Positions 1-64,000 of a stretch of DNA of 64,000 bases are shown in pieces. The stretch spans positions 1 through 64,000 of the forward strand of contig JAIQFS010000001.1 in NCBI GenBank assembly GCA_020073145.1, in the 5' to 3' direction. Positions within the stretch are counted from its first letter, which is position 1; each line of letters starts with the position of its first letter. The notes below the pieces were generated by a model that ran no database searches, was not told the DNA's origin, and saw only the letters and a list, made by a program, of their open reading frames with translations. This DNA is from Terriglobia bacterium. Lineage in GTDB: Bacteria; Acidobacteriota; Terriglobia; Bryobacterales; Bryobacteraceae. The translations under genes and the position numbers were made by a program.

Positions 1-80
1 TGCCCCGGCGCTTCAGCCTGCTCGCTGGCATAGAACAACTCTTCCTGCTTCTGTCTGGCTCGCTTCGTTCCCATCGCCAT
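1..80 (-). mobile_element. IS transposase, 5' end only (cut by window edge)
   Basis: Reading the minus strand from an ATG at 80 gives 26 codons (MAMGTKRARQKQEELF, then YASEQAEAPG) before the window ends. A short basic stretch followed by 'QEELF..' and 'APGH' is what I recall at the N-terminus of IS1182/IS5-like DDE transposases. The catalytic part lies outside the window, so family assignment is from recall of N-terminal sequence only. The element sits immediately downstream of the broken XRE gene, and the AT-rich stretch at about 90-135 may be the element's end. Confidence 0.45.
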
Positions 81-88
81 GCCTGATT

Positions 89-427
89 CTACGGCGAAAC
101 ATTCCACCAAGGAAGTGTTTTTAGACACGGGCTGTTAGACCACCGCTTCGCCTCATGCCGCAGGATCATGCTCTCAATCACGGAGCGGATGATTTTCTTC
201 TCCTCCGGATCGAGGCGCGAGACCGCCTCGAACTGCAGCTTTAGCTCTTCGTCCGGCCCCGTCTCGTCTTTTTCGAACAGCAGCATATCTGCGCTCACCG
301 TGAGCGCCATCGCGAGCTTGCGGATGGCGTCGAGCGTGGGCTGCGACTGCCCCGCTTCGTAGCGGCGGATCTGCGAGATGTGCATGCCCACCATCTCGGC
401 GAGAGCCTGCTGCGTGAGGCTGCGTCA
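89..427 (-). pseudogene. XRE-family HTH regulator, 5'-truncated
   Basis: The frame encodes a helix-turn-helix core (LTQQALAEMVGMHISQIRRY, then EAG and P.L..I.K.A..L) followed by an acidic helical tail ending RHEAKRW. This is a DNA-binding domain of the Xre/HipB type. The HTH segment continues upstream of the first available ATG (about 394) to about 427, where an in-frame TGA cuts it off, so the first 10-15 residues of the domain are missing. The last about 18 codons, after RHEAKRW, look unrelated and run into the neighbouring IS, so both ends may have been altered by insertion or recombination. A shortened product starting at 394 would lack helix 1. Confidence 0.6.
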
Positions 428-741
428 CGGCTCTCCGCTCAGCGGGCATTCCACATACCATAAAACGGGCCATCCACTGCCCCATGCTCCTTGGTCCGGT
501 TCGGTTTTGCACGGCCTGATAGTAGCATCTCTGACAGCGGAGGGCAGCGTTCTCTCAGCGAAGGAGCCAAGTGACTTGCGGCATGCGGCGCGTTTCTCTC
601 GCCGTAAACCATTGGGGAGGAGAAGTTCGTCAACTTCCACGTGGCTCGCCAGGCGTTTTTCGAAAAGCCACCTGCTGCTTAACAGGACGGCTAACAAGCA
701 GTTCGGGAAACTGTGCCGGATGTGCGAGACAGGGACGGCAG
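428..741. other. Intergenic stretch without recognisable gene
   Basis: About 310 bases between the broken XRE gene and the duplicated leader of the first G8 gene. Open frames cross it on both strands but none has a recognisable domain, a ribosome binding site or a plausible start. An open frame leads from here into the G8 gene, but its encoded residues look like random GC-rich translation and precede the signal peptide, so I do not count it as coding. Confidence 0.5.
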
Positions 742-847
742 CCGGAACGTTCTGTTACTATATCTCGGGGCGCTCGAAACTCAGCGGCAGTTCCAGATGC
801 TGTCTTGTAAGGCCGCGCAGGGCAAGGATTTGCCTGAAGTGCAGCAC
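742..847 (+). repeat. Leader repeat copy A (inverted partner at 8901-9006)
   Basis: This 106-bp block starts CGGAACGTT and ends AAGTGCAGCAC-like. It matches the reverse complement of 8901-9006 at roughly 88 % by eye with no gaps. It contains a conserved TACTATATCTCGG promoter-like core. In this copy it ends 16 bases before the ATG of the first G8 gene, with a GGAGGT ribosome binding site between. Confidence 0.75.
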
Positions 848-863
848 TCACGGAGGTCTAACG

Positions 864-3545
864 ATGCGAAGACATTCTCTCTTGTTCCTTTCGTTGCTGG
901 TCCCAGCCTTTTTGGTCCTCGGCGGGTATGCCGTCCTTACGGCTCAGCAAAGAACTTCTTCGACGGCCCGCGGGAAGCGCTGGTCCGATGCAGCCACCTG
1001 GCCGGACAAGAAGGTGCCCGGCAAAGACGCCGTTGTCACCATTGCGAAGGACATGGACGTGGTCCTCGATGTCAGTCCGGCGCCGCTGCACGGTTTAACG
1101 ATCAACGGGAAACTGAGCTTCGCAGATAAGAAAGATCTGGAACTGACCACCGAGTGGATCATGGTGCACGGGGAGTTGGAGATTGGTACGGAAGCCAAGC
1201 CCCACACGCGCAATGCGACCATTACCCTGACCAATAACGTCCCGGGTGAAGACATTGAAACCATGGGTGACCGCGGGATCATGATGATGGGCGGAACTCT
1301 GAGCCTGCACGGTACGGAGAAAAATTCCTGGACCCGGCTGACCAAAACAGCTGCCGCGGGTAGCAGCACCATCGAAGTCGCGAATCCCGGTGACTGGAAA
1401 AAAGGCGAGCAGATTGTGGTCGCGTCCACGGATTTCGATCCCCACCAGGCAGAGGAACGAACCATCGCCGGCATCTCTGGAAAAGTGATTACGCTCGATC
1501 AGAAACTTCAGTACATGCACTACGGCGAAGTCACCTTCGGCGTGGATGAGCGTGGGGAAGTCGGCATGCTGACACGCAATATCCGGATCCAGGCTTCAGC
1601 CGACGCAGAGAAGTCGTTCAGTGGCGGGCATGTGATGGCGATGGCCGGGTCAACCATGAAAGTCTCCGGTGTCGAGTTCTTCCGAATGGGTCAGCACGAG
1701 AACCTGGCGCGGTATCCGATCCATTGGCATCTGGTGGGCGATACGCAGGGGCAATACATTGAGAACTCTGCGATTCACGACACCTACAGCCGCTGTGTGA
1801 CGGTGCATGGCACGAACAATGTGCGGGTTGAGAACAATGTGGCGTACAACAACGTGGGTCACTGCTACTTCCTCGAAGATGGCGTGGAACACGGGAACCA
1901 GTACCTTGGAAACCTGGGGATGCTGACCCGGTGCAATCCCACCAGGCCGTGTAATTCGACCAACGCCCTGAACGGCTCAGGGGCCGGTCAAAATGCCACC
2001 GACCAGTTGATTCCTTCCGACAACACGGCGTCCACCTTCTGGATCACCAACCCCGACAATACGTACCGGGGGAATGTGTCCGCGGGTTCTGAGGCAACCG
2101 GCTTCTGGATGGCTTTCCCAGAACATCCAACGGGTAAGTTTGAAGGCACGGAGATCAGTGCGAAGACCTGGCCGCGTCGTATGCAACTGAAGGAGTTTTC
2201 CGGCAACGTCGCCCACTCCGACGTCGACGGCCTGCTGTTTGATCGCGGAACCAATGCACAGGGTAAATTCAACCTGGGCGGGAACACGCATCTGCCCTAT
2301 ACGGATCCCAGCGACACCAACAGCGCGAGGCTGGAAAGCGTGATCCAAGACTTTACCAGCTACAAGAACGCTGGTGCGGCCATCTGGGCCCGTGGCGAGA
2401 ATCATGTGTTTAAGGGCCTGAAACTGGCCGACAGCGGGATCGGCTACACACACGCGTACCCTGGTGTGGCCCCGTACCACGGCGACTTTACCTCGAAAGT
2501 CGAGGACTCCCTGTTCGTGGGCGAAACCGCCAATAAAGGCACGCCCAAAACCGAAGCGGAAATCGCGTATGGTCGAACCATGCCGCGCACGGACGCGGAT
2601 TACCCGATCCGTGGCTACGAATACTACGACTTCACGCACCATGTGAGCAATACCAAGTTCGTCAATTTTGCGGACAATGCCACTCGCAAAGCCGGAGCCC
2701 TCTCTTACCTGCTGTACACCAGCTTTCCCATCAGCACCAACAACGATGTCGAAGGCCTGACATTCGAAAATGCCAAGCCGGTGTATTTCCCGCCGCAGCA
2801 GGATCAGCGCTGGTCCTTCTCCGGTGAATTCGGAAGGTTTTCCGGCTGGAATGGCGCGGTGTTCCACGATATCGACGGGTCGGTCGGCGGCGTCCGCGAT
2901 TCCTACATTGTGATTGACAACGGGATCGCGGACGATCCGCAACACTGTCAAATCAAGCCGGACTGGAACGCTGCCGTGTGCAAGGGGGATATGGGGCGCC
3001 TGCAGATTGGCGCCGCCGGCGCCGGAGGCTTCGGTGGCGGAGGTTTCGGCGGTCGCGGCGCAGGCCCCGCCAGAGGCGGAGCTGCCGGCCCTGGCGCGGC
3101 TGCCGGTCCTGGCACGCCTGCCGCCGCTCCCGGCGCGGCTGGCGGCCCTGGTGCGGTGGGAGGTCGTGGCGGAGCTAGGGGTAGAGGAGGTTTCGGTGGA
3201 GGCGCTCCACCGGTCGTTCTCAGCCGCAATGGCCGGAAACTGAGCGTCAACGGGGACACCACGGTACTCGCCGGTACCGAGATCCGGGCGGAAAGCGAAG
3301 CGCCATCCCTGACCATTGGCCTAAGGGAGCTGGACAGCGGCTCCTGGGTTCTCATCGAATTACCGGGATACACCAGCGCAGCCGCGGGCCCGGCGCAAAC
3401 CAGCCTGGATGCGCTGCGCAGCGCCAAGGACACCTCGTACTACAAGGGCGATGGTTCACTTTGGGTCAAGCTGGTCTCGAACGGTGGCGGCATGCGTCCC
3501 GGCCGTGGCGGCGGAACTGGAAGCAGTATCCAAGTCAGCAGGTAA
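864..3545 (+). CDS. Secreted G8-domain / beta-helix protein, CEMIP-like (paralogue 1)
   Basis: 893 codons. The ATG at 864 is chosen because GGAGGT lies 6 bases upstream and an N-terminal hydrophobic signal/anchor (residues 5-25) follows at once. Residues about 38-160 form a G8 domain (W.DAATWPDKKVPGKDAVVTI, then GLTINGKLSF and GELEIGTEAKPH). Residues about 230-650 look like a parallel beta-helix, with stretches strikingly like animal CEMIP/TMEM2 (RYPIHWHLVGD, SRCVTVHGTNN, NVGHCYFLEDGVEHGN). A Gly/Ala/Pro-rich linker (about 712-785) precedes a small C-terminal beta domain. CEMIP-type proteins are tied to hyaluronan depolymerisation; a polysaccharide-binding or cleaving role outside the cytoplasm is inferred, not shown. 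Its paralogue lies convergently at 5367-8075. Confidence 0.85.
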   Translation: MRRHSLLFLSLLVPAFLVLGGYAVLTAQQRTSSTARGKRWSDAATWPDKKVPGKDAVVTIAKDMDVVLDVSPAPLHGLTINGKLSFADKKDLELTTEWIMVHGELEIGTEAKPHTRNATITLTNNVPGEDIETMGDRGIMMMGGTLSLHGTEKNSWTRLTKTAAAGSSTIEVANPGDWKKGEQIVVASTDFDPHQAEERTIAGISGKVITLDQKLQYMHYGEVTFGVDERGEVGMLTRNIRIQASADAEKSFSGGHVMAMAGSTMKVSGVEFFRMGQHENLARYPIHWHLVGDTQGQYIENSAIHDTYSRCVTVHGTNNVRVENNVAYNNVGHCYFLEDGVEHGNQYLGNLGMLTRCNPTRPCNSTNALNGSGAGQNATDQLIPSDNTASTFWITNPDNTYRGNVSAGSEATGFWMAFPEHPTGKFEGTEISAKTWPRRMQLKEFSGNVAHSDVDGLLFDRGTNAQGKFNLGGNTHLPYTDPSDTNSARLESVIQDFTSYKNAGAAIWARGENHVFKGLKLADSGIGYTHAYPGVAPYHGDFTSKVEDSLFVGETANKGTPKTEAEIAYGRTMPRTDADYPIRGYEYYDFTHHVSNTKFVNFADNATRKAGALSYLLYTSFPISTNNDVEGLTFENAKPVYFPPQQDQRWSFSGEFGRFSGWNGAVFHDIDGSVGGVRDSYIVIDNGIADDPQHCQIKPDWNAAVCKGDMGRLQIGAAGAGGFGGGGFGGRGAGPARGGAAGPGAAAGPGTPAAAPGAAGGPGAVGGRGGARGRGGFGGGAPPVVLSRNGRKLSVNGDTTVLAGTEIRAESEAPSLTIGLRELDSGSWVLIELPGYTSAAAGPAQTSLDALRSAKDTSYYKGDGSLWVKLVSNGGGMRPGRGGGTGSSIQVSR

Positions 3546-3573
3546 GCTGACCCCTGCTGTATCAGGAAGAGCC

Positions 3574-3594
3574 CCCGGCGCAGGTGGCGTCGGG
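3574..3594 (+). terminator. Hairpin after G8 gene 1, no T-tract (decayed terminator)
   Basis: CCCGGCGC pairs with GCGTCGGG around a 5-base loop, with one G-T pair. The left arm and the sequence before it match the terminator after the paralogous G8 gene (minus strand, 5313-5342), but the right arm and T-run have been replaced. It probably terminates poorly. Confidence 0.35.
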
Positions 3595-3683
3595 AAGACC
3601 AGTGGTAACCACATTGAAGCATGGAGACAGTATGCATGTGGAGGTGGTGTATGCAATCCTCAATAACGCCGAATCGAGTTCCG

Positions 3684-4505
3684 ATGCAAGTCGCCAGATT
3701 CTTCCGGCAGTTTCTCATTACCGCAGTTGCGTGCAGCGCCCTATCGGCTCAACAGGTAACCATTAGAGTCGACCAGCGAAGCCGCCCCATTTCCGAAGCG
3801 CTCATGCAACTTCAGAAACTCACCGACGTTCCGATACACTACGAGGATCTGCAGGACTACTCTGCGGCTGATCTTCAAGCTCCGCTCCCCGCCGCCACGG
3901 CCGTCGTGCCCAAGGGCGGGTCGTTCTCGGTGAACGTGCCCACTGACCCAACTGGGAAGCTGCCTGACGACCTCAGCGTGGCGACTGCCTTGAACGCAGT
4001 AATTGCTGCTGCGCAGAGCGCTGGCGCGGTCCCGGGAACATTTAGGGTGGACTCTTCTCACGGCGGCGTTTTCTTTGTCGAGCCGGCAAGCCACCACTCG
4101 AGCACCGGGGCCGCCGTTCCAACGCAGCCGGTTCTCGATACACCGGTAAACGTCTCCCTCCAGGAGGTCCCTGGTATTAAGGCGCTCGACGCAATCCTCC
4201 AGCAGGTCTCCCAAAAAACAGGTGCAGGGCTCGACGACGGTATGGGGACGTTTTTTTCCGGGCCGAAAGTGAGCATAACCGCTACCAATGAGCCTGCTAA
4301 GTATGTCCTGGCGCGGCTGCTCGCGGATGTCGCGCCCTCAGGTACGCTCTCGTATGCTATGCTCTGTGGGCCGAACCAACGCTACTACGCGTTCAATATC
4401 AGAAACCCCTCGGTTTTCCAACCGCCGCCGCGCAGTCAGCCCTATTCGCCTCCACCGCTGGTTCCGAGCGGAAACCGCCTGGGCGCCAGCAAGAAGAATA
4501 ACTGA
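3684..4505 (+). CDS. Secreted protein with STN/secretin-N-like repeats, unknown function
   Basis: 273 codons from the ATG at 3684, which places a signal peptide (residues 1-23, cleavage near ALSAQQ) at the N-terminus; an upstream in-frame ATG at 3621 would bury it. Mature residues 24-60 (VTIRVDQRSRPISEALMQLQ, then KLTDVPIHYED) resemble STN or secretin-N short domains, and a similar pattern recurs at about 160-215 (VNVSLQEV..IKALDAILQQ). The C-terminus is proline-rich. Such domains bind partners in the periplasm of TonB or secretin systems, but no such system is adjacent. It follows the first G8 gene on the same strand at 138 bases and may be read through the weak terminator. Confidence 0.6.
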   Translation: MQVARFFRQFLITAVACSALSAQQVTIRVDQRSRPISEALMQLQKLTDVPIHYEDLQDYSAADLQAPLPAATAVVPKGGSFSVNVPTDPTGKLPDDLSVATALNAVIAAAQSAGAVPGTFRVDSSHGGVFFVEPASHHSSTGAAVPTQPVLDTPVNVSLQEVPGIKALDAILQQVSQKTGAGLDDGMGTFFSGPKVSITATNEPAKYVLARLLADVAPSGTLSYAMLCGPNQRYYAFNIRNPSVFQPPPRSQPYSPPPLVPSGNRLGASKKNN

Positions 4506-4508
4506 GGC

Positions 4509-4593
4509 GTTGCTGAGCAACCGCTTGTTGGAACAAGCCCGGCGGAGGAATTCAAAGCCAGGATGGACAGTTCGGACGAATTCATCCGCCGGG
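4509..4593. repeat. Three consecutive hairpins (REP-like cluster)
   Basis: Starting 3 bases after a stop codon are GTTGC-TGA-GCAAC (4509-4521), CTTGTT-GG-AACAAG (4524-4537), and a 16-bp inverted repeat with one mismatch (4538-4553 against 4578-4593, arms CCCGGCGGA.GAATTC). They lie 70 bases from a RAYT transposase fragment, consistent with a REP/BIME-type element, though I see no second copy in the window. They could also act as terminator for the upstream gene. Confidence 0.5.
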
Positions 4594-4665
4594 ATCTTCA
4601 AGGCCTCCGCCCCTCGGCCGCTACCACAGAACCTCCCCAATCATCCCGCTCGCCGGCCCATAGCC

Positions 4666-4833
4666 TTATGGATTGTATAGGTATGACCTCCTGGGCCTGC
4701 GGCATACTCCCGCATCGCCGAGCAAGCATAGATAGGTGCGGCGGTCAAAGTCGGATTCGAAGCGGTCCACGCCGCGTTGGGTGACGTGGTGAGGAAGCCC
4801 GGCGACCACGACGCGGGGTCTGCGTGGCATCAT
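4666..4833 (-). pseudogene. RAYT (REP-associated tyrosine transposase) N-terminal fragment
   Basis: From ATG at 4833 (or 4830) the frame reads MPRRPRVVVAGLPHHVTQRG followed by VDRFESDFDRRTYLCLL. This is the hallmark N-terminus of IS200-like RAYT transposases (MPR.PR....PHHVTQRGN). The similarity ends after about 40 residues and the frame stops at 4666. The HxH motif's HUH partner region, the catalytic Tyr and about 100-150 C-terminal residues are missing. It is a dead fragment next to a hairpin cluster of the kind these enzymes act on. Confidence 0.65.
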
Positions 4834-4969
4834 CGGGGTTCTGGTGAGACAGTGGCCTGGAGCCGGGGGAGTTCGCAGAAAAATGGCGCAGATCAGGCTG
4901 TTTTCCTTATCATCGGCTGCGGTTCTTTGCTCCGGGAACCGATTGCGCAGCATTGCAGTACGAATAAAC
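4834..4969. other. Gap between RAYT fragment and intron, nothing recognised
   Basis: This 136-base stretch forms the 3' flank of the putative group II intron. No coding signal, hairpin or promoter could be supported. The open frame continuing through it from the RAYT fragment is not RAYT-like. Confidence 0.4.
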
Positions 4970-5312
4970 ATAGGTAGGCGGTCGCCCGCTTTCCCTGTCA
5001 CACCACCGTACGTACGGGTCCGTATACGGCGGTTCGGTGGGTTGAGCTATCGGCCGCCAGTCAATCTTGGAATCCCGAGCGAGTCGAATTTACAACCAGT
5101 GCCCTTGATGGATATGGGCTTCGCAGTCCTTTGCCCGCTCGCCCGGCACCGTATGCCTCAGATCCGGTTTTTGTACATCGGCTCGTGCGTTTGCTTCACG
5201 CTTCTTTCAGACCCTCCGTCGCCGGAACGCCCTTGCGCTTCGCTACTACTTCACCTCCATCAGGTTGTAGAGGGGACTTACACCCCAGAGCTGTCGAACA
5301 TGCTCGGCACAC
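4970..5312 (-). ncRNA. ORF-less group II intron, class C-like
   Basis: On the minus strand the element starts GTGTGCC at 5312, fitting the GUGYG 5' end of group II introns. It carries the typical early-domain stretch GGGGTGTAAGTCCCCTC and then GGAGGTGAAGTAGTAGCGAAG. Near its 3' end, 5000-5035 folds as a domain V: a 9-bp stem (ACCGCCGTA with TACGGTGGT) with a CGC triad, which class C introns have instead of AGC. A small domain VI-like hairpin and CTACCTAT follow, so the 3' end is put near 4970. About 343 bases is ribozyme-only length, and no reverse transcriptase is encoded, so mobility would need a maturase in trans. The 5' exon is an intrinsic terminator, the classic class C target. Confidence 0.7.
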
Positions 5313-5342
5313 AAAAAAAGCCCCCGGCCTGCGCCGGGGGCT
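5313..5342 (-). terminator. Intrinsic terminator of G8 gene 2
   Basis: On the minus strand AGCCCCCGGC pairs with GCCGGGGGCT around a 4-base loop, followed by seven T residues. It lies 24 bases after the stop of the second G8 gene. The putative intron begins immediately after the T-run. Confidence 0.9.
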
Positions 5343-5366
5343 CTTGCTCGTGCAGCAGGGTTCTGC

Positions 5367-8075
5367 TTACCGGCTGGCCAGGAGGGTGGCTCCGCCACTT
5401 GGGCCGCTGCCAGGGCCGCTGCCCAGGACGTCACCGCTGGAGACCAGCTTGACCCACAGCGAACCGTTGCCTTTGTAGTACGAGGTGGCACTGGCCTGGC
5501 GCAGTGCATCCAGGCTGCTCTGCTCCGTACCGGACGCTGCCGTGGTGAATCCCGGCAGCTCGAACATCACCCACGAGCCGCGATCCAGTTCCTTCACGCT
5601 GAGGGACAAGGACGGCCTTTCGGTGGTCACCTTGATCTCGGTACCCGCTCGTACGTTGGTTTCTCCGGTGACGGGAAACTCCTTGCCGTTGCGGCTGAGA
5701 ACGATGGGCGGCCCCGCAGGTGCAGGAGCGCCCAGGACCCCGTTTCTGCGGCCAACGACAACACCGGCACCACCCCTGCCAGCGCCAGGAGCGCCAGCTC
5801 CCGCAGCCCCGCCTCTACCGCCGGGACCGGCCACCGCGGGAGCGCCGCCTCTGCCACCACCGGCGCCACGACCGCCACGACCGCCACCGCCGGCGGGGGC
5901 GCCAACCGTCATGCGCCCGACGTCGCCCTTGCACACGGCCGCGTTCCAGGCGGGCTTGACCTCACAGGCGTCGTCGATGGCGATTGCGTCGTTTTTGTCG
6001 TTGATGAGAATGAAGGAATTGGGGACACCGTCGACCGAGCCGTCCAGGTCGTGGAACACCGAGGTCTGATAGCTCCCGTTGCCGTAATCATCGTTGCTCC
6101 ACTTATACTCCATCGGCGGGAAATACACCGGCTTGGCGTTGATGAATTTCGCGCGCTGTACGGTGTTGTTGGAGCTCATTCCGAAGCTGGTATACAGCAG
6201 GTAAGAGATCGCGCCCGTCTTGCGGGTGGCGTTGTCCTGGAAATTCACGAAGGTGTCATTGTCCAGTTCATGATGGTAGTCGTAGAACTCGTAGCCGCGG
6301 ATCGGGAAATCCGGGAGTTCGGGCTCCGGCAAGCTGCGGCCGTACGCCATTTCCGCCGGCGTCCTGGGGTTGCCGAGGTTCTCGGTTTCGCCCACGAACC
6401 GCGAGTCCACCACCCGTGACGTAAAGGCGGATTGACCGAAGCTGCCGGACGCATGCGTGTAGCCAATCGCGTTGTCGGCCATCTTCAGGTTCTTGAAGGT
6501 GTGCATCTCACCGCGGGCCCAGATGCCGCTATTGCGGTTCTTGTAGCTGGTGAAATCCTCGATGACCGACTCCACTTGAGGGCCGTTCGCGTCAGCGGGA
6601 TTGGCAAGGGAAATATGCCCGCCGACGGCGAAATGGCCATCGGCCCTGGGGCCGCGGTCGAACAGGAAACTGTCAAAGTTCGAATGGGCGGTGTTGCCCT
6701 TGAACTCCCGCACCCGGGTTCGACGCGGCCAGGTTGTCTTGCTGATCTCCGTGCCTTCGAACTTGCCCGTCGGATGCTCCGGCAAGGCGAACCAGAAACC
6801 GGTCGAGTCGGAGCCCGCGGCCACGTTGTCCCGGTAAATATTGTCCGGATTGGTGATCCAGAAAGTCGACGCCGTGTTGTCGGAAGGGATCAGGATATCC
6901 TTGGCGTCCTGGCCGGCCGGATCAAAGTTCTTGCCGCCCTCCGATACGAACGGGCCGAGGTTGGTCGGGCGGCACGGCGCGTCCGGATGGCACTTGGTCA
7001 GGATCCCCAGGTTGTGGACGAACTGGTTGTCGTGCTCCACGGCGTCTTCGAGGAAGAAGCAGTGACCAATGTTGTTGTAGGTCACGTTGTTTTCAATGTC
7101 CAGGTAATTGGTGCCATGCACGGTCACGCAGCGGCTGAAGGTGTTGTGAATGGCGGAGTTCTTGATGTACTGCCCCTGCGCATCGCCGATCAGATGCCAA
7201 TGGATCGGATACCGGGCCAGATGCATGTTCTGCCCCATGCGATTGAGCTCGACACCATCGACAAACATCTTGCTCCCGATCATGGCCATGATGTGGCCGC
7301 CAAAGAGCGTCTTGTCCGCGTCCTCGGAAGCCTGGATCACGATATTGCGCGAGAGCATGCCGACTTCGCCGCGTTCATCCACGTCGAAGGTGATCTTGCC
7401 GAAGTGCATGTAGTCCAGTTTCTTGTCGAGCGTGATGGTATTGCCACGGATGGCGGCAATGGTACGCTCCTCTGCCTGGTGGGGATCGAAATCCGTGGAC
7501 GCGAGGACAATCGTCTGGCCTTTCTTCCAGTCACCAGGATTCAAGACTTCGATGGTGCTGCTGCCCGCGGCGGCCGTCTGTGCCAGCTTGGTCCAGGAGT
7601 TCTTCTCCGTACCGTGCAGGTTCAGGGTTCCTCCCATGAGCATAATCCCGCGGTCACTGCGGTCATTTCCACCCAGTCCACCAAAATCTTCGTCTTTGAC
7701 GTTGTCAGTGAGGGTAATGGTCGCCTGATGCGTGTGGGGTTTGGCTTCCGTGCCAATCTCCAACTCCCCGTGGACCATGATCCACTCGGTGGTCAGTTCG
7801 AGATCTTTGTTGTCCGCGAAGCTCAGTTTGCCATTGATCGTTAAACCGTGCAGCGCCGGCGGAGTGACATCGAGGACGACGTTCATGCCCCTCTCAATGG
7901 TGACCACGGCGTCTTTGCCTGGCACCTTCTTGTCCGGCCAGGTGGCGGCATCCGACCAGCGCTTCGCGCGGGCCGTCGAAGAAGTTCTTGGCTGAGCCTT
8001 AAGGACGGCATATCCGCCGAGGACCAAAAAGGCTGGGAGCAGCAACGAAAGGACCAAGCGATAATGTTTTCGCAT
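5367..8075 (-). CDS. Secreted G8-domain / beta-helix protein, CEMIP-like (paralogue 2)
   Basis: 902 codons from the ATG at 8075 (MRKHYRLVLSLLLPAFLVL), equivalent to the start of paralogue 1; an in-frame ATG at 8102 would only add a short extension. The domain order is the same: signal/anchor, G8 domain (about 38-165, SDAATWPDKKVPGKDAVVTI), a long beta-helix with PIHWHLIGD, SRCVTVHG and IGHCFFLEDAVEHDN, a Gly/Ala-rich linker (about 760-815) and a C-terminal beta domain. The two proteins are close paralogues along their whole length. It has its own strong terminator. An extracellular polysaccharide-related role is inferred from G8/CEMIP similarity. Confidence 0.85.
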   Translation of the reverse strand: MRKHYRLVLSLLLPAFLVLGGYAVLKAQPRTSSTARAKRWSDAATWPDKKVPGKDAVVTIERGMNVVLDVTPPALHGLTINGKLSFADNKDLELTTEWIMVHGELEIGTEAKPHTHQATITLTDNVKDEDFGGLGGNDRSDRGIMLMGGTLNLHGTEKNSWTKLAQTAAAGSSTIEVLNPGDWKKGQTIVLASTDFDPHQAEERTIAAIRGNTITLDKKLDYMHFGKITFDVDERGEVGMLSRNIVIQASEDADKTLFGGHIMAMIGSKMFVDGVELNRMGQNMHLARYPIHWHLIGDAQGQYIKNSAIHNTFSRCVTVHGTNYLDIENNVTYNNIGHCFFLEDAVEHDNQFVHNLGILTKCHPDAPCRPTNLGPFVSEGGKNFDPAGQDAKDILIPSDNTASTFWITNPDNIYRDNVAAGSDSTGFWFALPEHPTGKFEGTEISKTTWPRRTRVREFKGNTAHSNFDSFLFDRGPRADGHFAVGGHISLANPADANGPQVESVIEDFTSYKNRNSGIWARGEMHTFKNLKMADNAIGYTHASGSFGQSAFTSRVVDSRFVGETENLGNPRTPAEMAYGRSLPEPELPDFPIRGYEFYDYHHELDNDTFVNFQDNATRKTGAISYLLYTSFGMSSNNTVQRAKFINAKPVYFPPMEYKWSNDDYGNGSYQTSVFHDLDGSVDGVPNSFILINDKNDAIAIDDACEVKPAWNAAVCKGDVGRMTVGAPAGGGGRGGRGAGGGRGGAPAVAGPGGRGGAAGAGAPGAGRGGAGVVVGRRNGVLGAPAPAGPPIVLSRNGKEFPVTGETNVRAGTEIKVTTERPSLSLSVKELDRGSWVMFELPGFTTAASGTEQSSLDALRQASATSYYKGNGSLWVKLVSSGDVLGSGPGSGPSGGATLLASR

Positions 8076-8228
8076 CGTTAAACCCTCGGTACCATGCATC
8101 AACTGAAAGACTTGACGACGGGACCTTTATATTATGTTACTTTCTCCTGCCAGATTCCGGGGGCATCGGGGGCTGAAGGGATCCGGACACAGCGGTTCCG
8201 ACGCCAGAGCATCCAACGCGCCGGGGGC

Positions 8229-8819
8229 TTATTCCTTCCAGCCTTCCGGCGGGTTACTGCCGCTCGCGATCTGGCGGGTCTTGTAGAGCCACTGGCCATT
8301 CACCTTGACCCACGTGGCGTACTCCTTGCCCTGGGTCGTAAACTTCATCGGATCGCCCACCTTCTCCTGCCGGTACTCGGTGAAAATGACCTGCGAGGTG
8401 GCCGTGTCGCCGTGCACGACGATCAGCGGATTCTCGATCGCCACGTTGAAAGCGGTCCTCTCGCGGGGGGGCGCCGCGGCGACAGCGGGCGCCGCTCCAG
8501 CCGCAGGGGCCGCGCCGGATGGAGGCGCCGCGGGGGCACGGTTGTATGCCTGCTTGATGCCTTCCTTGCCCTTGTAGTGCCTCGTGCCGAGAATCAACTC
8601 GCCGTCCTCGGCATAAAAGCTCTCTTCGCTCTGCCGGTCCGCTTTGCCGAAGTTGTAGTAGTAACGCGTGATCTGATCCAGGATCAGCTGGCGGTCAATC
8701 AATGACTGCGCAGTCATCTTGTCTTCCGCACGCGCAGCCGGTGCGCTTGCCAGTACGACGCCGCACATCCCCAACACGGCCGCCCGGACGGCCGCTTGAC
8801 GAATGGAATTCAGTTTCAT
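8229..8819 (-). CDS. Secreted NTF2/SnoaL-like protein
   Basis: 196 codons with a signal peptide (cleavage near ARAED, residue about 31). The mature part begins with the helix typical of SnoaL-like NTF2 folds (IDRQLILDQITRYYYNFGKA.R) and continues with strands GELILGTRHYKGKEGI and a C-terminal WVKVNGQWLYKTRQI. These cone-shaped folds bind small molecules or act as isomerases or dehydratases; nothing here fixes a substrate. An Ala/Pro-rich insertion (about residues 94-118) splits the domain, which is unusual. An AGGGGG ribosome binding site precedes the ATG. Its promoter region carries the inverted copy of the leader found before the first G8 gene, suggesting shared control. Confidence 0.75.
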   Translation of the reverse strand: MKLNSIRQAAVRAAVLGMCGVVLASAPAARAEDKMTAQSLIDRQLILDQITRYYYNFGKADRQSEESFYAEDGELILGTRHYKGKEGIKQAYNRAPAAPPSGAAPAAGAAPAVAAAPPRERTAFNVAIENPLIVVHGDTATSQVIFTEYRQEKVGDPMKFTTQGKEYATWVKVNGQWLYKTRQIASGSNPPEGWKE

Positions 8820-8900
8820 GACATCCCCCTGTTGAGTTGACTGGTGCTCTCTGAATCGGAAATCGTCTTCATCGGTCCACTGATTCCTGCCCTATAGACC

Positions 8901-9006
8901 GTGCTGCACTTTAGGCAAATCCTTGTCCTGCGCGGCCTTTCAAGACAGCATCCGGAACTGCCGCGGAGTTTTGACCGTTCCGAGATATAGTATCAAAACG
9001 TTCCGG
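8901..9006 (-). repeat. Leader repeat copy B (inverted partner at 742-847)
   Basis: The reverse complement of this block matches 742-847 almost base for base, including TACTATATCTCGG, CGGCAGTTCC, GATGCTGTCTTG and GGATTTGCCT. It points towards the NTF2-like gene, ending 81 bases before its ATG. The TTGATACTATAT stretch looks like a promoter. The rest of 8820-9194 holds the divergent promoter of the next gene, with no other gene seen. Confidence 0.75.
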
Positions 9007-9194
9007 AGGCATGGGTTTCGGCGACCGAGAACGGCAATCCGATAGCTACGGGCAAGTACCGCCACCAGGAAATGGTGAGTTCGGCCACGCCGAATGGCCT
9101 CGCCGTGCCAAGGTCGAGATTCACCACGAGGAGGCCAGCTTCGGGGCGCGCGTTGGTGTAGGATGTCATCAGGTCGTCCAACCGGAGGAATCGC

Positions 9195-9857
9195 ATGAAT
9201 ATCCGTCACCTCGTGCCGTCCGTGAGCCGCCGGCTCCTGTCTATGGGATCCCTCATGTTGGCTGCCGGCCTGCTGCTGACGGTTCCCGCATCAGGCGCAG
9301 ACCTCTCGAAGTTCAGGCGCATCGAGCCGCAGTTTATCGCGGCGCTGGGAGACCCCGGGGCCACCTCCGGCAACGGGGCGCAATCATGGGGCTTCTGGAA
9401 CCAGGACCCGGGCCCGCGCGCTTGCAAGCTGGACCACTATCCTCAATTGAAGGCGGCCGGCGGCGTGGCGCCGGCACAGTGGAAATTCGACGCTAAAGAC
9501 TGGTGGCTGGAGGAACACGGCTTGATCATGGAGAAGCCTACCTTTCCGCTGGCTCCTGGGAAATACCTCGTCACGGGCGACCGCAACGTGACGACCGTGC
9601 TGACCATTCTGCCCAAGGACAAGGACGGCAATCAGCGCTGGGAACTCGCCGACGGGGCGACCCTCTACGATGTCACCCATCTCGGATGCCGCTCCGCACG
9701 CTACACGCCATCGACGGCTAACAAACCGTGCTCGCCCGAGAACGTGAAGACCACGGGTTTTCCGGTGAATCCAGGGGCGGACATGCCCCCTGTGAACGGT
9801 TGCAACAAGCAGGACTACACGGTTCTCATCGTCGTCGGGCTACCCGCCACTCACTGA
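9195..9857 (+). CDS. Secreted protein of unknown function
   Basis: 220 codons. A GGAGGA ribosome binding site lies 7 bases before the ATG. The protein has a signal peptide (residues about 1-35, ending VPASGAD) and a mature part rich in Trp, Gly and Pro (WGFWNQDPGPRACKLDHYPQ, WKFDAKDWWLEEHG, PLAPGKYLVTGDR). Four Cys residues in the mature part could form disulphides. I do not recognise a family. It is divergent from the NTF2-like gene, with a shared 375-base intergenic region. Confidence 0.65.
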   Translation: MNIRHLVPSVSRRLLSMGSLMLAAGLLLTVPASGADLSKFRRIEPQFIAALGDPGATSGNGAQSWGFWNQDPGPRACKLDHYPQLKAAGGVAPAQWKFDAKDWWLEEHGLIMEKPTFPLAPGKYLVTGDRNVTTVLTILPKDKDGNQRWELADGATLYDVTHLGCRSARYTPSTANKPCSPENVKTTGFPVNPGADMPPVNGCNKQDYTVLIVVGLPATH

Positions 9858-10144
9858 GTGGCCGCACGCAAGTCGCGACCGCTCGCCACGTGACCGAGCG
9901 GCCGGAGCGCCTCTAGGACAGATTCATCGCGGAAGGATCAGACCATTGCTCCAACTGCGTGGTGAATGAGGAACTATCACGCAGTTCTGTGTGAGATGGT
10001 GTGCCGGTCGCATCGTCCGACGGGAGCCCGAAGCCGGGTAACCGGAAAGCACCTTTGAGCCGGCACCGGAGGGACACAGATTGAGCGCGCTGCCGGGCCC
10101 GGTGGCGTCTGAATGCACCCGGGGTTCACTGGCCAGGCCAGCTT
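9858..10144. other. Intergenic region, nothing recognised
   Basis: 287 bases between two converging genes. No T-tailed hairpin, tRNA-like fold or credible small gene was found on either strand. Open frames crossing it lack start signals and family resemblance. Confidence 0.4.
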
Positions 10145-10702
10145 CTAGCGCACGAAGGGCAGGTAGGCGGGCACGGTTTCCCGGTAATGCGCGAATTGGT
10201 CTCCGAAGCGGGAGGCGAGCAGGCGGTCTTCGCTGCGGACGCGGATTTCGGTGCCGATCACAAACAGCGTCAGCGAGGCGAGGGCCCACGGCCACGGGGT
10301 CAAGAGCAGGAGGGTGGCCAGCAGAATCGCCAGCAACGACGAATAGATGGGGTGCCGGAGTGAGGCGTAGGGGCCGGTACGCACCAGCTCATGATCGATG
10401 TACAGGCCGGCGTGAATGCGGAACTGGCGGCCCAGGTGTGTTACCGAACTCCAGGCAAGACCAGCGGCAACGATTCCGCAAGCCAGCGCGGCGATTAGAA
10501 ACGCGGGGCTCGTGCGCGGCGCTCGCGGCGCGCGGACGAACGCCAGGCCGATAGCGGAGACTTCGAGCAGCAGGCCCAGGCGGGTGGGGCCGGCCACCGT
10601 CAGAGACTCGCGTTTTTGCGAGTGAGGCGCGCGGAAGAGAAATGGGTACGCCCAGGCGATCCAACAGGCGAGCAACTCGATCCACGCCAGGGTGCGGGGC
10701 AT
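10145..10702 (-). CDS. Isoprenylcysteine carboxyl methyltransferase-like membrane protein
   Basis: 185 codons from ATG at 10702; an in-frame start at 10765 would overlap the neighbouring gene. Four to five hydrophobic segments are followed by the ICMT/PEMT signature HELVRTGPYASLRHPIYSS and RSEDRLLASRFGDQFAHYRE. The family binds S-adenosylmethionine near that His/Arg/Pro motif in the membrane and methylates lipids or prenylated groups. In bacteria the substrate is mostly unknown. It is the last gene of a minus-strand run that includes polysaccharide genes, 37 bases after the preceding stop. Confidence 0.8.
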   Translation of the reverse strand: MPRTLAWIELLACWIAWAYPFLFRAPHSQKRESLTVAGPTRLGLLLEVSAIGLAFVRAPRAPRTSPAFLIAALACGIVAAGLAWSSVTHLGRQFRIHAGLYIDHELVRTGPYASLRHPIYSSLLAILLATLLLLTPWPWALASLTLFVIGTEIRVRSEDRLLASRFGDQFAHYRETVPAYLPFVR

Positions 10703-10739
10703 CACATCCCTATTGTCGCTCGGTTGCCGGAGGCCGCCG

Positions 10740-11105
10740 CTAGGCCGGCTCGGGGTTCTCGACAACGATCTCGGGATGGTCCTGGAAGGCGCGGGGGCCC
10801 TGGATCACTTCCACGGTGTAGGGGTATCGGCCCGGCGGCACGGTCTCGCGGACGTGAGACGTGACGAACCATTCGTGAGACTGCAGCATGGTCTCTTGAT
10901 GCGCGGGCAGCGCGGCCTCCCGAAACGGCGACGGCCCGGTGAACTGAAGGGTAAACCGGTCCGAGCAAGTGAAGGTGATGGCATCCCCGTGATGGAGAAT
11001 GGTGCGACGGGCATCCTGGCCCCGGCTGCGGTACTGGAACTGGGCTTCTGGAGTCAATTCGATATCCAGGTGCACGTGGCGCGCGGGCGCGATGGTCTGG
11101 TTCAT
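10740..11105 (-). CDS. Conserved-looking cytoplasmic protein, unknown function
   Basis: 121 codons. The ATG at 11105 has a GGAGGT site 6 bases upstream, so it is preferred over 11180. There is no signal peptide or membrane segment. The composition suggests an all-beta fold (VHLDIELTPEAQFQYRS, GDAITFTCSDRFTLQF, GRYPYTVEVIQGPRAFQD), perhaps cupredoxin- or Ig-like, but I recognise no family. It lies in a same-strand run between the VTT-domain gene and the methyltransferase-like gene. Confidence 0.6.
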   Translation of the reverse strand: MNQTIAPARHVHLDIELTPEAQFQYRSRGQDARRTILHHGDAITFTCSDRFTLQFTGPSPFREAALPAHQETMLQSHEWFVTSHVRETVPPGRYPYTVEVIQGPRAFQDHPEIVVENPEPA

Positions 11106-11186
11106 GGCGAACCTCCATTCGAGAGTGATCAATCCGAATCTCTCAAATGAAGTGTAGCTCGACACACGCTTGCGGTACAAGCCCGA

Positions 11187-11834
11187 TCAGGCGGCGCGGT
11201 TGTTGCGGCCGGCCCAACGGATCCAGAGGAAGAACACGAGGGAGAGGGCCAGGGCGATGCCGGCGAGGGTCCAGGCATTGCGGACCAGGAAGGCCTGCGC
11301 GCCGGAGCCGAGGTGGATTCCCAGCCAGGTATCGCCGAAATAGCGCAGCAGGCGGGCCACCAGAATGACGGCGACGAATTTGCCGATGGGCGTGTGCAGC
11401 ACACCGGCCGAAATGACGAAGACTTTGAGCGGCAGGGGCAGCAAGGGGACCACGGCGGGCACGAAGACGGTCACCAGGCCGTAGCGCCGGAACCATTCCT
11501 GGAAACGGCGCGGCTTGCCCGGGTCTTCGACGGTCTTCACCAGGCGCCGGACACCGTGCCGGGCTCCCAGAAAGAGAGCGATATTTCCCCCTACCGAGCC
11601 CAATACGGCCATGAGGGCCGCGAAGTAGGCCCGCTCGGGAGCTTTCAGCGCGATGCCCAGCAGGAAAAAATCCATGGCGGGCAGGGGAATGCCCAGAGAG
11701 TCGATGAAACCGACCAGGAGCAGGCCCCACGGCCCGTAGGCCACCAACGCGAATGTGATTTTGGCGAGCAAGGGTTTAGATGACGTCTGGAAACGATTTT
11801 CGCAGCTTGTAGAACCAGGCGTGGCCGAGGACAC
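11187..11834 (-). CDS. VTT-domain (DedA/SNARE-associated-like) membrane protein
   Basis: The frame has hydrophobic segments typical of the VTT family: GPWGLLLVGFIDSLGIPLPA near the start, the G(x)3GG-type segment VLGSVGGNIALFLGARHG, then RRYGLVTVFVPAVVPLLPLP and a last C-terminal segment. VTT/DedA proteins are implicated in lipid carrier recycling (undecaprenyl phosphate, phosphatidylethanolamine), which would suit a polysaccharide cluster. The start is uncertain: a GTG at 11834 would overlap the upstream permease gene by 59 bases, whereas a TTG at 11771 begins 5 bases after its stop and removes about 21 residues that do not look VTT-like. I favour the shorter protein (194 codons). Confidence 0.75.
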   Translation of the reverse strand: MSSATPGSTSCENRFQTSSKPLLAKITFALVAYGPWGLLLVGFIDSLGIPLPAMDFFLLGIALKAPERAYFAALMAVLGSVGGNIALFLGARHGVRRLVKTVEDPGKPRRFQEWFRRYGLVTVFVPAVVPLLPLPLKVFVISAGVLHTPIGKFVAVILVARLLRYFGDTWLGIHLGSGAQAFLVRNAWTLAGIALALSLVFFLWIRWAGRNNRAA

Positions 11835-13005
11835 AGACGGCCGCCGCCAGCAGCCAGAGTTTCCACAAGGGTCCGAAGTCCGGGGGATGATTTTCGAGCA
11901 GAACGGCGCGATAGCCGCGCACCAGGACGTAGATGGGGTTCTTGGCGAACAGAGGCAGGAAACCCGGAGGGAGGGACGAATCGGGATAGCAGATGGGAGT
12001 CACGAAGAACCAGAGCGTGAGCAGAAAGCCAATCACCTGGCCGAGGTCGCGCACGAATACGCCCAAGGCCGCGAGGAACCAACTGACGCCGGCGGTGAAC
12101 AGGACCTGCGGGACGACCAACAAGGGCAGCCACAGGATGGAGGCGGGCAGGCCGCCGCGGACAGCCAGCAGGAAGACGCAGAACAGGATGACGGCGAAGA
12201 ACTCGCTCACCAGACCGGAGACGACCAGGTTGACGGGCAGAGTTTCGACGGCGAAGACCAGTTTCTTCACGAAATTGCGGTGTTCGAGCATGACGCCGGC
12301 GGCGCGGCCGGCGGCCTCGCTGAAGGCCAGCCAGGGGAGCATGCCGGCCAGGAAGTAGAGGGCGAAGCCGGAGCGGCTCTGATCGGCGCCGAAGCGGGTG
12401 CGCAACACCACGCCGAAGACGAAGAAATAGGTGAGCATCAATAGGAGCGGGTTGATGACGGTCCAGAACACGCCGCCGAAGGAGCCGCGATAGCGCCCCA
12501 GTATGTCGCGACGGACCATGGCGCGGATGAGGCCGCGATTGCGCCAGACGGTGAGCAGCGGGTAGACGACGGCGCGGCCGATGGCGCGCCGTACCTGGGC
12601 GCGGCGCAAGACGCTCTGCGTGGCGACGCGCATATGCACGCCCCGGACGACGCCGTCGGCGGTTTCACCCTCGACGAGGAGGAACGGCCAGCCGCGGTCG
12701 TAATACCAGCAGACGTTTTCGCGCATGGGCGAGAGGAGCACGCGATAGCGGCCGTTCTCGGGAGGCCAGTCGAAGTCGAGGCGGAGACGCGCGGATTCGC
12801 CGGGGGCGACATCGCGCTCCGACGCCACGCGCGCGCCATCGACGATCAGGGTGCCGGTGTCGGCGTCGAAGACGTGACAGCCGACGGCGAATCCGTCAGA
12901 GGCCCGCCAGGTCTCGGGTGTGTCATTGCGGATGGCGAATTCGGCGTGCGCCCGGCGGCTGCCGGGATCGAGCCGGATGGTGGGCTCCAGGTAGGCGGCG
13001 CTCAT
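11776..13005 (-). CDS. ABC-2 polysaccharide export permease with N-terminal Wzt-C-like domain
   Basis: 409 codons from ATG at 13005, overlapping the upstream stop as ATGA. Residues about 150-409 are an ABC-2 transporter permease of the Wzm/KpsM type, starting with the cytoplasmic helix LIRAMVRRDILGRYRGSFGG and six membrane segments. Residues 1-120 are a soluble beta-rich domain (AEFAIRNDT, FDADTGTLIVDG, GRYRVLLSP, WPFLLVEGE) resembling the carbohydrate-binding C-terminal domain of Wzt ATPases. That domain normally sits on the nucleotide-binding subunit; here it is fused to the membrane subunit. No ATPase gene lies in the surrounding cluster. Role inferred: export of a lipid-linked glycan. Confidence 0.8.
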   Translation of the reverse strand: MSAAYLEPTIRLDPGSRRAHAEFAIRNDTPETWRASDGFAVGCHVFDADTGTLIVDGARVASERDVAPGESARLRLDFDWPPENGRYRVLLSPMRENVCWYYDRGWPFLLVEGETADGVVRGVHMRVATQSVLRRAQVRRAIGRAVVYPLLTVWRNRGLIRAMVRRDILGRYRGSFGGVFWTVINPLLLMLTYFFVFGVVLRTRFGADQSRSGFALYFLAGMLPWLAFSEAAGRAAGVMLEHRNFVKKLVFAVETLPVNLVVSGLVSEFFAVILFCVFLLAVRGGLPASILWLPLLVVPQVLFTAGVSWFLAALGVFVRDLGQVIGFLLTLWFFVTPICYPDSSLPPGFLPLFAKNPIYVLVRGYRAVLLENHPPDFGPLWKLWLLAAAVCVLGHAWFYKLRKSFPDVI

Positions 13006-15014
13006 GAATACAGCCAGGCGGGGTAACGCTCGCGGACCGGGCCGGTTTTGCGGCCGACGGCGTAGATGCCGTCGCCTCGCAATTCGGTATCCAGCCAATA
13101 GCGTTTCAGCAGATGCGAGACCCAGGCGAGCTCGGGATGGGGCGCGTCGCGAAACTCGCCGGTTTCGAGGAGCGTGACTTCGAAGCCCGAATTCTCGAGC
13201 AACTGGCGGATTTCCCGCGGCGTATATTCGCGATTGTGGCGCGCGTCGCCTTCCGCGGTAGCGGACGGGGAAAGATAAGCCGGGAAGAATCCGGGGTGAT
13301 ATCCCTTCAGAATGGCCGCGATGCCGCGCAGTCCGGCCATGTTGGGAGTGGTCAGCACCAGGTGCCCGCCGGTCTGGAGAATGCGGTTGACTTCGCTCAT
13401 GAGGTGCATGGGGTCCGCGAGCAGGTGCTCGATCAGCTCGCCGCAGAGCACGGTGGAATAGTGCCCATCGGGGTAAGGGTAGCGATCCTTTTCGGCGTCG
13501 AAGTGATCGATCGAGCACGCGAAGGATTCGCCGTCCCGCGAGGTGACCGCGCGCTGATCCACCCGGCCCAGTTTGCCATAGTAGCACCCCCGCACCTCGC
13601 CGTACCCCAACCGGTTGCGGAGGGCGGGCGTGATTTGCAGGTACGCGCCCATTTCGAGGACGCGATCGCAGGGGCCGCCCCGCGGGGTAATTTCGAGGGT
13701 CTTCCGCAGGCGGCTCTGGTGGATGGCGAGATAGTCCTGCGCCTCGCCGCCGCCGGCCCAGCCTTGCAAGTACTCGAAGAGAGCGGGATCGGGAGGAGCG
13801 GGCGTCTCTGGCGAGGAACGCGGCGCGGGGGGGGACAGCGGCTCGCCGGCCGCGGCGGGCTCCTCGGGAAACCCGGCGCCGGTAGTCATGGCTTCGAGAA
13901 ACGCCACGTACTGCCGGGCCACCACCGGCCAGCTGCATTCGCGGTCGACGTACTGCCGGGCGCGGGCGCCCAACTCCCGCGCCACTTCGGGGCGTGACAT
14001 CAGGAGGTTGAGGTACTCGAAGATGAGGTCTTCCTCGGCGGCGCCGACCGGCACCTTGAGGCAGACATCCTCCGGGAATTCGTTGAAGGATCCGAGGGCG
14101 GAGACCAACACGGCCTTGCCGAGCCCCAGGGCGCGCAGCAGGGTGCCCGAGCTTTCGCCGACGGTGGGATAGCGGAGGTTCAAGACGATATCGCAGGCGC
14201 TCAGGTATCCCACGAAGTCGTCCATCGAAGTGAAGCCCAGGACGCGCACGTGGGCGGAGAGGCCCAGCGAGTGGATCATCGGTTCGAGGGGAGTCTCGGG
14301 ATGGGGTTCGCCTACCAGGATCAGGCGGGCATTGGGAATCACACGGATCAGGCGGCGGAAGGCGCGGAGAGACTCGGCGATTCGCTTGTAGGGCTTGAGG
14401 AAGCCGAAGACTCCGGTGAGCGGGGTGGTTTCATCGAGTCCCAATTTTTCGCGAAAGCCATTGCGATCGCCGGGCGGAACCCAAGCGCCGTGCGGGATGA
14501 CGGCGACGGGGCGGCGGAAGCCGGCGGCGCGCATCTGTTCCCGCATGAAGCGGCTGTGGACCACGACCGCGCGGGCCGATTCCAGGAGGCGGCGGGTGAG
14601 GGGCAGGCCGTCGTAGTCGGGGCCGGTTTCGAGGCGGCGCACGCGCTCGGCGAAGGCCCGCGCCGGGGCGCCGCCGTTGAACTCACATTCGCGCACGTAG
14701 GCGTCCCAATCGCCCCGCTTGATGGTGAGATCGGCGATCAGGTGGTGCAGGTTGGATTCGTGCAAGACCACGACGCCGGGATGCCGCAGCGCGGTCTCGT
14801 AGACGAAATCGTGCCAGGCATTGTTGCCTACCTGATAGAGGATAGAGTCAAAGCGTGCGGGGTCGAAGGAGGGATCGGCGTGGGAGAAGACTTCGACCTC
14901 GGCCAGGGGCCGAAGCGAAGCCAGCAGGGCTTCGGAATAATCGGCGATTCCGCTGCGCGCCGGCGGCAGAGGCGAGAAGAAAGCGACGCGCCGGGCCGAA
15001 CCCAGTCCGGACAT
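13002..15014 (-). CDS. Bifunctional glycosyltransferase (GT4)-methyltransferase fusion
   Basis: 670 codons. Residues 1-390 form a GT-B glycosyltransferase of family 4: N-terminal FFSPLPPARSGIADYSE, acceptor-side VVLHESNLHH, donor-side GFLKPYKRI and ILVGEP, and the nucleotide-sugar segment YPTVGESSGTLLRALGLGKA. A Pro/Ala-rich linker (about 395-425) leads to a class I methyltransferase (about 430-660) with CDRVLEMGAY, the GHYSTVLCGELIEHLLADP segment and ILQTGGHLVLTTPN. Adding and then methylating a sugar, for example to cap a chain, is a plausible combined role. The next gene starts in its stop codon (ATGA). Confidence 0.85.
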   Translation of the reverse strand: MSGLGSARRVAFFSPLPPARSGIADYSEALLASLRPLAEVEVFSHADPSFDPARFDSILYQVGNNAWHDFVYETALRHPGVVVLHESNLHHLIADLTIKRGDWDAYVRECEFNGGAPARAFAERVRRLETGPDYDGLPLTRRLLESARAVVVHSRFMREQMRAAGFRRPVAVIPHGAWVPPGDRNGFREKLGLDETTPLTGVFGFLKPYKRIAESLRAFRRLIRVIPNARLILVGEPHPETPLEPMIHSLGLSAHVRVLGFTSMDDFVGYLSACDIVLNLRYPTVGESSGTLLRALGLGKAVLVSALGSFNEFPEDVCLKVPVGAAEEDLIFEYLNLLMSRPEVARELGARARQYVDRECSWPVVARQYVAFLEAMTTGAGFPEEPAAAGEPLSPPAPRSSPETPAPPDPALFEYLQGWAGGGEAQDYLAIHQSRLRKTLEITPRGGPCDRVLEMGAYLQITPALRNRLGYGEVRGCYYGKLGRVDQRAVTSRDGESFACSIDHFDAEKDRYPYPDGHYSTVLCGELIEHLLADPMHLMSEVNRILQTGGHLVLTTPNMAGLRGIAAILKGYHPGFFPAYLSPSATAEGDARHNREYTPREIRQLLENSGFEVTLLETGEFRDAPHPELAWVSHLLKRYWLDTELRGDGIYAVGRKTGPVRERYPAWLYS

Positions 15015-15023
15015 GCGCGTATC

Positions 15024-15725
15024 TTACCGCACCAAGTCCAGGGAAAGGGTTCCCAAACTGGTTGGGACGCGGATGGAAAGCGGTGTGCGCGCGGCGTCGC
15101 GCGCGAAGAACATCTGGAAGTGGACGTCCGAGGCTGGGCCCTTGAGATACACCACCACGCAATCGGTGAGGGTAGCGGCTTCGCCCACCTGGATGGTCTG
15201 GGCGCCGGTGTAGTCGAGGCGGACGGAGTAGGCGGATCCGAAGAACAGCTGCTGCGGCGGCGGAACGCGGCCTTGTCCCAATTCGCGGCGCGCGTAATAG
15301 ACGAAAGCGAGGGCATCGTGGGCGCAGGAGGAAATCGGCAGATCGCTGGCGCCGCCCGCCCCGAGCGTGACCCGATGGGCGAGTCCGTTGGGGTAATCGA
15401 AGGTGGTCTTTTCGTCGGCTTTTTTGACGGCGTGGCTGGTGTTCCGGTCGAACTCCAGGGAGCACCCGCCGGCATTGATGGCGGAGTGGTAATGGTCGGC
15501 GATGGCGAAGCCTGGGATTCCGGCGTCTAGAGTCAGATCGAGATCCCAGCCGCTACTGGAGCGCTGGGCGGTCAAGCCGGCATCCCCCAGACTCAAGCCG
15601 CTGGGCCAGTTCAGGGTGTACCGCAAGGTTTCATTCTGGAACGGAAATCCGGTTTGAGCGCCGGCGGTCGCGACGCACACGAAGGCGGCCGCTGCCAGCA
15701 GCGGAGATCGAACGAACGGGTTCAT
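15024..15725 (-). CDS. Secreted DUF3108-like protein
   Basis: 233 codons from ATG at 15725, which overlaps the preceding stop (TAATG), showing translational coupling. A signal peptide (residues 1-24, cleavage near TAGAQ) precedes a beta-rich mature protein (ETLRYTLNWPSGLSLGDAGL, WDLDLTLDAGIPGFAIAD, then TLGTLSLDLV at the end). This pattern fits DUF3108, periplasmic proteins of unknown biochemical role. Its position inside a glycosyltransferase operon suggests an envelope function. Confidence 0.7.
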   Translation of the reverse strand: MNPFVRSPLLAAAAFVCVATAGAQTGFPFQNETLRYTLNWPSGLSLGDAGLTAQRSSSGWDLDLTLDAGIPGFAIADHYHSAINAGGCSLEFDRNTSHAVKKADEKTTFDYPNGLAHRVTLGAGGASDLPISSCAHDALAFVYYARRELGQGRVPPPQQLFFGSAYSVRLDYTGAQTIQVGEAATLTDCVVVYLKGPASDVHFQMFFARDAARTPLSIRVPTSLGTLSLDLVR

Positions 15726-16879
15726 TAATGAATTACCGTGGTGAGGGCGACTCTCTGCGTGACCGTGCGAGGCGCCTCGGCCACGGCTTGGTAGACATCG
15801 AGGGTCTTTTGCGCCGCGGACCGCCAGCTGAAGTGCGCCGCACGCTGCAACCCGAGCCGGCCCATGCGGGCTCTCAGTTCGGAATCGAGAAGAAGGTCGG
15901 CAATGGCTCGCACCATCTCGCCTACCGAATAGGGATCGCACAACAGGGCCGCGCCATCGACCACTTCCGGCAGAGCGGAGGTATTCGAGGAGACGACCGC
16001 ACGCCCGCAGGCCATGGCTTCCAGGGCCGGCAGACCGAAGCCCTCGTAATAGGACGGGAAGACGAACACGTCGCAGGCATTATAGAGTTGCAGGAGCTCC
16101 CGGTCGGAGACGAAGCCGACAAACCGGATGCGGTCCGCGACTCCCGATTCGCGGGCGGCCTCATGCACACGCGGGGCAAACCAGGTTTCCTTGCCGGCCA
16201 GCACCAGGGAATGGGGGAACTGCGGATAGGCGCGGATCAGCCGGGCGAAGGCGCGAATCAAGCCAATCTGATTTTTGCGCGGCTGCAGGTCTCCGACGCC
16301 GAGGAGAAACGGCCCGGGGATCGAAAACCGGTCGCACACGGCGGAGGCGGCAGCTTCGCGGGAGATCACACGAAATTCCGACGGCGCGGCATTGGGGACG
16401 ACGACCACCTGGTCTTCCTCGAGGTCGCCGTAGGCCTTCAAAATGGCGGTTCGAGAAAACTCGCTCCCTGTCAAAATTTTGGCGGCATGGCGGACCGTGT
16501 GGCCGACGGTGCACCGCAGTTGCCAGGCCCGCTCCGGAGTGAAGTATTCGGGATGTTCCAGAAAGCTGACGTCGTGGACGCTGACCACCACGGGAACCGG
16601 GCAACCGAGGGGCGCCGTGTATTGGACATGCAGGAGATCGGGCTGATCCTGCAACACCTTAGCGGGAAGATCGAAGCCGAGGCGCCGAAAGGGATTGGTG
16701 GAGACGCGGCGGGTCCGAATTTTAGAGGAGAGGGCGCGGCGGGCCTCGTCGGATGAGACGTAGGCGAGCAGATCTGCGTCCGGATCTTGTGCCGCCAGAG
16801 AATTCAGAAGGCTCCGAATGTAGACTTCGTTGCCGGTCAGGTGGCGGCCGATAGCGTGGGCATCAACGGCGAAACGCAT
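15725..16879 (-). CDS. Glycosyltransferase family 4
   Basis: 384 codons from ATG at 16879; a possible extension to 16924 is not GT-like. GT-B fold: the N-terminus MRFAVDAHAIGRHLTGNEVY and HDVSFLEHPEYFTPE belong to the acceptor half. The donor half has LLGVGDLQPRKNQ, LAGKETWF and the family motif FPSYYEGFGLPALEAMACG, whose EGFG..ALEAM glutamates bind the nucleotide sugar. It probably transfers a hexose to a lipid-linked glycan in the cytoplasm. A TATACT hexamer lies 10 bases before the start. The DUF3108-like gene overlaps its stop. Confidence 0.88.
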   Translation of the reverse strand: MRFAVDAHAIGRHLTGNEVYIRSLLNSLAAQDPDADLLAYVSSDEARRALSSKIRTRRVSTNPFRRLGFDLPAKVLQDQPDLLHVQYTAPLGCPVPVVVSVHDVSFLEHPEYFTPERAWQLRCTVGHTVRHAAKILTGSEFSRTAILKAYGDLEEDQVVVVPNAAPSEFRVISREAAASAVCDRFSIPGPFLLGVGDLQPRKNQIGLIRAFARLIRAYPQFPHSLVLAGKETWFAPRVHEAARESGVADRIRFVGFVSDRELLQLYNACDVFVFPSYYEGFGLPALEAMACGRAVVSSNTSALPEVVDGAALLCDPYSVGEMVRAIADLLLDSELRARMGRLGLQRAAHFSWRSAAQKTLDVYQAVAEAPRTVTQRVALTTVIH

Positions 16880-16889
16880 TAATATCACC

Positions 16890-16895
16890 AGTATA
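16890..16895 (-). promoter_or_regulatory. -10-like hexamer TATACT before GT4 gene
   Basis: The minus strand reads TATACT ten bases upstream of the ATG at 16879, with no Shine-Dalgarno sequence between. It fits a leaderless or very short-leader transcript, a spacing repeated at several genes in this window. Confidence 0.4.
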
Positions 16896-16930
16896 GCGAA
16901 GCGAGAGCTTCTCCAGCCGTACAAAGCTCC

Positions 16931-18136
16931 TCATAAATCCAAATTCTTCCAGGCGGCTTCCCAGGTAAATTGCCTCTCGACTAATTGTCGCCCAGCACGG
17001 CCTAGTTTCTCGCGCAGTTGCGGGGAATCGAGCAATTTTGTGACCGCGGCGGCGAACTCCGAGCCGCTGTCGGCCAAAAGTAAATGGCGACCATCCTCGA
17101 CGGGCAGTCCCTCCGCACCCAAGCGGGTCGAGACCACGGGCAATGCGGCGGCCCAAGCCTCTAAGATCTTCAATCGGGTGCCGCTGCCGGCGAGAATAGG
17201 GGCAACTGCAATTTGCGCGTGAGATAGCTCTTGGACGGCGTCGTCGACCGGCCCACGCACCTCAATCCGCTCGTCACCCGAAGTCCACTGCCGGACGGCC
17301 TCCGGGTTCTTGCCCACCAGGCGCCACACCAGGGCGGGCCAACGATCGCGCAGGAGGGGCCAAACCTGCTGGCGGAAGAACCGCACGGCGGAGATGTTGG
17401 GGTGGTACCCCAGATTACCGGAAAATATTACCGCCTGCTGGCGAGTAGCGGAGGGCAGCGGGGGAAGCGGGATGGCATTGGGATACACGGTGACGGAGGC
17501 TTGTGGGGCGCGCGCACGGGCGAGGGCGGCGTCCGGCTCGGACGCGGTCAGAATCCGGGAAAATCGAGGCAGCCACAGCTGTTCCAAAGCCAGCGCCGCC
17601 TTTTCGAATCGCCGGTGGGCGAAACTCACGAAGCCGGTTTCGACGGCGGCGCAGCGGGCGTGCAAAACCGATTCGACATTGTGCAAGTCCATGACCGTAC
17701 AGCCACAGACGGGCGCTACTTGCTGCCAATACGGCGCGCACCAGAAATGCTCGATCACAGCTACTGCATACGATTGGCCGTGGATTGCGGTTTCGAGGAA
17801 GGTGTCAAATCCCGAGAAGCGGTCGAGCAGCGGGGGAACGCGGCGTACCAGCCGGATGGCATTGCGCAGGCCCCGGGGGACGACGCCGCGGCGGTGGGCG
17901 GGCAGGGGGATGACCGAAACCCGGCGGACCAGTCCTGCTGGAAATTGCAACGCCGGATCGGGAGCCCCAGGCTGGCGAAACACGATGACATCGACGTCAT
18001 AGCGCGCGGCCAGGTAGTAAAGCAAGGAAGCGCTGCGGAGCGCGCCGCCGCCGGCGAGCGGGAACGGAGATTCCGGCGTCAGGAAGAGGGCACGCGGCCG
18101 AGGTTCAGTGGGCAAAACGACGCCGCGCCTCCTCAT
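16931..18136 (-). CDS. Glycosyltransferase family 4
   Basis: 401 codons. The N-terminal half starts ALFLTPESPFPLAGGGALRS, typical of GT4 enzymes acting late in exopolysaccharide assembly. DLHNVESVLHARC and FSGNLGYHPNISAVRFF follow, and the donor site contains ILAGSGTRLKILEAWAAALP, in which the usual E.FG is replaced by SGTRLK, as in the Glyco_trans_1_4 subgroup. The start overlaps the preceding glycosyltransferase by 32 bases. The gap to the next gene is 51 bases and carries a possible internal promoter. Confidence 0.85.
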   Translation of the reverse strand: MRRRGVVLPTEPRPRALFLTPESPFPLAGGGALRSASLLYYLAARYDVDVIVFRQPGAPDPALQFPAGLVRRVSVIPLPAHRRGVVPRGLRNAIRLVRRVPPLLDRFSGFDTFLETAIHGQSYAVAVIEHFWCAPYWQQVAPVCGCTVMDLHNVESVLHARCAAVETGFVSFAHRRFEKAALALEQLWLPRFSRILTASEPDAALARARAPQASVTVYPNAIPLPPLPSATRQQAVIFSGNLGYHPNISAVRFFRQQVWPLLRDRWPALVWRLVGKNPEAVRQWTSGDERIEVRGPVDDAVQELSHAQIAVAPILAGSGTRLKILEAWAAALPVVSTRLGAEGLPVEDGRHLLLADSGSEFAAAVTKLLDSPQLREKLGRAGRQLVERQFTWEAAWKNLDL

Positions 18137-19184
18137 AGACCTGGTAGGTTAAACCGGCCGTCCGGTCCCAGGAAAACTCCCGCGCGCGAGCGAGAGAAGC
18201 GGCGCGGCGCGCGGCGAGCCATTCCGGATCGTCGGCGGCCTGCCGCATGGCCCGGACCAGTTGAGCGGGACCCTCGGCGTAGACCGCAGCGTCGCCGCCG
18301 GCTTCCCAGAGAGCGCGGGAGGCGATCACGCACGCGCCGCACTGCATGGCCTCGAGCGCGGGCAGTCCGAAGCCTTCATAGAAGGAGGGGTTGACGACCG
18401 CGAGAGCGCCGGAATAGAGGCCGGCCAATTGCTGGTCGGGGACCTCACCCGCCAGGATCAGCCCGGGCTCTTCCGGGAGTGGGGGAGCGTCGGCGCGGCG
18501 GCGGCCGGCCAGCACCAGATCGATGTCGTGAGTGCGGCGAACCTCACGCCAGGCCTCCACTAACGCCGGAAGGTTTTTGCGCGGTTCGAGCGTGCCGACG
18601 GACAGAAAGTAAGGCCGGCTGGGGGCGGTCCGGACGGGCTGCAGCCACGACGGCGCGGCCGGCGGGATGGCGACGATCCGCGCGGGGCTGAGGCGAAATC
18701 GTTCGATGGCCTGTTTGCGCACGGTTTCGCTGTGGGTGACGACCATGGTGGCGATGCCCAGACCCAATAACACGGGAGTCCGCCAACGGACTCGCTGGGC
18801 GGCGTGGTGCCAGCGCGGGTCCATCCAGGGAGAGAGGTCGTGCAAGCTGAGGACACTGGGGCTGGAACGCAGGTAAGGCACGGCGAAATCGGGTCCGTGG
18901 ATCAGGTCCGCGCGCAAGCGGCGGGCTTCGCGATTCAAGCCCCAGAGCCACCAGCGGCGTTCGGCGGCGTTGCGCGGGCCGCCGCCGCGCTGCAGGTTCG
19001 GCGGACATTCGAGAGGCAGAGCGAACGGCTGATCGGAAGCCAGAAAGAAGGCGTCGTCCGGAAAGCAGCGCGCCAAGGCCAAGCTCAACTCGGCGGTATA
19101 ACGGGCCAGGCCACCGCTGGACAGGCTTAGAGACGCGGCTTCCAACAGCACCCGCATGCCGACCCTGCTTTCATTGGTTTCCAT
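18105..19184 (-). CDS. Glycosyltransferase family 4
   Basis: 359 codons if it begins at 19184; MRVLLEAASLSLSSGGLARY at 19157 is the usual GT4 opening and an equally good start. Visible motifs are LIHGPDFAVP and SLHDLSPWMDP in the acceptor half, then LSVGTLEPRKNLPALVEAW, LAGEVPD and NPSFYEGFGLPALEAMQCG in the donor half. It is the first gene of the minus-strand polysaccharide cluster. The upstream side faces the divergent cupin gene across about 43 bases. Confidence 0.88.
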   Translation of the reverse strand: METNESRVGMRVLLEAASLSLSSGGLARYTAELSLALARCFPDDAFFLASDQPFALPLECPPNLQRGGGPRNAAERRWWLWGLNREARRLRADLIHGPDFAVPYLRSSPSVLSLHDLSPWMDPRWHHAAQRVRWRTPVLLGLGIATMVVTHSETVRKQAIERFRLSPARIVAIPPAAPSWLQPVRTAPSRPYFLSVGTLEPRKNLPALVEAWREVRRTHDIDLVLAGRRRADAPPLPEEPGLILAGEVPDQQLAGLYSGALAVVNPSFYEGFGLPALEAMQCGACVIASRALWEAGGDAAVYAEGPAQLVRAMRQAADDPEWLAARRAASLARAREFSWDRTAGLTYQVYEEARRRFAH

Positions 19185-19213
19185 GGTAGCATCCGAGCCG
19201 CGCGGAATCGGGC

Positions 19214-19219
19214 TAGAAT
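19214..19219 (+). promoter_or_regulatory. -10-like hexamer TAGAAT before cupin gene
   Basis: TAGAAT lies 8 bases before the ATG at 19228, without a ribosome binding site between, fitting a leaderless transcript. Confidence 0.4.
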
Positions 19220-19227
19220 AGCTCCCG

Positions 19228-19575
19228 ATGAAACTCTACAACTGGGAAGCGGTAGAGAGCGAACGGCTGAATCCGCACCTGAGCCGCAAAGTCATCCATA
19301 GCGAGAGCATGACCATCGCGCGGATGGAACTGCGAAAGGGCGCGACGGTTCCCGAGCACAGCCACGTCAACGAGCAGGTCTCGATGGTGGAGGCCGGCGC
19401 CCTGTTATTCCTGATCGGAGGACGCGAACAGGTGGTGCGGGCGGGGGAATCGCTGGTGATTCCGCCCCATGTGCCGCATCGAGTGGACGCGCTGGAAGAC
19501 AGCGCGGTGATCGACCTGTTCTCGCCCGCGCGCGCGGATTGGATTCGCGGCGACGACGCGTATTTGCGGCAGTGA
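19228..19575 (+). CDS. Small cupin-domain protein
   Basis: 115 codons, a single cupin barrel. Motif 1 is seen as RKGATVPEHSHVNEQVSMVE, with the His-x-His and a Glu/Gln typical of the metal site. Motif 2 is seen as PPHVPHRVDALED with its His. Such one-domain cupins include sugar isomerases, dioxygenase-like proteins and ligand binders; the sequence does not decide between them. No signal peptide. It is divergent from the glycosyltransferase cluster. Confidence 0.85.
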   Translation: MKLYNWEAVESERLNPHLSRKVIHSESMTIARMELRKGATVPEHSHVNEQVSMVEAGALLFLIGGREQVVRAGESLVIPPHVPHRVDALEDSAVIDLFSPARADWIRGDDAYLRQ

Positions 19576-19759
19576 AGGCGGGTTCGGAACGGAGTACGAG
19601 GAACGGGCACAGACCGATCGAGGCTGGTGACCAAACTGAGGTGATGCTGGTTGGCGCCAGTGTGCTGGAAGTTCCCACTGGCGAACGGTCGCCGGGGCCC
19701 GGCTTTTGAGGGAACCGGCGGGAGCGGCGAGGCATCCAAAAACGGGAAGGCGGAATGCC

Positions 19760-20563
19760 GTGACCACGGGTTGCTCCAGAGTTCGGTGGTGGGTTCCGCT
19801 GTGTGCGGCCGGAATTCTGTGGCAGGCACCGCTGGGGTCCGGGCAGATCGGGCCCACGGTCCCGCCGCCAGCACCAGCCGGCGCGAACGCGGCGTTGACT
19901 CGCGCGGTCGAACTCTATCACAAGAAGGAATATGGCTCGGCGCTGCCGGTGTTCCGTCAGGTCGCGGCCACGGGCAATCTGGAGGCGATCCTGTACCTTG
20001 GTGTGATGTATGGCAACGGCCAAGGGGTCACCAGGGATTACCGCGAGGCGTTGCAGTGGTTCCGGAAGGCGGCGGAGGCCGGCGACGGCCAGGCCCTGTG
20101 CAACATTGGCGCTCTGTATTTCCAGGGCCTGGGGGTCCATCAGGATTACGCCGAGGCCATGCGGTGGTTTCGGAGAGGGGCGGCGGCGGGCAGCAGCCAG
20201 GCGGCCTTCAACCTGGGCGTCTTCTATCGGGATGGGTTGGGGGTGGCGGTGGACGATGAGGAGGCCCTGACCTGGTTCAAGAAAGCCGCGGATCAAGGCA
20301 ATGACCTGGCGATGAACAGCCTGGGCGTCCTCTATCAGAAGGGGCTGGGAGTTTCGGTGGACGATGGCGAAGCGCTGCGGTGGTTTCGGGCGGCGGCCGA
20401 GGCCGGCAATGACGCCGCCATGTACAACCTCGGCCTGGCCTACGAAGACGGCACCGGTGTTTTCTTGAGCCGGGAGGAAGCGGTGGCGTGGTATCGCAGG
20501 GCAGCGGCCGCGGGCAACGCGGAGGCCAAGGCCGGTCTGTGGCGCCTCGGCGTCGAGAAGTAG
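19760..20563 (+). CDS. Secreted Sel1-like repeat protein
   Basis: 267 codons from GTG at 19760, preferred over the TTG at 19706 because a GGAAGG site and a clean signal peptide (WWVPLCAAGILWQAPLGSGQ) follow that choice. After a proline-rich spacer come at least five 36-residue Sel1/TPR-like repeats of the form A..NLG.LY..GLGV..D..EAL.WFRKAAE.G. These alpha-solenoids mediate protein-protein contacts, usually in the envelope or on export. No partner is evident. The next gene begins about 20 bases downstream and may be co-transcribed. Confidence 0.85.
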   Translation: MTTGCSRVRWWVPLCAAGILWQAPLGSGQIGPTVPPPAPAGANAALTRAVELYHKKEYGSALPVFRQVAATGNLEAILYLGVMYGNGQGVTRDYREALQWFRKAAEAGDGQALCNIGALYFQGLGVHQDYAEAMRWFRRGAAAGSSQAAFNLGVFYRDGLGVAVDDEEALTWFKKAADQGNDLAMNSLGVLYQKGLGVSVDDGEALRWFRAAAEAGNDAAMYNLGLAYEDGTGVFLSREEAVAWYRRAAAAGNAEAKAGLWRLGVEK

Positions 20564-20584
20564 GCGCGATCGGTGAGGGCGGGG

Positions 20585-21631
20585 ATGCGCCGTTGGGGAA
20601 GTCACGCGGCGGAGTTCGCCATGAACCGATGGGCGATGGCGGCCGCCGGCGTCGCGATGATCGCGGCGCTGGCCGTCGGCGGGTATCGCAACGGCCAGAC
20701 TCCGCTGGGGCCGGGGGCGCGGTTCACAGTGGCGGACCGGGACCGCGCGATGCGGCGCGGCCTGACCTTTCTCTATTCCATCGCACGTCAGCCGGAGACG
20801 TTTGGCGATTGGGGGCATGATCTGCTTTCGGCGTTCGCCAACCTCGCGAGCACCTGCGGGAACCGGGAAATCAGCGACCGGGCGTGGCGGATGGGGCACG
20901 AGCGCGCGCTGGAGTGGCGGCGCGAGCATCCGCGGGTACCCGCCGCTGCCGATGCCGACGACGTGGCGAACCTGGTCTACGGAAGCGACGCGGCGGAACT
21001 GCTGGGCGTGCCCGATCGCCAGATGCACGAGGCGCTTCGGCAAGCCGCCGCGCGTTTTTCCCCGGTAGCCTTCCTGGGCTTCGACCCGGCCCGGGAGCCA
21101 CCGCCCGAGCGCGACCGCTACTCGGTCTACCAGGATGCGCTGATCGTGACCTACACCGGGGATCATTATGGCGTCCGGCTGGGAGGCCATTTCGCGGAGG
21201 TGTTGCGCTGGCTGCCCACGATGCGCCCGTATCCGGCCCGCCCGGACGGCACCGCGGCCTACTACCACGGCATCTACACGGTCACGCATGTGGTCTACAC
21301 GGTGGACGGCTACAACGCCAACCGGATCTCTCCGCGCTGTTTTCCGGAGGAGTTCGCTTACCTGAGAGACAATCTGCCCCAAGCGATTGACGATCACGAT
21401 CCCGAAACGCTCGGCGAGTATCTGGACACGCTGCAGGATTTCGGTTTGACGCTGGCGGATCCGCTGATCCGGCGCGGCGTGGAGTCTCTGCTGGCGGCGC
21501 AAAACCCCGACGGAAGCTGGGGCAATCCGCGGGAGACCGACGCGTACGTGCGCTATCACTCGACCTGGACGGCGCTCAACGGGATCCAGAGTTTCCGCTG
21601 GAACCGCGTGCTGCCGTGCCCGGCGCGGTAG
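20585..21631 (+). CDS. Membrane-anchored protein with prenyltransferase/toroid-like repeat
   Basis: 348 codons from ATG at 20585; GTG at 20573 is an alternative. An N-terminal hydrophobic segment (WAMAAAGVAMIAALAVGGY) acts as signal or anchor. The C-terminal part contains a QW-like repeat, GVESLLAAQNPDGSWGNPRE followed by YHSTWTALNGIQ. This is what one alpha/alpha-toroid helix pair of prenyltransferase, squalene cyclase or lanthipeptide-type domains looks like. No DxDD or DCTA catalytic motif is visible, so enzymatic activity is not supported. It follows the Sel1 gene closely. Confidence 0.6.
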   Translation: MRRWGSHAAEFAMNRWAMAAAGVAMIAALAVGGYRNGQTPLGPGARFTVADRDRAMRRGLTFLYSIARQPETFGDWGHDLLSAFANLASTCGNREISDRAWRMGHERALEWRREHPRVPAAADADDVANLVYGSDAAELLGVPDRQMHEALRQAAARFSPVAFLGFDPAREPPPERDRYSVYQDALIVTYTGDHYGVRLGGHFAEVLRWLPTMRPYPARPDGTAAYYHGIYTVTHVVYTVDGYNANRISPRCFPEEFAYLRDNLPQAIDDHDPETLGEYLDTLQDFGLTLADPLIRRGVESLLAAQNPDGSWGNPRETDAYVRYHSTWTALNGIQSFRWNRVLPCPAR

Positions 21632-21678
21632 GCATTGGGGGTACAATCGTTCCACAGTTGCAGTAAGGAGGGGAACCC

Positions 21679-22731
21679 GTGAAACGTTGGGGATTCATTC
21701 TGGTGACAGCCGCCGTAAGCCTGCCGGTGTGGGGCGCGGATCAGCCTCTAGTGCTGGCGTCCCAGGGCAGTTTTTTTGTCGGCGGAGAGACCAAGACATC
21801 GCCCACGCTCGGTGGGCCGGGCGCGGCCGGGGCTCCGGCGGCTCCGCAGGACGTGACCATCAACCAGATGTACGTGCAGTATCAGAAACCGGTCAATGCG
21901 GACCGGCACGTTCCGGTGGTGATGGTGCATGGGTGCTGCCTGAGCAGTAAAACGTGGGAGACCACGCCGGACGGGCGGATGGGATGGAACGAATATTTCG
22001 TGCGGAAGGGGCGGTCGGTCTATCTGGCGGACCAGTCGTCGCGGGCGCGCTCGGGCTTTGACGCCACCGTCATCAACGCGGTCAAGTCGGGCGCGGCGCC
22101 GCCCAGCCAGCTCCCCAATATCTTCGCGGCCAGCCATCAAACGTCGTGGACGTTGTTCCGTTTCGGCCCCGAGTTCAACAAGGCGTTTCCGGACGAGCAG
22201 TTTCCGGTGCAGGCGGCGGATGAACTCTACAAGCAGATGATCCCCGATCTCAACGGCACCCTCCCCACGCCCAATCCCACGCTGAAGAACATGGCGGCGC
22301 TGGCGGTGCAACTGAAGGGCGCGGTCCTGATCGGGCATTCCGAATCCGGATTTTTTCCCGAGGAGGCGGCGCTGGAGGACCCATCCGGCGTCAGAGGCAT
22401 CATCTCGATCGAGATGGGCTGCCCCGAGAAGAAGCCGGATGAGCTCGCCAAGCTGGCGAAGATCCCGATCTTGATCATGTTCGGCGACCATCTGGGCGAT
22501 GTTCCGGGGCGTTTTGCCAACACCTGGACCACGAATTTTGACACCTGTCAAAAATTTGTCGGCCAGGTGAAGCAGGCGGGCGGCGATGCGGAGATGATGT
22601 CGTTGCCGGCGATGGGCATCAAGGGCAACAGCCACATGCTGATGCAGGACAAGAACAACCTGCAGCTGGCGGACCTGATCCTGGGTTGGATCGACCAGCA
22701 CGTGGAAAGGACCAAATCCGCGCGGCGGTGA
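21679..22731 (+). CDS. Secreted alpha/beta hydrolase
   Basis: 350 codons from GTG at 21679, with a strong AAGGAGGGG site 6 bases upstream. It has a signal peptide (residues 1-20). The hydrolase core has the oxyanion-side motif VPVVMVHGCCLSS (79-91), the nucleophile elbow GHSES with Ser221, an acidic stretch after strand 6 (ILIMFGDHLGD) and a C-terminal GNSHMLMQD His. This arrangement fits secreted esterases or lipases of the alpha/beta-hydrolase superfamily. Substrate unknown. The SRPBCC gene follows after 3 bases. Confidence 0.82.
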   Translation: MKRWGFILVTAAVSLPVWGADQPLVLASQGSFFVGGETKTSPTLGGPGAAGAPAAPQDVTINQMYVQYQKPVNADRHVPVVMVHGCCLSSKTWETTPDGRMGWNEYFVRKGRSVYLADQSSRARSGFDATVINAVKSGAAPPSQLPNIFAASHQTSWTLFRFGPEFNKAFPDEQFPVQAADELYKQMIPDLNGTLPTPNPTLKNMAALAVQLKGAVLIGHSESGFFPEEAALEDPSGVRGIISIEMGCPEKKPDELAKLAKIPILIMFGDHLGDVPGRFANTWTTNFDTCQKFVGQVKQAGGDAEMMSLPAMGIKGNSHMLMQDKNNLQLADLILGWIDQHVERTKSARR

Positions 22732-22734
22732 ACG

Positions 22735-23268
22735 ATGAGGGGGATGGGCGCACTGTTGGTCGTGCTAGCGGTGGGCGCAGCGCAGGCCGAGGTGGCGGAT
22801 TCGTCGGCCAGCGGGTTTACGGTCAAGGTGACCCTGGATATCCACGCCGCTCCCAGCGCCGTGTATCAGAAGCTGATGCGGGACGTGGGCGCGTGGTGGA
22901 GCCCGGATCACACGTTCTCGCACAACTCCCACAACCTGAGTATCGAAGAACAAGCCCAGGGATGCTTCTGCGAGAAGCTCCCCGACGGGGGCGGCGTACG
23001 CCACATGGAAGTTGTGTACGTGGCGCCGGGCAAAGCGCTGGTGATGACGGGCGCGCTTGGCCCGCTGCAATCGCTGGCCGCCACGGGCAGCATGACGATC
23101 GCGCTGACGCCGGCCAGCGGAGGCACCAAACTGGATGTCAGCTATGCGGTGGCCGGTTATGTTGCCGCGGGGATGAACACCTGGGCGGCGCCCGTGAATA
23201 CGGTCGTGACCGAACAATTCACGCGGCTCAAGAACTACGTCGAACGCGGCGATCCCGCCGCCAAATAA
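22735..23268 (+). CDS. Secreted SRPBCC (START-like) family protein
   Basis: 177 codons with a signal peptide (residues 1-18, ending AQAEV). The mature part has the pattern of polyketide-cyclase/SRPBCC folds: FTVKVTLDIHAAPSAVYQKL then DVGAWWSPDHTFS, a central LVMTGALGPLQSLAATG and GTKLDVSYAVAGY, and a long C-terminal helix. These domains hold hydrophobic ligands in a deep pocket. Tight spacing after the hydrolase gene suggests co-transcription. Confidence 0.8.
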   Translation: MRGMGALLVVLAVGAAQAEVADSSASGFTVKVTLDIHAAPSAVYQKLMRDVGAWWSPDHTFSHNSHNLSIEEQAQGCFCEKLPDGGGVRHMEVVYVAPGKALVMTGALGPLQSLAATGSMTIALTPASGGTKLDVSYAVAGYVAAGMNTWAAPVNTVVTEQFTRLKNYVERGDPAAK

Positions 23269-23286
23269 GGTGACGGCGAACCCCGG

Positions 23287-23409
23287 TCAGACGTGGGTGC
23301 GACGCCGGCCGCGCCCTGCGAACTGGCGGCACACGGTCAACACAGCCAGAAAGAGAAAAAAGCAAGCGACGGCGACGCCCGCGATCGGGTAGGCAATGGA
23401 GTGGTTCAT
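23287..23409 (-). CDS. Possible 40-residue single-span membrane peptide
   Basis: The minus strand encodes MNHSIAYPIAGVAVACFFLF, then LAVLTVCRQF and an Arg-rich tail ending RRRTHV. That is one clear transmembrane segment with a positively charged C-terminus. There is no good ribosome binding site and no recognisable family. It sits alone in the gap between convergent genes. The clean hydrophobic-then-basic pattern is the only support, so it is tentative. Confidence 0.3.
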   Translation of the reverse strand: MNHSIAYPIAGVAVACFFLFLAVLTVCRQFAGRGRRRTHV

Positions 23410-23528
23410 GCTTGGACTCGCTGGACGGCAAACCTGCTCCTGCCAAGAGTAATCAAGTCAAACCGGGAGTTCAATGCTGCCGAAAGCAAGCACGCGGGTG
23501 TGATCCTTGGGCGACACACGCGGTGGCG

Positions 23529-24230
23529 TCAATCGGAGATCAGGCGAATGGAGCCGACGCCTCCCTGGACATCCAGGTGGATGGTGACTTTGGAGTCGCC
23601 GTAGGCGTCGTTGTAATAACGGTTGCCATCCCGGCGCATCCCCGACGCTTTGATCTCGCCGATGCCGCCGTGGGCCTCGGCCTCGACGCCGATGTTGGAC
23701 GGGACGCGGACGGTGGCTTCGCCCACGCCGCCGCGAATGCGGACGTCGTAACTTTCCTTCGGCTGGCCGTGCAGATCAAGATCGAGATGGCCCACCCCCA
23801 TGTCCACCTCGACGGTGCGCAAGATCAGGCCGCCCAGATCCAGGTGGGCCTCGCCGGCGCCAAAGCGAGCCGTGAACTCGATGGGAACTTCGCGGTTGAG
23901 GCGGAGGTCCCATTCGTAGTCGGTTCTTCCGAAGTGGGTGTGGCCGCGCTCGGGCTGAGCGATGGAAAGAGTGCCGCGCCCGGCCGCGTTGGAATAGCGC
24001 ATCTCGGGTTTCCAGGAAGCGACGTTATAGGTGAAGTCGGCGGCGACGAGTTTGTCGGTCCCACTATCGACGCGCAGGTTGCCCGCCCCCATATTGAGGT
24101 CCACACGGACCAACTCGGCCTTATCGCGGTCGATCGTGCGGTACTCATGCTGGGCAGGGCCGGCAGTCTCGACCACGCACCCGGCCAAACACAACAAACC
24201 CGCGAGCGGAAGAACCGATCTGCCGTTCAT
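23529..24230 (-). CDS. Lipoprotein with toast-rack (DUF2154-type) beta domain
   Basis: 233 codons from ATG at 24230. The lipobox LAGLLCLAGC places a lipidated Cys near residue 18. The mature part has regularly spaced beta strands with Gly turns: VRVDLNMGAGNLRVDSG, EFTARFGAGEAHLDLGG, VEVDMGVGHLDLDL, IRGGVGEATVRVP and GGIGEIKASG. This is the periodicity of toast-rack/LiaF-like domains. Envelope stress sensing is known for some relatives; no such role can be shown here. Confidence 0.75.
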   Translation of the reverse strand: MNGRSVLPLAGLLCLAGCVVETAGPAQHEYRTIDRDKAELVRVDLNMGAGNLRVDSGTDKLVAADFTYNVASWKPEMRYSNAAGRGTLSIAQPERGHTHFGRTDYEWDLRLNREVPIEFTARFGAGEAHLDLGGLILRTVEVDMGVGHLDLDLHGQPKESYDVRIRGGVGEATVRVPSNIGVEAEAHGGIGEIKASGMRRDGNRYYNDAYGDSKVTIHLDVQGGVGSIRLISD

Positions 24231-24292
24231 GCAAGCTCCTTTAAACAAACCATACGCGGGGACCGGGGCGGTTGTTCCCGGAAAACACGGGA

Positions 24293-25924
24293 TTAGCGCA
24301 ACCGGTCGTAGACGACTTTGCCGTCCACTACGGTCAGCACCGACTGCAACCGCTTGATGGCCTCATCGGGGACTTTCTGGGGGTCGAAGAAGTCGTCACT
24401 GAGCACGACGACGTCGCCCAGTTTGCCGGGCTCGATCGAGCCCAGTTTGTCTTCTTCGCGGAAAAACCAGCCGTTTTCAGCGGTATAGAGCCGCAAGGCC
24501 TCCTGACGGGTGACTTGCTGCTTATCGTTGATCAGGGTACCGGCGGCGTTCTTGCCGGTCACCATGTAATAGAGGATGAGCCACGGGTCCAGGGTGGAGA
24601 TCTGGGCGGAGTCGGAACCGGCGCCGGCGTGAATGCCGCTATCGAGGATGGTGCGCAAGGGAGGGCCGCTACCGGGGCCGCCGGCCAGGTATTCGAAGGG
24701 ATGGACCGCGATGCCGGCGCCAATGGCCTTAAAGCGATTCAGAGTGGCGAGGTCGATGCGCGGAGCGTGGGCAATGGACCAGCGCAGGCCAGCGATAGGA
24801 GTGCTGGCGTTGACGGCTTCGAAGGTCTGGATGGTGAGTTGATCCTCGGGGGGCGAGAGGCTGTGCTGCTGAAAGGCCCAGCCGTGCTTGGCCACCAACT
24901 GCAAGGCCTCCAGATAATTCGGCGGCGGCGTGGCGGGCCCAAACAGCGGCCACTGCGTAGCGAACTCGCCGATCCCGGAGATCCGCAGGACGTCGTCGCC
25001 CAAACCGGAGAAGGTGTTGAGCAGGCGCTCCTTGAGCAACGGGACGCCGGGTTGGGTGTCCATGCTCAGCAGGAAGAGGCGCAGGCGCGTGGTCATCTGG
25101 TGGCCGCGGTGGAGCGCGAGCACGGCGTCGTACATGTGGAAAGGGTCGGCGCTGGCGAGGCCATCGAAGAGGAAGGCATCCTGGACGTCCGGCGTGCCGG
25201 GAATGACGAACGCGCCCATATCGACGCTGGTGGTGACGCCCATGCGCGCGGCGTAGGCCATGGCGTCCAGAGTGCCGCGCTTTTTATCCTCGAAAGTTTG
25301 CGCGGCACGGAGCGCGTTCAAGGCGGCGAGCGAGGGCGCGTTGGCGGCGATGGCGCCGGTGTCGCTGACGGCGACGCCTTTGGCGGTGAAGAATGCTTTG
25401 CCGAGCGTGTTGGTAGCCGCCGGGCCGGTGAAGGCCTGGAAGAGGAAAACGGGGTGATTGGGCGCCGCAGCGTCGAGTTCCGCCAAGGTGGGGAAGCGCT
25501 TCTCCGCGAACTGCGCGATGTTCCAGCCGCCCATGGCGGTGAGGAACGCGCCGGGGGGCAAGGTCTTGGCGCGGGCCTGGAGCAGCGCCTGCACGTCGGC
25601 GATGGTGGCGGCGGTTTCGAGGCGTGTGTCGTAGCCGGGACGGATGCCGAGCAGGACGATGTGGTTGTGGTTATCGATCAGGCCCGGAACTGCGGTGCGG
25701 CCGTGCAGGTCGATGGTCTGGGTGCACGCGCTGAGTTTCTGCGCGCCGGCAGCGAATCGGCCGTCCTGGATGATCACGGAGGACACGACGGCGTTGCGCG
25801 CGTTCATGGTGTGGATCTTGCCGTTGACCAGGCGCAGGTCGTGGGCATCGGCGCAGGGGCCGGCGGCGTAAGCCGAGGCGGCGCACGTCGCCACTGCGAG
25901 GAGGAGAGAAAGAGGCCGTGTCAT
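24293..25924 (-). CDS. Secreted amidohydrolase (Amidohydro_3 / YtcJ-like), intact copy
   Basis: 543 codons with a signal peptide (residues 1-20). It starts like other members of the family (LRLVNGKIHTMNARNAVVSS), followed by the metal-binding HNH (86-88, GLIDNHNHIVLLG). Later metal or active-site segments are WAFQQHSLS, WSIAHAPR and GSDSAQIS with its Asp. The C-terminus closes the small beta-sandwich (LGSIEPGKLGDVVVLSDDFF). The enzyme hydrolyses C-N bonds of unknown, probably amide or cyclic, substrates outside the cytoplasm. A close paralogue, frameshifted, lies at 26556-28174 with a glutathione peroxidase gene between. Confidence 0.85.
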   Translation of the reverse strand: MTRPLSLLLAVATCAASAYAAGPCADAHDLRLVNGKIHTMNARNAVVSSVIIQDGRFAAGAQKLSACTQTIDLHGRTAVPGLIDNHNHIVLLGIRPGYDTRLETAATIADVQALLQARAKTLPPGAFLTAMGGWNIAQFAEKRFPTLAELDAAAPNHPVFLFQAFTGPAATNTLGKAFFTAKGVAVSDTGAIAANAPSLAALNALRAAQTFEDKKRGTLDAMAYAARMGVTTSVDMGAFVIPGTPDVQDAFLFDGLASADPFHMYDAVLALHRGHQMTTRLRLFLLSMDTQPGVPLLKERLLNTFSGLGDDVLRISGIGEFATQWPLFGPATPPPNYLEALQLVAKHGWAFQQHSLSPPEDQLTIQTFEAVNASTPIAGLRWSIAHAPRIDLATLNRFKAIGAGIAVHPFEYLAGGPGSGPPLRTILDSGIHAGAGSDSAQISTLDPWLILYYMVTGKNAAGTLINDKQQVTRQEALRLYTAENGWFFREEDKLGSIEPGKLGDVVVLSDDFFDPQKVPDEAIKRLQSVLTVVDGKVVYDRLR

Positions 25925-25934
25925 GAGTTTCCTA

Positions 25935-25948
25935 GGTATATCACGCCG
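25935..25948 (-). promoter_or_regulatory. Promoter motif GTGATATACC before amidohydrolase 1
   Basis: The minus strand reads CGTGATATACCTAG starting about 24 bases before the ATG. A near-identical CGTGATATATCTAG precedes the paralogous gene at 28174. The TATACC or TATATC core is only 6-10 bases from the start codon. Confidence 0.4.
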
Positions 25949-25994
25949 CGATGCGCGGGAGTGGCGAGCCTGCCTGACGGTCGCACGAACCGTC

Positions 25995-26000
25995 TATACT
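25995..26000 (+). promoter_or_regulatory. -10-like hexamer TATACT before glutathione peroxidase
   Basis: TATACT ends 7 bases before the ATG at 26008 and no ribosome binding site intervenes, which suggests leaderless transcription. Confidence 0.4.
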
Positions 26001-26007
26001 GTCTGCT

Positions 26008-26547
26008 ATGACCAGCCACCTTCTCCGCTATGCCGCCGTGCTGCTGATTGCCGCCGCGGGTCTGTCCGGGGCTGCCAGCATCTATGACTTCACGTTGAAC
26101 GCCATCGACGGCGCGGCCGCTCCGCTGTCGGCCTATCGCGGCAAGGTGCTGCTGCTGGTGAACGTGGCCAGTTATTGCGGATACACGCCGCAATACAAGG
26201 GCCTCGAAGCGCTGTACGAGAAATACAAAGATCGCGGGCTGGTGGTGATCGGTTTTCCGGCGAATAATTTCGGCGAGCAGGAGCCGGGCACGAACGGCGA
26301 GATCAAGGAATTCTGCGAGCGCACCTACCACGTGAAGTTTCCGATGTACGCGAAGATCTCAGTGAGCGGCGGGGACCAAGCGCCGTTGTATCAGTACCTC
26401 ACCGGGGCCATGGGCGGCGAAATCCAGTGGAACTTCACCAAGTTCCTGGTGGGGCGCGACGGGAAGTTGATCACGCGCTTCGAACCCGCGATTACGCCGG
26501 AATCGGCGGGAGTGACGGCCGCGATCGAGAAGGCGCTGGGGAAATAG
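26008..26547 (+). CDS. Secreted glutathione peroxidase-family protein
   Basis: 179 codons with an N-terminal signal peptide (residues 1-22). The thioredoxin-fold peroxidase motifs are all present: NVASYCGYTPQY with peroxidatic Cys57, FPANNFGEQEPG with Gln91, and WNFTKFLVGRDG with Trp141 and Asn142. This completes the Cys-Gln-Trp-Asn tetrad. Cys rather than selenocysteine is used. Bacterial members usually take electrons from thioredoxin-like donors rather than glutathione. Export suggests protection of the envelope against peroxides. Confidence 0.9.
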   Translation: MTSHLLRYAAVLLIAAAGLSGAASIYDFTLNAIDGAAAPLSAYRGKVLLLVNVASYCGYTPQYKGLEALYEKYKDRGLVVIGFPANNFGEQEPGTNGEIKEFCERTYHVKFPMYAKISVSGGDQAPLYQYLTGAMGGEIQWNFTKFLVGRDGKLITRFEPAITPESAGVTAAIEKALGK

Positions 26548-26555
26548 TTACGGCG

Positions 26556-28174
26556 TCACCGCATCTGGTTGTAGACGACTTGGCCGCCCACCACGGTCAG
26601 CACCGACTTCAGCTTCTTAAGGTCTTCGTCCGGGACTTTCTGCGAATCGAAGTAATCGGCGCTCAGCGTTACCAGGTCGCCGAATTTGCCGGGCTCGATG
26701 GTGCCCAGCTGATCCTCTTCATGCGTGTACCAGCCGTTGGCGGACGTATAGAGGCGAAGGGCCTCCAGGCGCGTGATCTGCTGGCCGGAGTTGATCAACT
26801 CGCCGGCGGAGTTCTTGCCGGTCACCATGTAATAGACGATCAGCCAGGGATCGAACACGGAGACGGCGGCCGCATCGGAGCCCGCCCCGGCGTGAACGCC
26901 GCTATCGAGGATGGTGCGGTAGGGCGGTCCGCCGTTGCCGGGAGCGCCGCCTAAGTAGAGCCAGCCATGCAGGGCGACGCCGGCGCCGATGGCCTTCAAT
27001 CGGTCGAGCGTCGGGCGGTCGATCTTGGCACGTGCGCGATGGACCAGTGCAGATTGGCGATCGGGGTGGTGGCATTCACCTTTTCGAAGGTGGCGGCGGT
27101 GAACTGATCTTCGCGGAGCGATAGCGTGTGCTGCTGAAAGGCCCAGCCCTGCTTGGCGACGAGTTGCAAAGCGGTTTCGTAATTGGTGGGGGTCGCACCG
27201 CCCTGGAAACGCCAGGCCGCCGCGAACTCGCCGATGCCGGAAGCTTGTAGCATGTCGTCGCCGAAGTCGGGGAAGGCGTTCAGCACGCGCTGCTTCAGCA
27301 GGGGAACATCGGGGCGCGTGTCCTGCGTGAGGAAGAAGAGGCGCAGCCGGTGCGTCATCTTGCCCTCGTGGTGCAGAGCCAGGAAAGCGTCGTACATGGT
27401 CCACGGGTTCAGGCTTTCGACGGTATCGGCGACGGCGGCGTCCCGCATGTCGGGCGAACCAGGCAGGGCGAATGCGCCCATATCGACGCTGGTGGTGAGG
27501 CCCAGGCTGTCCAGGTAGGCCATGGCGTCGAGCGTGCCCTGCTTTTCGTCGTCGAAAGTCTGAAGGGCGCGCAGCGCGTTGAGCGCAGCGAGAAATGCCG
27601 GCCCCGCGATGACGCCTGCCGGGCTGACAGCGATGCCTTTGCTCTCGAAGAATTTCTTGCCGAGGCTGTTCGTGACGGTGCCGCCGCCGTTCATCAAATA
27701 CGGATTGGCGGGGAGGGCGGCTTCCAGCTCGGCCAGCGTGGGCAGGCGTTTTTCGGAGAACTGCTTGATGTTCCAGTCTCCTAGCGTGGTGATCCAGGCG
27801 CCGGCGGGAACGGTTTTGGCGCGGGTTTGGAGCAGCGCCTGCACGTCGGCGATCGACGCCGCGGTTTCGACGCGAATGTCGTGGCCGGGGCGCATGCCGA
27901 GCAGCACGATGTGATTGTGATTGTCGATCAGCCCCGGCACCACGGTGCGGCCGCGCAGGTCGATGGTCTTCGTGCAGGGGTCCAGCTTCTGACCGGCGGC
28001 GGCGAAGCGGCCGTCCTGGATGACCACCGAAGACACGATGGAGTTGCGCGCGTCCAGGGTGTGGATCTTGCCGTTGACCAGACGCAGGTCGCGGGCATCC
28101 GCGCAGAGGTCCGCGGAGGCAGCAAGCGCGGTCCCGGCCAGCAAGGCCGCCGCCATCAGGACTTTGGGTAGCAT
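26556..28174 (-). pseudogene. Secreted amidohydrolase paralogue, interrupted by one frameshift
   Basis: From ATG at 28174 the protein opens with a signal peptide (MLPKVLMAAALLAGTALAAS) and LRLVNGKIHTLDARNSIVSS, then the metal motif GLIDNHNHIVLLG. It follows the intact paralogue as far as HWSIAHVPR. There the frame shifts: the sequence near 27024-27029 lacks one base relative to the paralogue. The remaining about 155 codons (TLDRLKAIGAG through the GSD.A..S motif to the end) continue in another frame down to 26556. Without the shift it would be about 540 residues. It could be a recent pseudogene or a sequencing error; the rest shows no decay. Confidence 0.8.
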
Positions 28175-28180
28175 CCGTCT

Positions 28181-28193
28181 AGATATATCACGC
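28181..28193 (-). promoter_or_regulatory. Promoter motif GTGATATATCT before amidohydrolase 2
   Basis: The minus strand reads GTGATATATCTAG just before the ATG at 28174, with TATATCT ending 6 bases upstream. It matches the motif before the intact paralogue at 25924. It also lies inside the last codons of the ybgC-like gene. Confidence 0.4.
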
Positions 28194-28601
28194 GTCCGGC
28201 AGGCCGAACAGACGGAAATATTTCGCGGGGAGGCGCGTGCGGCGGAATTCGCGGTCGACGAACAGGTGACGGGTGTGACCGGATGCGAGCTTGCGGCCGT
28301 CCTCGGCGAGCGACATCTCATACGCGAAGGTCACGGTGCGGGGATTGGCGCTCTCAATCCAGGTCTTGATCACGACTTCGTCATCGAAGCGGGCCGCCGC
28401 GGCATAGCGGCAATTGGCTTCGGCCACGGCCATCAGGACGCCGTCTTCCCGTTCCATGTCGCGATAGTTGAAGCCGCAGGCTTTGCAGAGCTCCACGCGG
28501 CCGACTTCCATCCACACCAGGTAGTTGGCATAGTACACCACGCCCATCTGATCGGTTTCGGCGTAGCGGACGCGGATGCGGGTTTCGGCGGTGGGGGGCA
28601 T
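28188..28601 (-). CDS. Acyl-CoA thioesterase, YbgC/FadM type (hotdog fold)
   Basis: 137 codons. The start contains the family signature RVRYAETDQMGVVYYANYLV, with catalytic Asp in the ETDQMG loop. It continues with WMEVGRVELCKACGFNYRDM and the strand/helix order of 4-hydroxybenzoyl-CoA thioesterases. It hydrolyses acyl-CoA thioesters in the cytoplasm; chain preference is not readable. Its ATG overlaps the preceding stop (TAATG), so it is translationally coupled to the kinase-remnant gene and, through that, to the kinase. Confidence 0.9.
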   Translation of the reverse strand: MPPTAETRIRVRYAETDQMGVVYYANYLVWMEVGRVELCKACGFNYRDMEREDGVLMAVAEANCRYAAAARFDDEVVIKTWIESANPRTVTFAYEMSLAEDGRKLASGHTRHLFVDREFRRTRLPAKYFRLFGLPDA

Positions 28602-28786
28602 TACTTGCGCTTCAACATCTCCTGCCAGTTGACCACCACGGTCATCGGCACGGTGCCAGCCTGATCGATGGGCGTGGGGATCAGGAACCGGCCATCCTTG
28701 TCCTTGGCGTGGTGGACTTCGCCCATACCGCCCTTACCGATGGGGCCGACGATCTCGTTGGGACCGAGCTTGTCGCCGGTTTTCAT
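28601..28786 (-). CDS. 61-codon kinase remnant: glycine loop joined to kinase tail
   Basis: The first 30 residues ([20 protein letters not shown] plus VHHAKDKDG) are the glycine-rich loop start of the Ser/Thr kinases typical of this lineage. The last 30 ([20 protein letters not shown], then NWQEMLKRK) match the closing segment of the propeller domain of such kinases. Everything between, about 800 residues including the catalytic core, is absent. The small gene is kept in frame, starts in the stop of the kinase (ATGA) and its stop overlaps the ybgC ATG (TAATG). It may be a deletion scar preserved for coupling, or a small regulator. Confidence 0.6.
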
Positions 28787-31392
28787 TTCCTTAACCCCGC
28801 CTGCCAGTTGAGCACCACGTTGATGGGCCGGGAAGCGATCTCCGCGCCGTCGATATCGGAGTCGATCAGGAAGCGCTGGCCATCGGCGGTCACGTCGTAC
28901 CGGAAGACGTTGGTGAATCCGCCGCTGCCGCGCAACTGCGTTTGGAACAGCTCCTGGGGAACTCCGGCTTCAAACTTCGGCGTGGTATTCACGGTGACGG
29001 CCATCAATTTCCGGTCCAGCGAGACATAAAACAACTCCTTCCCATCGCGCCGCCATCGGGGCTGTACGCCGCCGCCGGTGGAGACCTGAAACTTGCCGGC
29101 GCCCACGGGGAACGATTGGACATAGATCTGGCTCTGGCCGGATTCGTTCGAGGTATAGGCGACCCAGCGCGGTCCGGCGACGCCGGGCGAGAACTGTCCC
29201 TGGCTTTGGGCGTAGGCGGACTGCAGATACGGAACCGGTTTGCGGTCCTCTCCCGCGCCGACAGGCAACACCCAGAGGCCGTTGTTCTGCATGAACAGGA
29301 TAAGTTTCCCGTCGGGAGACCAATCCTTGGGGCGCTGGCTTAAGTCGGACTTCGACACCAGTTCCTCGTTAGCGGCGCCGGTGGCGTCCTTCCAATACAA
29401 GTGGTCCACGCCGCCGGGTGGGCCACGGCGGGAGGCGAAGGCCAGGCGGCTGCCGTCCGGCGACCAGACTGGGTCCCAATCGAGTGCGGGATCGAAAGTG
29501 AACCTCGATGGGACGTTGCGCGCCACATCCAGAATCCATATGTCGAGTTCCGCGCCGTCGCTACGCGTCACGGCAACCCGCTTTCCGTCGGGCGATAGCG
29601 CCACGTCATTGTAAGTGCCGGGCGGGCCGAGCGTTCCTGTCGGCCTGCCGGCGCGATCGAACCAGCGAAGCTGCGCGCTGGTTCCCCCGGCTCCTGTTCG
29701 GTAGGCGAGCGCGCCGTTGGCGGAAGCCGAGAACCACACTTGGGGGATCGGCCCGCCGATCTGTTCTGCTACGGGAACCGCTTCACCCACCGGATCGAAC
29801 GACGCGGCATCCAGCGGCTGGGCCATGAGCGTGCCATCGCGGACAAAGAGCAGGTGTCCCGGGACGCCGGACGCGGCCGGTGGAGCGTAGATGGCGCGAG
29901 AACTGGCATTCAACAGGCGCTTCGCGCCACTGCCATCGACTGCCGACACGAAAACCCCGCTGTCATCGGAGCTCGGAGTCGGAACCAGGTAGAGGATGTG
30001 CTTGCCGTCCGGCAGAAGCGAGGGGTAGCGGCCTGCAGCATTCGGATTCTGATGCAGCAGCCGCGTCGGTGTGCCGCCGGCTTGCGAGACAAGGACAAGA
30101 CCTTCGAATTGTCCGCCGCTAAAGATGATGGTTCCGTCACGGTTCCAGACAGCGCCCCCGAACCCGGCCGTGCTGCAGATCGTCTGGGGAGGACCGCCGG
30201 TGGCCTCGACCTTCTTGAGCTTTCCATCCGACCAAAACCCGACGAAACGGCTATCCGGCGACCAGAAAAGATCATTGTTGGCCGCCCGGGTGCCTGCCAG
30301 GGCGCGAGCCTCGAGGGAATCGAGAGAGCGGATCCAGATTTGCCCCTGCTTGTCGTTGGTGCTGCCCACGAAGGCAATACGGCGGCCGTCCGGCGAGAGA
30401 AACGGGGCCCCGTCGATGGCGGGCAATGGGATCTGGAAGCGAACGGCCGCAGACTGCGGCGGGGTTTCCCGGAAATGAACCAGCGCCACTGCCAGCGCAA
30501 CCACCGAAGAAAAAGCGGTCGCTGCAATCCACAACCAGCTCCGCCCACCTTCTCGAGGCGGCGCGGCACTCGAAGGCGTATCCTCGGCGACCAGCCGTTG
30601 GGCATCGCCGATGTCACGCAGTCGCTGCCGGGGGTCCTTCTCCAGGCAAGCTTGGATCAGCCGCTTGGCCGGCGCCGGCACGCGGTCCAAGTCCGGCTGT
30701 TTCGTCAAGACCTGCGCCAGGGTTTCTGAGACGTCCTCCCCTGCGAACAACCGCGCGCCAGTGAGCAGTTCGTACAACACCACGCCGAACGACCAGATAT
30801 CGGCCCGCTTGTCGACGGTCTTGCCCTTGGCCTGTTCGGGACTCATGTAGGCCGCCGTGCCCAGGATCATCCCCAACTGCGTCGCGCCCATCGTCAAAGT
30901 CGGCGAATTGGCCGGATCGCCGGTGCTCTGGCCAGAACCCAGGGCCACGGCTGCCAATCCGAAATCGAGCACCTTGATCACTCCTTGCGGCGTGACTTTG
31001 ATGTTGGCGGGCTTCAGGTCGCGATGCACGATGCCTTTGTCGTGCGCGGCTTCGAGGGCGCTCGCGATCTGGCGGGCATAATCCAGAGCGGTCTCGAGCT
31101 TCAGCGGTCCGGCGAGCGTTTCCCCCTCGACCAGCTCCATGACGATGGAGAGGTCTTCCACGCCGTAGATCTGCGCGATGTTGGGGTGGTTCAGCGAGGC
31201 CAGCACTTTGGCCTCGCGCTCAAGGCGAGCCAGGCGCTCGGCGCTCTGCGCGACCGAATCGGGCAAAACCTTGATGGCGACGTCGCGGTCGAGCTTGGTG
31301 TCGCGGGCGCGGTAGACTTCGCCCATACCGCCGGCACCCAGCGGCGCGAGAATCTGGTAGGGGCCCAGGCGGTCCCCGACGGCCATTGCCAT
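28783..31392 (-). CDS. Membrane Ser/Thr protein kinase with extracytoplasmic PD40/TolB-like propeller
   Basis: 869 codons. The kinase domain (about 9-270) has the glycine loop [18 protein letters not shown] with Lys41, HRDLKPAN with Asp125, DFG at 143-145 and the MSPEQAKG activation segment. One membrane span lies at about 286-307. Outside it, residues about 320-860 contain repeated beta-blades of the PD40/WD40-like type ([57 protein letters not shown]). The propeller probably senses a ligand or partner. ATG at 31386 is an alternative start. Confidence 0.92.
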
Positions 31393-31470
31393 AGGGTTTC
31401 AGTTATTGTATCCAACGCAACGGCGAACCGCCCGCAAGCGTCTGTTAGACTGAAGGTTATCGCTCCAACC

Positions 31471-32187
31471 ATGCGCGCGCGAGTGTTGTTTTTCGGGATG
31501 CTGAAAGACTTGGTCGGCCGGCCGGCGGAGGAGATCGACCTGCCGGAGGGCGCCGATCTGGCGAGCGTCTTCGAGCGCTACGCCGCCCGTTTTCCGCGGC
31601 TTCGGGAACTGGCGCCGAGCATTGTGGCCGCCCGCAACCAGGAGTTCGCTACCCTGGCGACACGGCTGGCCGATGGCGACGAGGTCGCCTTCCTGCCGCC
31701 GGTGAGCGGGGGCTCGGATCCGGATCCGATGGAAATCGAATCGGCCGGCCACTATTTCGCCTTGACCCGGTGCCCGATCGATACGCGGGCCGTGACGGCG
31801 CGTCTGCTGAACGGCGCGGACGGCGCGGTGGTGACTTTCGAAGGCGTGGTGCGCAACAACACCAAGGGGCGGCCGACGCTGTACCTCGATTACGAGTGTT
31901 ACGAGGCCATGGCGCTCAAAATGTTGGCCCAGATTGGCTGCGAAATCGCCGGGGCGTATGCGGTAACGCGGGTGGCCCTGGTGCACCGTCTGGGCCGCAT
32001 GCTGATTGGGGAAACCAGCGTAGCGGTCATCGTCACCGCCCCCCACCGCAAGGCGGCGTTCGACGCCGCGCTCGAAGGAATCAACCGGCTGAAGAAAGTG
32101 GTGCCCATCTGGAAGAAGGAGCGCTTCGTCGACGGCGAAGTGTGGGTGGAAGGAGAGTGGGACCGCAATGCACCGGTGGTGGGTTAG
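31471..32187 (+). CDS. moaX: MoaD-MoaE fusion, molybdopterin synthase (MoaX-like)
   Basis: 238 codons from ATG at 31471. Residues 1-81 are MoaD (MRARVLFFGMLKDLVGRPAE), ending in the conserved FLPPVSGG with Gly80-Gly81. Residues about 90-238 are MoaE (HYFALTRCPID, GAVVTFEGVVRNNTKGR, VALVHRLGRMLIGE, INRLKKVVPIWKKE with the catalytic lysines). Together they convert precursor Z to molybdopterin. MoaD must carry a thiocarboxylate on its C-terminal Gly, so the fusion would need cleavage after Gly81, as reported for mycobacterial MoaX. The VWFA gene overlaps its end by 20 bases. Confidence 0.9.
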   Translation: MRARVLFFGMLKDLVGRPAEEIDLPEGADLASVFERYAARFPRLRELAPSIVAARNQEFATLATRLADGDEVAFLPPVSGGSDPDPMEIESAGHYFALTRCPIDTRAVTARLLNGADGAVVTFEGVVRNNTKGRPTLYLDYECYEAMALKMLAQIGCEIAGAYAVTRVALVHRLGRMLIGETSVAVIVTAPHRKAAFDAALEGINRLKKVVPIWKKERFVDGEVWVEGEWDRNAPVVG

Positions 32188-33151
32188 GCCGGCAGTCTGC
32201 CTGGCGGCGCTGCTCCCGCTGTTCGCCGCCTCGGCCCAGCAGCAGCCGGTGATCCGCGTGGACGTCAACCTAGTCCGGATCGTGGCCACGGTCAAAACGC
32301 AGTCGGGCGAACTGGTCAAGGCTCTGCAGAAAGAGGATTTTCAGGTAACCGACAACGGCGCGGCGCAGCAGGTTGCGGTTTTTGAGAGGCAGACCGACCA
32401 GCCGCTCTCGGTGGCTCTCATGGTGGACACCAGCGGATCGACGGCCAAGGAGCTGAAGTACGAGAGCGATTCGGCTTCGCGGTTTCTCCGGGCGCTGCTT
32501 TCCGAAGGCAACCCGCAGGACACGGTGGCGCTGTACACCTTCAACTGGCAGATCATCCGGCAAAACTATTTCACGCACAACCACGCTTCCCTGGACAGTT
32601 CGCTGAAGAAAATGTATGGCGAGGCGGGAACTTCGCTGTACGACGCGATTTACCTGGCGGCGCACGACCTGGAAGACCGCCAGGGGCGCAAAGTGATGAT
32701 CATTGTGACCGACGGCGGCGACACCACCAGTGCCAAGAACCTCAAGCAGGCGCTGGCGGCGGCGCAACTGGCCGATGCCGTGATCTATCCGGTGGTGGTG
32801 ATGCCCATCACCAATGACGCCGGCCGCAATATCGGCGGGGAAAACGCGCTCACCTTCATGGCCGAAGGCACGGGAGGCCGCACGTTCTTGCCCACCGTGG
32901 GAGCGGAACTCGATCGCGCGTTCACCGAGATCATCGACGAACTCCGCACTCAGTATTTGCTGGGCTTCTATCCCAAGAACGTGCCGCTGACCAACGACCG
33001 GTTTCACCGCCTGGAGGTCAAAGTCGGCCGGCCGGATTTGCGGGTTTCGGCGCGTAACGGCTATTATGGGGAAGCGGAAGGCGCCGCCGGCACGCCAGGC
33101 GCCCGGATCTCGGTTACTCCGCAGGTCCGGAAAAAGCGGCAGGAGAAGTGA
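32168..33151 (+). CDS. Secreted VWFA-domain protein (acidobacterial type)
   Basis: 327 codons with a signal peptide (residues 1-24). The mature start IRVDVNLVRIVATVKTQSGE plus LVKALQKEDFQVTDNGAAQ is the hallmark N-terminal beta domain of the VWFA-related proteins expanded in Acidobacteria. The VWA domain has the MIDAS motif DTSGS (VALMVDTSGST), a conserved Thr/Ser segment (GTSLYDAI) and IIVTDGGDTTS. Such proteins bind partners through a divalent metal outside the cell. It overlaps the molybdopterin synthase gene upstream, and the Hfq-like gene starts in its stop (GTGA). Confidence 0.9.
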   Translation: MHRWWVRPAVCLAALLPLFAASAQQQPVIRVDVNLVRIVATVKTQSGELVKALQKEDFQVTDNGAAQQVAVFERQTDQPLSVALMVDTSGSTAKELKYESDSASRFLRALLSEGNPQDTVALYTFNWQIIRQNYFTHNHASLDSSLKKMYGEAGTSLYDAIYLAAHDLEDRQGRKVMIIVTDGGDTTSAKNLKQALAAAQLADAVIYPVVVMPITNDAGRNIGGENALTFMAEGTGGRTFLPTVGAELDRAFTEIIDELRTQYLLGFYPKNVPLTNDRFHRLEVKVGRPDLRVSARNGYYGEAEGAAGTPGARISVTPQVRKKRQEK

Positions 33152-33390
33152 GTACGCCACAACCAAGTGCAAAATCGGCGCGTCCGGCGGAACAAACGTT
33201 TGAAGAGGCCAAGTATCTCAAACAGCTCATCGAGCACTCGACCCCCGTGCGCGTGAAGATGGTGGACGGAGAAGAGGTGGTGGGGGTCATCGAATACTAT
33301 GACCATTCCTTCATCCGCCTGACCCGCGACGGCGAGCCCAACCTATTCATCTTCAAGCACGACATCAAGTACCTGCAGGAAGAGAAGTAA
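33148..33390 (+). CDS. Hfq-like Sm-fold RNA-binding protein
   Basis: 80 codons from GTG at 33148, overlapping the preceding stop as GTGA. After a disordered N-terminus, residues about 22-76 match Hfq: YLKQLIEHSTPVRVKMVDGE, VVGVIEYYDHSFIRLTRDG and LFIFKHDIKYL. The FKHD segment stands where Hfq has YKHA, the His lining the uridine-binding proximal pore. Hfq hexamers pair small RNAs with messages. The gene is in an unusual place, behind a secreted VWFA protein rather than beside miaA or hflX. It could be a diverged functional Hfq or a specialised Sm protein. Confidence 0.75.
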   Translation: MSTPQPSAKSARPAEQTFEEAKYLKQLIEHSTPVRVKMVDGEEVVGVIEYYDHSFIRLTRDGEPNLFIFKHDIKYLQEEK

Positions 33391-33420
33391 CCTTCCTCCG
33401 GAGCCGGTCCCTTCCGCACC

Positions 33421-34230
33421 ATGCACTACCTGGAAACCGCCGTGGAGATTGCCCGGGAAGCCGGCGCGCTCCTGGCGCATTTTTTCGAGCGGCGCGTTCC
33501 CTTTGAGCTGAAGGGCGAATTCGACCTGGTGACCGAAGCCGACCGCGCTTCGGAGAAGCTGGTGGTGGAGAAGCTGCGGTCGTATTTTCCGTCGCACGGG
33601 ATCGTGGCGGAGGAAGGCGGCGGCTGCCAGGGCACGTCGGAGTATCGCTGGTACGTGGACCCGCTCGACGGCACCACCAACTTCGCGCACAGTTTCCCCA
33701 TGTTCAACGTGACGCTGGGGCTGGAGCGCGCCGGAGAGATGATTGCCGGAGTGATTTACGATCCGGTCCGGCAGGAGATGTTCACGGCCGAGCGCGGGGC
33801 CGGGGCTTATCTAAACCACAGGCGGATTCGCGTATCGAGCACGCAGAAGTTGTCCGACAGCCTGGCCTGCACCGGATTTCCCAGCCGCAAGCGTCACCAC
33901 AACATCAACATTCACTTTTATTACCAGCTCGCGATGGCATCGCACGGCGTGCGGAGAACGGGATCGGCGGCGCTGGATCTGGCTTATGTGGCGAGCGGGC
34001 GTCTGGATTTCTTCTGGGAGTTCGGATTGAAGCCCTGGGACCAGGCGGCGGGCGCGCTGCTGGTAACCGAAGCCGGCGGAATGACTACTGACATGCGCGG
34101 CCAAGCCCTCAGCATCACGGCCTCGGACCACCTGCTGGCGGACAACGGGGCATTGCACGAGGAAGTGTTGCGGACCTTCCGCGAAATCTTCGAAGGCCGC
34201 CCGCCGGTGCCGCTGCCGGAGTTGGGGTAA
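33421..34230 (+). CDS. Inositol monophosphatase family protein
   Basis: 269 codons. The metal-binding motifs are complete: EE at 64-65 in AEEGG, DPLDGTTNFAH at 80-90 with Asp80 and Asp83, and the C-terminal WDQAAGALLVTEAGG with its Asp. This is the SuhB/inositol-1-phosphatase family: Mg-dependent, Li-sensitive phosphatases acting on inositol phosphate or related sugar phosphates. It lies 30 bases after the Hfq-like gene and could share its transcript. Confidence 0.9.
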   Translation: MHYLETAVEIAREAGALLAHFFERRVPFELKGEFDLVTEADRASEKLVVEKLRSYFPSHGIVAEEGGGCQGTSEYRWYVDPLDGTTNFAHSFPMFNVTLGLERAGEMIAGVIYDPVRQEMFTAERGAGAYLNHRRIRVSSTQKLSDSLACTGFPSRKRHHNINIHFYYQLAMASHGVRRTGSAALDLAYVASGRLDFFWEFGLKPWDQAAGALLVTEAGGMTTDMRGQALSITASDHLLADNGALHEEVLRTFREIFEGRPPVPLPELG

Positions 34231-34317
34231 GCGAGGAGCCGCGGGATCCGCGGTTCGCGCCGCCGGCCCGGCGCATCGGGAAGGCTGGCATCCGGAGCAC
34301 CGCCGTCCAAACAATGC

Positions 34318-34323
34318 TAGCCT
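34318..34323 (+). promoter_or_regulatory. -10-like hexamer TAGCCT before FKBP gene
   Basis: TAGCCT ends 6 bases before the ATG at 34330 without a ribosome binding site between; a weaker match to the leaderless pattern seen elsewhere in the window. Confidence 0.3.
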
Positions 34324-34329
34324 GAACGC

Positions 34330-35043
34330 ATGCGTTTTTTAATAATGCTTTTACCCGTTGTTTTGATGGCGCAAGCGCCCGCGCCGAAGGCCCCAGCCTC
34401 CGCCCCGAAAGCCACGGTCACCGGACCAGCGTCCGGCGCGGCTCTGGCTACGGACGAGCAAAAAGAAATCTATGCGCTCGGCCTGTCGATCTTCCGGTCG
34501 TTGGGACAATTCGATCTGTCAGGGTCCGAGATGGAGATTGTGAAGCGCGCCCTGTCGGACGCGGCGGCGGGAAAGCCCGCCATCGATGTCAACGAGTGGG
34601 GGCCGAAGATTGAGCAACTGGCGCAGGCGCGCGGGACCCGCGTGGCGGAGCGGGAAAAAGGCGCCTCGACGGCCTTTCTGGCCAAGGCCGCGGGCGAATC
34701 GGGCGCGGTTAAGACCGATTCCGGCCTGGTGTATCGAGAGCTCACGGCGGGTACGGGAGCATCGCCTGTCGCGACCGATCGCGTGAAGGTGAACTACCGC
34801 GGCACGCTGGTGAACGGCACCGAGTTCGACAGCTCGTATCGCCGCAACGAGCCTGCCGAGTTCGCGCTCAATCAGGTGATTCCGTGCTGGACCGAGGGCG
34901 TTCAGAAAATGAAAGTGGGCGGGAAGGCCCGGCTGGTTTGTCCCTCGAAACTGGCTTATGGAGACCAGGGGCGGCCGTCGATTCCGGGCGGCGCCGCGCT
35001 CATCTTCGAGATCGAGCTGCTGGATGTCGTGAAGGCTCCGTAG
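34330..35043 (+). CDS. Exported FKBP-type peptidyl-prolyl isomerase
   Basis: 237 codons. A short signal peptide (MRFLIMLLPVVLMAQ) is followed by a Pro/Ala spacer, a helical FKBP_N-type dimerisation region (about 45-120) and the FKBP domain (about 128-237): VKVNYRGTLVNGTEFDSSY, VIPCWTEGVQKMKVGGKARL, LAYGDQGRPSIPGGAALIFE, IELLDV. This is the Mip/FkpA architecture of periplasmic prolyl isomerases that help fold envelope proteins. Its end is 71 bases before the cytochrome-like gene. Confidence 0.9.
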   Translation: MRFLIMLLPVVLMAQAPAPKAPASAPKATVTGPASGAALATDEQKEIYALGLSIFRSLGQFDLSGSEMEIVKRALSDAAAGKPAIDVNEWGPKIEQLAQARGTRVAEREKGASTAFLAKAAGESGAVKTDSGLVYRELTAGTGASPVATDRVKVNYRGTLVNGTEFDSSYRRNEPAEFALNQVIPCWTEGVQKMKVGGKARLVCPSKLAYGDQGRPSIPGGAALIFEIELLDVVKAP

Positions 35044-35114
35044 CGCCCGGTCGCGCGCCGCCACCACCCCGCGTGATCTGTTATGATGGGCGCCGAAAAT
35101 CGAGGTGCACTCCA

Positions 35115-35528
35115 ATGACGCTGGCAGGGCGGAAATTCGTGACGATGGTGGTGCTGGGGACGGCGGCGACCGTGGCGGGAGCGCAGTCGCTCGACTTTGA
35201 GACTTTCAGAATGCGCGTCGAACCCATCTTTCTGCAGAAGCGCGCCGGCCATGCCCGCTGCGTGGTGTGCCACTCGGCCAGCAACAGCGCCTTCCGCCTG
35301 CAGCCGATCGACAAAGGGGCGACGGCCTGGACCGAGGAGCAATCGCGGCGCAATTTTGAGAGCGTGTCGCGGCTGGTCAAGCCAGGCGACCCGGACGCGA
35401 GCCGTTTTCTGATTCACCCGCTCTCGCCGGAGGCCGGCGGCGACAAGTTCCATGGCGGCGGTCGCCAGTTCGCGTCGAAGGACGATCCCGACTGGCAGAT
35501 CCTGGCGGCGTGGGTCCGCGGAAAATAA
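35115..35528 (+). CDS. Secreted cytochrome c-like protein, single CxxCH
   Basis: 137 codons from ATG at 35115; an upstream open extension has no signal peptide. Residues 1-23 form the signal peptide. The mature protein carries one heme c site, CVVCH (49-53), in a context (FRMRVEPIFLQKRAGHARCV) like the small cytochrome c-like domains found at the start of planctomycete and acidobacterial PSD1/PSCyt proteins. A distal Met ligand is not obvious. It is a stand-alone short protein and probably an electron carrier or partner of a larger enzyme elsewhere. Confidence 0.75.
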   Translation: MTLAGRKFVTMVVLGTAATVAGAQSLDFETFRMRVEPIFLQKRAGHARCVVCHSASNSAFRLQPIDKGATAWTEEQSRRNFESVSRLVKPGDPDASRFLIHPLSPEAGGDKFHGGGRQFASKDDPDWQILAAWVRGK

Positions 35529-35568
35529 CCCGCTCGGTGTGTTCCGTCACGCCCGTGAGGGCGGGGGC

Positions 35569-36579
35569 CTACGGAACGACGACGGTCCCGTTGCGCTTCG
35601 GCACTTCACCGACGGGGATGCGCGCGACTTCCTTGCGCGACGCGGTGTCGATGGCCGATACCGAATTGGCGCCGGAGTTGGCCACGTAGATGGTCTTGCC
35701 ATCCGGTGTAAACGTGATCCAGTCGGGCACGTCACCGGTCTTGACCAGCGCCTGCATCTTGAGATCGGGCAGCGAATAGACGAAGACGCCTTCGGCGATG
35801 GAACTGTTGACCCACAGGGATTTGTTATCGGGGGTGACGCCGATGCCATGCGAGGGCGCGCCGCCCTCGGCGTGACCGCCTTTATATTCCTCGGGGAGCT
35901 TGATGCGGGCCACTTCCTCGTGGGTTTTGAAATCCACGACCGCAAAGCCGTTGAAGGCAGAGAGCTGCACGAACATGCGGCTGGTGGAGCCGTCGGCGGC
36001 CTTTTCGAACGCGATGGGCCGCACCCCCAGATCGAAGGCATGTTCCCAGACCGGCTGCAGCGTGTCTTCATCGATGACGGTGAGCATCTTGTTGGCTACC
36101 GAGCCGGCGACCACGAATTTGCCATCGGGAGTGACGTAGGTGTTGTGGACCGCCCCCTTCACCGGAATGCTTTTGATGTTCTTCATGGTGGCGGTGTCAA
36201 TGACGTCGACCGCTCCGGGAGCGACCGCGATGCCGACGAAGACCCGCTTTCCATCTTTCGAGATGGAGATATTGTTGGGGTGGCCGCTAAGCGGCGCCTT
36301 AGCGATGAGCTTACCGGTCTTGGTATCGGTGGCCCACAGGGTGCTCTCGGCCTCGCAACTGATATAGGCGCGAGAACCGTTGGGGGCGAACGTCACGCCG
36401 TGCGGCACCTCAATGCCCGTGACCTTCATGACCACTTTATTGGTGGCGGGGTCGATGACGGTGACGTCGTCGCCGGCGCTATTGGTCTGGTAGACGCGGA
36501 CCGAACTCGCCGCCAAGGGCAGGGCCAGTAGAAGCGACAAACCCGCGCGACGAAGATACCGGGTGGTGGGTGAGCTCAT
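35569..36579 (-). CDS. Secreted YVTN/YncE-like beta-propeller protein
   Basis: 336 codons from ATG at 36579, chosen for the AGGAGA site 5 bases upstream and the signal peptide that follows (LSLLLALPLAASSVRVY). The rest is a seven-bladed propeller of YVTN type, with repeats such as VTVIDPATNKVVMKV, GHPNNISISKDGKRVFVG, WITFTPDGKTIYVANSGANS and VSAIDTASRKEVARI. Such proteins bind partners or ligands outside the cell; some relatives are quinohemoprotein-like but no cofactor motif is visible. Convergent with the cytochrome-like gene. Confidence 0.88.
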   Translation of the reverse strand: MSSPTTRYLRRAGLSLLLALPLAASSVRVYQTNSAGDDVTVIDPATNKVVMKVTGIEVPHGVTFAPNGSRAYISCEAESTLWATDTKTGKLIAKAPLSGHPNNISISKDGKRVFVGIAVAPGAVDVIDTATMKNIKSIPVKGAVHNTYVTPDGKFVVAGSVANKMLTVIDEDTLQPVWEHAFDLGVRPIAFEKAADGSTSRMFVQLSAFNGFAVVDFKTHEEVARIKLPEEYKGGHAEGGAPSHGIGVTPDNKSLWVNSSIAEGVFVYSLPDLKMQALVKTGDVPDWITFTPDGKTIYVANSGANSVSAIDTASRKEVARIPVGEVPKRNGTVVVP

Positions 36580-36652
36580 TGCAATCTCCTCAAACGACCG
36601 CGGCCAGTGTACCCGGGGGAGGCTGCCAAAGTCAAGGCAGGGCGGGCCTTGG

Positions 36653-38317
<1,665 letters not shown>

Positions 38318-38367
38318 GCGGGGTTCCTTCCATTATGTGCCAGAAGTCAAATCCGATTCGCAGCATC

Positions 38368-38373
38368 TACAAT
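38368..38373 (+). promoter_or_regulatory. -10-like hexamer TACAAT before hemD
   Basis: TACAAT ends 6 bases before the ATG at 38380, and the sequence between has no ribosome binding site, suggesting a leaderless transcript. Confidence 0.4.
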
Positions 38374-38379
38374 CAATTT

Positions 38380-39177
38380 ATGGCGTTCGCGGGGAGGGCG
38401 GTTCTGGCTTTGGAGAGCCGGCGGGCGGTAGAAATGGCGGAGCTGATCCGGAAGCGGGGGGGAATCCCGTTCGTGGCGCCGTCCATGCGGGAGATTCCTG
38501 TGGAGGCGAACGCCGCGGCCTTCGCGTTCGCGGACCGCCTGTTTGCCGGCGGGTTCGACATGGTGATTCTGCTGACCGGCGTGGGAACCCGCCAGTTGAG
38601 CCGCCTGCTTGCCCCGCGGCATGGGAACCATGGTTTCGCAGACGCATTGCGCGGCTTGACGTCGGTGGCGCGCGGCCCCAAGCCCGCCGCCGCGTTGCGT
38701 GAAATGGGGGTGACGCCGACGCTGATTGCAGGCGAGCCGAATACCTGGCGGGAGGTCTTAGCCGTGACGGCCGGCCGGCCGGAGCGCCGTATCGCCGTTC
38801 AGGAGTACGGGCGGCCGAGTCCCGAGTTGGTGGAGGGCCTGCGCGGCCGGGGCGCCGAGGTCACCACGGTACGCGTGTACCAGTGGGACTTGCCCGAAGA
38901 CACCGGCCCGCTGGGCGAGGCCGCGCGGAAACTGGCTGCGGGGGAATTTGACGTGGTGCTCTTCACCACCGCGATGCAGATCGCCCACCTGGCCCGGGTG
39001 GCTGCGCAGCAGGGCATCGAGGCGGCGGTCCTGGAGGGGTTGCGGAAGGCGCGGGTGGTCTCCATCGGTCCCACCACCACGGAGGCGCTCGAGGAATTCG
39101 GCGTGACGCCCGATTTCGAGCCGTCCCACCCGAAAATGGGATTCCTGGTCAAAGAGGCGGCCGAACGGACCGATTAG
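38380..39177 (+). CDS. hemD: Uroporphyrinogen-III synthase
   Basis: 265 codons from ATG at 38380. Weakly conserved as usual for the family, but the pattern is clear: an N-terminal LALESRRAVEMAELIRKRGG with VAPSMREIP, the first-domain FDMVILLTGVGTRQLSRLL, the hinge VAVTAGRPERRIAVQEYG and the second-domain FDVVLFTTAMQIAHLARVA, ending VVSIGPTTTEALEEFGVTPD. It closes hydroxymethylbilane to uroporphyrinogen III in heme and corrin synthesis. No other heme gene is nearby; it stands alone between two hybrid kinases. Confidence 0.85.
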   Translation: MAFAGRAVLALESRRAVEMAELIRKRGGIPFVAPSMREIPVEANAAAFAFADRLFAGGFDMVILLTGVGTRQLSRLLAPRHGNHGFADALRGLTSVARGPKPAAALREMGVTPTLIAGEPNTWREVLAVTAGRPERRIAVQEYGRPSPELVEGLRGRGAEVTTVRVYQWDLPEDTGPLGEAARKLAAGEFDVVLFTTAMQIAHLARVAAQQGIEAAVLEGLRKARVVSIGPTTTEALEEFGVTPDFEPSHPKMGFLVKEAAERTD

Positions 39178-39188
39178 CAGTCAGGACC

Positions 39189-41666
39189 TCACCCGATCCG
39201 GGTTGCCAGGGTTTTGGCGGCTGCGGCCACCAGCTGTTCCGGCGAGAAGGGTTTCAGCAGGAACGGCGTCTGCCCGCGAGCCAAGCCGTCCACGGCCTCG
39301 GTGGCGTAGCCCGTCAACAGGAGTACGGGGATGTGCGGATGGCTGACGCGGAGGTGCGCCGCCAGTTCCGTGCCGCGCATTCGGGGCATCATCAGATCCG
39401 ACACCAGCAGATCGATGCGCCCGTCGAAATCCCGGCAGATCTGGAGTGCTTCGACCCCATCCGCGGCTTCCAGGACCGTACATCCCTCGGAACGGAGGAT
39501 GCCGGCGGTCAGAGTTCGCACGCTCGGATCGTCTTCCGCCAGAAGAACCGTGGCGGCGAGGAGAGCGGTTTCGGGCGCTTCCCCCGGCTGCTTCGGAGCG
39601 GAAGGCTGGGCGAGGGCTGCGGGAAAGTAGATCCGAAACGTGGTTCCCTGGCCGACCTGGCTCTCCGCCGTGATCGATCCCCCTTGCTGCTTCACAATCC
39701 CGTACACCGTAGCCAGCCCGAGGCCGGTGCCCCGGCCGACCTCCTTGGTGGTGAAGAAGGGCTCAAAAATACGGTCGAGGAGTCCGGCCGGAATCCCTTG
39801 GCCGGTGTCCTCCACGGTCAGGCACACGCCCGCCGTGGCCGGCTCGGAGCCGGCGGACTGCGAATCCGCGCCTTCCGCGTCGCGGGTCCGAATCCGAAGC
39901 GTCCCCCCGCGCGGCATGGCGTCGCGCGCGTTTGCGGCCAGGTTGATCAGCACCTGCTGCAGGCTTCCGACCGTGGCCGTCACTGGATCGAGGCCCGGCG
40001 CCAGATCCAGCTCCAAGGCGATCTGGTCGCCGATCACTTTTTCCAGCATCCGGGCCGAACCCAGGACGACCGCGTTCAAATCCAGAACTTCCGGCTTCAG
40101 CATGCGCTTCTGGCTGAACGCCAGCAGTTGCTCGGTCAGGCTGGCGGCGCTAAGGCTGGCGGCCTGAATCTCACGCACCGGTTTCTGCAGATCGGGCTGG
40201 CTCGAGAGATTCTTCAGCAGTTGGCTGCTGTACCCATTGATCACGGTGAGCAGGTTATTGAAATCGTGGGCCACTCCGCCCGCGAGGCGGCCCAGGCTTT
40301 CCAGCCGGCTGGCGCCTTGGCGCTCCTCCAGCAGCCGCCGCCGTTCTGCTTCCGCGGCGCGAGCCGAAGTGACGTCCCGGAGGATTCCGATCACCTGGTC
40401 CGCAGGGCCGCCGGCAACGCCGACGGGAATGAGCCGGAACTCGAGAATCCTCCCATCCGGCGTCTTCTCCTCACCTTGCGCGGGTTGACCCCGCTGGCAC
40501 GCGGTCGCCGCGGATTGCCGGTGGCTGGCGGACGCTTCCAGAAACCGCAGATCCGTCATCCCGGCGCCGGGGACAGAGCCAGCGGTCCGGGGCAGGATCC
40601 GGCCTTGCGGGTCGGCGCGGTAAATCGTATCCGGGAGCAGTTCCACCAACGATCTGTAGTAGCCCTCGCTTTCGCGGAGGGCGACCTGGGTATCCCGGAC
40701 GGTGTTCCGCTCCCGGCGCAATCGAATGGCGAGAAACCCAATGAAAAGCACCGCTGCGCCCAGGCCGGCCACGCCGCCTTCCAAGATACGGCTCGCCCGC
40801 CGGGCCGCGGAGAGGTTGCCGATAATGTCCAGACTCACGGTTTCGAAGAATCCCCAGCGTTGGGTGAGACGCGTGATCGTTCCATCCTCGGCCATCGCCC
40901 TCATTTCGTCGCGGATCTCGCGGGCCGCGTCTTGAGCGTCAAAGGAGGACGCAAGTCCCAGCTGGCTAATGGCGTTGGGAGCCGACACCAGATCCAGATT
41001 CCCCTGATCGCCTCCCGCCAGGAGCAGCGCGGCCACCACGTTCTTGTTCAGCAGGCCGGCATCCGCGCGGTTGTCTTTCAAGGCGGCAACCAGGTCGCCG
41101 AGGTTGTCGTAGGGGATGGAAATCAGGGTGGCATTCGGGAAGGACTGCTTCAAATACAGTTCGTCGGCGTTGGGATAGTCCGCCTCCGAACCGGGGGGCG
41201 GGGCGGTTTTGCTCCACGAAGTCCGAAAGGCGAGGCGGCTCCGGGCCAGATCCTGTAGAGACCGGATCCTCCCACCTTTCAAAACGAGGAAGGACCGTTC
41301 CGTCGTCAGATAGGGTTCCGTGATGTAGATTTGTTTCCGACGTTCCGGCAAGTCGGTGAGGAGGACCCAGAGGTCGGTCTCGCCACTGAGGATGGCCCCG
41401 ATCCCGGCGTGGATGGGTTCCGTCCATTGCAACCGGATTTGGCGCCGCCGGGCGGCTTCCCGGACGATCTCCACGGCGATGCCGGTGGGGGCTCCGGCGG
41501 CCGTCTTGAACTGGAAGGGAACGTCGTTTCCGAATCCGATTCGGTAGATGCGATCATGGTGCTCCCCAGCGAGATAACGGCGCACTCCGAGGAACCCGAG
41601 GGCTCCCAGCACCGTGACCCCGATCAGCGCGGTGTAGACGCGCCGTTGGTTCCCCAATAGAGGCAC
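39189..41666 (-). CDS. Membrane hybrid histidine kinase with solute-binding (SBP_bac_3) sensor
   Basis: 825 codons. A signal anchor (12-29) is followed by a periplasmic family-3 solute-binding domain (about 40-275): GFGNDVPFQFKTAAGAPTGI, ILSGETDLWVLLTDLPER, ITEPYLTTERSFLVLK, LISIPYDNLGDLVAALKDNR. A membrane span (296-316), a PAS domain, HisKA with His467 (GGVAHDFNNLLT), an ATPase (N-box LINLAANARDAMP, GRGTGLGLATVYGI) and a receiver with Asp757 (VSDLMMP) follow. It probably senses an amino acid or similar small ligand directly. The layout resembles BvgS/EvgS-type sensors. The partner output protein is not adjacent. Confidence 0.92.
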   Translation of the reverse strand: MPLLGNQRRVYTALIGVTVLGALGFLGVRRYLAGEHHDRIYRIGFGNDVPFQFKTAAGAPTGIAVEIVREAARRRQIRLQWTEPIHAGIGAILSGETDLWVLLTDLPERRKQIYITEPYLTTERSFLVLKGGRIRSLQDLARSRLAFRTSWSKTAPPPGSEADYPNADELYLKQSFPNATLISIPYDNLGDLVAALKDNRADAGLLNKNVVAALLLAGGDQGNLDLVSAPNAISQLGLASSFDAQDAAREIRDEMRAMAEDGTITRLTQRWGFFETVSLDIIGNLSAARRASRILEGGVAGLGAAVLFIGFLAIRLRRERNTVRDTQVALRESEGYYRSLVELLPDTIYRADPQGRILPRTAGSVPGAGMTDLRFLEASASHRQSAATACQRGQPAQGEEKTPDGRILEFRLIPVGVAGGPADQVIGILRDVTSARAAEAERRRLLEERQGASRLESLGRLAGGVAHDFNNLLTVINGYSSQLLKNLSSQPDLQKPVREIQAASLSAASLTEQLLAFSQKRMLKPEVLDLNAVVLGSARMLEKVIGDQIALELDLAPGLDPVTATVGSLQQVLINLAANARDAMPRGGTLRIRTRDAEGADSQSAGSEPATAGVCLTVEDTGQGIPAGLLDRIFEPFFTTKEVGRGTGLGLATVYGIVKQQGGSITAESQVGQGTTFRIYFPAALAQPSAPKQPGEAPETALLAATVLLAEDDPSVRTLTAGILRSEGCTVLEAADGVEALQICRDFDGRIDLLVSDLMMPRMRGTELAAHLRVSHPHIPVLLLTGYATEAVDGLARGQTPFLLKPFSPEQLVAAAAKTLATRIG

Positions 41667-41675
41667 AATAACAAT

Positions 41676-41687
41676 AATTGTACAATT
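41676..41687. promoter_or_regulatory. 12-bp perfect palindrome AATTGTACAATT
   Basis: An AT-rich palindrome 9 bases upstream of the hybrid kinase start and between two divergent genes. It could be an operator for either direction. Its composition stands out against the GC-rich surroundings. Confidence 0.35.
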
Positions 41688-41751
41688 CTAATCAAAGAAA
41701 TTACGGATTCATGCCGGAACTATTTCCCGATCATGCCGCTTGGGAATCTGA

Positions 41752-41757
41752 TATATT
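41752..41757 (+). promoter_or_regulatory. -10-like hexamer TATATT before metallo-hydrolase gene
   Basis: TATATT ends 7 bases before the ATG at 41765 with no ribosome binding site in between. It supports this start over the upstream in-frame ATG at 41711. Confidence 0.4.
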
Positions 41758-41764
41758 GTCCCGC

Positions 41765-42631
41765 ATGAGCCGGACACTACTGTTGCGCGTCTCCGCGGGG
41801 ATCCTGTTTCTGGTGGGCGGATGGATCGCCTACACGCAGAATCGGGGCGGCGCGGCGCCGCAATTGACCGTAAACAAGGTCAAGGACGATCTGTATGAGA
41901 TCGAGGGCGACGGCGGCAACGTGGCGGTGTACATCACCAACGAAGGCCTCATCCTGGTCGACGACAAGTACGAGCGCGACCACGAGGCCATTATGGAGAA
42001 ACTCAAGGGCATCTCCAATCAGCCGGTCAAATACATTCTCAGCACGCACTATCACGAAGACCATAGCGGCGGGAACGCCAAGTTCCTGTCCACAGCCGAA
42101 ATTATTTCGACGGCCAATGCGCGCAAGAATATCGTGAACCGCGTGCAATCGAACGCCGGCATTGTTCCGTCGCCCGCGCGGGTGACCTTCACGCAAGAGT
42201 CGGATCTCTTCCTGGGCGGCAAGGAAGTGCGGGCGCGGTTCTTCGGCCGCGGCCACACCAATGGCGATGCGGTCATCTACTTCCCGGCGTTACGCACCAT
42301 TCACACGGGCGATCTGATGGCCGGCAACACTCCGCTGATCGACTATCCTGGCGGCGGCAGCCTGGTGGACTGGACCGCGACCTTGGATGAAGTGATGCAC
42401 GATCTCGATTTCGACGTGGTGATTCCCGGCCATGGCGCGGTGACCACGAAGCCCGGTCTGCTGGCCTACCGGAATGGGGTGGAGCGGCTGCAAAACCGCG
42501 TCCGAGGCTTGATTCGCGAGGGCAAGAGCGCCGACGACGTAGGCAAGGTCATGATCGCGGAATACGGCTGGGTGGACAAGGATCTGCACTTCCAGTGGAG
42601 TCTGCCCGGCATGATGACGGAACTGAGATAG
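41765..42631 (+). CDS. Secreted metallo-beta-lactamase-fold hydrolase
   Basis: 288 codons from ATG at 41765. An N-terminal signal/anchor (LLLRVSAGILFLVGGWIAY) leads to the MBL fold: GGNVAVYITNEGLILVDDKY, the metal motif STHYHEDHSGG (HxHxDH), FFGRGHTNGDAVIYFP with a third His, HTGDL with Asp, and DVVIPGHGAVT with the last His. All ligands for two metals are present. This subgroup, resembling cyclase-like and B3/glyoxalase II relatives, has broad substrates; beta-lactamase activity is not implied. Divergent from the hybrid kinase. Confidence 0.88.
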   Translation: MSRTLLLRVSAGILFLVGGWIAYTQNRGGAAPQLTVNKVKDDLYEIEGDGGNVAVYITNEGLILVDDKYERDHEAIMEKLKGISNQPVKYILSTHYHEDHSGGNAKFLSTAEIISTANARKNIVNRVQSNAGIVPSPARVTFTQESDLFLGGKEVRARFFGRGHTNGDAVIYFPALRTIHTGDLMAGNTPLIDYPGGGSLVDWTATLDEVMHDLDFDVVIPGHGAVTTKPGLLAYRNGVERLQNRVRGLIREGKSADDVGKVMIAEYGWVDKDLHFQWSLPGMMTELR

Positions 42632-42689
42632 GCGCCCATCGCGCCGTCGATACCACTCATCGGCGGTCCAGAGGCGCCGGCGGGCGCAC

Positions 42690-42695
42690 TACACT
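42690..42695 (+). promoter_or_regulatory. -10-like hexamer TACACT before F0 operon
   Basis: TACACT ends 6 bases before the GTG at 42702, so the F0 operon may begin with a leaderless message. Confidence 0.35.
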
Positions 42696-42701
42696 GGTAG
42701 C

Positions 42702-42923
42702 GTGGCCGACTCCAAGAAGCCTATCGGACGCCAGGTAGCGGATTACACTGCTTTGGCGTTGCTGCTGCCCGCATCGACGTTTGTCGGTTATATCCTCGGG
42801 CACTGGCTGGATAAGGTTTTCGGCACCCACTTCCTGTACATTGTTTTTCTCCTTCTCGGGATCGTGGCCGGCTTTGTCAAACTCATCCAGCAAATCGTGC
42901 GAGACCCCGGAAATGAATCCTGA
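42702..42923 (+). CDS. atpZ: AtpZ-like F0F1-ATPase accessory membrane protein
   Basis: 73 codons from GTG. Two membrane hairpin segments (ADYTALALLLPASTFVGYIL and FLYIVFLLLGIVAGFVKLIQ) are separated by the short GHWLDKVFGTH loop, the pattern of the ATPase_gene1/AtpZ family. With AtpI, it is thought to assist ATP synthase assembly or Mg/Ca supply. It overlaps the start of the atpI-like gene by 11 bases and opens the F0 operon. Confidence 0.85.
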   Translation: MADSKKPIGRQVADYTALALLLPASTFVGYILGHWLDKVFGTHFLYIVFLLLGIVAGFVKLIQQIVRDPGNES

Positions 42924-43290
42924 GGAAGACGTCTACCGGCACGCGGTCCGGCGCATCGACAAAATTGCGGTAGCGCTCACAATTGCCGGCCTGGTGGCAG
43001 CGTTCGTCGCCGGAGGCTGGAAATGGGCGGCCGGGTTCGCGGTGGGCGCCGCGGCCTCGTGGCTGAATTTCCGCTGGTTGAAGCAGTTGGTGGGGGCGCT
43101 CGGCTCCGAGAGGCGGGGCTCCGGTCTGGCCGTGTTTGTGCCGCTGCGCTATCTTCTGTTGGGCGGCGCAGGCTATGTTATAGTAAAATATTCGCTAATC
43201 AATGTCCGCGCGGCGCTCGCGGGGTTCCTGGTCCTGACCGCCGCAGTCATGATCGAAGCTCTGATCGAAATCATTTATGCCAGAAACTGA
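42913..43290 (+). CDS. atpI: ATP synthase subunit I (AtpI-like)
   Basis: 125 codons from ATG at 42913, inside the end of the preceding gene. Four membrane segments: AVALTIAGLVAAFVAGGWKW, WAAGFAVGAAASWLNFRWLK, YLLLGGAGYVIVKYSLI and ALAGFLVLTAAVMIEALIEI. This spacing and the F-W-K/R pattern are typical of ATP_synt_I. It is an assembly factor for the c-ring in other bacteria. It overlaps atpB by 14 bases. Confidence 0.85.
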   Translation: MNPEEDVYRHAVRRIDKIAVALTIAGLVAAFVAGGWKWAAGFAVGAAASWLNFRWLKQLVGALGSERRGSGLAVFVPLRYLLLGGAGYVIVKYSLINVRAALAGFLVLTAAVMIEALIEIIYARN

Positions 43291-44011
43291 AATCTGGATC
43301 ACCCGGTTGTTCAACGATCACTTCGCCGCTCTGGGGAATTGGTTCCTGGGTTTGGCCGGCCTGGCCCACCAGCCGCGGCCTTGGGCAACCTTCATCACCA
43401 TGCAAATCCTGGTGGCGCTCCTGATCGTCGTGGTGTTTGCCTTGCTGCGCGTGCGGCTCTCGTTTGACCGGCCCGGCAAATTCCAGCATGTCTTCGAGTT
43501 GGTCTATGAGTTTCTTCACGATCAGACCCATGCGCAGATCGGACATGAAGGGCAGAAGTATCTCCACTATTTCGGAACCATCTTTCTGTTTATTCTGCTT
43601 TCCAACCTGGTCAGCCTGATCCCGGGCTTGGAGGCGCCCACCATGTATCCGGGAGTCACCCTCGGGTGCGCCATGGCGACGTTCTTGTACTATCACATGG
43701 TCGGCATTCGGGCCAACGGAATTCTCAAGTACCTGGCGCACTTCGCCGGCCCCTTGTGGTGGCTGGCCTGGCTCATGATTCCGGTCGAGATTGTCAGCCA
43801 CCTGGCGCGCCCGCTCTCGCTCACCATCCGTCTGTTCGGAAACATGTATGCGGGCGAGCAGGTGACCACGGTGTTTCTGAAAGTCACCAAATTCGGCGTG
43901 CCCGCAATCTTCATGGGGCTTCATTTGTTCGTGGCCGTCGTGCAGGCCTATATTTTTATGCTCCTCACCATGATGTACGTCGGATCGGCCGTCGCTCACG
44001 AGGAGCACTAA
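43277..44011 (+). CDS. atpB: ATP synthase F0 subunit a
   Basis: 244 codons. The essential arginine is visible as Arg185 in RPLSLTIRLFGNMYAGEQ, and the last segment follows the family (GLHLFVAVVQAYIFMLLTMM). Five to six membrane helices begin with MQILVALLIVVVFALLRVRL. Subunit a forms the two half-channels through which ions reach the c-ring. It is coupled to atpI by overlap and separated from atpE by a 94-base gap that holds a strong hairpin. Confidence 0.95.
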   Translation: MPETEIWITRLFNDHFAALGNWFLGLAGLAHQPRPWATFITMQILVALLIVVVFALLRVRLSFDRPGKFQHVFELVYEFLHDQTHAQIGHEGQKYLHYFGTIFLFILLSNLVSLIPGLEAPTMYPGVTLGCAMATFLYYHMVGIRANGILKYLAHFAGPLWWLAWLMIPVEIVSHLARPLSLTIRLFGNMYAGEQVTTVFLKVTKFGVPAIFMGLHLFVAVVQAYIFMLLTMMYVGSAVAHEEH

Positions 44012-44051
44012 TTCCGGCTTTATGCAGCCCTTCCAGCGTGAGACCCGCGTC

Positions 44052-44085
44052 CTCCCCAGGACCCGGGGAACCACCTCCTGGGGGG
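44052..44085 (+). promoter_or_regulatory. Stem-loop between atpB and atpE
   Basis: CTCCCCAGGA pairs with TCCTGGGGGG-type sequence (8 perfect pairs plus flanking ones) around a 14-base loop. It lies 20 bases before the atpE start, just before an AAGGAGA ribosome binding site. There is no T-run, so it is more likely an mRNA stability or processing element than a terminator. Confidence 0.5.
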
Positions 44086-44105
44086 CGAATTCTAAGGAGA
44101 GTCGT

Positions 44106-44423
44106 ATGACGAAGAAGTTGATCTGGCTGACCATCCTGTTTTTGCTGGCCAGTCCCTTGATTTTCGCGCAGACCCCCGCGGCAGCGAACGCCCCGTCAGA
44201 GTCTCATCTGCAATGGGTGGTGATCAGCGCTGGTTTTTCGATGGCAATTGGCTCGGGACTGTGCGGGCTGGGGCAGGGCAAGGCCGTGGCCGCGGCCGCT
44301 GAAGCGATTGCGCGCAATCCCGGCGCCGCCGCGAAGATCCAGTTGGCGATGCTGATCGGGTTGGCCTTCATCGAGTCGCTGGCCATCTATGTACTGTTAA
44401 TCGTCTTCCTCAAAGTTGCGTAG
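44106..44423 (+). CDS. atpE: ATP synthase F0 subunit c
   Basis: 105 codons from ATG at 44106, with AAGGAGA 8 bases upstream. An N-terminal signal-like segment (LIWLTILFLLASPLIFAQ) precedes the two-helix hairpin: SAGFSMAIGSGLCGLGQGKA, loop ARNPGA, then LAMLIGLAFIESLAIYVLLI. The ion carboxylate is Glu90. Gln57, Ser91 and Tyr95 are also present, part of the set seen in sodium-binding rings, though the Thr next to the Ser is Leu here. The extra N-terminal segment is longer than in enterobacteria. F1 genes are not nearby. Confidence 0.93.
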   Translation: MTKKLIWLTILFLLASPLIFAQTPAAANAPSESHLQWVVISAGFSMAIGSGLCGLGQGKAVAAAAEAIARNPGAAAKIQLAMLIGLAFIESLAIYVLLIVFLKVA

Positions 44424-44539
44424 GACGGTCGAGTCAGAGTGGGGTCGTCTCGCGCTGGGCGGCCCCCCAACCAAGCGTTCCGTACTACTACAACTTCAAT
44501 GCTAGTACGTCAGTCTAGTGCCGCTTTCTTTTAGGTCTA

Positions 44540-44569
44540 TTGACCTTACTGATGCAGTACTCGTAGGAT
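44540..44569 (+). promoter_or_regulatory. Candidate promoter before PilZ gene (TTGACC-18-TAGGAT)
   Basis: TTGACC (44540-44545) and TAGGAT (44564-44569) are 18 bases apart in an AT-rich stretch between atpE and the PilZ gene. The ATG at 44585 lies 15 bases beyond and has no Shine-Dalgarno sequence. Confidence 0.4.
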
Positions 44570-44584
44570 TAATGAACAAATTAA

Positions 44585-44908
44585 ATGGAACAGCGAAGAA
44601 CGCGGCGGTTCAAGTTGCAGCTTCCCCTGGCGATCACGCGAGCTGGTGCAGAGCGCATGACCGTTTCCGGCTTCACCCAGAACATTAGCTCCAGCGGGGT
44701 GTTGTTCACCACGGAGCGGGAGCCGGACCTTGGCACTCCGATCGAATACATCATCACGTTGAACCACGAGGGACCGCAGGCCGTCAATCTGCGGTGCGTC
44801 GGCAAGGTTCTGCGTTCGGCATTAGTCAAGGAAGCCCTCGAAGAGCGCCCTCCGGCCTACCAGATTGCGGCCACGCTCGAGCGCTACGAGTTCGTGCGCG
44901 ATCACTGA
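44585..44908 (+). CDS. PilZ-domain protein, likely c-di-GMP receptor
   Basis: 107 codons, a single PilZ barrel. Both ligand motifs are present: RxxxR (Arg4 to Arg8 in RRTRRFKL) and NxSxxG (Asn33 to Gly38 in NISSSGVLF). These bind cyclic di-GMP in the family. The rest follows the barrel (GTPIEYIITLNHEG, VNLRCVGKVLRS). As a stand-alone PilZ it may act by binding another protein, controlling motility, secretion or exopolysaccharide output. It has its own promoter. Confidence 0.9.
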   Translation: MEQRRTRRFKLQLPLAITRAGAERMTVSGFTQNISSSGVLFTTEREPDLGTPIEYIITLNHEGPQAVNLRCVGKVLRSALVKEALEERPPAYQIAATLERYEFVRDH

Positions 44909-44990
44909 ACGGTCAGCCAGCCTCATTTAGTCCTTGTCCCCAGCAGAGCTTTCGTTATAAGGTAATAGCAAAGAAAAGGCGAAAGCACGC

Positions 44991-47330
44991 ATGAACCCGT
45001 TTTCCGAATTCTCGGAATCCTCCCTGCAACTGCATTACTCGCGAAAGCCGGCGGTGGACGCAGTGGTTTCCCGCTTCCAATCCGCGCACCGGGATCCCGA
45101 ATCGCCGGTTCGGGCTATTCATCATCAGCCGGCCGTGGACGGAAGCTTCGCGGACATTCCCTCGAGCGTGGACGACCGCATGAAGCAGGCTCTGGCCCAG
45201 CGCGGCATCGCGCGCCTGTACTCGCACCAGGCGGACGCCTTCTCCGCGGTTCAACTCGGCCGGAACATTGTGGTGGTCACTCCCACCGCCAGCGGCAAAA
45301 CGCTGTGTTATAACCTGCCGGTGCTAAACCGGCTGCTTGCCGATCCGGGCGCTCGCGCGATGTACCTGTTTCCGACCAAGGCGCTGGCCGAAGACCAATT
45401 GCACGAGTTGCAGGGCGCGATCGAGGAAATGGGCTCGGAGATGCGCGCGTTCACCTATGACGGCGACACCCCGCAGGACGCGCGCAAAGCCGTCCGGCAG
45501 AGGGCCAACGTGGTTCTCACGAATCCCGACATGCTGCACAGCGGCATCCTGCCGCACCATACGCGCTGGGCCCGCTATTTCGAGAACCTCCGCTACGTAG
45601 TCATCGACGAGCTGCATTCCTACCGCGGCGTGTACGGGAGCCACCTGGCCAACCTGCTGCGGCGGCTGAAGCGTATCTGCGACTTTTACGGATCGACCCC
45701 GCAGTTCATCTGCTGCTCGGCCACCATCGCGAACCCGCGCGAGCTGGCCGAGGCGCTGACGGGCGTGCCGTTCGAGTTGATCGAACGCAACGGAGCGCCG
45801 CGCGGCGAAAAGTTTTTTATCTTTTACAACCCGCCGGTGGTCAACCGGCAGCTGGGGATCCGGCGCAGCTATATTCAGGAAACGCGGCGGGTGGCGCTGG
45901 AATTCATCGAGCGGGACCTGCAGACGCTGGTGTTCGCCAACAGCCGGCTGGCCACCGAGGTGCTGGTCACGTATCTCAAGGACGCCTGCGACCGCGGACC
46001 GGTGCCGAGCGAGACCGTGCGCGGCTACCGCGGCGGCTATCTGCCGCGAGAGCGGCGGGAGATCGAGCGGCGTCTGCGGGATGGCGAAATCCGCGCGATT
46101 GCGGCCACCAACGCGTTGGAATTGGGGATCGACATCGGCTCGCTCGACGCCGTGGTGATGGCGGGATATCCGGGCACCATCGCCTCCACCTGGCAGCGCG
46201 CCGGCCGGGCGGGGCGGAGGCAGGGCACGTCGGCGGCGGTCCTGGTGGCCTCGAGCGCGCCGCTGGATCAATTCGTGATCGAGCATCCGGACTACTTCTT
46301 TGGCGGCTCGCCCGAGCACGCGCACATTAATCCCGAGAACCTGGAAATCCTGCTGGCGCATTTGAAGTGCGCAGCGTTTGAGCTGCCGCTCCGCGATGGC
46401 GAAAAACTCGGTCCGCACGACATCGAAGCGCCCTGCCAGTTTCTGGAGGAGCGCGGATTCCTACATCACTCGGCGGGCGCCTGGCACTGGACCTCGGACA
46501 CCTATCCGGCCGATGCCACCAGTTTGCGCGCCGTCACCAGCGACAATTTCGTGGTGGTGGACATCACCGGCGAGCCGGCGGTGATCGCGGAAGTTTCGTT
46601 TTCGAGCGCGCTCACCACGCTGCACGAGAAGGCCATCTATCTGCACGAAGCCCGCCAGTATCATGTGGAGCGCTTCGATTACGAGGAGCGCAAGGCGTAC
46701 GTGCGGCGCGTGGACTGCGATTACTACACCGACGCCATCGACTACACCCAGGTCAAGACTCTAGAGGAAGCGGAAGGCGAGGCGCTGGCCGGCGCGCGCC
46801 GCGCCCATGGCGACGTGCGCGTGAACACGCAGATTGTGGGTTTCAAGAAGATCAAGTTCTACACCAATGAAAACGTGGGGGCGGGGAAGCTCTCAATGCC
46901 CGAGCAGGAGATGCACACCACGGCCTTCTGGCTGCACTTTCCAACCGAGTTCCTGGCGCGCTTCGGCGAATTCACCCCCACGGAAAAGCAAAGCGGCATC
47001 TCCGGCCTGGGCAATGCCCTCCGCACGGTGGCGGCGCTGCTGCTGATGTGCGACCCGCGCGATCTGGGCGTGGCGCTCAGCGAGGAAGTGACGGCTACCT
47101 TCGAGCCTAACCTGTATCTGTACGACACGTACCCCGGCGGCATCGGGCAGAGCGCCCCGCTCTACCGGCTGGCGCCGCAACTACTGCGGCAGACGGCCGA
47201 GCTGCTGGCCGGCTGCGGCTGCGAGGCGGGGTGCCCCTCCTGCGTCGGCCCCCCCGGCGAGATCGGCGAGCGCGGCAAGGAAGTGGCAGCGCGGATGCTG
47301 GCGGAGCTGAACGCGGCGGGAGGGAAATAG
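44991..47330 (+). CDS. DEAD/DEAH helicase with DUF1998 domain (MrfA/YprA-like)
   Basis: 779 codons. Superfamily 2 helicase motifs: Q-like LYSHQADAF, Walker A TPTASGKTLCYNLP, TPEDxRK-like region DTPQDARKAV, DELH (VIDELHSYRGVYG), SAT (CCSATIANP), and the second-domain motifs AATNALELGIDIGS and QRAGRAGRRQG. The C-terminal domain ends with four closely spaced cysteines (CGCEAGCPSC), the zinc site of DUF1998 proteins. Bacillus MrfA repairs mitomycin adducts, so a DNA-repair role is likely. Confidence 0.92.
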   Translation: MNPFSEFSESSLQLHYSRKPAVDAVVSRFQSAHRDPESPVRAIHHQPAVDGSFADIPSSVDDRMKQALAQRGIARLYSHQADAFSAVQLGRNIVVVTPTASGKTLCYNLPVLNRLLADPGARAMYLFPTKALAEDQLHELQGAIEEMGSEMRAFTYDGDTPQDARKAVRQRANVVLTNPDMLHSGILPHHTRWARYFENLRYVVIDELHSYRGVYGSHLANLLRRLKRICDFYGSTPQFICCSATIANPRELAEALTGVPFELIERNGAPRGEKFFIFYNPPVVNRQLGIRRSYIQETRRVALEFIERDLQTLVFANSRLATEVLVTYLKDACDRGPVPSETVRGYRGGYLPRERREIERRLRDGEIRAIAATNALELGIDIGSLDAVVMAGYPGTIASTWQRAGRAGRRQGTSAAVLVASSAPLDQFVIEHPDYFFGGSPEHAHINPENLEILLAHLKCAAFELPLRDGEKLGPHDIEAPCQFLEERGFLHHSAGAWHWTSDTYPADATSLRAVTSDNFVVVDITGEPAVIAEVSFSSALTTLHEKAIYLHEARQYHVERFDYEERKAYVRRVDCDYYTDAIDYTQVKTLEEAEGEALAGARRAHGDVRVNTQIVGFKKIKFYTNENVGAGKLSMPEQEMHTTAFWLHFPTEFLARFGEFTPTEKQSGISGLGNALRTVAALLLMCDPRDLGVALSEEVTATFEPNLYLYDTYPGGIGQSAPLYRLAPQLLRQTAELLAGCGCEAGCPSCVGPPGEIGERGKEVAARMLAELNAAGGK

Positions 47331-47340
47331 CAATCGCGAG

Positions 47341-47739
47341 CTACGTGGAAGCATCCATGGTTCGCAGGTCGTAGTCCTGGATGGCTGGATCGACGGTGAC
47401 GAGGGTCAGCCCTTCACACTGCGCTTGCGCCACGAGCATGCGGTCGAACGGGTCGGCATGAAATCGCGGCAACTGGCCGGCGGTTATGGCGTGCTCGAAA
47501 GTAACAGCGAGGGGCCGCACGCCCCAATCCTGGATGAGCCGCGGCACCCACTCATCCATGGGGTCTCTCATATCGAGGCGGCTGGATGCGGCCTTGATCG
47601 CAATTTCCCAAATGGAGACCGCGCTCACCAGGGGCCGCGCTGTTGGATCGAGCAGAATTTTCTTGGTGCGTGGTCCGAGCCGAGGACTTTTCTCGAGCCA
47701 CCAGATCAGGACGTGCGTGTCCAGCAGCAGGTTTGTCAC
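47341..47739 (-). CDS. PIN-domain toxin, VapC type
   Basis: 132 codons from GTG at 47739, overlapping the antitoxin stop as GTGA. PIN acidic residues are seen in LLLDTHVLIWWLE (Asp7), SAVSIWEIAIKA (Glu), DPFDRMLVAQA (Asp) and TLVTVDPAIQDY (Asp). They form a metal-dependent RNase site; VapC toxins usually cut tRNA or rRNA. It pairs with the Phd-type antitoxin encoded just upstream. Confidence 0.9.
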   Translation of the reverse strand: MTNLLLDTHVLIWWLEKSPRLGPRTKKILLDPTARPLVSAVSIWEIAIKAASSRLDMRDPMDEWVPRLIQDWGVRPLAVTFEHAITAGQLPRFHADPFDRMLVAQAQCEGLTLVTVDPAIQDYDLRTMDAST

Positions 47740-47972
47740 TCGATGCCAAAGTCCTTGAGGATCTCAGGGGGCAGAGGCGCATCAAAATCGTCGGAAGCGT
47801 GAATGCGGCCCTTGAGGATTCCGAAGGATTTCCGGAAGTCCGGTTTTTCGAGGGCCACCAGGCGTGCCACCGGCTTGCCGGCTTTGGCGAGGATGATCTC
47901 CTCGCCGGCGGCGGCTTCCTCCACCAGGCTGGAGAGGTGGGTTTTGGCTGCGTGGATATTCACCGTTTTCAT
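47736..47972 (-). CDS. Phd/YefM-type antitoxin
   Basis: 78 codons. The N-terminal DNA-binding fold is typical: VNIHAAKTHLSSLVEEAAAG, EEIILAKAGKPVARLV. The C-terminal tail (GILKGRIHASDDFDAPLPPE) should bind and mask the PIN toxin. Such antitoxins repress their own operon. A palindrome overlapping the start codon region (47972-47994) is the likely operator. Confidence 0.9.
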   Translation of the reverse strand: MKTVNIHAAKTHLSSLVEEAAAGEEIILAKAGKPVARLVALEKPDFRKSFGILKGRIHASDDFDAPLPPEILKDFGIE

Positions 47973-47994
47973 AAACTAGACTAAGTTTAGTTTA
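47972..47994. promoter_or_regulatory. Operator-like inverted repeat of the toxin-antitoxin operon
   Basis: TAAACTA (47972-47978) and TAGTTTA (47988-47994) form a perfect 7-bp inverted repeat with a 9-base spacer directly upstream of the antitoxin ATG. An inner ACTAA..TTAGT repeat overlaps it. Confidence 0.5.
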
Positions 47995-48129
47995 TCAGGT
48001 TTGGGATCCGCCGACGCCGCGTTCTGGCGGACCACCACAAAATTAGGTTACGCTCGGTTCATTCACTGCATCTGGACGTTCTTCAAACAGCTCTTGCGTG
48101 GATCGCTGCGAATACGGCGTAGGGCGTTG

Positions 48130-48291
48130 CGTATCCGGTGCCTCACGGGCGGACTTCAATGCGATGATTACACCACGGCGATCCGGCGGATCGGATCATT
48201 GTTGCGACTCAAGAAGGATGGGGCGCGTTTGCTGACCCGCGACCAGAAACTGATCGAATATGGACGCCGGCATCATGGGGCATTGGTCTGA
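48130..48291 (+). pseudogene. C-terminal remnant of a PIN-domain (VapC-like) gene
   Basis: The last about 35 codons read KKDGARLLTRDQKLIEYGRR followed by HHGALV. This is the usual closing helix-strand of VapC proteins (GA.LLTRD..L..YG...). CDDYTTAIRRIGSLLRL before it resembles the preceding helix. No PIN N-terminus or antitoxin is present upstream. It is a relic adjoining an intact toxin-antitoxin pair, pointing to turnover of such modules here. Confidence 0.45.
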
Positions 48292-48296
48292 GCGAT

Positions 48297-51200
48297 TTAG
48301 TGAAAGTCGTGCGACTCCGCCGTCGCGCCCTGCGGCAGCCCTTCAATGTGGCCGGCTTTCACCGAAATGACGCCGTCGAGGTTTTGCAAGATGCCTTCAA
48401 TGAGCAGGAAGGGCTCGCCCAGTACGGCGAACTTGTAGCGGTCGAACAGGGCGGGGGTGACGATGGCGTTCATGATCCCGGTTTCGTCTTCCATGCTGAG
48501 GAAGACGAAACCCTTGGCGGTGCCGGGGCGCTGGCGGACGATGACCGAGCCGGCTATCCGCACCAGGCGGCCGTCGGGGACAGAAGCCAAATCGCGGGCG
48601 CGGATGACGCGGAGCGCGTTCATTTCGTCGCGGCGCCAGGCCATGGGGTGGCGGCCGATGGTGAGCCCGGTGCCGCGGTAGTCGGCCCAGAGGCGCTCTT
48701 CGGTGTTCATGGGGGCGAGCGGGGAAGGCGCGTCCGTTTCTTCCAGAGGCGCGAGCAGCGGGCCCACCGGCAAAACCGCGCGCTGCGCCTGCCAGAGCGC
48801 GTCGCGGCGGTGGAGTTTGTCGAGCGAATTGAGCGCGCCGATTTCGGCCAGGCGGTTGATTTCGTCTTTGCGGAGTTCGGGGACGCGCAGGGCCAAGTCG
48901 TCCACGCTGGTGAAGGGGCGGGCGGCGCGGGCCGTCAGGATCGCGCGGGCGGATTCTTCGCGCAACCCTTTGGCGTAGCGGAGGCCGAGGCGGAGCCAGG
49001 GGCCGGGTTGTACTATCGTGCATGGCCAATCGGAACAGGTCACGTCCACCGGCAGCACGCGCAGACCGTGGCGCTGCGCGTCTTTGATCAGAATCGCGGG
49101 CGCATAAAATCCCATCGGCTGATTGTTCAGCATGGCGCACGTGAAGGCCGCCAGGTAGTGGCACTTCAGATAGGCGCTGGCGTAGGCCAGCAGCGCGAAA
49201 CTCGCGGCGTGTGATTCGGGAAAGCCATATAACGCGAACGAGGTGATGGAGCGGACGATATCTTCCTGCGCCTTGCCGGTGATGCCATTGCGCTCCATGC
49301 CGGCGCGCAGCTTTACTTCGATTTCGCCCATGCGCTTCTCCGAGCGCTTGAACCCCATGGCCCGTCGCAGTTCTTCGGCTTCGCCGCCCGTGAATCCGGC
49401 CGCGATCATGGCCATGCGCAGCAACTGCTCCTGGAACAGCGGCACGCCCAGCGTGCGCTGCAGCACCGGCTCCAGCGACGGGTGCAGACAGTCCGGCCGC
49501 TCCCGGCCCTGGCGGCGGTTCAGGTACGGGTGCACCATTTTGCCCACGATCGGCCCCGGCCGGATGAGGGCCACCTGCACCACAATGTCATAAAACCGGC
49601 GCGGCATCATACGCGGCAGCGACGACATCTGCGCGCGGCTCTCCACCTGGAACATGCCAATGGTGTCGGCTTTCTGCAGCGCCTGGAAGACCGCCGGATC
49701 GTCGGGCGGCAGGCGCGACAGGTCCACGGTTTCGCCATAGACTTGCGGAATCAGGTCCAGGCACTCTTCGATCACCGCCATCATGCCCAGGCCGAGCAGG
49801 TCGACTTTGATGATCCCCAGGTCGGCGCAATCTTCCTTGTCCCACTGCACCACCACGCGGCCGGGCATGGTGGCGGGCTCGAGCGGTACCACCGAATCGA
49901 GCGCGCCCTGGCAGATCACCATGCCGCCGGAATGCTGGCCGAGGTGGCGCGGCAGATCCTGGACCATGCGGTAGAGCTCGAAAAATTTGCGGACGCGCGG
50001 ATGGTGGATGTCGAAACCGGCTTCGCGGAACTGTTGTTCGGTGGTGTCCTTGGGATCTTTCCATTCCCACGAGTGCGCTAGACCGGCCAGTTTTTCCAGG
50101 GAGGTGATTTCGAAGCCCAGCGCTTTGCCCACTTCGCGGGCGGCGGAGCGGCCGCGATAGGTGATGACGTTGGCGGTCATGGCCGCGCCGAGCTTGCCGA
50201 AGCGCTGGTAGACATACTGGATGGCGCGCTCGCGCTGATCGCCGCTGGGGAGGTCGATGTCGATATCGGGCCATTCGCCGCGCTCTTCGGAAAGGAAGCG
50301 CTCGAAGAGCAGGTCCATGCCCACGGGATCGACCGCGGTGATTTCGAGCGCGTAACATACGGCGCTGTTGGCGGCCGAGCCGCGCCCTTGCGCCAGGATG
50401 CCGTTGTCCTTGCAGAAGCGCACAATGTCCCAGACGATCAGAAAGTAGCCGGGCAACGCCAGCTTTTCGATGAGTGCCAGCTCGCGCTCGATCTGGAGGC
50501 GCGCGCGGTCGTGATAGGGCCTGTAGCGGCGGCGGGCGCCTTCGTCCACACGCTGGCGGAGAAAGCTCATCTGCGTCTCGCCCGCGGGAACGGGATAGCG
50601 AGGAAATTCGTAGCCGAGATCGGCCAGGGTGAATTCCAGGCGCGAGGAGATTGCGAGCGTGTTCGCCAGAGCCTCGGGGAGGTCGGCGAACAGGCGCGCC
50701 ATCTGCGCGGGTGTTTTCACGTGGCGTTCGGAATTGCGCTCCAGGAGGCGGCCGGCGGTTTCAAGCGTCACGTGGTTGCGGATGCACGTGAAAATATCGA
50801 GCAGTTCGCGCTGGGGCGGAGTGGCGTAGGCCGCGCCGTTGGTGGCGACCAGCGGAATCCCCAGCCGCTGCGCGCGCTCCACGATCGCCTGATTGCGCGC
50901 CTCTTCTTCACGGTGGTAGTGGCGCTGCAGTTCAGCGTAGACGTGCTGTTTGCCGAAAATCTCGAGGAGGCGCTCATCCGGGTGGCGCGTGAGACAAATG
51001 ACCCCTTTGGAAAATTCCGCCAGCTCTTCCAGGGTGACCGCGCCTTCGCCTTTGGGGGCGCGCAGCTTCATGCGCGTGATCAGGCGGCACAGGTTGCGAT
51101 ACCCTTCGCGCGTTTCCGCCAGCAGCGGATAGGAAACTCCGTGGGTGCAGGTGATTTCCGAACCGATGTGCGCGCGGACCCCCGCCTTCTTCGCCGCCAT

Positions 51201-51359
51201 GTGAAACCGCGGCGCGCCGTAAACGCCGTTGCGGTCGACTAACGCCATGGCGGGCATGCCGAATTCGGCGCACGCGCCGGCCAGTTCCTCGGGGACGGAG
51301 GCGCCTTCCAGGAAGCTGAAGCCGGAGCGCGCATGCAGCTCGACATAGGTGTCAGTCAT
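48297..51359 (-). CDS. dnaE2: Error-prone DNA polymerase III alpha subunit, DnaE2/ImuC
   Basis: 1020 codons. The PHP domain opens with YVELHARSGFSFLEGASVPE. The palm has PDIDIDLPSGDQRERAIQYV with the catalytic aspartates, and the core shows GRGSAANSAVCYALEIT, QHSGGMVICQGAL and ADLGIIKVDLLGLGMM. A C-terminal OB fold (VRIAGSVIVRQRPGTAKGFV) ends the protein. It is shorter than replicative DnaE, as expected for DnaE2. It carries out translesion synthesis with ImuA and ImuB. Its ATG lies 8 bases inside the end of imuB. Confidence 0.95.
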   Translation of the reverse strand: MTDTYVELHARSGFSFLEGASVPEELAGACAEFGMPAMALVDRNGVYGAPRFHMAAKKAGVRAHIGSEITCTHGVSYPLLAETREGYRNLCRLITRMKLRAPKGEGAVTLEELAEFSKGVICLTRHPDERLLEIFGKQHVYAELQRHYHREEEARNQAIVERAQRLGIPLVATNGAAYATPPQRELLDIFTCIRNHVTLETAGRLLERNSERHVKTPAQMARLFADLPEALANTLAISSRLEFTLADLGYEFPRYPVPAGETQMSFLRQRVDEGARRRYRPYHDRARLQIERELALIEKLALPGYFLIVWDIVRFCKDNGILAQGRGSAANSAVCYALEITAVDPVGMDLLFERFLSEERGEWPDIDIDLPSGDQRERAIQYVYQRFGKLGAAMTANVITYRGRSAAREVGKALGFEITSLEKLAGLAHSWEWKDPKDTTEQQFREAGFDIHHPRVRKFFELYRMVQDLPRHLGQHSGGMVICQGALDSVVPLEPATMPGRVVVQWDKEDCADLGIIKVDLLGLGMMAVIEECLDLIPQVYGETVDLSRLPPDDPAVFQALQKADTIGMFQVESRAQMSSLPRMMPRRFYDIVVQVALIRPGPIVGKMVHPYLNRRQGRERPDCLHPSLEPVLQRTLGVPLFQEQLLRMAMIAAGFTGGEAEELRRAMGFKRSEKRMGEIEVKLRAGMERNGITGKAQEDIVRSITSFALYGFPESHAASFALLAYASAYLKCHYLAAFTCAMLNNQPMGFYAPAILIKDAQRHGLRVLPVDVTCSDWPCTIVQPGPWLRLGLRYAKGLREESARAILTARAARPFTSVDDLALRVPELRKDEINRLAEIGALNSLDKLHRRDALWQAQRAVLPVGPLLAPLEETDAPSPLAPMNTEERLWADYRGTGLTIGRHPMAWRRDEMNALRVIRARDLASVPDGRLVRIAGSVIVRQRPGTAKGFVFLSMEDETGIMNAIVTPALFDRYKFAVLGEPFLLIEGILQNLDGVISVKAGHIEGLPQGATAESHDFH

Positions 51360-52623
51360 AGCTGCCCTCGACGAACCAGCCGGGCGGCGCGCAATAAATG
51401 CGATACAGTGCGCCGTCGCTCAAGGCGATGTCCCACTCGTCGCGTTCCCAGGGATCGAGGGTCCACCAGTCGCCCGACGTGCGCCACGGGCCGGCCAGTT
51501 CGAGCACACGCCCGCGGACACCGTCGGCGGCTACGAAACTCGGCCGCCCGGAAGCGATCGAGACCCGCGCTGTGCGCGGCGGCCGGAAGACGCGCAGGGC
51601 GAGGCGCGTTCCCAGACAGCCGCCCTTTTTCGACGGCGGAGGGCGTTTTTCTGAGCGGGCCGTCGCACGAAAAAAGGCGTCTGTCTCCTTTTTGAACGCG
51701 CCTGGGCGGTGCGTATCGACCAGTTCGGGGGAGCCCACTTTTTCTTTCCCCACCATCGCCTGAATGCGCGCCAGCGTGAGCTCCAGCTTCACCGGTTCCG
51801 GAGCCAGGGGAACAAACAGCCCGCTCTGGGCCGCGCGCGGTTTCACCGGATTCGCTTCCAGCCGCACGTGCAGGACAGGGGCCGCCGGCGGATGCGCCGC
51901 CAGATCCAGCTGCAGTAGTTTCAAAAAAGCTCGCTGGTCGAGCGAAGGCGCCGGCAGCCGCAGGGTGCGCTCGTGGAAGGCGCGGGTTTCCAGTTGCAGC
52001 CGCAGCCGCAACTCATCGGTGGCGAGGCCGCGGGTGGCCAGCCGCGTGGTCAATCCGCCGAGCAGGCGCGCCAAGACAAACGCCAGCGGCTCGAGCAGTT
52101 CCACCGGGTATTCCATCTCGAGCTCGTCTGAGAAATGCAGCGGCTCTTCGAGCGCCACCAGCTTCCGCTCCACTTCGCCGCGCGCCAACTGGCGCAGGTG
52201 CAGGCCTTCGGGTCCGAGCCGCTCGGCAATGCCCAGCGGCGGCAGCGCGGCCAGGTCTTGCAAGCGGCGGATGCCCCAGCGCTCCAAAGTTTCCTGCAAT
52301 TCCGGCGAAGGCGCCAGCAGTCCCAGCGGGAGAGAACCCAGGAACTTGGCCTCGTCGCCCTGGGGGAGGACGCTCACTCCCGCGAACCCGCGCGCGGCGC
52401 AGAGGGCCGCATCGGGATTGGCGGCCAGCGCGAGATTGGCCTTCACCCCGGTCTGGCCGGCGCGCCGCAGGACGGCTGCGGCGATCTCCTGCACGGGTCC
52501 GAAGAGGCGCTCCAGACCGGCGGCGTCGAAGGTCACGGTATCGGGCGCGGCCTGCTCCACCACCGGCGAAAACTCGAACGCCAGCGCCCGCAAATTTCCG
52601 CGGCCGTGAAGAGACGCGAACAT
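51352..52623 (-). CDS. imuB: ImuB, catalytically inactive Y-family polymerase-like protein (short form)
   Basis: 423 codons. It starts MFASLHGRGNLRALAFEFSP, VVEQAAPDTVTFDAAGLERL, which corresponds to a point about 80-90 residues into a usual ImuB or DinB palm. The helix-hairpin-helix (LQETLERWGIRRLQDLAALP) and little finger follow, and the C-terminus ends with the ImuB-specific WWTLDPWERDEWDIALSDGA region that docks other cassette members. Only 3 bases separate it from imuA, so no missing N-terminus is hidden upstream. It serves as the beta-clamp-binding hub for DnaE2. Confidence 0.88.
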   Translation of the reverse strand: MFASLHGRGNLRALAFEFSPVVEQAAPDTVTFDAAGLERLFGPVQEIAAAVLRRAGQTGVKANLALAANPDAALCAARGFAGVSVLPQGDEAKFLGSLPLGLLAPSPELQETLERWGIRRLQDLAALPPLGIAERLGPEGLHLRQLARGEVERKLVALEEPLHFSDELEMEYPVELLEPLAFVLARLLGGLTTRLATRGLATDELRLRLQLETRAFHERTLRLPAPSLDQRAFLKLLQLDLAAHPPAAPVLHVRLEANPVKPRAAQSGLFVPLAPEPVKLELTLARIQAMVGKEKVGSPELVDTHRPGAFKKETDAFFRATARSEKRPPPSKKGGCLGTRLALRVFRPPRTARVSIASGRPSFVAADGVRGRVLELAGPWRTSGDWWTLDPWERDEWDIALSDGALYRIYCAPPGWFVEGSYD

Positions 52624-52626
52624 AGG

Positions 52627-53283
52627 CTACTCCAGCGCGGCGGCTTTGAAGCCAGCCGTGACTTCGCGGACCGGCTTGCGCCGCGACACGCGCACGTCTA
52701 TCCCGCGCAGCAGCGGCGTCCCGCCGGTCCACACCACGCGTTTGCGGGCGCATTCCAGCATCAGGGACGCGCAGGTCTTGGCGTTCGATTGCCGCGCCAC
52801 CGCGATCAGGACGGTGGGCGTGTGTTCCACTGCCCGCCGCAGCCGGAACCAGGAGGTGAGCGAGATACGGCGCGCCATGCGCGGCGGAGTATCGCCCAAA
52901 TCCATGGTGACCAGCCCAAACCCGCCGCCCTGGATCAGCAGGTCGGCCGCTTTCAGGGCGTGCTCGGCGTTGTGCCCGCAGCGGATCCACAGCAGACGCT
53001 CCAGGCACACTCCGGCGGCCGCGGCGGAGGCCGGGTCGAAGGAATCTTCGGCGTCCACCAGGGCGCACACCTCCTCGCGCACGGTGGCCGCGGCGAGAAT
53101 CGAAACCAGCAAACTCGTGCGCCCCGAAGAAGCCGGTCCGAAGATCTCCGTCAGGCAGCCGCGCGGCAGCCCGCCGGTGGCCGCATCCACTTCGGGAACC
53201 CCGGTCCGCACGGTTTCCGGCGACGGGCGGACCTGCCACTGAAGCACCGCTTCGAACTGCTTTTGGAGGACCGCCGCGCCCAT
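52627..53283 (-). CDS. imuA: ImuA, RecA-like protein of the mutagenesis cassette
   Basis: 218 codons from ATG at 53283. The RecA-like core is seen in VRTGVPEVDAATGGLPRGCL and TEIFGPASSGRTSLLVSILA, where the Walker A is GPASSGRTS, then FGLVTMDLGD as Walker B and a C-terminal basic region (VRVSRRKPVREVTAGF). ImuA, ImuB and DnaE2 form a damage-inducible mutasome replacing UmuDC. It is the first gene of the operon and has a CTGT-N11-ACAG inverted repeat upstream. Confidence 0.85.
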   Translation of the reverse strand: MGAAVLQKQFEAVLQWQVRPSPETVRTGVPEVDAATGGLPRGCLTEIFGPASSGRTSLLVSILAAATVREEVCALVDAEDSFDPASAAAAGVCLERLLWIRCGHNAEHALKAADLLIQGGGFGLVTMDLGDTPPRMARRISLTSWFRLRRAVEHTPTVLIAVARQSNAKTCASLMLECARKRVVWTGGTPLLRGIDVRVSRRKPVREVTAGFKAAALE

Positions 53284-53304
53284 TCGATTTCGCCTTTTAT
53301 TCGC

Positions 53305-53323
53305 CTGTACTATACTTTTACAG
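53305..53323. promoter_or_regulatory. Inverted repeat CTGT-N11-ACAG upstream of imuA
   Basis: CTGTA (from 53305) and TACAG-like ACAG (to 53323) flank an AT-rich centre, 22 bases upstream of the imuA ATG. The half-sites resemble LexA CTGT/ACAG but the spacing is 11 rather than 8. It may be a lineage-specific SOS operator or part of the promoter. Confidence 0.35.
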
Positions 53324-53552
53324 AATCCGGTGGCAGGTGTCAACTCCGAAACGAGTCTTGTGCCAATAGGCACAAGCCCGGCCCTTTTGCCCGTGACTTC
53401 TTACACAGCCCGCGTTGTCTGAAACCAGCAAAGTGCGACGCCGGGCCTGTTTCCGCCACGGAGCTCACCAAGGTTAGTCCGGCCCATGATTTGCCTGCAA
53501 ACTCTGGTTCTCCCGGCGAAAATGGAGGCGGTGATATCCGGAAGCCCCGAGT

Positions 53553-54932
53553 ATGAATGACACTCTGCTGACCTATTGTCTTTGCGCCGCGGTTTTGGCC
53601 ATCCCCATGAAGCTGTACTTGCGGAGCCTGAAGAAGAGGGAGGCTCTGGCGCGTGCCGCCGCCGAAAAGGGGAAGGTGTATTCCGAGGGGCCGAAGGCAC
53701 AGCACCCGCATATCGACGTCGAGTTTTGTATCGGCTGCCAGCTCTGCACGACCGTCTGCCCAGAGGGCGATGTCCTGGCCATGCTGGGCGGCAAGGCGGT
53801 CATCGTCAACGGGTACAAGTGCATCGGGCACGGCCTGTGCGCCGACGCTTGTCCGGTCGGAGCGATCTCCATGGTCAGGGCCACCCCGAGCATGGGCGCG
53901 GACATGCCCTACATGACCGACGAGTACGAGACCAGCATCCCGAACCTGTTCATCATCGGAGAGCTCGGCGGCCTGGCGCTGATCAAGAACGCCGTGAATC
54001 AAGGGCGCGAATCGATCGACACCATTGGGAAGCGCCTCAGCACAATGGGGACGGCGCGATCGATCCCGAATGTTTACGATGTGTTGATTGTCGGAGCCGG
54101 ACCTGCGGGAATCAGCGCCTCGCTGCGCGCCATCGAAAACAAGCTCCATTACCTGACCCTGGAACAGGATGAGATCGGCGGCACGGTGGCCAAGTATCCC
54201 CGCCAGAAACTGGTTATGACCAGCCCGGTGGAATTTCCCATGTACGGGAAATTCAAAAAGACGGAGCTTTCCAAGGAGAACCTGCTGGCGTTCTGGCATC
54301 AGGTCCTGCAGCGGGTGGATTTTAAAGTCCGCACGGGTGAGAAAGTGGAAGAGATTCGCAAGGGGCCGGACGGCGTCTTTGACGTGGGAACCAGCAAAGG
54401 ACGGTATCGCGCGCACGCGGTCATCCTGGCCCTCGGCCGGACCGGCACGCCGCGGAAACTCGGCGTCAAGGGCGAGGAACTGCCCAAGGTGATGTATCGT
54501 CTGATCGAGGCCGATCACTACGTCAACAAAAACATTCTGGTGGTGGGAGGCGGTGACAGCGCCATCGAGGCGGCCATGGGGCTCGGCCATCAGCACGGCA
54601 ACACCGTCACGCTTTCGTATCGAAAGGAAGCCTTCAGCCGCATCAAGGAGCGGAACGCGAAGCGCATGGAAGAGTGCATGCGCACGGGAAAAGTCACCGT
54701 GGCGTTTAATTCGGCTCCCGTCGAGTTCAAGCCGGATTCCGTGGTGCTGGACGTCAACGGCTCCCCGCAGGAGATCCCCAACGACTTCGTGTGGATCTTC
54801 GCCGGCGGTACCCCGCCCAATGATTTCCTCAAGAAGGTGGGCGTTCAGTTTGGGATGCGCGACATGACCGCGGAGGCCAGCAGCGAGGCCAAGAGAGCCG
54901 TCCAATCCGCGAGCCCGCTCGTCCGAGCCTAG
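53553..54932 (+). CDS. Ferredoxin-domain FAD/NAD(P) oxidoreductase with permuted order
   Basis: 459 codons. A membrane segment (5-23) is followed by a two-cluster ferredoxin domain: CIGCQLCTTVCP (Cys59, 62, 65, 69) and CIGHGLCADACP, where His93 replaces the second Cys. Residues about 125-160 (SIPNLFIIGELGGLALIKNA) look like the C-terminal FAD motif of thioredoxin-reductase-like enzymes. The N-terminal FAD motif comes afterwards (YDVLIVGAGPAGISAS, about 175-190), then the NAD(P) motif (NILVVGGGDSAIEAAMGL). It probably shuttles electrons between NAD(P)H and an iron-sulphur partner at the membrane. Closest to YpdA-like oxidoreductases. Confidence 0.85.
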   Translation: MNDTLLTYCLCAAVLAIPMKLYLRSLKKREALARAAAEKGKVYSEGPKAQHPHIDVEFCIGCQLCTTVCPEGDVLAMLGGKAVIVNGYKCIGHGLCADACPVGAISMVRATPSMGADMPYMTDEYETSIPNLFIIGELGGLALIKNAVNQGRESIDTIGKRLSTMGTARSIPNVYDVLIVGAGPAGISASLRAIENKLHYLTLEQDEIGGTVAKYPRQKLVMTSPVEFPMYGKFKKTELSKENLLAFWHQVLQRVDFKVRTGEKVEEIRKGPDGVFDVGTSKGRYRAHAVILALGRTGTPRKLGVKGEELPKVMYRLIEADHYVNKNILVVGGGDSAIEAAMGLGHQHGNTVTLSYRKEAFSRIKERNAKRMEECMRTGKVTVAFNSAPVEFKPDSVVLDVNGSPQEIPNDFVWIFAGGTPPNDFLKKVGVQFGMRDMTAEASSEAKRAVQSASPLVRA

Positions 54933-54994
54933 CGTGAGTGAGCCGCCCATCGCGCACTGGATCCGTTCTTCCTGACCGATCGCCGGCTGCCCCG

Positions 54995-56977
54995 CTAGAT
55001 CCGGTGGAACGCCTTCAGGATCTCGCGGGTGGAGTAGTGCATGGCGATGGGGCGGCCGTGCGGGCAACTCATGGGGCAGTCGGTGGCAGCTAGCGCCCGT
55101 AACAGCCACTCCATTTTGGCGGCGTCCAGGCGCATGTTGATTTTGATGGCCGCGCGGCAGGCGATGGAGGCGCAGATGTTGCGCCGCAAATCGTCGAGCG
55201 AGGCCCCGCGCAGTTCGGTCTCGGCGGTCTCCAGGATCTCAAACAGAATCTTCTCCAGGTCCGCGGCGCCGACAGCCGCCGGGGCCGCCTTGACTGCGAT
55301 GGTGCGGTTCCCGAAGGGCTCGGTTTCGAAACCCGAGGCATGCAGTTCGTCGGCGATGCGCGCGTAGTCGATCTGCTGCTCGGGCGTGAGCTGCAGGATC
55401 AGCGGCATCAACAGGCGCTGCATCTCGACGCGGCCGGCGGCGCGCTGCTTCATGACTTGCTCGAACAGGATGCGCTCATGGGCCACGTGCTGGTCGATGA
55501 TCCACAGGCCGTCGCGCCCGGCGGCGATGATGAAGCTCTCGTGAATCTGGCCCAAGGGCCGCAGGTCCGAAAGCACCGAAAGCGACATCTCGGGCGGCGG
55601 AACGGCTTCCGGAGGGAACTCGCCGTGCATGTCGAGGCGGCGCGACAGCTTTCCCGAGGGCGCCGGCCCGGGCGCCACTTCGAGCGGCGGCGCGCTGAAA
55701 TCGAGGCGCGGCGCCGGTCCGGCGGCAGGGCGGAGCGTGAACTCGGGCAAGGCGCCGCTGCGATCGGCCGGCGGCGGCTCGTCGATTGTCATCGCCGGCG
55801 GCGCTTCGTTCTCCAGCATCTGGCTGAATTCGGAGTACGGCAGGAGCGCCCCGGGTTGGGGGGCGGTGGAAGCGCGCGCCGCCGGCGAAAACGACGGCGC
55901 CGGCCGGCTTTCCATCAGCCGGTCGCGCAAGGTGTCGCGCACGAAATCGTGAATGAACGAGCTGTGCCGGAAGCGCACTTCGGTTTTCGACGGGTGGACG
56001 TTCACGTCCACTTCTTCCGGATCGCATTCCAGAAACAAGAGCGCGAACGGATAGGCCGCCGGCGGCATCAGGTTGTGATAGGCCGACGTCAGTGCGTGCA
56101 TCAGCAGCCGGTCGCGAATCAGCCGGCCGTTGACGAAAATGTAAATGGAATTGCGGTTGCCTTTTTGAACCTGCGGCCGCGAGAAGAATCCGGAGAGACG
56201 GAACTTGCGCGTGGCCGGCTCCTCCGGCTCGCTGCGGTATTCCGCGATGGCCTGGGATGGCGGCACGCTCGGCGCCGGCAGCAAAATCTCCTTTTCGCGG
56301 GTTCCGATGTCCACCAGGTCTTCCAGCACCTGACTGCCGAACACCTGGTACACGCGCTCTTCCAGCGTGCCGACGGGCGTGACATGCAGCAGTTCATTGG
56401 CGCTACTGGCGAGACGGAAGGTCTTATCGGGATGCGCCAGGCTGTAGTGCGTCACCAGCGACGCGATGTGCGCCAACTCCGTCTGTTCCGTGCGGAGAAA
56501 CTTGCGCCGCGCCGGGACGTTGTAGAACAGGTCGCGCACGGTGATGACGGTGCCGCCGCCCAGCGCCGCTTCCTCGCAGCGCAGCATCTTCCCGCCGGCG
56601 ATTTCGATGCGCGTCCCCGTGGTTTCTTCGGCGGAGCGCGTTTCGAGCAGCAGGCGCGACACCGATGCGATGGAGGGCAGCGCCTCTCCGCGGAATCCCA
56701 GCGTGGCGATGGAGAGCAGGTCCTTGACGTCGCGCAGTTTGCTGGTGGCGTGGCGCTCGAAAGCCAACAGCGCGTCGTCGCGCAGCATGCCGCAGCCGTC
56801 GTCGACAATGCGGATCAGCCGCTTGCCGCCCGACTCGACTTCCACCCGCAGGTCCGTCGCCCCGGCGTCGAGGGAGTTTTCGAGCAGTTCCTTGACCACC
56901 GACGCGGGCCGCTCCACCACCTCGCCCGCGGCGATCTTGTTGGCCACCTGGTCGGGCAGAATGCGGATGCGTCCCAT
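54995..56977 (-). CDS. mutL: DNA mismatch repair protein MutL, endonuclease type
   Basis: 660 codons from ATG at 56977. The GHKL ATPase has IRILPDQVANKIAAGEVVER, NSLDAGATDLRV, DDGCGM and TLGFRGEALPSIASV. A disordered Pro/Ala-rich linker (about 345-450) leads to the C-terminal dimer domain. The latter has DQHVAHERILFEQ, the DQHA(x)2E(x)4E endonuclease motif with Val for Ala, along with ACRAAIK and CPHGRP metal-site motifs. So it should nick DNA itself, as in bacteria without MutH. TATAGT 13 bases upstream is a possible promoter. Confidence 0.93.
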   Translation of the reverse strand: MGRIRILPDQVANKIAAGEVVERPASVVKELLENSLDAGATDLRVEVESGGKRLIRIVDDGCGMLRDDALLAFERHATSKLRDVKDLLSIATLGFRGEALPSIASVSRLLLETRSAEETTGTRIEIAGGKMLRCEEAALGGGTVITVRDLFYNVPARRKFLRTEQTELAHIASLVTHYSLAHPDKTFRLASSANELLHVTPVGTLEERVYQVFGSQVLEDLVDIGTREKEILLPAPSVPPSQAIAEYRSEPEEPATRKFRLSGFFSRPQVQKGNRNSIYIFVNGRLIRDRLLMHALTSAYHNLMPPAAYPFALLFLECDPEEVDVNVHPSKTEVRFRHSSFIHDFVRDTLRDRLMESRPAPSFSPAARASTAPQPGALLPYSEFSQMLENEAPPAMTIDEPPPADRSGALPEFTLRPAAGPAPRLDFSAPPLEVAPGPAPSGKLSRRLDMHGEFPPEAVPPPEMSLSVLSDLRPLGQIHESFIIAAGRDGLWIIDQHVAHERILFEQVMKQRAAGRVEMQRLLMPLILQLTPEQQIDYARIADELHASGFETEPFGNRTIAVKAAPAAVGAADLEKILFEILETAETELRGASLDDLRRNICASIACRAAIKINMRLDAAKMEWLLRALAATDCPMSCPHGRPIAMHYSTREILKAFHRI

Positions 56978-56990
56978 CGTGCTGGGTCCA

Positions 56991-56996
56991 CTATAA
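56991..56996 (-). promoter_or_regulatory. -10-like hexamer TATAGT before mutL
   Basis: The minus strand has TATAGT 13 bases before the ATG at 56977 without a ribosome binding site; a short leader is likely. Confidence 0.35.
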
Positions 56997-57055
56997 CGCG
57001 GCGCGCGGAAGAACCGCCGTCCCGACGACGGGGTGCTCCCGCGCACCGCTTCCGC

Positions 57056-57700
57056 CTACTGCAGCGGAACCCAGGAAATCGTGTGATTGGCGCGGAAGAC
57101 GATGTACAGCCGGCCGGTGCCCGCGTCGACGCTGAGGTCGCTGGGAACACCGGTGGCACTCGCCAGCAAGGAAACCGTGGCGGTGTTGTCCGCACTCTGG
57201 CTCAACGTGACGGTGCTGCCGCTCAGGAGCGTCTGGTAGTCAGCGGGCAGCAGGAAAAAAGGGCCGGGCAAGTCCGACAGGTTGCGGCTGAAGGTGACCC
57301 GCAGAATGGAGGCCTGGGTGTTGGAAGGCGGAGGGGCGCCTTCCAACGCCAGAGGAGGCGTGGCCAGGTACAACGTATTTCCCAAGACCGCGAGCCCATC
57401 GGGTCCGGACAACGTCGTTGACCAGGGATACCTTCCCGGCGACGGCAGGCCCAGCAGAATCCGTGTGTAATCACCCTGGCTGTCGAAAAACAGAAGCGAG
57501 CCGTGATTGGTACGGGTTCCGGCTTCCACGGTGAGGAAACTGCCGCCCGGCAGCACCGCCAGTTTGGATGAGTCCGCCAGGTTGAACGCAATCTCCACCG
57601 GTTGGTACGGCTGGGCAAACGCAGCTCCGCCCAGCATGCCCGCGGCACCGAGCAGCAGGAACGCTTTCAATCGGCCCGTCATCCAAATTCCGTTCGTCAT
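57056..57700 (-). CDS. Secreted propeller-like protein, unknown function
   Basis: 214 codons from ATG at 57700, which has GAAGAAGG just upstream. It has a signal peptide (FLLLGAAGMLGGAAFAQPY). The mature part looks like two or three blades of an NHL/ScyD-like propeller: SKLAVLPGGSFLTVEAGTRT, SLLFFDSQGDYTRILLGL, LSGPDGLAVLGNTLYLATP and VPSDLSVDAGTGRLYIVF. It is short for a complete propeller. No catalytic motif is visible. Confidence 0.65.
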   Translation of the reverse strand: MTNGIWMTGRLKAFLLLGAAGMLGGAAFAQPYQPVEIAFNLADSSKLAVLPGGSFLTVEAGTRTNHGSLLFFDSQGDYTRILLGLPSPGRYPWSTTLSGPDGLAVLGNTLYLATPPLALEGAPPPSNTQASILRVTFSRNLSDLPGPFFLLPADYQTLLSGSTVTLSQSADNTATVSLLASATGVPSDLSVDAGTGRLYIVFRANHTISWVPLQ

Positions 57701-57871
57701 CCTTCTTCCTCGTGAGTGCTCGTCGTGGTCTACACTGTCACGGACGCAGAGCCATAGGGGCGCGATGCAACGGCAAGTGTTAAAAGGCGCTTTTCCACAG
57801 GGCGCGAAACGAATCTGAACCCACTCCATTCAAAGGCCGATTTCATCCGTGTTACTCTGGAACTTCCACGT

Positions 57872-58669
57872 GTGCCATCGCGTGTCAGCGAAGCTCTTGT
57901 TCTGCGTACGTACCCGATGAAGGAAGCCGATCTCGTGGTCAGCTTTCTTGCGCGGGATCAGGGGAAGTTGCGGGGCGTCGCCAAGCGGGCGCGGCGGCCG
58001 AAGAGCGCGTTCGGAGCGGGCCTCGAACGCTTGTCGCACGTGCGGATGGCGTATTTCCAGCGCGAAACTCGCGAGCTGGTCAACCTGGATTCCTGCGAGT
58101 TGATCCGTTCTCAATTCGATCTGGCGCGAGACTATTGGGCGAGCGTGGCGTTGGACTACTTCGCGGAAGTGAGCGAGCAGATGCTGCCCGCCGCGGAGCC
58201 GAACGAGAAGTTTTTCCGCCTCCTGCTGACCGTGCTCGAGAGCCTTCGGGCGGAGGGCGCCGCGGAGGAGGAAGCCGGCCGTGTGTGGCGCGCTGTCACC
58301 TATTTTTCACTATGGGCCGTGCGGCTTTCGGGATGGCTCCCCGAGTTGCAGGCGTGCCTGGGTTGCGGCAGCGTGTTGGACGACGTGGAATCGCCCGAGC
58401 AGGCGTTTTTTGGCCGCGGCCGGCCCGGCTTGTTGTGCGGGCACTGCCGCCGCATGCCGGGTGTGGGAAGTACCTGGGAGCTGAGCGCGGAATCCAGAGC
58501 CGTCGCTGCCGAGATGTTACGCCAGCCGGTGTCGCAGCTTTCCTCGCGCGGTTGGGCCCAGGCCAAAGCCGCCGATCTGCGGCGCTTTCTGGTCCAGCAG
58601 ATCGAGGAGCACGTGGAACGGCGGCTGATCACGGCACCGATGTTAGAAGAAAGTGTGACTGCTCCCTGA
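57872..58669 (+). CDS. recO: DNA repair protein RecO
   Basis: 265 codons from GTG at 57872. The N-terminal OB fold is typical ([20 protein letters not shown], then [20 protein letters not shown]). The helical C-terminal domain carries a four-Cys zinc site: CLGCGSVL and LLCGHCRRM. RecO loads RecA onto SSB-coated DNA with RecR during gap repair. glyQ begins 19 bases after its stop, so recO, glyQ, glyS and ppdK likely form one transcript. Confidence 0.92.
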
Positions 58670-58688
58670 GGGTCGCAGACGAGTACGA

Positions 58689-59591
58689 ATGCAATCGTTT
58701 CAAGAGATTATTCTCAAGCTGAAGCACTACTGGGCCGAACGAGGCTGCATCATTCAGGAGCCGTACGACATCGAAGTCGGCGCCGGCACCATGTGTCCGG
58801 AGACGTTCCTGCGCGTGCTCGGCCCGAAACCCTACCGGGTGGCTTATGTGCAGCCCAGCCGCCGGCCTGCCGATGGCCGCTACGGCGACAATCCCAACCG
58901 CCTGTACAAGCATTCCCAGCTTCAGGTGATCCTCAAACCCTCGCCGCCCGACATCATCGAGCAATACCTGGGAAGCCTGGAGGCCATCGGCATCGATCTG
59001 CGACAGCATGACCTCAAGTTCGAAGAGGACAACTGGGAAGCGCCCACCCTGGGGGCCTGGGGCGTCGGCTGGCAGGTGATGCTCGACGGCCTGGAAATCA
59101 CCCAGTTCACCTACTTCCAGCAGTGCGGCGGCATCGATCTCGAACTCGTCCCGGCCGAGCTCACCTATGGTCTGGAGCGGCTCACTGCCTTCCTCCAGGT
59201 GCGCGATACGGTTTACGACATCGAGTGGGCCAAAGGTTTCTCCTACGGCGACGTCCGCTACCTGGATGAATTGCAGTATTCGGTCTACAACTTCGAGATG
59301 GCCGACATCCCCACGCTGTGGAAGCTCTTCGAATTGCATGAAGCCGAAGCCCTGCGTCTGCTTGGTCTGTACAACCCCAAGGCCTCCGACAAGAAACGCT
59401 TTCCCCTGCTTCCCGCCTACGACCAGGTGCTGAAATGTTCGAATTTGTTTAACACGCTCGATTCGCGCGGCGCCATCAGCGTCACCGAGCGCGTGGGCGT
59501 CATCCAGCGCGTGCGCCGGATGGCCGTCAGCGTCGCCCAGGCGTGGGTGGACCAACAGCGGGAAGTCGCTACCGCGGAGGTGGCCGGATGA
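58689..59591 (+). CDS. glyQ: Glycyl-tRNA synthetase alpha chain
   Basis: 300 codons, the usual length. It opens with [20 protein letters not shown] and [20 protein letters not shown], then [40 protein letters not shown] and [12 protein letters not shown], all class II catalytic-core motifs of the bacterial alpha2beta2 enzyme. It activates glycine and, with the beta chain, charges tRNA-Gly. The beta gene starts in its stop codon (ATGA). Confidence 0.97.
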
Positions 59592-61519
59592 GTCTGCCCT
59601 TCCTGCTCGAAATTGGCGCCGAAGAAATTCCGGATTGGATGATTCCGGGGGCGCTCGAGAGCCTCCACCTGCAGTTTGAAAAAGTGGAGATCCCGCACGA
59701 GACGGTGCGGCTGGATGCCACTCCCCGCCGCCTGGTGCTGCGCGCCGAAGGCTTGCCTGAACGGCAGCCCGATACCGAGGAGCGCATTCTCGGCCCGGCA
59801 AAATCGGCTCCCGCGCAGGCCGTCGCCGGATTCGCGCGCAAGCAGGGTGTCGCGCCGGAAGACCTGGCCGTCGAATCCACCCCCAAAGGCGAGTACTACA
59901 GCTTCCTCAAGAAAGTGAAGGGCCGGCAGACCAAAGACCTCCTTGCGGAATCGCTGCCGGGCTTGATCCTGAAGATCTACTTTCCGAAATCGATGTACTG
60001 GACCGGCAAAGGCGGGCCGCAGTTCATCCGGCCGATCCGCTGGCTGGTCGCTTTGCTGGGCGACGGCGTGGTGCCCTTCGAGCTCGCCGGCGTGCGTTCC
60101 GGCCCGCTCAGCGCGGGACACCGCCGCCTGGGTTCGCCCGAAATCGCCGTCACCATCGCCGATTACGAACAGAGGCTGCGCGACCATCACGTGATCCTCT
60201 CGGCCGAAGAGCGGCGCCACAAGATCCGCACCGAGCTGGCGGCGGTCCGCGTGAAGCCCGATGCCGCGTTGCTCGAAACCCTGGTCTATCTCACCGAATA
60301 CCCCACGCCCATCACCGGCAGCTTCGACCCGCAGTTCCTCGACCTGCCCGAAGAGGTGCTGGTCACGGTGATGCGCCACCACCAGAAATATTTCTCCGTG
60401 GAAGACGCCTCCGGAAAGCTCGCGCCGCAATTCGTGGCCGTGATGAACATCGGCTCCGATCCCGAGGGCTTCGTGCGGCGCGGCAACGAGCGCGTCCTGC
60501 GCGCGCGCTTCAACGACGCCCGCTTTTTCTGGGAGACCGATCAAAAGAAAAAACTGGCCGATCGCAAGCCGGATCTCGCCCACGTCACCTTCCAGGCCAA
60601 GCTCGGGACGTACTTGGAAAAGACCGAACGCACCATGGCGCTGGCGAAGGAGCTCGGCGGCGATGCCCACGCGGTTCGCGCGGCGGAACTCGCCAAGTGC
60701 GATCTCACTACCGAGTTGGTCAAGGAATTCACCGAACTTCAGGGCGTGGTGGGCGGCCTTTATGCGCGCGTGCAAGGCGAGCCCGAGCCCGTGTGGCAAG
60801 CCATCTACGACCATTACAAGCCCGAGAGCATGGAAGACTCCATCCCGCGCGGCCGCACCGGCCAGATCGTCGCGCTGGCGGACAAGCTCGACACCCTCAC
60901 CGGCTGTTTCCGCGTGGGCCTGGTGCCCACCGGTTCGCGCGATCCCTTCGCCCTGCGCCGCGCCGCCCAGGGCGTGGTCAGGGTTGTGGTGGAAGGCAAG
61001 CTCGATCTCTCGCTCGCGAATTATCTCGCGGATGACGCGCTGCGGGACTTCCTGGCCGACCGCGTTCGCTACTACTTCAAAGACATTCGAGGCTTCCAGT
61101 ATGACGAAGTGAACGCGTGCATGGCCGCCGGCTGGAGCCAACTGGTGGATCTGGAAGCCCGCCTGATCCGCGTGCAGAATCTGCGCGCCTCGCCGGATTT
61201 CGAGCCGCTGGCCGCCAGCTTCAAACGCATCAAGAACATTCTCCAGCAGGCTCAGTTCACGGGGGTGGGCGCCATCGACGCCGCTCTGTTGGAGGCCGGC
61301 CCCGAGCAGGATCTCTACCGCGAGTACGAAAGCATTGCCGGCCAGCCTATCGAAAGCGTGATTTCGCGGCTGCGGCCCAAAGTCGATCTGTTTTTCGACA
61401 AGGTGCTGGTCAACGCGCCCGATGCGCGCGTCCGCCAGAACCGTCTGACGCTGCTCGGCACGTTGTTGCAGGAGTTTTCCACCATCGCGGATTTTTCCGA
61501 AATTGTTACTACTTCCTAG
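59588..61519 (+). CDS. glyS: Glycyl-tRNA synthetase beta chain
   Basis: 643 codons from ATG at 59588, overlapping glyQ by 4 bases. Typical motifs are [73 protein letters not shown] and [19 protein letters not shown]. The C-terminal anticodon-binding helical domain is present ([20 protein letters not shown]). It is about 45 residues shorter than the E. coli chain. It binds tRNA-Gly for the alpha chain. Confidence 0.96.
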
Positions 61520-61528
61520 GAGCGACGC

Positions 61529-64000
<2,472 letters not shown>

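Follow-up and report, generated by a model that had tools for sequence, protein, structure and literature searches.

Comparison with its relatives confirmed that the 343-nt element on the minus strand of the analyzed window, by which we mean the whole 64-kb stretch of DNA, is a real group IIC-type intron insertion that sits behind an intrinsic terminator and carries no reverse transcriptase (RT). We put at nearly nine in ten the probability that a full, RT-encoding group IIC intron inserted after this terminator and was then gutted in place, leaving a dead remnant.

Intron boundaries and insertion site

The insertion target at 5313–5342 (minus strand) is the intrinsic terminator of an upstream gene at 5367–8102 (minus strand) that encodes G8 and CEMIP beta-helix domains (Pfam PF10162 and PF24606). 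Read directly on the minus strand, the left arm of the terminator spans 5342–5333, the loop GCAG 5332–5329, and the right arm 5328–5319. The GC-rich stem forms ten pairs with 0 mismatches and is followed by a T7 run at 5319–5313, and GTGTG starts directly after the T7 at 5312, where the sequence is GTGTGCCGAGCATG. This reading confirmed the original prediction of a perfect terminator (10-bp stem and T7, 5313–5342) running into GTGTG. A GTGTG start and a domain V with CGC are marks of class C introns.

The internally deleted intron covers 4970–5312 (minus strand, GTGTG...ACCTAT), with its boundaries set by empty sites and by relatives aligned at both ends. Rfam covariance models had been proposed as a check, and two scored above gathering in cmscan: RF02001 (group-II-D1D4-3) at 5228–5058 on the minus strand with 89.6 bits (cut-off 32, E 1.1e-16), and RF00029 (Intron_gpII, domains V/VI) at 5034–4964 on the minus strand with 40.5 bits (cut-off 40, E 1.7e-4). 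No further gathering-level Rfam match occurs in the 64-kb window, and RF01998 is absent from it at that level. The RF00029 alignment places domain V at 5002–5033 and domain VI at 4972–4996 (both minus strand), with 13 of 13 and 7 of 7 consensus pairs standard, respectively. On the first strand of domain V, CGC is aligned to AGC of the Rfam consensus, which we take to be the catalytic triad, and the predicted domain V with a CGC triad was in this way recovered at 5033–5002. The ORF list of the window contains no RT ORF within 5312–4970. Rfam matches, empty sites, and the missing RT ORF together uphold the earlier description of a group IIC-like intron without RT sitting on a terminator. Folded in isolation, the 343 nt do not stand out from shuffled sequences (z −0.69, with 23 of 100 shuffles folding equally well). 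The T run could pair with an AAAAA loop of the intron, which we assume to be EBS1, and this candidate IBS1-EBS1 pairing is suggestive.

The upstream gene and its 3′ end were also found in three other genomes (G001, G002, and G003) and as a paralogue on contig C71 of the own genome; in a fourth genome, G004, there was only a 35-base match to the upstream gene region. A similar hairpin without the intron is present at all four sites, and alignment of intron-free sites to the window placed the intron between 5313 and 4969. Three of the sites, those of congeners G002 and G003 and the own paralogue, are clean empty sites consisting of the hairpin, a short T-rich stretch, and the shared downstream bases. 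We rejected G001 as a fourth clean empty site. At its orthologous position (L040, G001:C306, corresponding to 5313/4969) the intron is absent and T5 GTGTGCCG precedes the shared bases, the octamer being identical to the intron's first 8 nt and placed directly after the T run. It may be there by chance, a 3-nt loss and two changes being enough to produce it, or it may be the last trace of an intron copy deleted from that site.

The downstream flank at 4931–4964 (minus strand) resumes shortly after the terminator at the empty sites and has matches beside the terminator in C71, G001, G002, and G003. About 30–34 nt of it are kept behind the terminator in the own paralogue (97%) and in the three congeners (88–97%), a conservation exceeding that of the sequence further downstream. 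An ORF in the 3′ flank, with an apparent resemblance to REP-associated transposases, had no Pfam or NCBIfam match. Two related G8/CEMIP genes (378–3545 and 5367–8102) face each other across the intron region, and C71 is a third genomic place, matching the 3′ end of the second of these genes.

Insertion directly after an intrinsic terminator, the feature tested for group IIC, is present in the window copy and recurs among related introns. We compared 40 distinct junctions of related introns, that of the window copy among them, after setting aside those whose flank was shorter than 45 nt or whose match began beyond position 3. At 35 of the 40, a stem of at least 7 pairs ends 2–12 nt before the intron; the same holds for 344 of 1,932 positions drawn at random from these loci. 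In one of the 35, at the second junction of L103 (G501:C41), the stem is formed by the end of the intron before it: two class C-type introns lie head to tail there, at 1517–2141 and 2141–2488, the second starting at the first's 3′ end. A search of phage sequences for the 71 bases surrounding the terminator gave no match.

The internal deletion and its effect on the ribozyme

When the intron was used as a query against 121 genomes ranging from the same genus to the class, with up to 5 candidates scored per genome, 44 genomes gave matches. Among the matches listed, many end at query positions 231–236 or start at 231, others are shorter, and none besides the window's own crosses 231–236; in the query trimmed to the intron start, this break falls at positions 225–228. 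The retained 5′ part is the intron's first 228 nt (5085–5312, minus strand), which hold most 5′ strands of domain I and share 91.7% ungapped identity with an intron of G006 (L056, G006:C60). The 3′ part is 96.6% identical to another G006 sequence (G006:C129). In the intron of L059 (G037:C47), the left and right matches to the window copy lie 1,535 nt apart. This intron carries an RT ORF at 1309–2646 (445 aa) with RVT_1, GIIM, and TIGR04416 matches, the last at 421 bits, and the window copy groups by sequence with introns that encode such a group II RT/maturase; a further relative, L068, encodes an RT of 467 aa. L059 and the partly assembled G006 copies (L056 and L053) are about 90–97% identical to the window copy over its remaining parts, and L059 has the full 445-aa RT together with the domains that the window copy is missing.

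The deletion is about 1.5 kb in size, starting at intron position 229 inside domain I and ending 13 codons before the RT stop. These last 13 codons and the stop of the lost RT ORF (FDSLGIPRLTGGR) are found at 5047–5088 (minus strand) and encode the same C-terminus as that of the 445-aa RT of L059. Because this RT tail is present in the window copy, comparison with L059 shows that the parent would still have had at least the RT end. The deletion junction is TTCG (5085–5088, minus strand): matches to full-length relatives extend up to q228 on the left and resume at q225 on the right. On the right side, 13 of 13 relatives have TTCG; on the left side, 8 of 9 have TCCG and 1 of 9 has TTCG. In a larger alignment with the window row left out, the left side is TCCG in 13 of 23, TTCG in 4 of 23, and another tetramer in 6 of 23. 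A parent with TTCG on the left would give a junction match of 4 nt, and one with TCCG, as in most relatives, a match of 1 nt. We rejected an outright 4-nt microhomology, given that TTCG stands on the left side in only 4 of 23 relatives.

A shared deletion junction is expected of trans-mobilized non-autonomous introns. Using an exact 20-base junction pattern, which a diverged copy would escape, we found a match in 1 of 399 class genomes, namely the own genome alone, and 0 matches in viral contigs. Two matches in a species-genome collection (L072 and L073, Planctomycetota) were rejected as they have no intron around them, so that the exact pattern occurs in no other intron. Among 469 plasmid and 233 E. 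coli records with a match to the intron query, none covers 80% of it. Other shortened relatives have different internal gaps (L060, G037:C45; L057, G035:C1; L025, G081:C24; L069, G036:C152; L052, G006:C143), and decay of such introns looks common among these relatives.

In the window copy, the helices that close domain I have lost their 3′ strands. The two domains that follow, presumably domains II and III by their position, are missing altogether, as are the 5′ portion of domain IV and almost all of the RT ORF. In L059, the RF02001 match runs 27 nt beyond the left breakpoint and scores 130.4 bits versus 89.6 in the window copy, and an RF01998 match of 46.7 bits lies wholly within the deleted stretch. 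Across 17 loci scanned, RF01998 reached E <0.001 in 5 of the 10 that scored with RF02001 (L059, L061, L066, L067, and L068) and did not reach it in L060, L013, L052, L025, and L071. The first 143 nt past the breakpoint are conserved (mean 0.82, with 58 columns at or above 90% in 18 chosen relatives). This alignment and two others, of 24 and 15 sequences, are each a hand-chosen subset of the matches.

A consensus fold of full-length relatives pairs columns 6–24, 125–135, and 147 with columns 230–265, beyond the breakpoint, and adds further helices at 266–336 and 353–382. Of its 106 consensus pairs, 49 show double-sided changes. The window copy has 49 standard pairs, 1 non-standard pair, and 56 lost pairs, 27 of which leave a 5′ strand without its partner and 29 of which have lost both strands. 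For the 49 pairs that can still form, the mean probability is 0.90 in L059 with the ORF left out versus 0.44 in the window copy. A CTCGG in the RT remnant could pair with the 5′ strand of the outermost helix of domain I in place of the lost partner, which would restore 5 pairs. An earlier fold made on the kept 228 columns had given 53 of 54 pairs. We rejected this count as proof of integrity because its alignment ended at the deletion and the fold used substitute helices, while the fold of full-length relatives shows that the true partners are missing.

Complete domains I–III around the core are therefore absent from the window copy. The loss is not confined to domain IV, as it would be in an ORF-less intron, since the deletion enters domain I. 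The original prediction had named domains I–III unable to fold because of internal deletions as evidence against it, and such a deletion has indeed occurred, taking partner strands of domain I helices as well as both domains that follow. Its suggestion that about 343 bases is a ribozyme-only size did not hold up either: in related introns, the structured RNA ahead of the RT part already amounts to about 370 nt, and 343 nt is too short for this ribozyme. From these alignments we infer that the remaining RNA cannot form the ribozyme core and would neither splice nor move.

Order of events and alternative explanations

The history that we favor would begin with a complete, RT-encoding IIC intron resembling those that other genera of the family carry today. 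Coming from a related lineage, it would have inserted into the DNA just behind the terminator of the G8/CEMIP gene. A single deletion of about 1.5 kb would then have joined the ends at TTCG, stripping domain I helices of their 3′ strands and removing the two domains behind them, the 5′ portion of domain IV, and the RT minus 13 codons. What was left would be a remnant without its core and without a maturase found in the genome, lying behind a strong terminator where little transcription is expected. The deletion presumably followed the insertion, with splicing lost. Insertion before deletion is the simpler order because the short form cannot splice and movement needs splicing; an RT-bearing copy at the window site is not among the known ones. 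In the parts that remain, 2 of 139 conserved columns of the 5′ part and 0 of 44 of the 3′ part deviate, and 20 of 20 domain V/VI pairs are preserved as in RT-bearing relatives, a preservation that fits a recent event and also function. Together with the empty G002 and G003 sites, this good preservation suggests that the event may be recent. If GTGTGCCG in G001 is an intron trace, the insertion may be older.

The own genome (6.3 Mb in 88 contigs, rated 100% complete) yielded only the window copy in a DNA search and with RF02001. There was no second RF00029 match among the 150 of 350 candidates that were scored, no GIIM domain, and no match to the RT of L059 or L068. Its only RVT_1 match (L003) was rejected as a helper, being a retron RT-Toprim gene. 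This retron-like RT-Toprim gene (G000:C79:57098-57634 plus flanks) lies beside a gene with weak similarity to nucleoside deoxyribosyltransferase/TIR effectors. A search of the same genome for full-length RT-bearing copies, which had been put forward as a check, thus came back empty. The absence of a related full-length copy or maturase there agrees with the predicted stranded copy; a copy with an RT could still lie in one of the gaps between the 88 contigs.

The alternative that survives best, improbable as we consider it, is that a non-autonomous ORF-less IIC intron, already short and still able to splice, was placed here by an RT provided in trans, as happens with the ORF-less introns of Thermosynechococcus elongatus. 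The missing RT, the good target site, and the intact domains V/VI would all suit such an origin, as would the existence of ORF-less IIC introns in related genomes. In a rough tree of 5′ parts, the window copy pairs with L100 (96/93), which belongs to the ORF-less group and is interrupted, although the bootstrap of this tree is unsettled and the nearest row by identity is a different one, L056 (92%). Three findings count against this alternative. The window copy lacks 56 of the 106 consensus pairs, among them those of the helices that close domain I and of the two domains after it; searches of the own genome turned up no maturase; and no other intron was found to share the junction. On the last two grounds, we do not follow the original prediction where it proposed a trans-mobilized copy.

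The ORF-less introns themselves provide a further comparison. L066 (G057:C262) is about 612 nt long, has no ORF, and matches RF02001, RF01998, and RF00029. We used it to query 237 genomes from the family and scored 2 candidates in each, so that copy numbers are lower bounds; this search found collinear copies over 613–616 of 616 positions in G057, G536, G403, G032, G501, and G288 and a copy collinear over 61–614 in G497, which makes at least seven genomes from seven genera. The seven members (L080, G057:C262; L081, G536:C48; L082, G403:C288; L083, G032:C6; L084, G497:C77; L085, G501:C41; L086, G288:C2) start with GTGTG in six cases and end with CCCGAT in all seven. Five of the six that start with GTGTG have at least 45 nt of flank, and all five follow a hairpin; the sixth, L081, has just 25 nt of flank, and the G497 copy has no 5′ end. 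Flanks of different members showed no similarity at E 1e-5 (13 of 14 flanks compared, one being short), and because of this dissimilarity the copies look like separate insertions. All three Rfam pieces are at gathering in five of seven members (L080, L081, L082, L084, and L085). In L083 and L086, only RF02001 reaches gathering; RF00029 in L083, at 39.6, lies just below its cut-off, as it does in L013. The members have a domain IV in common, the first part of which matches the RT-bearing leader (e.g., 65% over 139 positions in L034). This family of about 615 nt, by keeping RF02001, RF01998, and RF00029 in five of seven members and by having a domain IV without the RT tail that the window copy retains, also argues against the window copy having arrived short.

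We searched the same assemblies with the L068 RT. The best match is 47% in G032, the best-scoring ones are 68% in G497 and 85% with a stop in G501, G288 has fragments of 74–75%, and G403 has a 36% match with a stop; the G057 and G536 assemblies gave no match. In the tree of 5′ parts, L085 is placed among RT-bearing copies with unsettled support, and a single origin of the ORF-less family is for this reason not established. We consider it probable that, within the same bacterial family, a non-autonomous, ORF-less IIC lineage has reached unrelated sites in at least seven genera, presumably moved by the RTs of related introns, and that the window copy represents a similar event that failed and left a gutted intron. 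Among the titles and abstract openings listed by literature searches, none describes such an ORF-less IIC family.

Slightly less probable again is an assembly artefact in which the interior of a full-length intron was skipped and the ends joined. Introns of this family do break assemblies elsewhere, with several matches stopping at contig ends. In the own genome, a single copy was found and there is therefore no repeat to collapse; moreover, the joined sides share at most 4 nt and a 395-kb contig runs through the site. Finally, a terminator with chance group II-like motifs and no intron at all, for which the domain V/VI score speaks by lying just over threshold (40.5 versus 40), has a negligible probability and is refuted by the full-length alignments, the 91.7% and 96.6% identity to G006 introns, the empty sites, and the RF02001 E-value of 1e-16. 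Insertion of a complete intron followed by an internal deletion remains the reading that we prefer.

Comparison with known group II introns

As a decayed class C intron, the window element is ordinary in itself. It does carry a warning, since two Rfam matches and a perfect terminator mimic a compact working intron and it is the comparison with full-length relatives that shows the core to be gone. The ORF-less IIC set, mostly with complete ribozyme parts, would allow a direct test of class C trans-mobilization.

Class C introns insert at terminators, according to a review (PMC4424553), and a census finds them mostly directly behind terminators (PMC8919778); their targets are given as IBS1, IBS3, and a hairpin in another review (PMC3898094). 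In its insertion after an intrinsic terminator and in the RT of its full-length relatives, the window copy is like the group IIC introns B.h.I1 and that of Oceanobacillus iheyensis, as these are portrayed in PMC4424553 and PMC3898094. Unlike them, it has no RT and has lost about half of its consensus pairs.

Bacterial ORF-less introns are described as rare and nearly always accompanied by a related RT in the same genome, C.te.I1 of Clostridium tetani being the known exception (PMC4424553). Like C.te.I1, the window copy has no ORF and was found without a related RT in its genome; C.te.I1 is described in that review as self-splicing well, whereas the window copy is without the required domains. 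In T. elongatus, the ORF-less introns trace back to a single deletion of the ORF, and a related RT mobilizes them (PMC2882425). Like this TeI3 series, the window copy has lost about 1.5 kb from an RT-encoding intron and has kept remnants of the ORF. The TeI3 deletion, as the same paper reports, lies in domain IV and is common to 17 copies of introns that are still mobile, whereas the deletion in the window copy cuts domain I and is present in one copy, in a genome in which a related RT was not found.
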